DNA of 36,719 nt. Origin: Oscillospiraceae bacterium (GTDB lineage Bacteria > Bacillota > Clostridia > Oscillospirales > Oscillospiraceae). The DNA lies in contig JAFYLI010000155.1 in NCBI GenBank assembly GCA_017537165.1, positions 1 to 36,719 of the forward strand, read 5' to 3'. The position numbers and the translations under genes are program-made. This document shows, piece by piece, positions 1 through 36,719 of the stretch (position 1 is its first letter; each line of letters begins with the position of its first letter). The notes beneath the pieces are model-generated. The model was not told the origin of the DNA and ran no database searches. It saw only the letters and a list, made by a program, of their open reading frames with translations.

Positions 1-1
1 C

Positions 2-1522
2 AGACAGCGCAGCCCCTCCGCACCCTTTATCACCTCCACTCTTCAGCAGGAGGCATCCCGCAAACTGAATATGACTCCCCGCCGTACCATGTCCATTGCG
101 CAGGCTCTTTATGAGGGCGTGAACATTGAGGACGTAGGTACCGTGGGTCTTATAACCTATATGCGAACCGACTCTCTGCGCATATCGCAGGAAGCGCAGA
201 ACGCTGCCAGGAGCTTCATTAAGGACAACTATGGCAACGATTACTGCCCCGCAGCTCCCCGCGTTTACAAGAGCAAAAAAGAAGCTCAGGACGCGCATGA
301 AGCTATCCGTCCCAGTGACGTTTACCTCACTCCCGACCGCGTACGTAAGGATCTTACCCCTGAGCAGCACAGACTGTATAAGCTGATATGGAATCGCTTC
401 ATGGCAAGCCAGATGGCAAACGTGGTTTATGACAGCGTTTCTATAGATGCCGTTTCTGCGGGACACATGTTCCGCGCCACCCATTCTGCAATTAAGTTCC
501 CGGGCTTTACCAAAGTTTACGATTCCGGTGAAGATGAGCCTAACCTGAAGCAGCGCCCGCTGCCCAGCCTCAGCGAGGGTCAGGAAGTCAGCCTGAAGAA
601 TATCATCAAGGAGCAGAAGTTCACCCAGCCTCCCGCAAGATATACCGAGGATACCCTCATCAGAGCAATGGAGGAAAAGGGAATAGGCCGTCCCAGTACC
701 TATGCTCCCACCATGTCCACCATTCTTGACAGAGAGTACGTTGTCAAGGAAGGCAAGGCACTCAAACCCACATCCCTTGGTGAAACCGTTACGGGCTTTA
801 TGACCGAACGCTTTGAGAACATTGTTGATGTAACCTTTACCGCCAAGATGGAGGAAACTCTAGACGAGGTCGAGGAAGGCAGCAAGGAATGGAAGAGCGT
901 TCTGGAAGAGTTCTACGAAGGCTTTGCTAAATCTCTCGGTGAAGCCGAAGAGGCCCTCAAGGGTGTGAGAATAAAGGTGCCCGACGAAGTTACCGATGAG
1001 AAGTGCGACGTATGCGGCAAGAATATGGTAATAAAATCCGGCCGCTTTGGCAGATTCCTTGCCTGCCCCGGATTCCCCGAGTGTACCTTCACTAAGCCTT
1101 TGGTCATCGAGATGCCCGGACGCTGCCCCAAGTGCGGAAGACGAATCCTCAAGCGCACCTCCAAAAAGGGCTATGCTTATTATGCCTGCGAGAAGGGCGC
1201 CGAGTGCGGCTTTATGACCTGGGATGTTCCCGTTAAGGATAACTGCCCCGAGTGCGGACACACCATGTTTAAGAAGTCTGGCAGAGGCTTCAATAAGCCT
1301 TTCTGCATAAACGAGAACTGCGTCAACTTCCTGCCGGAAGATAAGCGCGGCTATCCCAAGAAAAAGACCGCCGAGGTCGCTGAGGGCGAAGAAGCTCCCG
1401 CAGAGACCAAAACGGAGAAAAAGACCACTAAGAAAACCGCAAAGTCTGCTGCGGAAAAGCCTGCAGCCAAGAAAAAGACGGCTGCAAAGACTTCCAAAAA
1501 GGGCAAAGCGGAGGAGAAATAA
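2..1522 (+). CDS. topA: DNA topoisomerase I, C-terminal part (5' end outside window)
   Basis: Type IA topoisomerase, which relaxes negatively supercoiled DNA by cutting one strand. The frame is already open at base 2 and the preceding residues match the family (APFITSTLQQEASRKL), so the gene begins upstream and the Toprim domain is missing only because of the window edge. The catalytic tyrosine lies in GLITYMRTDS (codon 158-160). The family motif EKGIGRPSTYAPT follows. Three zinc-ribbon motifs follow (CDVCG...CPGFPEC, CPKCG...C, CPECG...C). The protein ends in a Lys/Ala/Thr-rich basic tail of about 60 residues, probably disordered and DNA-binding (inference). The stop codon overlaps the trmFO start by 1 nt, an arrangement common in Firmicutes. 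Confidence 0.97.
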   Translation, partial: RQRSPSAPFITSTLQQEASRKLNMTPRRTMSIAQALYEGVNIEDVGTVGLITYMRTDSLRISQEAQNAARSFIKDNYGNDYCPAAPRVYKSKKEAQDAHEAIRPSDVYLTPDRVRKDLTPEQHRLYKLIWNRFMASQMANVVYDSVSIDAVSAGHMFRATHSAIKFPGFTKVYDSGEDEPNLKQRPLPSLSEGQEVSLKNIIKEQKFTQPPARYTEDTLIRAMEEKGIGRPSTYAPTMSTILDREYVVKEGKALKPTSLGETVTGFMTERFENIVDVTFTAKMEETLDEVEEGSKEWKSVLEEFYEGFAKSLGEAEEALKGVRIKVPDEVTDEKCDVCGKNMVIKSGRFGRFLACPGFPECTFTKPLVIEMPGRCPKCGRRILKRTSKKGYAYYACEKGAECGFMTWDVPVKDNCPECGHTMFKKSGRGFNKPFCINENCVNFLPEDKRGYPKKKTAEVAEGEEAPAETKTEKKTTKKTAKSAAEKPAAKKKTAAKTSKKGKAEEK

Positions 1523-2841
1523 TGGAAAAAGTAACTGTTATAGGCGCTGGCCTTGCCGGCTGTGAAGCTGCGTGGCAGCTTGTAAAGCGCGGTATTCCCG
1601 TGCGCCTTATGGAAATGAAACCCCATAAGATGACCCCCGCCCATGTATCCAACGATTTTGCGGAGCTGGTTTGCTCCAACTCCCTCAGAAGTGACGAGCT
1701 GGCAAATGCGGTTGGTCTGCTTAAGGAAGAGATGCGCCGTATAGGCTCCATTATCATGGAGAGTGCCGACATCAACAGAGTTGAGGCAGGCTCTGCCCTT
1801 GCGGTAGACCGCGTGAATTTTGCGAAAACCATTACCGAAAAGCTGCGCAGCCACGAACTGGTGGAGATAGTTGAAGGCGAAGTTACCGAAGTGCCCGAAG
1901 GAACCGTTATCATAGCTACCGGTCCTCTCACTTCCGATGCTTTCAGCGATACTATCCGCGGCCTTTTCCCGCCCGAAAAGGCTTATATGAACTTCTACGA
2001 TGCGGCTGCACCTATTGTTGCCTTTGAGAGCATAGATATGGAGCAGGCCTATTTTGCCTCCCGCTATGACAAGGGTACTCCCGACTATGTAAACTGCCCC
2101 ATGACGGAGGAAGAATATAAAGCATTCTGGACAGAGCTTGTTGCAGCCAAGGAAGCAGAAATGCACGGCTTTGATGACGGTGGAGTCTTCGAAGGCTGTA
2201 TGCCCGTTGAGGTAATGGCTCGCCGCGGCATAGATACCCTGCGTTACGGCCCTCTCAAGCCCGTAGGTCTGCCTGACCCCAAAACCGGCAAGGAGCCCTA
2301 CGCGGTCGTTCAGCTGCGTAAGGATAATAAGGAAGGCAGCCTCTACAACATAGTAGGCTTCCAGACTCACCTTACCTTCGGTGAGCAGAAGCGAGTTTTC
2401 TCCATGATCCCCGCTCTGCATGAGGCAGAGTTTATGCGCTACGGTGTAATGCACCGCAATACTTATATAAATTCTCCCGGTCTGCTGGATAATTGTTATC
2501 GCCTCAGAAGTGAGCCCCGTATCCGCTTTGCCGGACAGATGACCGGCGTTGAAGGTTACGTTGAGTCTGCTGCATCGGGTATGCTGGTAGGTATCACTAC
2601 CGCTATGGAAGTGCTCGGTCAGCCCTGCCCCGAGTTTGGCAGAGAGAACGCAATAGGCGCTCTTGCTGAGTACGTCAGCGGCGGCAGCGTAGGCAACTTC
2701 CAGCCTATGAATATCAACTTTGGCATCATGGAGCCTCTGGGCTACAAGGTCAAGGGTAAAAGAAACAAGAACCTGGCTATTTCCGAACGTGCGCTCAATA
2801 AGCTGGCGGAAATGGGCTTCGGTGGAGAGGATAAAGAATGA
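1522..2841 (+). CDS. trmFO: Methylenetetrahydrofolate-tRNA-(uracil-5-)-methyltransferase
   Basis: Folate- and FAD-dependent enzyme that makes m5U54 in the T-loop of tRNA in many Gram-positive bacteria. The 439 residues are normal for the family. The N-terminal FAD site GAGLAGCEAA begins at residue 8, CSNSLRSDE lies at 51-59, and GCMPVEVMARRG places Cys226 at the position of the nucleophilic cysteine known from Bacillus TrmFO. GQMTGVEGYVES (338-349) is the C-terminal FAD-binding stretch. The ribosome binding site GGAGGAG lies in the end of topA. The gene overlaps topA by 1 nt and plsX by 4 nt (ATGA), so the three are probably translated as a coupled unit. Confidence 0.97.
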   Translation: MEKVTVIGAGLAGCEAAWQLVKRGIPVRLMEMKPHKMTPAHVSNDFAELVCSNSLRSDELANAVGLLKEEMRRIGSIIMESADINRVEAGSALAVDRVNFAKTITEKLRSHELVEIVEGEVTEVPEGTVIIATGPLTSDAFSDTIRGLFPPEKAYMNFYDAAAPIVAFESIDMEQAYFASRYDKGTPDYVNCPMTEEEYKAFWTELVAAKEAEMHGFDDGGVFEGCMPVEVMARRGIDTLRYGPLKPVGLPDPKTGKEPYAVVQLRKDNKEGSLYNIVGFQTHLTFGEQKRVFSMIPALHEAEFMRYGVMHRNTYINSPGLLDNCYRLRSEPRIRFAGQMTGVEGYVESAASGMLVGITTAMEVLGQPCPEFGRENAIGALAEYVSGGSVGNFQPMNINFGIMEPLGYKVKGKRNKNLAISERALNKLAEMGFGGEDKE

Positions 2842-3869
2842 AGATAATTATCGACGCCATGGGCGGCGACAATGCACCTCTTGAAATAGTCAAGGGGGCC
2901 GTTGATGCCCGCAATAAGCTGGGTGTGGATATTATTCTCGTCGGCAGCGGCGAGGAGATCCTGCGCAGCTTCCAAAGTCTGGGGATGGGAAATCTGCCCG
3001 ACGGCATTTCCGTAGTGAACGCAACTCAGGTTATCACCATGGAAGACGACCCTGCAAAGGCTTGCCGCGAGAAGAAGGATTCTTCCATGACAGTGGCGCT
3101 GAATATGCTCCGAGACGGTCTGGGCGATGCGGTAGTATCTGCGGGCAGCACAGGTGCGCTGCTTTCGGGCGCAACCCTTATTGTAAAGCGCATCCGTGGC
3201 ATTCGCCGCGCGGCACTCAGCCCCACCGTACCCACCTCTGTAGGCGGTCAGGCTATTCTCCTTGACGTTGGCGCAAACGTAGACTGTACCGCTGAATACC
3301 TGATTCAGTTTGCCTTTATGGGTTATGCTTACGCCAAGTATGTGCTTAAGCTGGAGAATCCCAGAGTAGGTCTTCTCAATAACGGCGCGGAGGAAACCAA
3401 GGGCGGCAAACTTCAGAAGGAAGTTTACGCATTCCTTGCCGAAGCAGCCAAAGAGGGCAAAATCAACTTTATCGGCAACGTGGAAGGCAGCGATGTTCTT
3501 TCCGGCAAGGCAGACGTTGTGGTAACCGATGGCTTTACCGGCAACGTTATGCTTAAGTCCCTTGAAGGCATGGCCTCCTTCTTTATGTCGGAGCTTAAGA
3601 GTATTTTCTACGGCAGCACCAAGAATAAGATCGCGGCGCTGGCTATCAAGAAAGATTTCAAGGCTCTGAAGAACAAGCTTTCCGTAGGCGGCAGCATTAT
3701 GCTTGGCATTTGCAAGCCAGTTGTGAAGGCTCACGGCTCTTCCAAGGCAGCGGATATTTGCGCTGCAGTGGAGCAGGCAGCAACGGTTGCATCCTCCAAT
3801 ACCATGGAAGAAATCAATAAGCGCCTTGAGGATATGAAAGTTCCCGAGGCACAGGCAAATATGGCATGA
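2838..3869 (+). CDS. plsX: Phosphate acyltransferase PlsX
   Basis: Converts acyl-ACP and phosphate to acyl-phosphate, the donor for PlsY in phosphatidic acid synthesis. It acts as a peripheral protein at the membrane. The start MKIIIDAMGGDNAP is the family signature, and the 343-residue length is typical. Conserved stretches include SAGSTGALL and DGFTGNV. Translation is coupled to trmFO through an ATGA overlap. In many Firmicutes plsX is followed by fab genes and/or acpP before rnc. Here rnc follows directly after a hairpin. Confidence 0.96.
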   Translation: MKIIIDAMGGDNAPLEIVKGAVDARNKLGVDIILVGSGEEILRSFQSLGMGNLPDGISVVNATQVITMEDDPAKACREKKDSSMTVALNMLRDGLGDAVVSAGSTGALLSGATLIVKRIRGIRRAALSPTVPTSVGGQAILLDVGANVDCTAEYLIQFAFMGYAYAKYVLKLENPRVGLLNNGAEETKGGKLQKEVYAFLAEAAKEGKINFIGNVEGSDVLSGKADVVVTDGFTGNVMLKSLEGMASFFMSELKSIFYGSTKNKIAALAIKKDFKALKNKLSVGGSIMLGICKPVVKAHGSSKAADICAAVEQAATVASSNTMEEINKRLEDMKVPEAQANMA

Positions 3870-3876
3870 TTAAGCA

Positions 3877-3904
3877 GCGGAGAGGCCCGTCAGGGCTTCT
3901 CCGC
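3877..3904 (+). terminator. Strong hairpin between plsX and rnc
   Basis: A 12-bp stem (GCGGAGAGGCCC / GGGCTTCTCCGC, one G-U pair) closes a GTCA loop just after the plsX stop. The following bases, ATGTGTGGTTTTATA, contain only a short T run. It may be a weak terminator, or a processing or mRNA-stability element separating plsX from rnc. The stem is seen directly; its function is inferred. Confidence 0.5.
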
Positions 3905-3946
3905 ATGTGTGGTTTTATATAACCTGCGAAAGAAGAGATGTAAGGC

Positions 3947-4636
3947 ATGAAAAAACTTGAAAAAACCATAGGCTATACCTTCAAAAATATAGCATTGCTG
4001 GAGCAGGCACTTACGCACAGCTCTTTCTCCAATGAACGCGGAAGAGGCAGATTGGGCTGTAACGAGCGCCTTGAATTTCTCGGCGATTCTATCCTCGGCT
4101 ATTTTACCGCTGAGTACCTTTTCGGTACCTATCCCGATAAGCCCGAGGGTGAAATGACCAAGATCCGCGCTGAGCTGGTTTGTGAGCAGAGCCTTGCGCG
4201 CGTTGCGGAAAAAGTGGGATTGGGTGAATATCTGCGCCTTGGCCGCGGCGAAGAGCTGGGCGGCGGCAGAACCAGACCCTCCATTACCGCCGACGCGGTC
4301 GAGGCTGTACTTGCCGCCATTTATCTGGACGGCGGTGCGGAGGCTGCCAAGAAATTCGTTTACGGCTTTATCCTTACCGAGGCGGCGAGAGCCGCAAAAG
4401 AGGGCAGCCATGACTATAAGACCCTGCTGCAGGAGTTTGTGCAGAAGGGTGGAGCGGAATCCCCCGTGTACCGCATGGTAGGCGAAAGCGGCCCCGATCA
4501 TAACAAGGTGTTCACCTCCGAGGTGCTTATCTGCGGTGAGGTAAAGGGCAGCGGTAGCGGACGCAGCAAGAAAGAATCCGAGCAGAATTCCGCCAAGGAT
4601 GCGCTGGAAAAACTGAAGGCGGAGGGCGGCAAATGA
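3947..4636 (+). CDS. rnc: Ribonuclease III
   Basis: Double-strand-specific endoribonuclease that processes rRNA precursors and structured mRNAs. The 229 residues consist of an N-terminal RNase III domain and a C-terminal double-stranded RNA-binding domain. The signature NERLEFLGDS lies at residues 39-48, with acidic metal ligands E43 and D47, and the second pair D116/E119 lies in TADAVEAVLAA. The dsRBD runs from about DYKTLLQEFVQ to the end. The stop overlaps the next gene by 4 nt (ATGA). The rnc-(radical SAM)-smc-ftsY order is common in Clostridia. Confidence 0.97.
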   Translation: MKKLEKTIGYTFKNIALLEQALTHSSFSNERGRGRLGCNERLEFLGDSILGYFTAEYLFGTYPDKPEGEMTKIRAELVCEQSLARVAEKVGLGEYLRLGRGEELGGGRTRPSITADAVEAVLAAIYLDGGAEAAKKFVYGFILTEAARAAKEGSHDYKTLLQEFVQKGGAESPVYRMVGESGPDHNKVFTSEVLICGEVKGSGSGRSKKESEQNSAKDALEKLKAEGGK

Positions 4637-5634
4637 ATCCTCGTCGCAGGATAATACCGCTTTTCGTACCTCATCTGGGTTGCCCCAACGATTGCGTTTT
4701 CTGCAATCAGCGAAAAATATCGGGTAGCCTCACTCCTGCTGACGGTGATACTGTGCGCCGCACCCTGGAACTTGCAAGGGAGTATACTCCTGCGGGCGCA
4801 GAACTGGCCTTTTACGGCGGCAGTTTTACGGCCATACCCACAGATCAGCAGAGAGAACTTTTGGAGGCGGCGCGCCCTTATGTGGAGCAAGGCTTCATTG
4901 GAGAAATCAGGGTATCCACCCGCCCGGATAAAATAGATCCCGCAGCGCTGGAACTTCTGCGTGAATACGGCGTGAAGACAATAGAGCTGGGCTCCCAATC
5001 CATGGACGATAGGGTGCTGCGTATGTCGGGACGAGGACATACTGCGGAGGATACACGCAAGGCGGCGAAGCTGATAAAGGCAGGCGGCTTTAATCTCATG
5101 CTGCAGATGATGACGGGTCTGCCCGGAAGTGACGGGGATACGGATGTTATGACGGCCCGCGAGCTTATAAAGCTGCGCCCCGACGGTGTGAGAATATATC
5201 CGACGGTAATAATTCGGGATACGGCTCTGTACGAACTGTGGCAGGCGGGAAAATACCGCGAGCATACCGTGGATGACGCGGTGAGCGTATGCGCCGAGAT
5301 AGTAAAAGAATTTGACGCGGCGGGCATACCGATAATCAGATTGGGCCTTAACCCTACGGATGATCTTTCGTCGGGCGAAGCGGTAGCGGGAGCTTACCAT
5401 CCTGCCTTGGGCGAGTTGGTATATTCCCGCATTTATCTGCAGAAGGCAGAGCAGCTTATAGAGAAAATCGGATGCCGTGATACGCTTACTCTTGGGGTGC
5501 ATCCGTCGAGAGTATCTTTGATGATAGGGCAGAAACGGCAGAATATAGAAAAGCTGAAAACAAAATTCGGTATTAAAGAGATCAAAGTGATAAAAACCGA
5601 AGTAAATGACGGAGAAATCGTTATCCTGCCTTGA
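4633..5634 (+). CDS. Radical SAM protein, Elp3-like fold without acetyltransferase domain
   Basis: The 333-residue protein starts MNPRRRIIPLFVPHLGC and carries CxxxCxxC (C17, C21, C24), the cysteines expected to hold the [4Fe-4S] cluster that cleaves S-adenosylmethionine. FYGGSFTA is the second radical SAM motif. The sequence resembles the radical SAM half of Elp3/COG1243-type proteins, but the GNAT half is absent, so the tRNA modification activity of Elp3 cannot be assumed. It is often found next to rnc and smc in Clostridia, and its substrate is unknown to me. Start coupling to rnc by ATGA overlap is clear. Confidence 0.88.
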   Translation: MNPRRRIIPLFVPHLGCPNDCVFCNQRKISGSLTPADGDTVRRTLELAREYTPAGAELAFYGGSFTAIPTDQQRELLEAARPYVEQGFIGEIRVSTRPDKIDPAALELLREYGVKTIELGSQSMDDRVLRMSGRGHTAEDTRKAAKLIKAGGFNLMLQMMTGLPGSDGDTDVMTARELIKLRPDGVRIYPTVIIRDTALYELWQAGKYREHTVDDAVSVCAEIVKEFDAAGIPIIRLGLNPTDDLSSGEAVAGAYHPALGELVYSRIYLQKAEQLIEKIGCRDTLTLGVHPSRVSLMIGQKRQNIEKLKTKFGIKEIKVIKTEVNDGEIVILP

Positions 5635-5659
5635 AAAATTCTTCCAATTGGTATACAAT
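5631..5659 (+). promoter_or_regulatory. Sigma-A-type promoter ahead of smc
   Basis: TTGAAA (5631-5636), a 17-nt spacer and TACAAT (5654-5659), each one base off consensus. The -35 box overlaps the stop codon of the radical SAM gene. It lies about 35 nt upstream of the smc start, so smc-ftsY and following genes can be transcribed independently of the topA-rnc genes. Prediction from sequence only. Confidence 0.65.
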
Positions 5660-5692
5660 ATTATGTCAAAGTAATTATAAGCGAGGAATATC

Positions 5693-8600
5693 ATGTATTT
5701 AAAAGCGCTGGAGATACAAGGCTTCAAGTCATTCCCCGATAAGGTGCGCCTTTCCTTCGAAAAGGACATTACCGCTATCGTGGGACCCAACGGAAGCGGA
5801 AAATCGAATATATCGGACGCTATCAGCTGGGTGCTTGGAGAGCAGCGCAGCAGAGCTTTGCGCGGCAACAAAATGGAAGATGTCATTTTTGGCGGAACTC
5901 CTGACCGCCAGAAAATGGGCTTTGCGCAGGTAAGTCTTATCCTCGATAACAGCAGCGGAGCCTTTGACGCTGAGCCCGGTGAACTTACGGTTACGCGCAG
6001 ATATTATCGCAGCGGTGACAGCGATTATTTTATAAATAAGCGCTCTGTCCGCCTGAAGGATATAAACTCTCTGTTTATGGATACGGGTCTTGGCAGAGAC
6101 GGTTACTCTATGATAGGTCAGGGCCGTGTTGACGAGATCCTGGCAGCGAAGAGCACCGATCGCCGTGAAGTTTTTGAAGAGGCAGCGGGTATATCCCGTT
6201 TCCGCTATCGCCGTGAGGATGCTCAGAGCAAGCTGAAAAAGACTGACGAAAGCCTGGTTCGTATAAACGATAAGATAAGCGAGCTTGAGCTTTCCGTGGA
6301 ACCTCTGCGCCGTCAGGCCGAGGTAGCCAAGAAATATCTCGTTCTTCGCGATGAACTGCGTGGTCTTGAAATTTCTCTTTGGATGGAGAATCTGGACAAG
6401 TTGGCTCAGAAAAGCGCGCTGCTCCGTGAAGAATACGAGGAGTCCGGCAGACGTATAGAGGATGCAAGAAGGGAACTGCAGGAGCTTTATGACAATGCTG
6501 ACAGCTTTGCCGAAATGCTGCGCCAGCGTGAGGAAGAAGCTGAAAAGCTTCGCCGCGAAATAAGCGCGGTTACCGCTTTGGCAGCCGAAAAGGAAAATGA
6601 ACTGGCAGTCCTGCGTACCAATATCGAAGCTAACGAGAAAACCGCTCAGCGCCTTGCAGGCGAACTGCAGGAGCATGACGAGCGAAATTCCTCTCTCAGC
6701 GAGCAGATAGAAATGCGCCGCGAGAGAATCGTGGAAATAGAAAAGGAAATTCACAGCCTTTACGAAAAGTGCGGAGAGGTAATCGACGCCGTTGATTTGA
6801 AAGAGCTGGAACTGAGCGAAAAAACTGCGGAACTGGAGAGCCTGAACGAAGAGATAAACCGCGTTTCCGGCGCTGCGGCAGCTGCAAAGGCTCGCTGGGA
6901 AGCTTTGGACGCCTCCGGTGAGGAAATGCTCAGCCGAGCGGAAAGCGCAAAGCTGGAGCTGGCTCGCTTCGACGAGCGTCTCAATGCCGAAGAAAAGGCA
7001 TTTGAAGACTGCGAGAAGGCAATCCAAGATATAGAAGAAGAGCAGCAGGGCGCCAATAACCGCATATCCGGATTGAGGAAGCGCGCCGAAAACCGCGAAG
7101 CAGCGGTTGAACAGCTGCAGGAAAAGAAAAATCAGCTGCAGATGGAAGAGAGCCGAATAGCCTCCCGCGCATCTCTGCTGAGCGATATGAAAAAGGAATA
7201 CGAGGGATTCTCCCGCGCCGTAAAGACTATCATGCAGGAAAAGCGCGGCGGAGGCCTCAAGAATATTCACGGTACCGTAGCGGAGCTTGTCAAAGTACCC
7301 GATGAATATGCGGTCGCAATAGAAACCGCTCTCGGTGACTCTGTGCAGCATATCGTTGTAGACAGGGAAGAGGACGGTAAGGCAGGCATCAATCTGCTCA
7401 AGCGCCGCGACGCGGGTCGAGCTACGTTCTTGCCCCTTTCTGCTATAAAGGGCAATGAAGTTTCGGAAAAGGATATCCTTTCCGAAGAGGGTGTCATTGG
7501 CCTTGCATCCCGTCTTGTCAGCTATGATAAGCGTTACGACGGCATCTTTAAAAACCTGCTGGGCCGCGTACTCGTTGCGGAGGACTTGGAGGCTGCCATA
7601 GCACTTTCCCGCCGCCACAATGTGCGCGTGAAGATAGTTACTCTGGATGGTCAGGTAATGAATGTTGGCGGATCCATGACAGGTGGCTCCGCAGCCAGAA
7701 GCGTAGGTATGATATCCCGCGCCAACGAGCTGGAAAAACTGCTTGCCCGCCAGAAGGAACTGGAAGTTGAAATAAAGGAACTCACCGTGAAGGTGGATGC
7801 AGCGCGCCGCGAGTATACTTCCGCTAACTATGAAGCGGAACTTGCGGAAACGGAACTGCGCCGTATTCAGGACGAACTGCTGAAAAAGCAGACTGAGTTG
7901 GAGCAGCGCCGCGTGCTGGTAGGTTCTATGAAGGATACCCGTTCCGCCATGGAAGCGGGCCTTGACGAAACCGAAAATCTGGCAGACAAGAGCCGCAGTG
8001 AAAAGGCGGCTGCCCTTGCCGAGGCCAACGAGCAGGAGGCAAGGCTGGAGGAACTGCGAGAGCTTTCCGATAAGCTGAACGCCGCAAACGAAAAGCTTGA
8101 AACCGAAGTGGATGAACTCGGCGATAAGCTGGCTGCTCTCAAAAACGAGGAGACCGGTCTTAAGTCCGAACGAGAAGCTACTCTGCGTGCCGTTTCGGAG
8201 TGGGAAAGCCTTGTTGAGACCCTCAGCTCCGAACATGAGCGCAAGGAAAGCGAGATAAATGCCCTGCGTGAGCGTAATAAGGAACTTGAAGCGCAGGCTG
8301 CGGAGAAGGCAGCGCAGGCAGACGGCTTCAAAGCTATGGCTGATGAAGGCCGCGGCAAGCTGGATGAAGCGCTGACAGAAAAGAATAACATAGAGACCCG
8401 CCGCGGAGGAAACGAGAAACGCGTGCAGGAAAAGAATTCCGAAATCGTGGAGCTGGAGCGTGCCTTTGCCCGCATAGAGCAGCGCAAGCAGGCTGCCGAT
8501 ATGGAAGAAAAGCAGATAGTTGACCGCCTTTGGGAAACTTACGAACTCAGCCGCGCAGCCGCTCAGCGTCAGCGCATGGAGCTTGAGAGCGTGGCCAAGG

Positions 8601-9250
8601 CAAACCGCAGAGCGGGAGAGCTTAAGCGCGAGATAGGCGCGCTAGGTACTCCCAACCTTGGCGCAATCGAAGAGTTTGAGCGCATCAACGAGCGCTATAC
8701 ATACCTTGCAGACCAGCGTGATGACATTACCAAGGCCAAGGAAGACCTTGAAAAGATAATTTCCGATATCACCAAGGAGATGGAGGAGATTTTTGTACGG
8801 GAGTTCAACAGCATCAACGAGAACTTCCAGGTTACCTTCAAGGAGCTTTTCGGCGGCGGCAGCGCAAGTCTTGAACTTGAGGATGAAAATAATGTACTTA
8901 CCTGCGGTGTAGAGATAAGGGTACAGCCCCCGGGCAAGACCCAGAAGACTCTTTCTCTGCTTTCGGGCGGTGAACGTGCATTCGTTGCCATTGCGCTGTA
9001 CTTTGCAATAATGAAGGTTCGTCCCACGCCCTTCTGCGTACTGGACGAAATCGAAAGCGCACTGGACGAGAAGAACGTTGCGCGATTTGCGGATTATCTT
9101 CGTAAAGTGTGCCACAATACCCAGTTCCTTGTTATTACTCACCGCAGAGGTTCCATGGAGCGCGCAGACGTGCTCTACGGCGTTACCATGCAGCGCGGTG
9201 TTTCCAAGGTGCTGAGCATCGACCTTGAGGAAGCACTCAAGAAATTCTGA
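5693..9250 (+). CDS. smc: Chromosome segregation ATPase SMC
   Basis: Condensin-type ATPase that, with ScpA/ScpB, compacts and segregates the chromosome. It is 1185 residues, the normal size. The Walker A motif GPNGSGKSNI is at residues 31-40. Long Glu/Lys/Arg-rich heptad coiled coils flank a hinge at roughly 510-650 (HGTVAELVKVPDEY, VGGSMTGGS). The C-terminal head has the ABC signature LSGGER at 1090-1095 and the Walker B/D-loop in VLDEIESALDEKN. Its ribosome binding site is GCGAGGA. The gene ends 28 nt before ftsY, as in many Gram-positive bacteria. Confidence 0.98.
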   Translation: MYLKALEIQGFKSFPDKVRLSFEKDITAIVGPNGSGKSNISDAISWVLGEQRSRALRGNKMEDVIFGGTPDRQKMGFAQVSLILDNSSGAFDAEPGELTVTRRYYRSGDSDYFINKRSVRLKDINSLFMDTGLGRDGYSMIGQGRVDEILAAKSTDRREVFEEAAGISRFRYRREDAQSKLKKTDESLVRINDKISELELSVEPLRRQAEVAKKYLVLRDELRGLEISLWMENLDKLAQKSALLREEYEESGRRIEDARRELQELYDNADSFAEMLRQREEEAEKLRREISAVTALAAEKENELAVLRTNIEANEKTAQRLAGELQEHDERNSSLSEQIEMRRERIVEIEKEIHSLYEKCGEVIDAVDLKELELSEKTAELESLNEEINRVSGAAAAAKARWEALDASGEEMLSRAESAKLELARFDERLNAEEKAFEDCEKAIQDIEEEQQGANNRISGLRKRAENREAAVEQLQEKKNQLQMEESRIASRASLLSDMKKEYEGFSRAVKTIMQEKRGGGLKNIHGTVAELVKVPDEYAVAIETALGDSVQHIVVDREEDGKAGINLLKRRDAGRATFLPLSAIKGNEVSEKDILSEEGVIGLASRLVSYDKRYDGIFKNLLGRVLVAEDLEAAIALSRRHNVRVKIVTLDGQVMNVGGSMTGGSAARSVGMISRANELEKLLARQKELEVEIKELTVKVDAARREYTSANYEAELAETELRRIQDELLKKQTELEQRRVLVGSMKDTRSAMEAGLDETENLADKSRSEKAAALAEANEQEARLEELRELSDKLNAANEKLETEVDELGDKLAALKNEETGLKSEREATLRAVSEWESLVETLSSEHERKESEINALRERNKELEAQAAEKAAQADGFKAMADEGRGKLDEALTEKNNIETRRGGNEKRVQEKNSEIVELERAFARIEQRKQAADMEEKQIVDRLWETYELSRAAAQRQRMELESVAKANRRAGELKREIGALGTPNLGAIEEFERINERYTYLADQRDDITKAKEDLEKIISDITKEMEEIFVREFNSINENFQVTFKELFGGGSASLELEDENNVLTCGVEIRVQPPGKTQKTLSLLSGGERAFVAIALYFAIMKVRPTPFCVLDEIESALDEKNVARFADYLRKVCHNTQFLVITHRRGSMERADVLYGVTMQRGVSKVLSIDLEEALKKF

Positions 9251-9278
9251 TAGAAATAACTTACTTTTGGAGGAAAAC

Positions 9279-10190
9279 ATGGGCTTTTTCAGCAAAATCA
9301 AAGAAGGCCTTGCCAAAACAAGGAACAATATAAGCAACCAGCTCCACGGTATGTTTGACAGCTTCACCGGAGCAAATGACGAATTTTTCGACGAACTTGA
9401 AGAAACTCTCATTCTTGCCGACGTAGGCGTTGAGATAGCCACCGATTGCGTGGACAAGCTTCGTGAGATCGTTAAGAAGAACGGTATCCGCGGCGGAGAA
9501 GAGATAAAGGCAGAACTTGCCAAAATCCTCGGCGAGATAGTAGCCTTTGAAGATAACTCCATCAAAGTTGATACCAAGCCTTCCATCATCCTTGTTATCG
9601 GCGTAAACGGTGTTGGCAAGACCACTACCATAGGTAAGCTGGCTACCCGCTACGTTAAGGAAGGAAAGAAAGTCCTGCTCTGCGCAGGTGATACTTTCCG
9701 CGCAGCAGCTGCCGAGCAGCTGACTATTTGGGCGCAGAGAGCGGGAGCAGACATTGTAAAGCACGAGGAAGGCTCCGACCCCGGCGCTGTCATCTATGAC
9801 GGTATTGCCGCAGCTAAGGCCAGAGGTGCCGATGTCATTATCTGCGATACCGCAGGCCGCCTGCACAACAAGCAGAACCTAATGAACGAGCTTGCCAAGA
9901 TCAACCGAATCATTGACCGTGAGCTGCCCGATTCTGTTCGTGAGAATCTGCTGGTCATTGATGCCACTACAGGCCAGAACGGCCTTATTCAGGCAAAGCA
10001 GTTCTCCAATGCAGCCAACATCACCGGCCTTGTTCTTACCAAGCTGGACGGAACTGCCCGCGGCGGTATCGTATTTGCCGTATGCGGAGAACTCAGCATT
10101 CCCGTTAAGCTGGTAGGCGTAGGCGAAAAGGCCGAGGATCTTATCGATTTCGACGGTGATGATTTTGTGAGGGCGCTGCTTGATGAGTAA
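9279..10190 (+). CDS. ftsY: Signal recognition particle receptor FtsY
   Basis: SRP receptor GTPase that docks ribosome-SRP complexes at the membrane SecYEG channel. The chosen start, MGFFSKIKEG at 9279, has GGAGG 6 nt upstream and gives 303 residues. The frame is open further upstream, but those residues do not resemble the family. Motifs: P-loop GVNGVGKTTT (from residue 108), DTAGR (from 190), TKLDGTARGG (from 254). It has the short Gram-positive form, lacking the long acidic A domain of E. coli FtsY. It overlaps rdgB by 8 nt. Confidence 0.97.
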   Translation: MGFFSKIKEGLAKTRNNISNQLHGMFDSFTGANDEFFDELEETLILADVGVEIATDCVDKLREIVKKNGIRGGEEIKAELAKILGEIVAFEDNSIKVDTKPSIILVIGVNGVGKTTTIGKLATRYVKEGKKVLLCAGDTFRAAAAEQLTIWAQRAGADIVKHEEGSDPGAVIYDGIAAAKARGADVIICDTAGRLHNKQNLMNELAKINRIIDRELPDSVRENLLVIDATTGQNGLIQAKQFSNAANITGLVLTKLDGTARGGIVFAVCGELSIPVKLVGVGEKAEDLIDFDGDDFVRALLDE

Positions 10191-10791
10191 CTTGAGATTT
10201 GTGCTTGCCAGCAATAACAAAGGTAAGCTGAAGGAAATGAGAGAGATCCTCTCCGAGCTGGGCATAGAAGTAATGTCCCAGCAGGAGGCAGGCATTGCTT
10301 CCGAACCTGAAGAGGACGGTACCACTTTTGAAGAGAATGCCATAATCAAGGCAAGAGCTGCCATGGAGGCTTCGAGCCTGCCTGCTATTGCCGACGATTC
10401 CGGTATAGCGGTTGAAGCTCTTAACGGCGAGCCCGGAATTTATTCCGCCCGTTACGGTGATTGCGGCTCCGACGAAGAAAGAGTGGAGTATCTGCTTAAA
10501 AATATGGAAAACGAGGAACATCGCGCTGCGAAATTCGTCTCATCTATAGCAGTTGCTTTTCCAAACGGCGATGTGCTGACCACCATCGGAGAGTGCCACG
10601 GCACTTTGACTTACGCTCCCGTGGGCGAAAACGGCTTCGGCTACGATCCCATTTTCTATATGGAGCAGTTCGGACGTACCCTTGCTCAGGTCAGCCCAGA
10701 AGAAAAGAACGGTGTTTCCCACAGAGGAAGAGCACTGAGAGCAATGAAAGAAAAACTTACGGAATATTTTAAGGAGAATACTATATGCTGA
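10183..10791 (+). CDS. rdgB: RdgB/HAM1 family non-canonical purine NTP pyrophosphatase
   Basis: House-cleaning enzyme hydrolysing dITP, ITP and XTP to monophosphates, which prevents their incorporation into nucleic acids. It has 202 residues. The N-terminal LASNNKGKLKEM motif binds the triphosphate. DDSGIAVEALNGEPG holds the catalytic acidic residues, and ENGFGYDPIF and SHRGRAL are the conserved C-terminal substrate motifs. The ATG at 10183 is preferred to the in-frame TTG at 10180. It overlaps ftsY by 8 nt and yhbY by 7 nt, so it is translationally linked on both sides. Confidence 0.96.
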   Translation: MSNLRFVLASNNKGKLKEMREILSELGIEVMSQQEAGIASEPEEDGTTFEENAIIKARAAMEASSLPAIADDSGIAVEALNGEPGIYSARYGDCGSDEERVEYLLKNMENEEHRAAKFVSSIAVAFPNGDVLTTIGECHGTLTYAPVGENGFGYDPIFYMEQFGRTLAQVSPEEKNGVSHRGRALRAMKEKLTEYFKENTIC

Positions 10792-11078
10792 CAAGCAAAC
10801 AGAGAGCACAGCTCCGCGCCCTTGCCAACGGCGAGGATACTATCGTATATATCGGTAAGAGCGGAGTTACCGAAAATGTTGTCAAGCAGGCAGCTGACGC
10901 ACTAAAGGCCCGCGAACTTATCAAGTGTAAGGTTCAGGAAAACTCCCTTCTCAGTGCCCGTGAAGCTTGCGACGAGCTTGCCGCTCAGACCGGCGCAGAA
11001 GGTGTGCAGGTTATCGGCAGCCGCTTCGTTATCTATAAGAAAAACGACGAGGACCCCAAGATAAAGCTGGTTAAGTAA
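10785..11078 (+). CDS. yhbY: CRM-domain RNA-binding protein, YhbY family
   Basis: A 97-residue single CRM domain associated with pre-50S ribosomal particles in bacteria. MLTSKQRAQLRALA is the usual beginning, and the GKSG loop at residues 24-27 is the GxxG RNA-contact motif of the fold. The order yhbY-nadD-yqeK-rsfS matches the Bacillus yqeI-nadD-yqeK-yqeL cluster. A good AAGGAG ribosome binding site lies within the end of rdgB. Its role in ribosome assembly is inferred from the family. Confidence 0.95.
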   Translation: MLTSKQRAQLRALANGEDTIVYIGKSGVTENVVKQAADALKARELIKCKVQENSLLSAREACDELAAQTGAEGVQVIGSRFVIYKKNDEDPKIKLVK

Positions 11079-11109
11079 AAGAGAAAACCCCGATACAGGA
11101 GGTTGAGAT

Positions 11110-12285
11110 ATGAAAATCGGCATATACGGCGGAACATTCAATCCCCCTCATGCAGGACATGTAAAGGCTGCGGGCGATGCGGTTAAGGCGCTGAACCTTG
11201 ATAAACTGTTGGTCATCCCAACCGCTACACCTCCCCACAAGGAATTGCCAGAAGGTTCTGCACCTGCGGAAAAACGCCTGGAGATGGCACAGATTGCCTT
11301 TGGCGAAGTTGATAAGGCAGAAGTTTGCGATATAGAGCTTGCCCGCGGCGGCAGGAGCTATACCGTGGACACTGTTGCTGCGCTTAAGGAGCAGTATCCC
11401 GGGGACGAACTGTGGATCATCATGGGCGGTGATATGTTCTTTGGCTTGACCGGATGGTACAAGTTTGAAACTCTGCTTACTCAGGTAGGGTTTGCCGTGG
11501 CCGATAGGGCAGACGAGTCGGAGAAACTGCAGGAATACGCCGAGCATATGCGCCGTGAGCTTGGCGCAAAGGTGGAGTTCATTCCCGAGCGCCCGGTGGA
11601 GATATCCTCCACTGAGCTGCGCCGACTGCTGGAAAATGCAGAGGGCATGGAGCTGCTTTCTCCCGAGGTCTACGCCTACATCATAAAGAACCGACTGTAC
11701 GGCGCGAAAGCTCAGCTTGATTGGCTGAGAGCAAAAGCGATAAATCTGCTTGCTCCTAAGCGTGTTCCTCACGTGCTGGGTTGTGAGCAGGAGGCAGTGC
11801 GCCTTGCGCAGCGCTGGGGCGAAGATGTTTATTCGGCCGCGGCGGCGGGCATACTGCATGATATAACCAAAAAATGCAGCGCAAATGAACAGTTGATATT
11901 GTGTGAAAAATATGGTACAGTAACAGACGCGCTTGAGCTGGAGTCACCCAAGCTGCTCCACTCCAAGACGGCTGCAGATATGGCATGGGACGAATTCGGT
12001 ATCTCCCCCGAAGTTCGCGAAGCTATCCGCTGGCATACTACGGGACGGGCTGACATGACCATGCTGGAGAAGATAATTTACATAGCGGATTATATGGAGC
12101 CCAACAGAGATTTCGAAGGCGTGGACGAGCTGCGTAGACTTGCCTATGAAGACATAGACATGGCGCTGCGATTGGGTCTGCGAATGAGTATGGAGGATAT
12201 GGAGGCGCGCAGAATAGTGCCTCATCCCAGATCTTTGGGCGCATTGGAATACATAGAGAGGCGTCTTGAAGAACGCGGACTCTGA
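11110..12285 (+). CDS. nadD: Fused nicotinate-nucleotide adenylyltransferase / YqeK-type HD hydrolase
   Basis: A single 391-residue frame joins two proteins that are separate neighbours in Bacillus. Residues 1 to about 198 are NadD (NAD synthesis, NaMN to NaAD), with GGTFNPPHAGH at 7-17 and ISSTELR at 165-171. Residues from about 205 to the end are a YqeK HD domain, with metal-ligand candidates H221, H250-D251 (GILHDITKK), H284, H309 and D327. YqeK family members hydrolyse diadenosine tetraphosphate to ADP. There is no internal stop or obvious internal restart at the join. AGGAGG precedes the start by 7 nt. Confidence 0.94.
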   Translation: MKIGIYGGTFNPPHAGHVKAAGDAVKALNLDKLLVIPTATPPHKELPEGSAPAEKRLEMAQIAFGEVDKAEVCDIELARGGRSYTVDTVAALKEQYPGDELWIIMGGDMFFGLTGWYKFETLLTQVGFAVADRADESEKLQEYAEHMRRELGAKVEFIPERPVEISSTELRRLLENAEGMELLSPEVYAYIIKNRLYGAKAQLDWLRAKAINLLAPKRVPHVLGCEQEAVRLAQRWGEDVYSAAAAGILHDITKKCSANEQLILCEKYGTVTDALELESPKLLHSKTAADMAWDEFGISPEVREAIRWHTTGRADMTMLEKIIYIADYMEPNRDFEGVDELRRLAYEDIDMALRLGLRMSMEDMEARRIVPHPRSLGALEYIERRLEERGL

Positions 12286-12310
12286 CCCTTGGAGGGAGTG
12301 GAAAAAAACT

Positions 12311-13900
12311 ATGAAACTTTTTGGCAATTCTAAAAAGAAGACGAGCAGCGCAAAAAGCGCTTCAGTGAAAGAGAAAAGCAGCAAGCCCGCCAGCAAGAAG
12401 GCTGCCGAGAGCGGCAGCAAGGGCGGTCTCATAGGAATGCTGGCCAAGCGCCGCATAGAGAAGGCCAAGGCTGCTATCGATAACGAGGACTATCGCCTTC
12501 GTACCCCTGAAGAGCGCAAGCGCATAGAAGAAGAGATTGAAAGATATCAGCGCCGCAAGGTAACAGGTCGTCTGGTGGCTGTTATAATAATAGTTCTGCT
12601 TGCGGTGGCTGCGATCGTATTTTATAAGAATACGGTAGTTCCACCCAGCGTTGCACCCACACCCACACCCAGCGGTACAGTGGCACCCAGCCCCGAGGCA
12701 ACTCCGGGTACTGAAGTAGAAAACACGCCGGAACCCACTCCCGTGGTGGAGAACGTACGTCAGGATGGCATGTATACATTCCTGCTGGTTGGTAACGATC
12801 AGGGCTACGGCAACACCGATACACTGATAGTCGGACGTCTTGATACCAAGAATCACAAGCTCAACCTTATAAGCATCCCCCGTGATACCATGGTAAACGT
12901 AGAGTGGCCCGTAAAAAAGGTCAACACCATTCAGGCATTCAGTGACAATGGTATCGAAGGTTTGATAGACGGTATTTCTGACCTCCTTGGTTTCAGAGTA
13001 GATAGCTATATCAGCGTAAACCTTAAGGGCTTTAAGGCTCTTGTTCAGGCTATAGGCGGCGTCTATTTCGACGTTCCTCAGGATATGAAGTACGTGGATC
13101 CTACTCAGAATCTCGTCATTGACATTTCTGAAGGCTATCAGCTGCTCACTCCCGAGCAGGCTGAAGGCGTTGTCCGCTTCCGCAGCGGATACGTTGCAGG
13201 CGATATCAAGAGAATTGAAGTTCAGCAGGCCTTCCTCATGGCTCTTGCAAAGCAGTGCCTGTCCATGAACAATCTTGCAAGCAGCATTGACGACTATGCC
13301 GAGATATTCAAAACCTACGTTACTACCGACCTCACCATCGGTAATATCGTATGGTACGGTCAGGAGATACTCAAGCTGTCTCCTTCAGATATCACTTTCG
13401 CAACTCTGCCCGAGAATTATAATGACAGTGTAAGAGGCTTGTCCTACTGCACTATTTATCTGGATCGCTGGGTATCTATGATCAACAGCTCCCTCAATCC
13501 TTACGTTGCACCTATAAAGGCAGAGAACCTCAATGTTCTTACCCGCGATGAAAACGGCAACCTTTACGCTACTTCCGGAGCTATTGCAGGTGGCTATGAG
13601 TCTTTCTATGACAACACTCGCCCTGTAACTCCTGCGGAAAAGGAAGAAGATGAACCCCAGCAGAGCGGCGGAGAAACTTCGGAACCCACTCCCGAGACTA
13701 CTCCCGAACCTACTCCCGAGGTTACCGCAGAACCCAGCCCCGAACCCAGCGAAGAACCCAAACCCTCTGAGAGCCCTGAGCCCTCTGAGGAACCTGAACC
13801 CAGCGAAGAACCCGAACCTTCCGAGGAGCCTGAACCCGGTGAAGAACCTGAGGAAGAAAGCGGTGGCCTTGGCGGTGGCAGCCCCACCGATCTATGGTAA
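12311..13900 (+). CDS. LytR-CpsA-Psr (LCP) family cell-wall glycopolymer transferase
   Basis: LCP enzymes attach teichoic-acid-like or other glycopolymers to peptidoglycan outside the cell. The ATG at 12311 gives 529 residues; an open extension upstream lies inside the previous gene and lacks family support. Order: Lys/Ser-rich cytoplasmic tail (1 to about 85), one membrane helix (about 88-108), a Pro/Thr linker, then the LCP domain (about 155-330). The domain shows FLLVGND, the DTLIVGRLD-like strand, ISIPRDT and VRFRSGY followed by DIKRIEVQQ. The last 80 or so residues are Pro/Glu/Ser repeats. It sits between yqeK and rsfS, a placement seen in some Clostridia. Confidence 0.93.
   Translation: MKLFGNSKKKTSSAKSASVKEKSSKPASKKAAESGSKGGLIGMLAKRRIEKAKAAIDNEDYRLRTPEERKRIEEEIERYQRRKVTGRLVAVIIIVLLAVAAIVFYKNTVVPPSVAPTPTPSGTVAPSPEATPGTEVENTPEPTPVVENVRQDGMYTFLLVGNDQGYGNTDTLIVGRLDTKNHKLNLISIPRDTMVNVEWPVKKVNTIQAFSDNGIEGLIDGISDLLGFRVDSYISVNLKGFKALVQAIGGVYFDVPQDMKYVDPTQNLVIDISEGYQLLTPEQAEGVVRFRSGYVAGDIKRIEVQQAFLMALAKQCLSMNNLASSIDDYAEIFKTYVTTDLTIGNIVWYGQEILKLSPSDITFATLPENYNDSVRGLSYCTIYLDRWVSMINSSLNPYVAPIKAENLNVLTRDENGNLYATSGAIAGGYESFYDNTRPVTPAEKEEDEPQQSGGETSEPTPETTPEPTPEVTAEPSPEPSEEPKPSESPEPSEEPEPSEEPEPSEEPEPGEEPEEESGGLGGGSPTDLW
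13680..13857 (+). repeat. Pro-Glu-rich repeat coding tract in the LCP gene
   Basis: Degenerate repeats encode EPTPE units and then about four copies of EPSEEP/EPGEEP. The same amino acids are coded with mixed synonyms (GAA/GAG, CCC/CCT, AGC/TCC/TCT), so the repeat is kept at protein rather than DNA level. Such acidic proline-rich tails typically span or decorate the cell wall (inference). Confidence 0.8.
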
Positions 13901-13926
13901 GGCGCTAATATAAAGGAGATAATCAA

Positions 13927-14292
13927 ATGATCAGTACAAAAGAAGTAATGGAAAATATCGTAATGGCGCTGGACTCCAAGAAGGCCAGAAACATTACCGT
14001 TCTCCAGACCGGCGATATCACCGTGCTTGCAGACTACTTCGTTATCTGCACTGCAGGTTCCACCAGCCAGATCAAGAGCCTTTCCGATGAAGCAGGCAGA
14101 AAGCTCACCGAGCTAGGCGAAGCTCCCCGCAGAGTCGAGGGTTATCGTGACGGCGGTTGGGTCCTCATGGACTTCGGCTGTGTTATCGTCCATATATTCC
14201 TTGAGGAAGCCCGTGGCTTCTATGACCTGGAACGTCTTTGGGGCGATGCTCCCGAAGTTGATATCAATTATCTGACCATACCTAATGAATAA
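13927..14292 (+). CDS. rsfS: Ribosome silencing factor RsfS
   Basis: Binds ribosomal protein L14 on the 50S subunit and blocks joining with 30S when nutrients run low. The 121 residues match the usual length. Recognisable stretches are ADYFVICTAGSTSQIKSL near the middle, GYRDGGWVLMDFG, and VIVHIFLEEARGFYDLERLW near the end, all characteristic of the RsfS/DUF143/Iojap family. AAAGGAG lies 8 nt before the start. It follows the LCP gene by 26 nt and precedes leuS by 21 nt, so it is probably in the same transcript. Confidence 0.96.
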   Translation: MISTKEVMENIVMALDSKKARNITVLQTGDITVLADYFVICTAGSTSQIKSLSDEAGRKLTELGEAPRRVEGYRDGGWVLMDFGCVIVHIFLEEARGFYDLERLWGDAPEVDINYLTIPNE

Positions 14293-14313
14293 ATAGAAGG
14301 AAGTATTGCAACC

Positions 14314-16731
14314 ATGAAATACGAATTCCATAAAATTGAAAGCAAGTGGCAGAAGAAGTGGATGGATGAGAAGGTTTTCGCTGCTCAGAACGGCGGCGAC
14401 AAGCCCAAGTATTTTACTCTCGTTGAGTTCCCTTATCCCTCCGGCAACGGTCTCCACGTAGGCCACGCCCGTCCTTACACCGCAATGGACGTAGTGTCCC
14501 GTAAGAAGAGAATGGACGGCTACAATGTTCTCTTCCCCATTGGTTACGACGCTTTCGGTCTGCCCACCGAAAACTTTGCTATCAAGAACCACATCCACCC
14601 CAAGCTGGTTACCGAGAAGAACGTAAACCACTTCCGTGAACAGCTTATTAGCCTCGGATACAGCTTCGACTGGGACAGAGAGATCTGTACCACCGATCCT
14701 GAGTATTATAAGTGGACTCAGTGGATCTTCCTTCAGCTTTTCAAGAAAGGTTTGGCATATAAGGCAAAGATGCCCGTTAACTGGTGTACCTCCTGCAAGT
14801 GCGTTCTTGCAAACGAAGAGGTCGTTGACAATGCTTGCGAGCGCTGCGGCAGCCCCGTTGTTCGCCGCGAGAAGAGCCAGTGGATGCTGAAGATCACCGA
14901 GTACGCTCAGCGTCTTATCGATGATCTGGATGATCTGGACTTCATTGAGCGCGTAAAGATCCAGCAGCGTAACTGGATCGGCCGCTCCACCGGTGCTGAA
15001 ATCGACTTCGAGACCACTGCCGGCGATAAGCTTCGCGTATTCTCCACCCGCCCCGATACTATTTTCGGCGCTACTTATATGGTTATCTCTCCCGAGCACG
15101 CAATGCTCGATAAGTGGATGGAATCTCTGGAGAACGCGGAAGAAGTCAAGGCATATAAGGCTCTGGCTGCCGGTAAGTCCGACTTTGAGCGTACCGAGCT
15201 CAACAAGGAAAAGACCGGCGTAACCCTCAAGGGTGTTTCTGCTATCAATCCCGTAACCGGCGAAAACATTGCCATCTGCGTTTCCGACTACGTTCTTGCC
15301 ACCTACGGCACCGGTGCTATCATGGCTGTTCCCGGCCACGATGAGCGCGACTGGGAGTATGCCAAGAAGTTTGGCTTCCCCATTATCGAGGTAGTTAAGG
15401 GCGGCAACGTTGAAGAAGCTGCATATACCGATACCGAAGACGGCGTCATGGTAAACTCCGGCTTCCTTGACGGTATGCATGTTACCGAGGCAAAGAAGAC
15501 CATCACCAAGTGGCTTGCTGACAAGGGCATCGGCACCGAGAAGGTCAACTACAAGCTCCGCGACTGGGTATTCTCCCGTCAGCGTTATTGGGGCGAGCCC
15601 ATTCCCGTAATCCATTGCGAGAAGTGCGGCTATGTTCCCATGGATGAGAGCCAGCTGCCCCTGCTCCTGCCTGAGGTTGATTCTTATGAGCCTACCGATA
15701 ACGGCGAATCTCCCATCGCAAAGATGAGAGACTGGGTAGAGACCACCTGCCCCTGCTGCGGTGGCCCTGCAGAGCGCGAGACCGATACCATGCCTCAGTG
15801 GGCCGGCTCCAGCTGGTACTTCCTGCGCTATATGGATCCCAAGAACGATGAGGCTCTCGCTTCCGAAGAGGCTCTCAAGTATTGGAACTGCGTAGACTGG
15901 TATAACGGCGGTATGGAGCACACCACTCTGCACCTGCTCTACTCCCGCTTCTGGCATAAGTTCCTTTATGACATCGGCGTAGTTCCCACCAAGGAGCCTT
16001 ACGCAAAGCGTTCCAGCCACGGCATGATCCTTGGCGAGGGCGGCGAGAAGATGTCCAAGTCCCGCGGCAACGTTGTTAACCCCACCGACATTATCAATCA
16101 GTACGGCGCCGATACCATGCGTCTGTATATCATGTTCATTGGCGACTTCGAAAAGGCTGCTCCCTGGTCCAGCGATGCTGTAAAGGGCTGCAAGCGTTTC
16201 CTTGACCGTATCTGGAATCTTGGCCAGCAGGCAAAGGGTGCCACTGGCGAGGAATACTCCAAGGAGAACGAAGCCTCCATTCACAGAACCATCAAGAAGG
16301 TCAACGATGACATTCTCGATATGAAGTTCAATACCGGTATTGCCGCTCTTATGAGCCTGGTAAACGAGTTCTACGATAAGGGCGTAAGCCGCGGCGACAT
16401 GAAGGCTTTGCTTCTCATGCTCTCTCCCTATGCTCCCCACATCGCAGAGGAAATTTGGGAGATCCTTGGCTTCAAGGGTATGTGCTGCACTCAGGCATGG
16501 CCCGAGTACGATGAGAGCAAGACTGTTGAGGCAGAAAAGACCATGGCAGTTCAGGTTAACGGTAAGCTCCGTTCTACCATCACCGTTGCTACCGATTCTG
16601 ACGATCAGGCTGTTATCGATGCTGCTTGTGCCGATCCCAAAATTGCAAAGATGATGGAAGGCATGCAGCTTGTAAAGACCATCGTTGTAAAGAACAAGCT
16701 GGTCAACCTTATTTTGAAGCCTCAGGCATAA
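14314..16731 (+). CDS. leuS: Leucyl-tRNA synthetase
   Basis: Class I synthetase that charges tRNA-Leu. It is 805 residues, the usual bacterial length. The HIGH-type motif is HVGH at residues 48-51, and the KMSKS loop is at 579-583 (EKMSKSRGN). Between them are the CP1 editing domain ([13 protein letters not shown]) and a cysteine cluster (CTSCKC...CERCG). [19 protein letters not shown] is a family block. The C-terminal anticodon-binding and tRNA-contact domains end in LILKPQA. No terminator is visible before the rpsU promoter. Confidence 0.98.
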
Positions 16732-16748
16732 TAAAGGGTAAATACCTA

Positions 16749-16777
16749 TTGACAATAGCTCTGCTATGCAGTATAAT
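16749..16777 (+). promoter_or_regulatory. Perfect consensus sigma-A promoter for rpsU
   Basis: TTGACA (16749-16754), exactly 17 nt, then TATAAT (16772-16777). Both hexamers match consensus at every position. The predicted start near 16784 leaves a leader of about 60 nt. That leader has a possible small CGCC/GGCG stem (16810-16825) and a strong GGAGGGAGGG ribosome binding site. Confidence 0.9.
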
Positions 16778-16844
16778 ACTGAGCGTTAAAGCCGAATGAG
16801 GCCCTTGAGCGCCGGCATAAGGCGTATTGGAGGGAGGGAAATAA

Positions 16845-17030
16845 ATGTCTGAAGTTAGAGTAAAGGAAAACGAGTCCCTTGACAGCGCGCTGAAAAGATT
16901 TAAGAGAAACTGTGCTAAGGCTGGTGTTCTTTCCGATCTGAGAAAGAAGGAGTACTACCAGAGCCCCAGCGTTAAGCGCCGCAAGAAGTCTGAGGCCGCA
17001 AGAAAGAATAAGAATAAGAGATACTATTAA
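16845..17030 (+). CDS. rpsU: 30S ribosomal protein S21
   Basis: A 61-residue highly basic small-subunit protein involved in early initiation and mRNA binding. It begins [21 protein letters not shown], the family signature, and ends in a Lys/Arg-rich helix ([17 protein letters not shown]). It is monocistronic, with its own perfect promoter upstream and a hairpin terminator 12 nt downstream of the stop. This suggests supply independent of the S10-spc-alpha operon. Confidence 0.97.
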
Positions 17031-17042
17031 TTCTTATAGATT

Positions 17043-17070
17043 AAGAGGTCGCCATAAGGCGACCTCTTTG
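17043..17070 (+). terminator. Intrinsic terminator after rpsU
   Basis: A perfect 11-bp stem AAGAGGTCGCC / GGCGACCTCTT with an ATAA loop, followed by a short, interrupted T tract (TGTCGT). The T tract is weak, so read-through into the next gene, which has no obvious promoter of its own, is likely. Confidence 0.7.
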
Positions 17071-17088
17071 TCGTATGGAGATGCTGCT

Positions 17089-17943
17089 ATGCTTTATGAA
17101 TGTCATGCTCATATAATGCTGGACGGAGTAAGCCAGAAGGACGCTCAAAGCCGTCATGCAAACGGCCCGGATGAAAGCTGGGTGCGTGCGAAACTGGAAG
17201 AGTATAAAGCGGCGTGTGTCGGCTATATCCGTGATGGCGGAGATAAGTTCGGAGTGTCTGTGCTTGCTGCGCGTATAGCGGGGGAGTACGGTATAACTTT
17301 TCGCACACCTTGCTTTGCCATTCACCGCAAAGGAAGATATGGCAATATGCTCGGCCATGCCTATGAAGATATGCGTGAATATCGCAACCTTGTCAGTGAA
17401 GTGAAAGAGCAGGGCGGCGATTTTATAAAAATAATGGCAACCGGTATTTTGGATTTCAATGAGTACGGTAAACTGACCAGCGAAGCTTTGGATGAAGCGG
17501 AGCTGGAGGAAATGGTGCGCATTGCTCACGGAGAAGGTTTTGCCGTAATGGCCCACTGCAACGGCGCGGACAATATCAAGGCAGCGGTAGCGGCAGGGGT
17601 AGACAGTATTGAGCACGGTTTCTACGCCGACGAGCAGGCGCTGGCTGATCTGGCTGCTTCAAATACAGTTCTCGTTCCGACCTTTGCGCCTATCTGCAAT
17701 CTTATCGGCAGAGGACTGTTTCACGACGATGTGCTGCGCCGCATTGCCGAACAGCACGCCCTTGATCTGGCGCGACTGAATTATATCGGCGGAGCGGCAG
17801 CTCCCGGCAGTGATGCAGGCGCAATGAACGTATACCACGGCGCGGGCATAAAGGATGAGTACGGATATATGAAAGCGGCTGTGTCCGATGATGCGCTGCG
17901 CGAAGGTGAAGGCTTGATAGAATTGCTGTTCCAAAGACGGTGA
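17089..17943 (+). CDS. Metal-dependent amidohydrolase family protein
   Basis: A 284-residue TIM-barrel hydrolase of the amidohydrolase superfamily. The HxH metal motif is at H6/H8 (ECHAHIMLDG). Further ligand-type residues are the Lys of FIKIMATG, the His of MAHCNG, the His of SIEHGFY and the Asp of PGSDAG. The chosen ATG has GGAG 8 nt upstream; an earlier in-frame TTG at 17068 lies inside the rpsU terminator and is unlikely. The protein resembles the imidazolonepropionase/prolidase-like branch, but the substrate cannot be told. It probably depends on read-through from rpsU. Confidence 0.88.
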   Translation: MLYECHAHIMLDGVSQKDAQSRHANGPDESWVRAKLEEYKAACVGYIRDGGDKFGVSVLAARIAGEYGITFRTPCFAIHRKGRYGNMLGHAYEDMREYRNLVSEVKEQGGDFIKIMATGILDFNEYGKLTSEALDEAELEEMVRIAHGEGFAVMAHCNGADNIKAAVAAGVDSIEHGFYADEQALADLAASNTVLVPTFAPICNLIGRGLFHDDVLRRIAEQHALDLARLNYIGGAAAPGSDAGAMNVYHGAGIKDEYGYMKAAVSDDALREGEGLIELLFQRR

Positions 17944-17952
17944 TATTTGTGC

Positions 17953-18030
17953 CCCTATATATTATATATGTATAGGAATTTACTCAAAAAAAGCTTTTTC
18001 GATGCTTACTACATATAATATATATGTATA
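17953..18030 (+). repeat. AT-rich paired palindromes with a 12-bp direct repeat
   Basis: The exact 12-mer TATATATGTATA occurs at 17963-17974 and 18019-18030. Each copy is the right half of an imperfect inverted repeat (17953-17975 with CCTATA...TATAGG ends; 18010-18028 with TACATAT...ATATGTA ends). A palindrome AAAAAGCTTTTT lies between them. A second short direct repeat CAAAATGCTG follows at 18035 and 18088. This could be an operator pair, an UP-type element or a hairpin end for the amidohydrolase mRNA; the function is unknown. Confidence 0.5.
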
Positions 18031-18133
18031 TTGTCAAAATGCTGCCAAAAACTACAAAAGAGCGGGTATATTATGGCCCCTTTAGGGCAAAATGCTGATT
18101 AATGAAATATCAAAGAAAAAATGAAAAAAATAG

Positions 18134-18162
18134 TTGACAATGTGCAACTTTTTTGGTAATCT
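18134..18162 (+). promoter_or_regulatory. Promoter of the S10-spc-alpha operon
   Basis: Consensus TTGACA (18134-18139), a 17-nt spacer, and TAATCT (18157-18162) preceded by TGG, an extended -10 element. An A/T-rich stretch directly upstream (GAAAAAATGAAAAAAATAG) could act as an UP element. This is the only strong promoter seen ahead of rpsJ. The predicted transcript starts near 18169. Confidence 0.75.
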
Positions 18163-18167
18163 ACAAG

Positions 18168-18472
18168 GGCGCGTTAGAGCGCGGGGCTTTTGCGAGCCCA
18201 AAATGCGATGAAGCGGGAGATTGCTCGGGCGGTTTCCGAGGTAACTTCCGTGGAGTATGTCCGATAATCGGGCGGCTGGAGAATATCTGTCCCCGGGTAA
18301 ACCACCGGGAATGCAGTGCTGACGCGCTTTTAGTATATCGCTGCGTCAGAATTTAGCCGGCTAAGTATGCCGGCTATACTTCTGTCGCGGAGTGATACGC
18401 ACGGCGGCGGGGATAAGAAATTTCTCAGGTGCGTCCAACCAAACGTACGAACAACAGGAGGAAAACAAGACC
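18168..18472 (+). promoter_or_regulatory. Long structured 5' leader of the S10 operon
   Basis: About 300 nt of mRNA leader without a credible gene. Possible hairpins are GGGC/GCCC (18184-18199), CTCGG/CCGAG (18224-18240), CCGA-TAA-TCGG (18261-18271), CCCGG/CCGGG (18292-18309), CTGACGC/GCGTCAG (18319-18349) and TAGCCGGC/GCCGGCTA (18354-18376). The last has no T run after it. AGGAGG at 18456-18461 serves rpsJ. By analogy with E. coli, where L4 binds the S10 leader, this is a candidate autoregulatory leader. The stems are seen; the ligand is inferred. Confidence 0.6.
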
Positions 18473-18781
18473 ATGGCAAACAAGACCATCAGAATCAGAC
18501 TTAAGGCTTACGACCATCAGCTCATCGACCAGAGTGCTGAGAGAATAGTTGAGACCGCAAAGCGTACCGACGCTAAGGTTTCCGGCCCCATTCCCCTTCC
18601 CACCAAGAAGGAAGTCGTAACCATCCTGCGCGCTGTACACAAGTACAAGGACAGCCGTGAGCAGTTCGAGCGCAGAACCCACAAGAGACTTATCGACATC
18701 ATCGACCCCAGCCAGAAGACCGTTGAGGCTCTCATGTCCCTCGAGCTTCCCGCAGGCGTAGAGATCGAGATCAAGCTCTAA
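18473..18781 (+). CDS. rpsJ: 30S ribosomal protein S10
   Basis: First gene of the operon. S10 is a 30S head protein that also acts in antitermination as NusE. The ATG at 18473 ([19 protein letters not shown]) has AGGAGG 11 nt upstream and gives 102 residues, the standard length. A longer open frame upstream lies in the leader and is not used. [12 protein letters not shown] and [13 protein letters not shown] are standard C-terminal blocks. It is followed by an unusually long 122-nt gap before rplC. Confidence 0.98.
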
Positions 18782-18903
18782 TCCCAAGCGAAACCCACTA
18801 ATTTGCTTGCACCACAGTCCGTCATCTTGCGGGACGGACGGGTCAAGTTGGCCACGGACAAAAGAGCCGGAGGTCAACCAATAACCTTTAAGGAGGAAAT
18901 AAG
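18782..18903 (+). promoter_or_regulatory. Structured intergenic leader between rpsJ and rplC
   Basis: A 122-nt gap inside an otherwise tight operon. Stem A is GTCCGTC (18817-18823) with GACGGAC (18833-18839). Stem B is GTTGGCC (18847-18853) with GGTCAAC (18872-18878, one G-U). It continues inside as CGG/CCG (18855-18857 with 18867-18869) around the loop ACAAAAGAG. The rplC ribosome binding site AAGGAGG follows. No promoter was found. A ribosomal-protein-binding regulatory site or an RNase processing site is plausible. The structure is visible; the role is inferred. Confidence 0.55.
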
Positions 18904-19623
18904 ATGAAAAAGGCAATCATCGGAAAGAAAGTCGGCATGACCCAGATTTTCGATGAGACCGGCAAGGTTATTCCCGTAACCGTTATTGAAGCTGGTCCCT
19001 GCACGGTCGTTCAGAAGAAGAACGCTGACAAGGAAGGCTACACTTCCGTTCAGCTCGGCTTCGCTGAAATCAAGGAGAACGACCTCACCAAGCCCGAGCT
19101 CGGCCACCTGAAGAAGGCAGGCGTAGCTCCTGTAAAGTACCTCAAGGAGTTCAGACTTGAGGACACCACCACCATGAACGTAGGCGATATCCTCAAGGCC
19201 GACGTTTTTGCCGCTGGCGATAAGGTAGACGTTACCGGTATCAGCCGTGGTAAGGGCTTCGCCGGTGTCGTAAAGCGTCACGGTGCTCACATCCAGAAGA
19301 TGTCCCACGGTGGCGGCCCCGTTCACCGTCACGCCGGTTCCATGGGTCCCATCGATCCTGCTCACATCTTCAAGGGCAAGATCGGCGCCGGTCACATGGG
19401 CGTTGAGCAGGTTACTGTTGAAAACCTCGACGTTGTTAAGGTTGACGCAGAGATGAACCTGATCGCAATCAAGGGTGCCATCCCCGGCCCCAAGGGCGGT
19501 ATTGTTTACATCAAGAATACCGTTAAGAACAACAGAGTCAAGAACACTGACACCACCATCAGCAACAATCCCCAGAAGGCATCTGGTAGAAATCCCCAGA
19601 AGGCCTCTGCAAGAAAAGCCTAA
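18904..19623 (+). CDS. rplC: 50S ribosomal protein L3 with C-terminal repeat tail
   Basis: L3 binds 23S rRNA early in 50S assembly and reaches the peptidyl-transferase centre. [20 protein letters not shown] is the signature beginning. [14 protein letters not shown] and [18 protein letters not shown] form the loop that extends into the ribosome core. The body matches the usual 205-210 residues, but the protein has 239: a basic tail follows the final strand and ends in two tandem NPQKASxR units. Start supported by AAGGAGG 7 nt upstream. Confidence 0.98.
19567..19614 (+). repeat. Tandem 24-bp repeat in the rplC 3' end
   Basis: Two head-to-tail 24-bp units begin with the identical AATCCCCAGAAGGC and encode NPQKASGR then NPQKASAR. 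The near-identity at DNA level suggests a recent duplication that lengthened the L3 tail. Confidence 0.8.
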
Positions 19624-19641
19624 GAAAGGAGAGTTTTTGAA

Positions 19642-20295
19642 ATGCCTACAGCTAAGATGTTTAATATGGCAGGCGAGCAGGTTGGTGCAATCGAGCTCTC
19701 CGAGGCCATTTTCGGAATTGAGCCTAACGCTGCAGTTCTTCACGAGAACGTTAAGAACTACCTGGCAAACCAGAGACAGGGCACTCAGAGCGCTCTGACC
19801 AAGGGTGAAGTTTCCTACTCCACCAAGAAGCCCTGGAGACAGAAGGGTACCGGCCGTGCACGTGCTGGTTACAAGGCTTCTCCCGTATGGACCCACGGTG
19901 GCGTTGCATTCGCTCCCAAGCCCAGAAGCTACAGATACTCCCTGAACAAGAAGGTAAAGCAGCTCGCTATCAAGAGCGCGCTCTCCATCAAGGCTGCTAC
20001 CGGCAACGTTATCGTTGTTGACGGTCTGCAGATGGATTCCATCAAGACCAAGGAGTTCGCAAAGTTCCTCGCTGCAGTTAACGCAGAGAGCAAGTCCATG
20101 ATCATCACCAACGGCGCTCAGGAGAACGTTATCAAGTCCTCCCGCAACATTCCCGGTGTTAACACCACTTTCGCTTACTCTGATGCAAACGACAATCAGA
20201 AGAAGGTTATGTGGAACGTATATGACATCATGAATGCTAAGAGCCTGATCGTTGATAAGGACGCCCTCGCTATCATTGAGGAGGTTTACGCCTGA
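19642..20295 (+). CDS. rplD: 50S ribosomal protein L4
   Basis: L4 binds domain I of 23S rRNA and lines the peptide exit tunnel; in E. coli it also represses the S10 operon. It has 217 residues, slightly longer than the usual 200-207. The tunnel-loop motif KPWRQKGTGRARAGYKASPVW is intact, as is the FAPKPRSYRYSLNKK block. Its start follows AAGGAG after 10 nt. The stop overlaps the rplW start by 1 nt. It is the most obvious candidate ligand of the S10 leader. Confidence 0.98.
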   Translation: MPTAKMFNMAGEQVGAIELSEAIFGIEPNAAVLHENVKNYLANQRQGTQSALTKGEVSYSTKKPWRQKGTGRARAGYKASPVWTHGGVAFAPKPRSYRYSLNKKVKQLAIKSALSIKAATGNVIVVDGLQMDSIKTKEFAKFLAAVNAESKSMIITNGAQENVIKSSRNIPGVNTTFAYSDANDNQKKVMWNVYDIMNAKSLIVDKDALAIIEEVYA

Positions 20296-20591
20296 TGAGA
20301 ACAGTATACGACGTTATTATCCGCCCCATCGTTACTGAGCAGTCGATGGAGCAGTCCGATATCAAAAAGTATGCCTTCGAGGTTGCTAAGGACGCTAACA
20401 AGATCGAGATCAAGAACGCTGTAGAGACCATCTTCGGCGTTAAGGTTGAGAAGGTTACCACCACTCACGTTCGTGGCAAGCAGCGCCGCAACGGCGCCTA
20501 TCCTTCCGGTTTCTCCGCAAGCTGGAAGAAGGCAGTGGTCAAGCTCACTGAGAGCTCCAAGACCATCGAATTCTTCGAAGGGATGGTGTGA
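20295..20591 (+). CDS. rplW: 50S ribosomal protein L23
   Basis: L23 sits at the exit-tunnel mouth and is the docking site for trigger factor and SRP. The 98 residues begin MRTVYDVIIRPIVTEQSM, and VNAVETIFGVKVEKV-like residues and RGKQRRNG mark the family. There is no independent gap: it begins in the TGATG overlap with rplD, which suggests translational coupling. rplB follows 4 nt downstream. Confidence 0.97.
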   Translation: MRTVYDVIIRPIVTEQSMEQSDIKKYAFEVAKDANKIEIKNAVETIFGVKVEKVTTTHVRGKQRRNGAYPSGFSASWKKAVVKLTESSKTIEFFEGMV

Positions 20592-20595
20592 TTAA

Positions 20596-21432
20596 ATGGC
20601 AGTAAAAACTTTTAAGCCCACTACTCCGTCCAGAAGACACATGACTGTCTCCGGATTTGAGGGTGTTGACAAGAAGGCAAAGCCCGAAAGAAGCCTTGTC
20701 GAAGTTCTCAAGAAGAACTCTGGCCGTAACAGCTATGGCCGTATCACCGTTCGCCATCGCGGCGGCGGCAACAGACGCAAGTACAGAATCATCGACTTCA
20801 AGCGCGATAAGTTCGATGTTGAGGGTACCGTAGTTCGTATCGAGTACGACCCCAACCGCAGCGCTTACATCGCTCTCATTCAGTACACCGACGGCGAGAA
20901 GAGATACATCCTCGCTCCCGTTGACCTGAAGCCCGGCGATAAGGTCATCTCCTCCGCTAAGGCTGACATCAAGGCCGGCAACTGCCTGCCCATCTCTGAG
21001 ATTCCCGTTGGTACCGTTATCCACAACATCGAGCTCTACCCCGGCAAGGGCGCTCAGCTTGTTCGTTCCGCTGGTACCTTCGCTCAGCTGATGGCTAAGG
21101 AAGGCGCTCTTGCTCAGGTAAGACTGCCCTCCGGCGAAGTCCGCTATGTCCGCACCAACTGCATGGCTGTTATCGGTCAGGTTGGCAACATCGAGCACGA
21201 GAACATCAAGATCGGTAAGGCCGGTCGTAAGCGTCACATGGGCTGGCGTCCCACCGTTCGCGGTAGCGTCATGAACCCCGTTGACCACCCCCACGGTGGT
21301 GGTGAGGGTAAGTCCCCCGTTGGCCGTCCCGGCCCTGTAACTCCTTGGGGCAAGCCTGCTCTGGGTTACAAGACCAGAAAGACCAAGAACCGCACCGAGA
21401 AGTTCATCGTAAAGCATCGTAACGCTAAGTAA
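20596..21432 (+). CDS. rplB: 50S ribosomal protein L2
   Basis: One of the most conserved 50S proteins, needed for subunit joining and peptidyl-transferase activity. It is 278 residues, the normal size. [19 protein letters not shown] in the N-terminal half and [20 protein letters not shown] near the C-terminus are diagnostic; the latter contains the conserved histidine of the catalytic-centre loop. It lies 4 nt after rplW and 14 nt before rpsS. Confidence 0.98.
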
Positions 21433-21446
21433 GGAGGCAAAGAGTA

Positions 21447-21719
21447 ATGAGCAGAAGTATTAAAAAGGGACCCTTTGCCGCACCTGAACTGCTGAAAAGG
21501 GTTGACGAAATGAACAAGACCGGCGAGAAGAAGGTTCTGAAGACCTGGTCCAGAGCTACCACCATCTTCCCCTCTTTCGTTGGCCACACTATCGCCGTTC
21601 ACGATGGCCGCAAGCACGTTCCCGTATACGTCACCGAAGATATGGTTGGCCATAAGCTCGGTGAGTTCGCTCCCACTCGTACCTACAGAGGTCATGCGGG
21701 AAGCAAGACTACCAGATAA
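21447..21719 (+). CDS. rpsS: 30S ribosomal protein S19
   Basis: A 30S head protein that contacts S13 and the A-site tRNA side. The 90-residue length, the beginning [11 protein letters not shown] and the blocks [22 protein letters not shown] and [13 protein letters not shown] are all standard. AAGGAGG precedes the start. It forms part of the continuous S10 cluster with a 14-nt gap on each side. Confidence 0.98.
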
Positions 21720-21733
21720 GGAGGAGAACAGAC

Positions 21734-22069
21734 ATGGAAGCAAGAGCACATCTCAGTCATGCCCGTATCACTCCTCGCAAGGTCAAGATCGTTTGTGACC
21801 TCATCAGAGGCAAGGATACCAAGACTGCCGTCGCAATTCTCATGAATACCCCCAACGCAGCTGCTGAGCTTCTTCTTAAGCTCGTAAACAGCGCTGTTGC
21901 AAACGCTGAGAACAATCACTCTATGGATCCCGACAATCTCTACATTTCCGAGACTTTTGCTAACCCCGGTCCCACCCTCAAGAGAGGTATGGCCAGAGCA
22001 AGAGGCGGTTATGCCCGCATTCTGAAGAGAACGTCGCACATCACCGTAGTAGTCAAGGAAAAGGAGTAA
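21734..22069 (+). CDS. rplV: 50S ribosomal protein L22
   Basis: L22 lines the nascent peptide tunnel with L4 and is a site of macrolide-resistance changes in other bacteria. It has 111 residues. Visible blocks are [18 protein letters not shown] at the start and [33 protein letters not shown], the tunnel hairpin, at the end. No insertion or deletion stands out in the hairpin. rpsC starts 4 nt downstream. Confidence 0.98.
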
Positions 22070-22073
22070 GATT

Positions 22074-22931
22074 ATGGGTCAGAAAGTAAATCCCCACGGC
22101 CTTCGCGTCGGCGTTATCAAGGATTGGGATTCTCGCTGGTACGCCAGAAATGAAAAGGTTGGCGACCTCATAGTCGAGGACTACAACATCCGTAAGTTCC
22201 TTAAGAAGACTCTTTACGGTGCTGGCGTTCCCAAGATCGAGATCGAAAGAGATAACGCAAAGGTTAAGATTTATATCCACTGCTCTCGCCCCGGTGTTGT
22301 AATCGGCAAGGGCGGCGCTGAGATCGAAAAGCTCAGACTGCAGGTGGAGAAGATGATCGGCAAGCCTGTAGCTCTCAACATCGTTGAGGTTAAGCAGCCC
22401 GACATCAATGCGCAGCTCGTTGCTGAGAACATTGCTCAGCAGCTGGAGAAGAGAATCTCCTTCCGCCGCGCTATGAAGAATGCAATGTCCAGAGCTATGA
22501 GACTCGGCGTACGCGGCATCAAGGTTGCTTGCTCCGGTCGTCTGGGCGGCGCTGAAATCGCTCGCTCCGAGAGCTATCACGAAGGTACCATTCCCCTCCA
22601 GACCCTGAGAGCCGACATCGAGTACGGCTTCGCTGAGGCTGCTACCACTTACGGCCGCATCGGCGTTAAGGTTTGGATCTACAAGGGTGAGGTCCTCAAC
22701 CAGACTCTCAGAACCACCCCCAGAACCATGGACACCTCTAAGCCCTTCGATCGCAAGGATCGCCGCGACAACCGCCGCCGCGATAACAACCGTCAGGGTG
22801 GCGAGCGCCGTCAGGGCGGCTTCGGCCAGAGACAGGGTGGCTTTAACAGACCCCAGGGTCAGGGTAGACCCCAGGGCGGATTCAAGGGTCAGGGTAGACC
22901 CGGTACACCTAAGGAAGGAGGAGCCAACTAA
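22074..22931 (+). CDS. rpsC: 30S ribosomal protein S3 with long Arg/Gly/Gln-rich tail
   Basis: S3 forms part of the mRNA entry channel and helicase. The N-terminal KH domain ([13 protein letters not shown]) and C-terminal S3 domain ([38 protein letters not shown]) are complete by about residue 218. From D220 to residue 285 there is an extra tail, Arg/Asp-rich then Gly-Gln-Arg-rich (RQGGF, RPQGGF, GQGRPG). It looks disordered and RNA-binding. The total of 285 compares with about 210-235 in most bacteria. It overlaps rplP by 1 nt. Confidence 0.97.
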
Positions 22932-23359
22932 TGCTTCTGCCTAAGAGAGTTAAGCACCGCAAGGTACAGAGAGGTCGTATGACCGGTAAGGCTACCAGAG
23001 GCAATACCATTACCTACGGTGAGTTTGGTATTCAGGCCCTTGAGCCCAGCTGGATCACCAGCAGACAGATCGAGGCTGCTCGTATCGCCATGACCCGTTA
23101 TATCAAGAGAGGCGGTAAGGTCTGGATCAAGATTTTCCCCGACAAGCCCATCACCCAGAAGCCTGCTGAAACCCGAATGGGTTCCGGTAAGGGTTCCCCT
23201 GAGTATTGGGTAGCCGTCGTTAAGCCCGGCAGAGTTCTTTTTGAGATCGCCGGTGTTCCCGAGGAAACTGCACGCGAAGCACTGAGACTTGCAAGCCACA
23301 AGCTGCCCTGCAAGACCAAGTTCGTTGTGCGCGAAACCGAGACAGGTGGTGAAGAATGA
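22931..23359 (+). CDS. rplP: 50S ribosomal protein L16
   Basis: A late-assembling 50S protein near the A-site tRNA elbow. It has 142 residues. The beginning [19 protein letters not shown] and the block [26 protein letters not shown] are diagnostic; the latter contains the arginine region hydroxylated by YcfD in some Gram-negative bacteria. The start overlaps the rpsC stop by 1 nt (TAATG), with GGAGGAG in the end of rpsC as ribosome binding site. The stop overlaps rpmC. Confidence 0.98.
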
Positions 23360-23553
23360 TGAAGGCAAGTGAAGTACGCGGCCTGACTGCCGAGGAACTC
23401 AACGCAAAGCTTGTTGACCTGAAGAAGGATCTCTTCTTCCTGAGAATGCAGCATGCAACCAACCAGCTCGACAATCCCATGAAGATTGCCGAGGTTAAGA
23501 AGAATATTGCCAAAATCAAGACTGTAATCCGTGAAAAAGAGCTTGAGCGGTAA
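23356..23553 (+). CDS. rpmC: 50S ribosomal protein L29
   Basis: A small two-helix protein at the tunnel exit next to L23. It has 65 residues, or 64 if the second of two adjacent ATG codons (23359) is used. It reads [19 protein letters not shown], with [15 protein letters not shown] in the middle, standard for the family. ATGATG overlaps the rplP stop, so initiation is coupled to rplP termination. Sequence alone does not decide between the two starts. Confidence 0.95.
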
Positions 23554-23562
23554 GGAGGCTGA

Positions 23563-23829
23563 ATGGACATGAGTGAAAGAACTACTTCCAGAAAAACCAG
23601 AACCGGCAAGGTCATTTCCGACAAGATGGACAAGACCATTGTCGTAGCGGTCGAGGACCGTGTAGCCCATCCGCTCTACAAGAAGATCATCAAGAGAACT
23701 TACAAGCTGAAGGCTCACGATGAGAACAACGAGTGCGGTGTAGGCGATATCGTTAAAGTTATGGAGACCAGACCCCTCTCTAAGGATAAGAGATGGCGCA
23801 TGGTCGAGATAATCGAAAAAGCAAAGTAA
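23563..23829 (+). CDS. rpsQ: 30S ribosomal protein S17
   Basis: An early-binding 30S protein. It has 88 residues from the ATG at 23563, or 86 from the ATG at 23569. GGAGG (23554-23558) is 4 nt from the first and 10 nt from the second, so the second start ([13 protein letters not shown]) is quite possible. [25 protein letters not shown] is the signature, and [21 protein letters not shown] is the C-terminal block. It ends the classical S10 part of the operon. Confidence 0.96.
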
Positions 23830-23841
23830 GGAGGGGCCTCA

Positions 23842-24210
23842 ATGATACAGCAGGAAACATACCTGAAGGTTGCCGATAACACCGGCGCCAAGGAAATCAA
23901 GTGCATTCGTGTGCTGGGTGGCTCCAAGAGAAAGTACGGAAACATCGGTGACGTTATCGTGGCTTCTGTCCGTAAGGCAGCTCCCGGTGGCACCGTAAAG
24001 AAGGGCGACGTCGTTAAGGCTGTTATCGTCCGTTCCGCTAAGGGAGTCCGCCGTGCAGACGGCACCTATGTTCGTTTCGACGAGAACGCAGCAGTTCTCA
24101 TCAAGGACGACAAGAACCCCAAGGGTACCAGAATTTTTGGACCTGTTGCCAGGGAGCTGCGTGACAAGGATTACATGAAGATCCTGTCCCTCGCCCCGGA
24201 AGTAATTTAA
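23842..24210 (+). CDS. rplN: 50S ribosomal protein L14
   Basis: A subunit-interface 50S protein and the docking site for RsfS, whose gene is also in this window. The 122-residue length is exactly standard. [28 protein letters not shown] and [27 protein letters not shown] are typical blocks at the two ends. This is the first gene of the spc-type part; no promoter is seen between rpsQ and rplN (12-nt gap). Confidence 0.98.
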
Positions 24211-24226
24211 GGGGGAGGCAAATACA

Positions 24227-24535
24227 ATGAACATTAGAAGAGACGATACCGTCATAGTTCTGTCCGGTAAGGACAAGGGTAAGGAAGGCAAGGTCCTTTC
24301 CGCCGATCCCAAAAACGGCAAGGTTGTTGTTGAGGGCGTAAACGTTGCTCACAAGCACCAGAAGCCCAGAAGACAGGGCGAAGAGGGTGGCATCATCAAG
24401 ATGGAGACCCCCATCTACGCCTGCAAGGTCATGCGTGTCTGCCCCAAGTGCGGCAAGCCCACTAAGGCTGCTTTCAAGTTCCTGGAGGATGGCTCCAAGG
24501 TTCGCGTCTGCAAGAAGTGCGGCGAGACTATATAA
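24227..24535 (+). CDS. rplX: 50S ribosomal protein L24 with zinc-ribbon end
   Basis: An assembly-initiator protein of the 50S subunit. It has 102 residues. The KOW motif spans the start (DDTVIVLSGKDKGKEGKVL). The C-terminal half has two CxxC pairs (VCPKCGKPT and VCKKCGE), a probable zinc-binding ribbon that is present in many Firmicutes L24 proteins but not in E. coli. The ribosome binding site GGGGGAGG lies 10 nt upstream. Confidence 0.97.
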   Translation: MNIRRDDTVIVLSGKDKGKEGKVLSADPKNGKVVVEGVNVAHKHQKPRRQGEEGGIIKMETPIYACKVMRVCPKCGKPTKAAFKFLEDGSKVRVCKKCGETI

Positions 24536-24551
24536 GGGAGGGTAAACGACA

Positions 24552-25091
24552 ATGGCAAGAATGAAGAATAAGTATCTCGAAGAAGTCGCTCCTGCTCTTA
24601 TGAAGAAGTTCGAGTACAAGAGCACCATGCAGATCCCCAGGATCGAGAAGATCGTTGTTAACGTAGGCTGCGGCGACGTTAAGGACAACGCTAAGGGTCT
24701 GGAAGCTGTTGTAAACGAGATTTCCGCTATCACCGGTCAGCGCGCTGTTATCACCAAGGCAAGAAAGTCCGTTGCTAACTTCAAGGTTAGAGAGGGCATG
24801 CCCGTTGGTGTCAAGGTTACCCTGCGTCACGATAAGATGTGGGAGTTCCTCGACAGACTGCTCAACGTTGCTCTTCCCCGTGTTCGTGACTTCAGAGGCA
24901 TCAACCCCAACTCCTTCGACGGCCGCGGCAACTACGCTCTCGGCATCAAGGAGCAGCTGATCTTCCCTGAAATCGAGTACGATAAGATCGACAAGATCCG
25001 CGGTATGGACATCATCGTCTGCACCACCGCTGAGACCGATGAGGAAGCAAGAGAACTGCTCAGACTCATGGGCGCTCCCTTCCAGTCTTAA
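24552..25091 (+). CDS. rplE: 50S ribosomal protein L5
   Basis: A 5S rRNA-binding protein of the central protuberance that contacts P-site tRNA. It has 179 residues, standard. The segment [17 protein letters not shown], the [15 protein letters not shown] block and the [17 protein letters not shown] signature are intact. In E. coli the S8 repressor target overlaps the start of this gene. Here no comparable hairpin stands out at the rplE start, whereas one lies further down, before rpsH. Confidence 0.98.
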
Positions 25092-25105
25092 GGAGGAAAA
25101 CATCA

Positions 25106-25291
25106 ATGGCTAAGAAATCTATGATTCTCAAGCAGCAGAGAACCCCCAAGTTTTCCTGCCGCCGTTACAACAGATGCAAGATCTGTGGTCGTCCTCACGC
25201 TTATCTGAGAGACTACGGTATCTGCCGTATCTGCTTCCGTGAGCTCGCTTACAAGGGCCAGCTTCCCGGTGTTAAGAAGGCTTCCTGGTAA
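25106..25291 (+). CDS. rpsN: 30S ribosomal protein S14, zinc-binding form
   Basis: The 61-residue short S14 type with four zinc-ligand cysteines: CKICG at C24/C27 and CRICF at C40/C43. This is the C+ form used when zinc is plentiful; a zinc-free paralogue may exist elsewhere but is not in the window. It begins [19 protein letters not shown] and ends LPGVKKASW, both typical. An unusual 159-nt gap follows before rpsH. Confidence 0.98.
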
Positions 25292-25450
25292 TCCAAGGAA
25301 ACCACCCAATCAGTCAATAGGACGACGAAAGGTCATTGGCAATTAGCTGAGGAAGCGCCGGGCAACCGGTGCTTCCCAAGACATTGGTTTTGATACCTCG
25401 TCGCCTGAACAGGCAAAGCCTGTAACTCTAAACAAGGAGGATATATTAAA
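25292..25450 (+). promoter_or_regulatory. Structured intergenic leader between rpsN and rpsH
   Basis: A 159-nt gap in an operon where most gaps are under 20 nt. Outer helix: CGACGA (25323-25328) with TCGTCG (25398-25403), extended by GGT (25331-25333) with ACC (25395-25397) across a two-A bulge. Inside is an 11-bp hairpin GGAAGCGCCGG / CCGGTGCTTCC capped by a GCAA (GNRA) tetraloop (25351-25376). CATTGG occurs on both sides of the hairpin. Downstream is ACAGGC-AAA-GCCTGT (25409-25423), then the rpsH ribosome binding site AAGGAGG. No promoter was seen. A protein- or RNase-binding regulatory role is inferred. Confidence 0.6.
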
Positions 25451-25849
25451 ATGCAGATCACTGATCCTATTGCGGATATGCTCACTAGAATTCGTAACGC
25501 TAACTCCGCAAAGCACGACACCGTTGATATTCCCGCCTCCAACATGAAGAAGGCCATTGCTGGCATTCTCCAGGAAGAGGGCTATATCAAGAACTTCCAG
25601 ATTATCGACGACGGTACCCAGGGCGTCATCAGAGTCGCTCTCAAGTACAACGCCGGTAAGGAATGCGTTATTTCCGGCCTCAAGAGAGTCAGCAAGCCCG
25701 GTCTGAGAATTTATGCCGGCGCTGACGAGCTCCCCAGAGTTCTCAAGGGTCTCGGTATCGCAATCATTTCTACTTCCAAGGGCATTATGACCGACAAGAA
25801 GGCTCGCGAAGCTCATGTCGGCGGCGAAGTCCTTGCGTTTGTATGGTAA
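25451..25849 (+). CDS. rpsH: 30S ribosomal protein S8
   Basis: S8 binds helix 21 of 16S rRNA and, in E. coli, represses the spc operon by binding its mRNA. It has 132 residues. [18 protein letters not shown] is the signature beginning. The C-terminal block normally containing GISIL(S/T)TSKG appears as [25 protein letters not shown] lies 11 nt upstream in a structured leader. S8 is therefore the first protein to suspect as the ligand of that leader. Confidence 0.98.
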
Positions 25850-25864
25850 GGGAGGTAACGAATC

Positions 25865-26404
25865 ATGTCTAGAATTGGAAGAACTCCCATTACCGTTCCC
25901 GCAGGTGTTGAAATCACCGTTAGCGAGGCTAACCTCGTTACCGTTAAGGGCCCCAAGGGTTCCCTGACCAAGAATCTTCACCCTGCAATGATCATCAAGG
26001 TTGACGGCGGCGTTGCAACCGTCGAGAGACCCAACGACGAGAAGGAAAACCGTTCCCTGCACGGCCTCACCCGTACTCTCCTCGCCAACATGGTAGAGGG
26101 CGTAACCAACGGCTTCAAGAAGGAGCTCGAGGTAAACGGCGTAGGTTACAGAGTCCAGAAGCAGGGCAATCAGCTCATCATGAACATCGGCTACTCTCAT
26201 CAGGTTATCATTGATGAAGTAGATGGCATAACCATCGATGCTCCCGATGCTAACAAGATTGTAATCAACGGTATAGATAAGCAGAAGGTCGGCCAGTTTG
26301 CTGCGGACGTTCGCAAAAAGAGACCCCCCGAGCCTTATAAGGGCAAGGGCATCAAGTATGCTGACGAAGTTATCCGCCGCAAGGAAGGCAAGACCGGTAA
26401 GTAA
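25865..26404 (+). CDS. rplF: 50S ribosomal protein L6
   Basis: A two-domain 50S protein near the sarcin-ricin loop and factor-binding site. It has 179 residues, standard. MSRIGRTPITVPAGVEITV, VKGPKGSLTKNLHP and the conserved C-terminal block KKRPPEPYKGKGIKYADEVIRRKEGK are all present. GGGAGG precedes the start. Gaps to rpsH and rplR are 15-16 nt. Confidence 0.98.
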   Translation: MSRIGRTPITVPAGVEITVSEANLVTVKGPKGSLTKNLHPAMIIKVDGGVATVERPNDEKENRSLHGLTRTLLANMVEGVTNGFKKELEVNGVGYRVQKQGNQLIMNIGYSHQVIIDEVDGITIDAPDANKIVINGIDKQKVGQFAADVRKKRPPEPYKGKGIKYADEVIRRKEGKTGK

Positions 26405-26420
26405 AGGGAGGTGTACCTAA

Positions 26421-26780
26421 ATGATAAAGAGACCTGATACAAAGGCGCAGAGACTGAAGCGTCACAAGAGAGTAAGGGCGAAGATCTCCGGTACGCCCGC
26501 TAGACCCAGACTGAATGTATTCAGAAGCCTTAACCATATCTATGCTCAGATCATCGACGACGTAAACGGCAACACTCTCGTAGCCGCTTCCTCCGTCGAG
26601 AAGGACTTCGGCGCTACCGGCGGCAACTGCGAGGCTGCCAAGAAGGTTGGCCAGCTCGTTGCTGAGCGCGCAATTGCCAAGGGCATCGAAGAAGTGGTCT
26701 TTGACCGCGGCGGCTATGTCTATCACGGCCGCGTCCAGAGCCTGGCAGAGGGTGCCCGTGAGGGCGGCCTCAAGTTCTAA
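26421..26780 (+). CDS. rplR: 50S ribosomal protein L18
   Basis: A 5S rRNA-binding protein that, with L5, delivers 5S rRNA to the large subunit. It has 119 residues. A basic N-terminus ([26 protein letters not shown]) is followed by [12 protein letters not shown] and the terminal [24 protein letters not shown], all family hallmarks. GGGAGG lies 9 nt upstream of the ATG. Confidence 0.98.
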
Positions 26781-26797
26781 GGGGAAGGAGATAGATC

Positions 26798-27310
26798 ATG
26801 GCTTACAATAACAACAGAAATCAGGATGCAGTTCAGTCCGAGTATATTGAAAAAGTCGTATCCCTCAACAGAGTTTCCAAGACTGTTAAGGGCGGACGCA
26901 TCATGAAGTTTTCCGCACTGGTAGTAGTTGGCGACGGTAAGGGCAAGGTCGGTTACGGCCTCGGCAAGGCTGCCGAAGTTTCCGAAGCTATCCGCAAGGG
27001 TATCGAAGATGCTAAGAAGAACCTCGTAACCGTCGTTCTCGAAGGCACTACCATTCCTCACGAAATCACTGGCGCATTCGGCGCAGGCAGAGTTCTCCTC
27101 AAGCCCGCTCCCGAAGGTACCGGCGTTATCGCCGGCGGCGCTGTCCGTGCTGTAGTTGAGGCTGCCGGTATCAAGAACATCAGAACCAAGTGCCTGCGCA
27201 GCAACAACCCCAACAACGTTGTTGCAGCAACCATGCAGGGTCTTATGTCTCTGAGAAACATTGAGCAGGTAGCAAAGATCAGAGGCAAGGCCCCTGAAGA
27301 AATCAGATAA
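26798..27310 (+). CDS. rpsE: 30S ribosomal protein S5
   Basis: An mRNA-channel protein that affects decoding accuracy. It has 170 residues, with a short Asn-rich N-terminal extension ([10 protein letters not shown]). The double-stranded RNA-binding-like domain contains [25 protein letters not shown], the loop where spectinomycin-resistance changes fall in other species. [23 protein letters not shown] is the C-terminal block. It is preceded by AAGGAG and followed by rpmD after 12 nt. Confidence 0.98.
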
Positions 27311-27322
27311 GGAGGGCTGAAC

Positions 27323-27502
27323 ATGGCAAACCTTAAAATTAAGCTCGTTAAGAGCCTTAATGGCAGACATGACAAGCACATCGCAACTGCCAACTCTCTC
27401 GGGTTGAGAAAGATAGGTAACGAAACCGTGCAGCCCGATAACGTACAGACCAGAGGCAAGATCGCCCAGATCGGCTATCTTGTTAAGGTTACTGAGGAAT
27501 AA
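27323..27502 (+). CDS. rpmD: 50S ribosomal protein L30
   Basis: A 59-residue ribosomal protein read directly from the sequence: [20 protein letters not shown], then [19 protein letters not shown], ending [10 protein letters not shown]. The L30 signature (LGLRKI with the preceding VKS beginning) is clear. The ribosome binding site is GGAGGG 8 nt upstream. It sits in its normal place between rpsE and rplO, 13 nt before the latter. Confidence 0.96.
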
Positions 27503-27515
27503 GGAGGGCGCCGAA

Positions 27516-27956
27516 ATGAATCTGTATGAACTTAGTCCCGCACCCGGCTCCGTTAAGGAAGCTAAGCGTAAGGGTAGAGGCGCCGGTACCGGCAACGGCA
27601 AGACTGCCGGCAGAGGCCACAAGGGTCAGAAGTCCCGCAGCGGCGGCGGCGTAAGAATTGGTTTTGAAGGCGGCCAGATGCCCCTTTCCAGACGTGTCCC
27701 CAAGAGAGGCTTCAACAACATTTTTGCAAAGCCCCTGGAGGCAGTTAATGTTTCCGCTCTTGAAAAGTTTGAAAACGGTGCTATCGTAGATGCTGCAGCT
27801 CTGATTGAAGCCGGCGTTCTTTCCAAGTGCACTTATGGCGTAAAGATCCTTGGCAACGGCGAGCTCACCAAGCAGCTCACCGTTAAGGCTGCTGCTTTCT
27901 CTGAAAGCGCAAAGGCTAAGATCGAGGCTGCAGGCGGAAAGACCGAGGTGGTTTAA
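27516..27956 (+). CDS. rplO: 50S ribosomal protein L15
   Basis: A late-assembly 50S protein. The ATG at 27516 ([20 protein letters not shown]) has GGAGG upstream and gives 146 residues, the normal size; a longer open frame overlaps rpmD and is not supported. The Gly/Lys/Arg-rich segment [20 protein letters not shown] and the [18 protein letters not shown] block are standard. The stop overlaps the secY start by 1 nt (TAATG). Confidence 0.98.
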
Positions 27957-29242
27957 TGTTCCAGGTATTCAGAAACGCGTGGAAGATTGATGAACTCAGA
28001 AAGAAGATCCTCTTCACTCTGTTCATGATCCTCCTCTACCGTATTGGTAACGCTGTTCCGGTTCCTTACATTGACACCGAGCTCCTTAAGAGCTACTTCG
28101 CAACTCTGCAGAACACCGTGCTGGGTCTGTACAACACGATGTCCGGTAATGCGTTCTCTACCGCAACCATCTTCGCGCTGTCCATCCAGCCCTATATTAA
28201 CGCATCGATCATAATCAATCTGCTCTGCATCGCAATCCCCGCTCTGGAGCGTCTCCAGAAGGAGGGCGGCGAGGAAGGCAGAAAGAAGATCGCTTCCATT
28301 ACCCGTTACTCCACCATCGCAATCGGCCTCATCCAGGGCTTTGCTTACTTCCTGCTCATCAAGAACAATGGTATCCTCGTTGAGGGTGCTACTGTTTGGC
28401 AGGGTATCGTAATCATCGCTTCCTTCTGCGCAGGTGCTTCCCTGCTCATGTGGATGGGCGAGCAGATCACCGAGTTCGGTATCGGAAACGGTATCTCTAT
28501 GATCCTCTTCGCAAGCATTATTTCCAGACTGCCCAGCGGCGCTGCAACTCTTGTTACCAACGCTGTTGCCGGCTCCTTGTCCTGGATTGCTTTCGTTGCT
28601 ATTATCATCGGCGTTGCTCTTATCGTTGTTTGCATCGTTTTCGTCAGCAAGGCAGAGCGCAGAATACCCATTCAGTATTCCAAGCGCGTTGTTGGCAGAA
28701 AGCTTTACGGCGGCCAGAGCACCCATCTTCCCATGAAGGTAAATATGTCCGGCGTTATGCCCGTCATCTTTGCCCAGTCGATAGCTTCCCTCCCCGCTAC
28801 CATCGCAGCTTTCTTCAAGACTCCTGCTGAAGGCAGCTTCTGGGCCGGTTTCCTGAACGCTATCGATCCCACCAGCGTCCTGTACATGGTGGTTTACTTC
28901 CTGCTGATTCTCGCATTCAGCTACTTCTATGCGACTATTCAGTTCAACCCCGTTGAGATTGCTAACAACCTGAAGAAGAACGGTGGCTTCATCCCCGGCT
29001 TCCGCGCCGGCAGACCCACCAGCGACTTCATCGCAAAGGTTCTCAGCAGAATTACTCTCTTCGGTGCAATTTATCTTGGCATCGTTGCCGTACTCCCCAT
29101 CCTCTTCTCCAGCGTAACCAACTTCACCGGCATCTACCTTGGTGGTACTTCCATCATCATTGCCGTTGGTGTTGCTCTTGAAATCGTTCAGAACCTGGAG
29201 ACTCAGATGATGATGAGACACTACAAGGGTTTCCTTGAATAA
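27956..29242 (+). CDS. secY: Preprotein translocase subunit SecY
   Basis: Central channel of the Sec translocon in the cytoplasmic membrane. It has 428 residues with about ten hydrophobic helices. Recognisable parts are RIGNAVPVPYID after helix 1, the plug/helix-2 region ATIFALSIQPYINASIIINLL, the EGGEEGRKKI loop, and the cytoplasmic loops AERRIPIQYSKRVVGRK and KKNGGFIPGFRAGRPT that contact SecA and ribosomes. Translation is coupled to rplO. adk follows after an 18-nt gap. Confidence 0.98.
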   Translation: MFQVFRNAWKIDELRKKILFTLFMILLYRIGNAVPVPYIDTELLKSYFATLQNTVLGLYNTMSGNAFSTATIFALSIQPYINASIIINLLCIAIPALERLQKEGGEEGRKKIASITRYSTIAIGLIQGFAYFLLIKNNGILVEGATVWQGIVIIASFCAGASLLMWMGEQITEFGIGNGISMILFASIISRLPSGAATLVTNAVAGSLSWIAFVAIIIGVALIVVCIVFVSKAERRIPIQYSKRVVGRKLYGGQSTHLPMKVNMSGVMPVIFAQSIASLPATIAAFFKTPAEGSFWAGFLNAIDPTSVLYMVVYFLLILAFSYFYATIQFNPVEIANNLKKNGGFIPGFRAGRPTSDFIAKVLSRITLFGAIYLGIVAVLPILFSSVTNFTGIYLGGTSIIIAVGVALEIVQNLETQMMMRHYKGFLE

Positions 29243-29260
29243 TGTTAAGAGGTGAAAGCT

Positions 29261-29899
29261 ATGAAACTGATCATGCTTGGCCCTCCCGGTGCGGGTAAGG
29301 GTACTCAGGCCGCTAAGCTGAGCGTAAGCCTTAATCTGCCTACTCTCTCTACCGGCCATATCCTCAGAACTGCTATCAAGGAAGGTCTTCCTGTAGGTCT
29401 TCAGGCAAAGGAGTATATGGATGCCGGCAAGCTCGTTCCCGATGAAATCGTCATCGGCGTTGTTAAGGATTTCCTTAGCAAGGACGAGTTCAAGACTGGT
29501 TATATACTCGATGGAGTTCCCAGAACTCTTGTGCAGGCGGAAATCCTCGAAAAGATGGGCGTAGAGCTGGATGCAGTTCTCTCCATTGAGATTTCCGACG
29601 CGGAGATAGAAAACCGGATGCAGGGGCGTCGTGTATGCAACAAGTGTGGCGCAAGCTACCACGTCGACGCCAATCCGCCTAAAGTTGAGGACATTTGCGA
29701 TGTATGCGGCGACAAGCTGGTCATCCGCGAGGACGACAAGCCCGAAACCGTAAGACAGCGTCTGGCTGTATACCATGCAGAAACCGAGCCTATTATCGAT
29801 TTCTACAAGGAGCGCGGCAAGATCCTGGCCATTGATGGTACCGCAAGTGTTGACGAAACCACCGAAAAGGTCATGAAGGCCCTGGAGATGATTAAGTGA
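29261..29899 (+). CDS. adk: Adenylate kinase, zinc-type lid, with unusual NMP-site residues
   Basis: Interconverts ATP+AMP and 2 ADP. The ATG at 29261 has AAGAGGTG upstream and gives 212 residues; the GTG at 29252 is rejected because it lies in that ribosome binding site. The P-loop is GPPGAGKGT at 7-15. The lid has C126, C129, C146 and C149, a structural zinc site. Two nearly invariant motifs are altered: STGD is STGH (H33) and DGFPR is DGVPR (V86); R88 is kept. The four-nt overlap with map (GTGA) is clear. Confidence 0.96.
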   Translation: MKLIMLGPPGAGKGTQAAKLSVSLNLPTLSTGHILRTAIKEGLPVGLQAKEYMDAGKLVPDEIVIGVVKDFLSKDEFKTGYILDGVPRTLVQAEILEKMGVELDAVLSIEISDAEIENRMQGRRVCNKCGASYHVDANPPKVEDICDVCGDKLVIREDDKPETVRQRLAVYHAETEPIIDFYKERGKILAIDGTASVDETTEKVMKALEMIK

Positions 29900-30666
29900 T
29901 TTCACTTAAGACCGCCAACGACGTCGAGTTGATGCGAAAGGCCGGCAAAATTACCGCGGCAGCCCGTGCTCTTGCAGGGGAAATGGTTAAGCCCGGAGTT
30001 TCGACAAAGGCGATCGACAAAGCTGTTCGCGACTTCATTGTGAGTCAAGGCGCAAAACCTTCGTTCCTGAACTATAACGGCTACCCGGGAAGCGCGTGTA
30101 TTTCCATAAACAATCAGGTTATACACGGCATTCCCGGCGGCCGCCGGATACAGAACGGAGATATCGTAAGCGTAGACGTAGGAGCGTATATTGGCGGCTT
30201 CCACGGCGACTGCGCTGCGACCTTCATCGCAGGCGAAGTAAGCGACGAAGTGAAAAAACTCATCGAGGTAACCCGACAGAGCTTTTTCGAAGGAATAAAA
30301 TTCGCCCGTGCGGGCTACAGAGTCGGAGATATATCCCACGCCATTCAGGCATATGTGGAATCTCACGGTTTCTCGATAGTTCGCGAATTTGTGGGCCACG
30401 GCATAGGAAGCAAGCTCCATGAAGAGCCTGAAGTTCCTAACTATGGCACGGTCGGTCACGGACCGCGCCTCATTCCGGGCATGACGATTGCCGTAGAACC
30501 TATGGTAAACATGGGTGCGGCAGCGGTAAAAGTGCTTAGCGACGGATGGACAGTGGAAACAGTGGACGGGAAACCCTCCGCTCACTATGAAAACACCATT
30601 TTGATCACTAAGGGCGAGCCCGAAATACTCACGCCGTTAGATGGAGATGGGTACTATGGCAAATAA
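29896..30666 (+). CDS. map: Type I methionine aminopeptidase (GTG start)
   Basis: Removes the initiator methionine from nascent proteins. It has 256 residues. The start is GTG within GTGA, overlapping the adk stop; the following ISLKTANDVELMRKAGKI matches the family beginning, and GGAG lies 8 nt upstream. The metal ligands D94, D105, H168, E201 and E232 are all present, with catalytic histidines H77 and H175. A C-terminal GDGYYGK overlaps the next gene by 11 nt. Codon use (many CGA, TCG, ACG, ATA) differs from the ribosomal neighbours. Confidence 0.97.
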   Translation: MISLKTANDVELMRKAGKITAAARALAGEMVKPGVSTKAIDKAVRDFIVSQGAKPSFLNYNGYPGSACISINNQVIHGIPGGRRIQNGDIVSVDVGAYIGGFHGDCAATFIAGEVSDEVKKLIEVTRQSFFEGIKFARAGYRVGDISHAIQAYVESHGFSIVREFVGHGIGSKLHEEPEVPNYGTVGHGPRLIPGMTIAVEPMVNMGAAAVKVLSDGWTVETVDGKPSAHYENTILITKGEPEILTPLDGDGYYGK

Positions 30667-30925
30667 GCCGTTTGCGATAGCCGAATCCATGGCCGGGCGA
30701 GATAAAGGAGATATTTTCTTCGTTCTCGAAAAGACCGAGAAAACAGTTCTCCTGGCGGATGGAAAGCGCAGAACGCTGGAGCATCCGAAGCGCAAAAACC
30801 TTCGTCATGTAAAATTCCTGCCGGACGGCGACTTTGCGACGGTCTGCGGGAAAATCAGCGACCGACCCGTGAACGCCGAATTAAGGCGAGCAATGGCTGA
30901 ATATAAAGCCGCTGCTAACAAATAA
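30656..30925 (+). CDS. KOW-domain RNA-binding protein (L14e-like)
   Basis: A small basic protein of 89 residues from the ATG at 30656, which has GGAG 9 nt upstream inside map. The N-terminal [17 protein letters not shown] is a KOW motif like that of eukaryotic/archaeal L14e and of the Bacillus ybzG product, which holds the same place between map and infA. The [13 protein letters not shown] segment is likely to contact RNA. It may be a ribosome-associated factor; its precise role is unknown. It overlaps map by 11 nt and shares that gene's atypical codon use. Confidence 0.88.
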
Positions 30926-30944
30926 TCCAGGGAGGGACGTAATC

Positions 30945-31163
30945 TTGGCAAAGTCCGACGCTATCGAACTTGAGGGTACAGTGGTTGAATCCCTGCCCAA
31001 CACTATGTTCACCGTCGATATCGGAAACGGCCACACTATTCTGGCCACTATTTCCGGTAAGCTCAGAATGAACTTCATAAGAATTCTGCCCGGCGATAAG
31101 GTGACAGTACAGATGTCTCCCTATGACCTGACCCGCGGCAGAATCACATGGAGAAGTAAATAA
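30945..31163 (+). CDS. infA: Translation initiation factor IF-1 (TTG start)
   Basis: Binds the 30S A site during initiation. It has 72 residues, an S1-like OB fold: [41 protein letters not shown] and [15 protein letters not shown] are near-standard. The start codon is TTG at 30945: the TTG-GCA-AAG triplets align with the universal MAK beginning, GGGAGGGA lies upstream, and no ATG is nearby in frame. A weak start on an initiation factor gene may keep its level low or self-adjusting (inference). Confidence 0.96.
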
Positions 31164-31313
<150 letters not shown>

Positions 31314-31349
31314 TCCCTGAGTATCTAACGAAAGGATTGATTGACTAAT

Positions 31350-31718
31350 ATGGCACGTATTGCCGGCGTTGACCTGCCGAAGGAAAAGCGAATTGAGATT
31401 GGCTTGACCTATGTTTACGGCATTGGCAGAAAGAGCGCTTCTGATATCCTCAAGGCTACAGGTATTAACCCCGACACCAGAGTTAAGGACCTCACTGAGG
31501 ATGACGAAGCAAAGCTTCGTGACTGCATTGATAAGAACTACGTCGTAGAAGGCGACCTGAGAAGATCCGTCGCTCTCGACATTAAGAGACTCACCGAGAT
31601 TGGTAGCTACCGCGGTCTCCGCCACAGAAAGGGCCTTCCCGTTCGTGGCCAGCGCAGCAAGACCAATGCTCGTACCCGCAAGGGCCCCAAGAGAACCATC
31701 GCAAATAAGAAGAAGTAA
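31350..31718 (+). CDS. rpsM: 30S ribosomal protein S13
   Basis: A 30S head protein contacting P-site tRNA and L5. The ATG at 31350 ([19 protein letters not shown]) gives 122 residues, matching the family. The AAAGGA ribosome binding site is about 13 nt away and is closer to an in-frame TTG at 31341, which would only add three residues. [22 protein letters not shown] is the conserved C-terminal block. Confidence 0.97.
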
Positions 31719-31732
31719 GGGAGGGATATGTA

Positions 31733-32137
31733 ATGGCAGCTAAGAACAATAAGCAGCAGCGCGTTAGAACCAAGCGCCGCGAGCGTAAGAATATTGAAAA
31801 GGGTGCGGTTCATATCCGTTCCTCTTTCAACAACACCATGGTAACCATCACTGACCTGAACGGCAATGCCATCAGCTGGGCATCTGCCGGCGGCATGGGT
31901 TTCCGCGGCAGCAAGAAGTCCACTCCTTTCGCTGCTCAGACCGCTGCTGAGACCGCAGCAAAGGCAGCTATGGAGCATGGCCTGAAGTCTGTTGAAGTCT
32001 ATGTAAAGGGCCCCGGTTCGGGACGTGAGGCAGCTATCCGCGCCCTCCAGTCCGCCGGCCTCGAGGTCCAGATGATCAAGGACGTGACCCCCATCCCCCA
32101 CAACGGATGCCGTCCGCCCAAGCGTCGTCGCGTCTAA
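31733..32137 (+). CDS. rpsK: 30S ribosomal protein S11
   Basis: A 30S platform protein near the Shine-Dalgarno helix. It has 134 residues. [41 protein letters not shown] and the terminal [19 protein letters not shown] are diagnostic. The N-terminus carries an extra basic stretch ([18 protein letters not shown]). GGGAGGG precedes the start. It is 14 nt after rpsM and 21 nt before rpsD. Confidence 0.98.
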
Positions 32138-32158
32138 TTTGAGAAGGAGGAACATCTA

Positions 32159-32770
32159 ATGGCTAAGAATATGCAGCCCATTGTTAAGCGTTGCAAGGCT
32201 CTGGGCATTTCTCCTGCTTACATGGGCTATACTGGCGGCACCAAGTCCGACACCATCCGCAACCCCAAGGGTCAGATGCGTCGTAAGCAGAGCGAGTATG
32301 CTACTCAGCTCAATGAGAAGCAGAAGGTAAAGTTTGTTTACGGAATTCTTGAGAAGCAGTTCCGTATGTACTACGAAAAGGCAGCTAAGGCTCCCGGCCA
32401 GACCGGCGAAGTTCTGCTGACCACCATCGAGCGTCGTCTCGATAACGTTGTATATCGCCTCGGTTTCGTTATGACCCGCCGTGAGGCTCGTCAGGCTGTT
32501 AACCACGGTCACTTCACCGTTAACGGCAAGAGAGTAACCATTCCCTCTTACCTGGTAAAGCCCGGTGATGTTATTGAGGTCCGTGAGAAGAGCAGATCTT
32601 CCGTTATGTTCAAGCGTCTGCTTGGCGAGGATGCACCTGTCTTTACTCTGCCCCAGTGGCTTGCCCGTGAGAAGAACACTCTGAAGGGTACCGTTGTTCA
32701 GATGCCTAAGAGAGAGGATATCGATCTTCCCATCGAAGAGCATCTCATCATCGAGCTGTACTCCAAGTAA
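32159..32770 (+). CDS. rpsD: 30S ribosomal protein S4, zinc-free form
   Basis: An assembly initiator of the 30S subunit, part of the mRNA entry site; in E. coli it represses the alpha operon. It has 203 residues. The N-terminal CxxC zinc cluster of other S4 proteins is missing (only C13), so this is the C- form. The S4 RNA-binding domain is [22 protein letters not shown], with [22 protein letters not shown]. Its presence here rather than at a separate locus, as in Bacillus, fits Clostridia. Confidence 0.97.
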
Positions 32771-32841
32771 CACATTCACCCTCACTATTGGTAAGCTGAA
32801 ATTAAGCGTGTTTTGCACGTTAGAACGAGGAGGGTATTATA

Positions 32842-33792
32842 ATGGTAGAAATTGAAAAGCCTCGCATAGATTGCATTGAAACTCCCGGTGATGATTCCTA
32901 CGGTAAGTTTATTATCGAGCCCCTGGAAAGAGGCTACGGCACCACTCTCGGAAACTCTCTGAGAAGAATGCTCCTCTCTTCCCTGGAAGGTACCGCTATT
33001 ACTTCCGTTAAGATCGCCGGTGTGGCACACGAGTTTTCAACAATACCCGGTGTTAAAGAGGATGTTACTGAAATTGTCCTCAACCTTAAAAGCGTTATCG
33101 CGAGACTTCACTGCGAAGGCACCAAGACCGTTTATATAGAGGCAACGGGCGAGGGCGAGATCACCGCCGGCGACATTAAGGCCGACGCTGAGGTCGAAGT
33201 TCTCAACCCCGACCTCCATATCGCAACTCTCGGCCCCGACGCAACTCTCAATATGGAAATGACCATCAGCAAGGGCAGAGGCTATGTAAGCGCAGACCGC
33301 AACAAGCTTCCTCAGCAGATAATCGGTGTTATTCCCATCGACTCTATCTACACCCCTGTTATCAAGGTAAACTATTCCGTTGAGAACACCCGCGTCGGCA
33401 ACATGACCGACTATGACAAGCTGACCATTGAAGTATGGACTGACAAGACCATCACTGCAAGAGATGCCATCTCCCTGGCTGCAAGAATTCTGTGTGACCA
33501 CTTCACCCTGTTCACCAATCTCAGCGAGGCAATGGGCAGCAAGTCCACCGTAGTTGATAAAGTTGAGAACACCAGAGACAAGGTTCTCGATATGACCATC
33601 GAGGAGCTGGATCTCTCTGTCCGCAGCTTCAACTGCCTCAAGAGAGCTAACATCAATACGGTCGCAGACCTTATCAGCAAGACCGAGGACGAGATGATCA
33701 AAGTCCGTAACCTTGGCCGCAAGTCTCTCGAAGAAGTTATCCATAAGCTGACGATGATGGGCCTGTCCCTCGCCAGCGACGACAATAACTGA
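32842..33792 (+). CDS. rpoA: RNA polymerase alpha subunit
   Basis: A scaffold for RNA polymerase assembly and a contact for UP elements and activators. It has 316 residues. The N-terminal domain shows [26 protein letters not shown], the dimer and beta-contact part. After a linker, the C-terminal domain ([34 protein letters not shown]) holds the helix-hairpin-helix DNA contact. The 71-nt gap before it has a small CGTG/CACG hairpin and GAGGAGGG ribosome binding site. No promoter is obvious. Confidence 0.98.
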
Positions 33793-33831
33793 TACCGTTA
33801 ATACGGTGACCCTGTACGAGGAGGAAATACA

Positions 33832-34173
33832 ATGCCTGGAACAAGAAAACTCGGCAAGACTACTGCCCAGCGTAAGGCGATGCTGAGACAGCAGGTTACC
33901 GATCTGCTCGAGTACGGCAGAATGGAAACCACCATCACCAGAGCTAAGGAAGTTAGACCCCTTGCTGAGAAGATGATCACCCTCGGTAAGAAGAATACTC
34001 TTGCATCCCGCCGCGCCGCCCTTGCATTCATCACCAAGGAAGACGTAGTAACCAAGGTATTCACCGAGATAGCTCCCAAGTACGCCGAGAGAAACGGCGG
34101 CTACACTCGCATCATGCGTCTTGGCGCTCGCCGTGGCGACGCTGCTGAGATGGCAATCATCGAGCTGGTCTAA
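33832..34173 (+). CDS. rplQ: 50S ribosomal protein L17
   Basis: A 50S protein around the exit tunnel. It has 113 residues. [42 protein letters not shown]-type residues, and the terminal [23 protein letters not shown], are the family markers. GAGGAGG precedes it. It is the last gene of the super-operon: a strong terminator begins 24 nt downstream. The ECF transporter and truA/rplM/rpsI genes that often follow rplQ in Firmicutes are not here. Confidence 0.98.
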
Positions 34174-34197
34174 GAGCTAATTAAATTCATATGAAAT

Positions 34198-34240
34198 GCC
34201 CGCTTTCTGTCTTATTACGGAAAGCGGGCGTTTTTTATTT
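34198..34240 (+). terminator. Strong intrinsic terminator of the ribosomal super-operon
   Basis: A 10-bp stem GCCCGCTTTC / GAAAGCGGGC around a 12-nt loop, followed directly by G and the run TTTTTTATTTTT. This is the clearest terminator in the window and closes the rpsJ-rplQ transcript. Confidence 0.93.
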
Positions 34241-34243
34241 TTA

Positions 34244-34272
34244 TTGACTGAAATAATTAACATTGATATAAT
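34244..34272 (+). promoter_or_regulatory. Promoter for the APH-like kinase gene
   Basis: TTGACT (34244-34249), 17 nt, then a perfect TATAAT (34267-34272) preceded by TGA, an extended -10. It starts within the T-rich end of the preceding terminator. The predicted start is about 22 nt ahead of the kinase ATG. Confidence 0.85.
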
Positions 34273-34299
34273 TATATTTAACGAGAGGAGAATGGAAAA

Positions 34300-35181
34300 A
34301 TGCCTCGATTTGAGTTTGTCTCCCGTACCGACGTGGAAAAGGGCTGGTCCGGCGATAAGAAATACTGTGCAATGACTGCCGACGGAACGAAGTACCTGCT
34401 GAGAATATCTCCTGCAGAGCAGTATGATCGTAAAAAGAGCGAATACGAAATGATGCTTCGTGTAGCGGAGTTAGATGTGCCTATGTGCCGTGCGCTGGAG
34501 TTCGGAACCTGCGACGAGGGAGTTTATTCCGTGCAGACCTGGATAGATGGCAGCGATGCTGAGGAAATGCTTCCAAACCTTTCGGAAGAGAAACAGTATA
34601 AGTATGGCTTTGAGTCGGGCGAGATACTTAAAAAGATACATTCCATCCCTGCACCCGAGGGTGCGGAGGATTGGGAGATTTATTTCAACCGTAAAGCTGA
34701 CAGAAAAATAAAAATGTATGAGGAATGTCCCCTAAAATACGAAAACGGACATAAATTTGTGGAATACATTAACGCCCATCGCCATTTGCTCAAAAACAGA
34801 CCTCGCACTTATCAGCACGGCGACTATCACGTGGGCAACATGATGATAGATAAAAGCGGAAAGCTGTTCATAATCGACTTCAACCGAAACGATTTCGGAG
34901 ATCCCTGGGAAGAATTCAACCGCATCGTGTGGTGCGCGCAGGCTGCCCCGTCATTTGCCGCGGGCATGGTGGACGGATATTTTGACGGGGAAGTGCCAAT
35001 GGCATTCTGGGAACTGCTGGCGCTGTATATCAGCAGCAATACCCTGTCATCGCTGCCGTGGGCGATACCCTTCGGCGATGGCGAGATAGAAACCATGACC
35101 AGTCAAGCCGCGGATGTCCTCGCGTGGTACGATAATATGTCAAATCCTATACCGACGTGGTACAAGGGAGGCCGAATATGA
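34300..35181 (+). CDS. Aminoglycoside phosphotransferase-like kinase, substrate unknown
   Basis: A small-molecule kinase of the APH/choline-kinase fold, 293 residues. The catalytic loop HGDYHVGN is at 173-180 (Asp175, Asn180), and the metal-binding Asp193 is in IIDFNRND. The N-terminal lobe is shorter and its ATP-binding lysine is probably the K of TKYLLRIS. DPWEEFNRIVWCAQ and a helical C-terminal half follow. An earlier ATG at 34292 is out of frame. Related proteins are often labelled antibiotic kinases, but nothing in this context supports resistance; a metabolic substrate is equally likely. It overlaps the next gene by 4 nt. Confidence 0.85.
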   Translation: MPRFEFVSRTDVEKGWSGDKKYCAMTADGTKYLLRISPAEQYDRKKSEYEMMLRVAELDVPMCRALEFGTCDEGVYSVQTWIDGSDAEEMLPNLSEEKQYKYGFESGEILKKIHSIPAPEGAEDWEIYFNRKADRKIKMYEECPLKYENGHKFVEYINAHRHLLKNRPRTYQHGDYHVGNMMIDKSGKLFIIDFNRNDFGDPWEEFNRIVWCAQAAPSFAAGMVDGYFDGEVPMAFWELLALYISSNTLSSLPWAIPFGDGEIETMTSQAADVLAWYDNMSNPIPTWYKGGRI

Positions 35182-35786
35182 AAACAAGAGTAAAAACACT
35201 GGCTGTGATTATACTGATACTTGTGGTGCTGGTTGCGGCTTGTTTTGCTGCGTTTATCATAAAAGACAGCGGCAAGTATGAGTACGGAAGTGTTGACATA
35301 AATACGATCGCCAAGGACAGCGACAGCATAGTTATCGAAGCTGCATCTTTCTCGGTCAGTGCGGGTCGGTTGTGGGAAACTGCACAGATGGACATATGGG
35401 CAGGCGCAGACGAAGCGGAGGCATATGCTAATGCGGAAAAAGCCTTGGTTGAGAAGTACGCTATGTATTATAAGGCAGTAGCAAACGGCATCACGCCCGA
35501 TGAGGAAACTGTGCGTGTAGAGCTTGAACGGAATCGTGAAATATCGGCTGCGGCTTCCAATTATGAAGAGTTTCAAAGTTTTCTTGACCATATAGGAATG
35601 ACCCATGACGAATATTGGGACAGCCAGTACGAAAACTTGCTCGAATATGACGTTATTGCCCGGTATAAAGAGCAGCTGAAAAGCGAATTTATCGGCAGCG
35701 GAAAAAACGAAGCAGATTGGGATGCATATTATAAGCAGATAGTGGCAGTCGCCGTGAAGCAGGAGAGAGTGAAAGCTGTAGGATAA
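35178..35786 (+). CDS. Membrane-anchored helical protein, SurA-N-like
   Basis: Not assigned to a named family with certainty. It has 202 residues, with a basic N-terminus and a hydrophobic segment at about 7-28. VAAC there fits a lipobox (C22), but the hydrophobic run continues past the cysteine, so a simple membrane anchor is as likely. The rest is predicted helical and acidic; the pattern NAEKALVEKYAMYYKAVANGITPDEETVRVEL resembles the N-terminal chaperone helices of SurA/PrsA-type proteins, yet no parvulin domain follows. It starts in an ATGA overlap with the kinase and has GGGAGG upstream. Confidence 0.65.
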   Translation: MKTRVKTLAVIILILVVLVAACFAAFIIKDSGKYEYGSVDINTIAKDSDSIVIEAASFSVSAGRLWETAQMDIWAGADEAEAYANAEKALVEKYAMYYKAVANGITPDEETVRVELERNREISAAASNYEEFQSFLDHIGMTHDEYWDSQYENLLEYDVIARYKEQLKSEFIGSGKNEADWDAYYKQIVAVAVKQERVKAVG

Positions 35787-35831
35787 GCGAAATTGTTCAC
35801 ACACTGTTTTCAAAATCACGGGAAATAAGCG

Positions 35832-35860
35832 TAGAAATCTCCGTCCGTGTATGATACAAT
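35832..35860 (+). promoter_or_regulatory. Promoter ahead of the cyclophilin gene
   Basis: TAGAAA (35832-35837), a 17-nt spacer, and TACAAT (35855-35860) preceded by TGA as an extended -10. The -35 box is weak (four of six). It lies in the 105-nt gap after the SurA-like gene and about 32 nt before the cyclophilin start. Confidence 0.6.
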
Positions 35861-35891
35861 AGCATCTAATCAAAACACTAAGGAGTAAACA

Positions 35892-36566
35892 ATGAAAAGA
35901 ATTTCTATAATTATCCTTTGCCTTGCAATGCTGACTGTGGTATTTGCCGGCTGCAATAAGACCACTCCCTATGATGATATCACTTATACCACATCCACCG
36001 ACGGCACTGCAGCGGAATCTGACGCAAGACCCACGGTAGCGGCTGAGTTCGAAATGCTCAGCGGTAAGCACTACGTTGAGATCGACGTTAAAGACTACGG
36101 CACCATTAAGGTTGAGCTGGATGCCGACGTGGCTCCCATCACCGTAAGCAACTTCGTAGACCTGGTAAATATCGGTTTCTACGATGGCCTGACCTTCCAC
36201 CGTATAATTGACGGCTTCATGATTCAGGGCGGCGATCCTAATGGTACCGGTACCGGCGGCAGCGGAAGACCTATAAAGGGTGAATTTATAAATAACGGTG
36301 TGGAGAACAATATTTCCCACGTTCGCGGCGTTATCTCTATGGCTCGTGCCAGTGCCAATGACAGTGCAAGCAGCCAGTTCTTCATTGTCCATAAAGATTA
36401 CCCTTCCCTCGATAAGAAATATGCAGGCTTCGGCAGAGTTACTGAGGGCATGGAAGTTGTCGATGCTATCTGCGAGGACGTTGCAGGCTGGAATGCCAAC
36501 AGCAACGGCGTTGTTCCCAAGAAGAACCAGCCCGTTATCAACTACATCAAGGTTATCGAAGGCTGA
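35892..36566 (+). CDS. Lipoprotein peptidyl-prolyl isomerase, cyclophilin type
   Basis: A foldase for exported proteins, predicted to be tethered to the outer face of the membrane. It has 224 residues. The signal peptide ends in the lipobox VFAGC with lipid-attachment Cys21, followed by a Thr/Ser/Asp-rich linker to about residue 55. The cyclophilin domain shows FHRIIDGFMIQGGDP (catalytic Arg104), GEFINNG, GVISMARA, SASSQFFIVHKD and YAGFGRVTEGMEVVD. AAGGAG lies upstream. Together with the preceding SurA-like protein it may serve secretion folding (inference). Confidence 0.94.
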   Translation: MKRISIIILCLAMLTVVFAGCNKTTPYDDITYTTSTDGTAAESDARPTVAAEFEMLSGKHYVEIDVKDYGTIKVELDADVAPITVSNFVDLVNIGFYDGLTFHRIIDGFMIQGGDPNGTGTGGSGRPIKGEFINNGVENNISHVRGVISMARASANDSASSQFFIVHKDYPSLDKKYAGFGRVTEGMEVVDAICEDVAGWNANSNGVVPKKNQPVINYIKVIEG

Positions 36567-36577
36567 TAAAGCCTTGC

Positions 36578-36613
36578 AAAAGACGCTCTGTGAATTCCAC
36601 AGAGCGTCTTTTT
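36578..36613. terminator. Bidirectional terminator
   Basis: A perfect 15-bp stem (AAAAGACGCTCTGTG / CACAGAGCGTCTTTT) around AATTC, with a TTTTT run ending on the + side and a TCTTTT run on the - side. It follows the cyclophilin stop by 11 nt and lies just past the stop of a converging minus-strand frame, so it can end both transcripts. Confidence 0.88.
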
Positions 36614-36719
36614 AACTTATACCCATTCGCAGGAAAAACTCATATCTGTTTGCGTCTTCAGGTCGGTTAAATCTTCCGAGCTCGTAAAGACTGTCGGGCT
36701 CCTGCGTAATATAGTTTAC
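36612..36719 (-). CDS. C-terminal end of a minus-strand protein (partial)
   Basis: On the reverse strand a frame open from the window edge encodes 35 residues, VNYITQEPDSLYELGRFNRP then EDANRYEFFLRMGIS, and stops with TAA at 36612-36614. The convergent terminator immediately beyond it supports a real gene end. The fragment is too short for me to name the protein family. Confidence 0.5.
   Translation of the reverse strand, partial: VNYITQEPDSLYELGRFNRPEDANRYEFFLRMGIS

Follow-up and report, generated by a model that had tools for sequence, protein, structure and literature searches.

Within the 36,719-nt stretch of Oscillospiraceae DNA analysed here (the window), the rpsN stop codon ends at position 25291 and the rpsH ATG stands at 25451, so that the gap between them (25292–25450) measures 159 nt, as the preliminary description had stated; the gaps next to it are about 14–16 nt. 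The whole gap folds with a minimum free energy of −56.3 kcal/mol (z −5.10 against dinucleotide shuffles; 0 of 200 shuffles were as good), and the element trimmed to 25318–25445 reaches a z of −7.27. The leader sequence occurs as a single copy in its own genome and is therefore not a repeat, by which a repeat or mobile element reading of the gap was ruled out. No terminator-like site and no T run were found in the window's rpsN–rpsH gap, nor does any promoter stand out there, and the lack of a terminator favours translational control. A transcription attenuator or another control of read-through without a protein ligand, the former also named in the preliminary description, would fit a large gap inside a long operon; however, it is not supported, because the gap contains no terminator-like site, and it leaves the core resembling helix 21 of 16S rRNA (h21), described below, unexplained, and we regard it as very improbable. 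The window's only Rfam match is the S10-Clostridia leader (RF03136, 44.1 bits) at 18200–18275, at the head of the S10 operon.

Comparative data revised the inner part of the fold that had been proposed for this gap. The closing helix CGACGA/TCGTCG (25323–25328 with 25398–25403) is present, but the inner pairing of GGT with ACC was wrong: the pairs are G596–C644, G597–C643, U598–A640, and C599–G639 (E. coli 16S numbering), and A595, U641, and A642 are unpaired or in triples. The 11-bp hairpin with a GCAA loop was likewise described correctly, but the emphasis placed on this GNRA hairpin was not justified, since the apical region that holds it ranges from 4 to about 200 nt and varies freely between relatives; it is therefore not a conserved part, and was rejected as the functional core. 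The third hairpin reported beside the rpsH ribosome-binding site is present and corresponds to P2 (Table 1).

Table 1. Features of the leader upstream of rpsH, in window positions
Feature	Position	Strand	Basis
Whole conserved leader, ending at the rpsH start codon	25315..25453	+	Covariance models R1 (64.9 bits, E 4.5e-17) and R2 (74.1 bits, E 7e-17, sole match in whole genome)
P1 closing helix, 5' strand GGACGACGA, A25322 bulged	25320..25328	+	Covarying pairs
P1 closing helix, 3' strand TCGTCGCC	25398..25405	+	Covarying pairs
S8 core, 5' strand A595 G596 G597 U598 C599 (E. coli 16S numbering)	25330..25334	+	Conservation
S8 core, 3' strand G639 A640 U641 A642 C643 C644	25392..25397	+	Conservation, covariation
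Apical 11-bp hairpin closed by a GCAA loop, in a variable region and not conserved	25351..25376	+	Comparison with relatives
P2 hairpin ACAGGC-AAA-GCCUGU	25409..25423	+	98.1% of cells paired (100-sequence alignment); covariation
AACUCU linker and Shine–Dalgarno sequence (SD) AAGGAGG; weak hairpin P3 CUCU/GGAG over the SD	25424..25440	+	Complementarity; folding in the window
rpsH (S8), presumed regulated gene and presumed ligand	25451..25849	+	Keeps RNA-contacting residues

The loci surveyed were anchored on S8 and drawn from genome records and from 90 genomes of Oscillospiraceae. The rpsN–rpsH gaps of these relatives were mostly about 90 to 600 nt in length, and nearly all ended in the same element, which was located directly upstream of rpsH in 84–85 of the 90 sampled family genomes. 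The first covariance model, built from 45 sequences, recovered the element immediately upstream of rpsH in almost every one of 100 loci, which had been picked because they looked like carriers (at L069 the element lies further upstream). With an E value of at most 0.01, the second model (R2) found it in 85 of the 90 family genomes, L213 being borderline (20.9 bits). Carriers include Flintibacter muris, Pseudoflavonifractor, Colidextribacter, and Lawsonibacter, and the idea that this genome alone might carry an insert thus fails, since close relatives have the same element. Beyond the family, the element was absent from 40 genomes representing 21 further families of the same order, among which the one weak match had no h21 core by eye, and whole-genome scans of the class (n = 343 genomes) and the phylum (n = 348 genomes), whose stricter filters can miss divergent members, placed all strong matches in Oscillospiraceae. 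A covariation-supported RNA standing consistently upstream of its ribosomal protein (r-protein) gene, the pattern by which r-protein leaders are recognised, is what these data reveal.

Several weaker matches were rejected. Those outside the family at L149–L151, L153, and L254–L256 had no rpsH nearby; L152/L242 lay before rpsH at 27 bits, but no h21 core was found in it by eye; and a match in the window itself (33741–33834, 16.6 bits) stood before another r-protein gene and consisted only of a P2-like hairpin and an SD. Five or six of the 90 family members had no recognisable element: G006, G110 (L173, L194), G046 (L193), G028 (L211), and G111 (L212). In G006 and G110, which are congeneric, rpsH is preceded by a different hairpin common to the two, which suggests loss or replacement of the element.

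Other arrangements were also observed at this position. In the families f13 and f15 (L227, L228, L229, L253, L231, and L232), rpsH is preceded by a different conserved order without an h21-like core, consisting of a hairpin, AGAAAAGUGG, a second hairpin, UAACUUCU or a variant of it, and then the SD; ACUUCU could pair with AGAAAAGU or with the SD, and the arrangement is possibly another leader. In Flintibacter and Pseudoflavonifractor, the rpsN–rpsH gap (L008 930–1503 and L018 840–1431) contains a sigma-70-like promoter site (TTGCAA-17-TATAAT and TTGTAA-17-TATAAT, respectively), preceded in L018 by a strong terminator-like hairpin, so that the operon is probably split there. A hairpin GGTCAAACCCGC..GCGGTTTTGATA lies between promoter and leader.

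The helices of the element are supported by covariation. Among 100 homologues, changes in both partners were seen for 17 of the 19 pairs, well in excess of what shuffled and slid controls gave. In the alignment of these 100 sequences (A2), 92.6% of the pair cells were paired, versus 75.9% after shuffling, 336 cells had changed on both sides (94.5 shuffled), and the covariation score was 0.477, versus 0.182 for shuffled and 0.085 or less for slid partners; this alignment leans towards the model structure, because it was fitted to that structure, first derived from alignment A1. A 45-sequence MAFFT alignment that was not fitted to the structure gave a score of 0.375, versus 0.163 shuffled and 0.116 or less slid. 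The mean pairwise identity was 56%, and a filter at 80% identity left 69 sequences, still 93% paired.

A phylogeny-aware test, whose null reshuffles substitutions along a FastTree tree and which is a home-made version of the R-scape idea rather than R-scape itself, detected significant covariation in P1, the core, and P2. Five of the 19 structural pairs passed E < 0.05, namely columns 134–193 (E 7e-10) and 136–191 (E 3e-4) in P2, columns 10–122 in P1 (GC/CG/AU/UA, E 0.006), and columns 20–112 and 22–109. Outside the structure, only columns 213–216 and two pairs linking 641 to 598 and 640 passed. The search for covarying stems in relatives, proposed as a check before this analysis, thus yielded significant pairs, and the objection that no stems might be conserved fails. 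A chance structure, a repeat, or a mobile insert has a negligible probability: nothing in its favour was left after testing, apart from repeat-like inserts that some relatives carry in the P2 loop, and it is refuted by the strong covariation and the family-wide conservation, together with the single copy in the genome.

At its conserved heart, the leader reproduces the core of 16S helix 21 to which S8 binds. Published structures and SELEX experiments assign A595, A642, G597–C643, and 641 to the S8 recognition core, with A642 as the only conserved base-specific S8 contact, alongside the (G597–C643)–U641 interaction and the A595–(A596–U644) triple (PMC4176348). In 97 leaders, A642 and C643 were invariant (97/97 each), and conservation was 99% at A595, 97% at G596, 100% at G597, 98% at C599, 98% at G639, and 98% at C644; the exception on the 5' strand is position 598, which is U or C. 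The trio 598/640/641 reads U-A-U in 51, C-G-A in 39, and U-A-A in three of the 97 leaders, and covaries as a triple against the phylogenetic null. Among the unpaired bases of the P1 domain, A595 and A642 alone are nearly invariant. With A595, G597–C643, 641, and A642 flanked by helix on both sides, the leader has the core and the flanking helices expected of a helix 21-type S8-binding RNA.

The comparison with helix 21 itself, made with the 16S genes of relatives (the assembly has no 16S), agreed with the core of the leader. The relatives' h21 reads AAGUC ... GAAACU, with one variant AAGUU ... AAAACU, and the leaders read A(G/A)G(U/C)C/G(A/G)(U/A)AC(C/U), with the P1 strands in the same 5'–3' order. 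In contrast to 16S, the leader usually has G596–C644 in place of A596–U644 (G–C in most leaders, A–U in few) and an additional unpaired A in the 5' strand, and its apical part differs and varies. At 594, a further unpaired base (A or C) is present in most leaders; leaders of the divergent subgroup have only one unpaired A, as 16S does. The extra unpaired A and the G596–C644 pair of the GG-type core count against an S8 leader. In the divergent subgroup of 13 leaders, most members have an AAGUC/GAUACY core within a longer covarying helix, and this core is even closer to that of 16S h21. This subgroup (A3: L198, L207, L208, L202, L209, L101, L092, L185, L199, L162, L056, L074, and L192) also has a conserved GAA-N-AUGG...CAUUC in the inner helix above the core. 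On the protein side, a gapless alignment with B. anthracis S8 (PDB 4pdb) showed that the S8 of this genome keeps Y88, S107-T108-S109, and E126 of the RNA-contacting surface.

P2 follows P1 by a few bases, and its foot consists of nearly invariant A–U and C–G pairs with AA behind them. In L009, L023, L026, L030, L033, and L038, repeat-like insertions (e.g., GAAGCG..GCGTGACA) are found inside or near the P2 loop, and the foot is kept. The invariant P2 bases AC-NG/CN-GUAA are not explained by h21 mimicry alone. They leave some room for another ligand, either a different r-protein of the operon (e.g., L5, S14, or L6) or a non-ribosomal factor, in which case the likeness to h21 would be coincidental, and other families do carry a P2-like hairpin and UAACUUCU without the h21 core. 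However, both the unpaired bases that are conserved and the triple that covaries coincide exactly with the S8 core, and the element always lies immediately before the S8 gene, making a different ligand improbable. In 88% of 92 leaders, the 7–12 nt linker preceding the SD shows higher complementarity to it than shuffled linkers do (P 1.7e-15, a value that is only indicative because the sequences are related), and RNAalifold independently placed an SD hairpin in the divergent subgroup.

We interpret the gap as an autoregulatory leader that is bound by ribosomal protein S8 and represses the translation of rpsH, a reading to which we assign a probability of about 85%. An S8-binding leader had been listed among the options for this gap, and it is strongly supported by the h21-like core, the covarying helices, and the tie to rpsH across one family. 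Because the leader copies the S8 site of 16S rRNA, S8 can probably switch off its own production. In the mechanism that the mimicry and the position suggest, the P1 domain would serve as a copy of the S8 site on helix 21, and S8 in excess of free 16S rRNA would bind the leader; bound S8 would stabilise P1 and P2 together with the small hairpin P3 that covers the SD, 30S loading on rpsH would be blocked, and the block would extend by coupling (gaps of about 15 nt) to the downstream rplF, rplR, rpsE, and so on. P3 folds in the window, but it is weak (about −3 kcal/mol), and in the lineage with the AAUCU linker it is marginal to nearly absent; this weakness and near absence count against the interpretation. 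A switch in which ACCUC of the core competes with the SD was set aside, because 4–5 bp are unlikely to prevail against P1 and the sign would be wrong.

An unlikely alternative is that the RNA binds S8 and acts mainly on the mRNA: S8 binding, or RNase III cutting in P1 or the apical hairpin, would set mRNA stability and separate the long rplE–rpsN transcript from the rpsH part. Consistent with this are the long helices, including the 11-bp apical hairpin, and those relatives in which a promoter within the gap seems to divide the operon; in E. coli, moreover, S8 exerts retroregulation through mRNA decay as well (PMC10931766). On the other hand, neither the length nor the sequence of the apical hairpin is conserved, the SD-proximal P2 and P3 are among the most conserved parts, and an RNase III site leaves the h21 core without an explanation.

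Feedback control of the spc operon by S8 is a textbook example, but it is known only in Gammaproteobacteria. A 2024 review describes spc-operon regulation outside this class, including that of B. subtilis, as unknown, and reports that an E. coli-like S8 site is missing in B. subtilis (PMC10931766). None of the 4227 Rfam families gave a relevant match, whether gathering or permissive thresholds were applied (the S10 leader elsewhere and two matches due to chance were all that was obtained), and no S8 or rpsH leader outside the known operator was found in the open literature. The Clostridia S4 leader and the further r-leaders described by Eckert and Weinberg (2020, PMC7247131) are likewise r-protein leaders in r-protein operons, and none of the 20 motifs in that study is attributed to S8 or its gene. 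Neither Rfam nor the open papers and the 2024 review consulted thus describe an S8 control RNA built and placed in this way. For a large Clostridia family, the leader offers a concrete and testable answer on spc control, and it provides roughly 100 natural variants of the S8 site, with two forms of the 598/640/641 triple among them. It also suggests that S8 mimics of rRNA have arisen in a second form and at another location within the operon.

In E. coli, an mRNA mimic of 16S helix 21 at the rplX–rplE junction serves as the S8 operator of the spc operon, and it shares with the present leader the helix 21 mimicry, S8 as the (here presumed) regulator, the operon, a triple (in the leader a predicted one) matching A595–(A596–U644), and the invariant A642 (PMC4176348, PMC10931766). 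The E. coli site lies at the rplE start, whereas the leader here stands directly before rpsH, and the expectation of an arrangement other than that of E. coli was borne out. The h21 strands of the E. coli operator are permuted (U644 equivalent at mRNA +11, A595/A596 equivalents at +80/+81), but here they run in the 16S order, and P2 and the SD hairpin follow the mimic, unlike in E. coli. The rpsN–rpsH gap is 33 nt in E. coli versus 159 nt here, and the rplX–rplE gap here is 16 nt (24536–24551), which leaves no room for an E. coli-type operator in that gap, an argument that covers the gap and not sites reaching into the coding region. The SELEX aptamer of B. anthracis S8 (PDB 4pdb) shows the same replacement of A596–U644 by G–C in an isosteric triple and a stacked A642 equivalent (PMC4176348), although it has a symmetric internal loop and another base order. 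The leader is therefore likely to function in the manner of the E. coli operator, although it does not belong to the same RNA family. With its helix 21 mimic in the 16S strand order, its conserved P2, and its SD hairpin, it is likely to represent a distinct, independently evolved Oscillospiraceae type of S8 leader and the first S8 operator to be described outside Gammaproteobacteria, in which the spc operon would be divided into an rplE-side part uncontrolled at rplE and an S8-controlled part from rpsH onwards.
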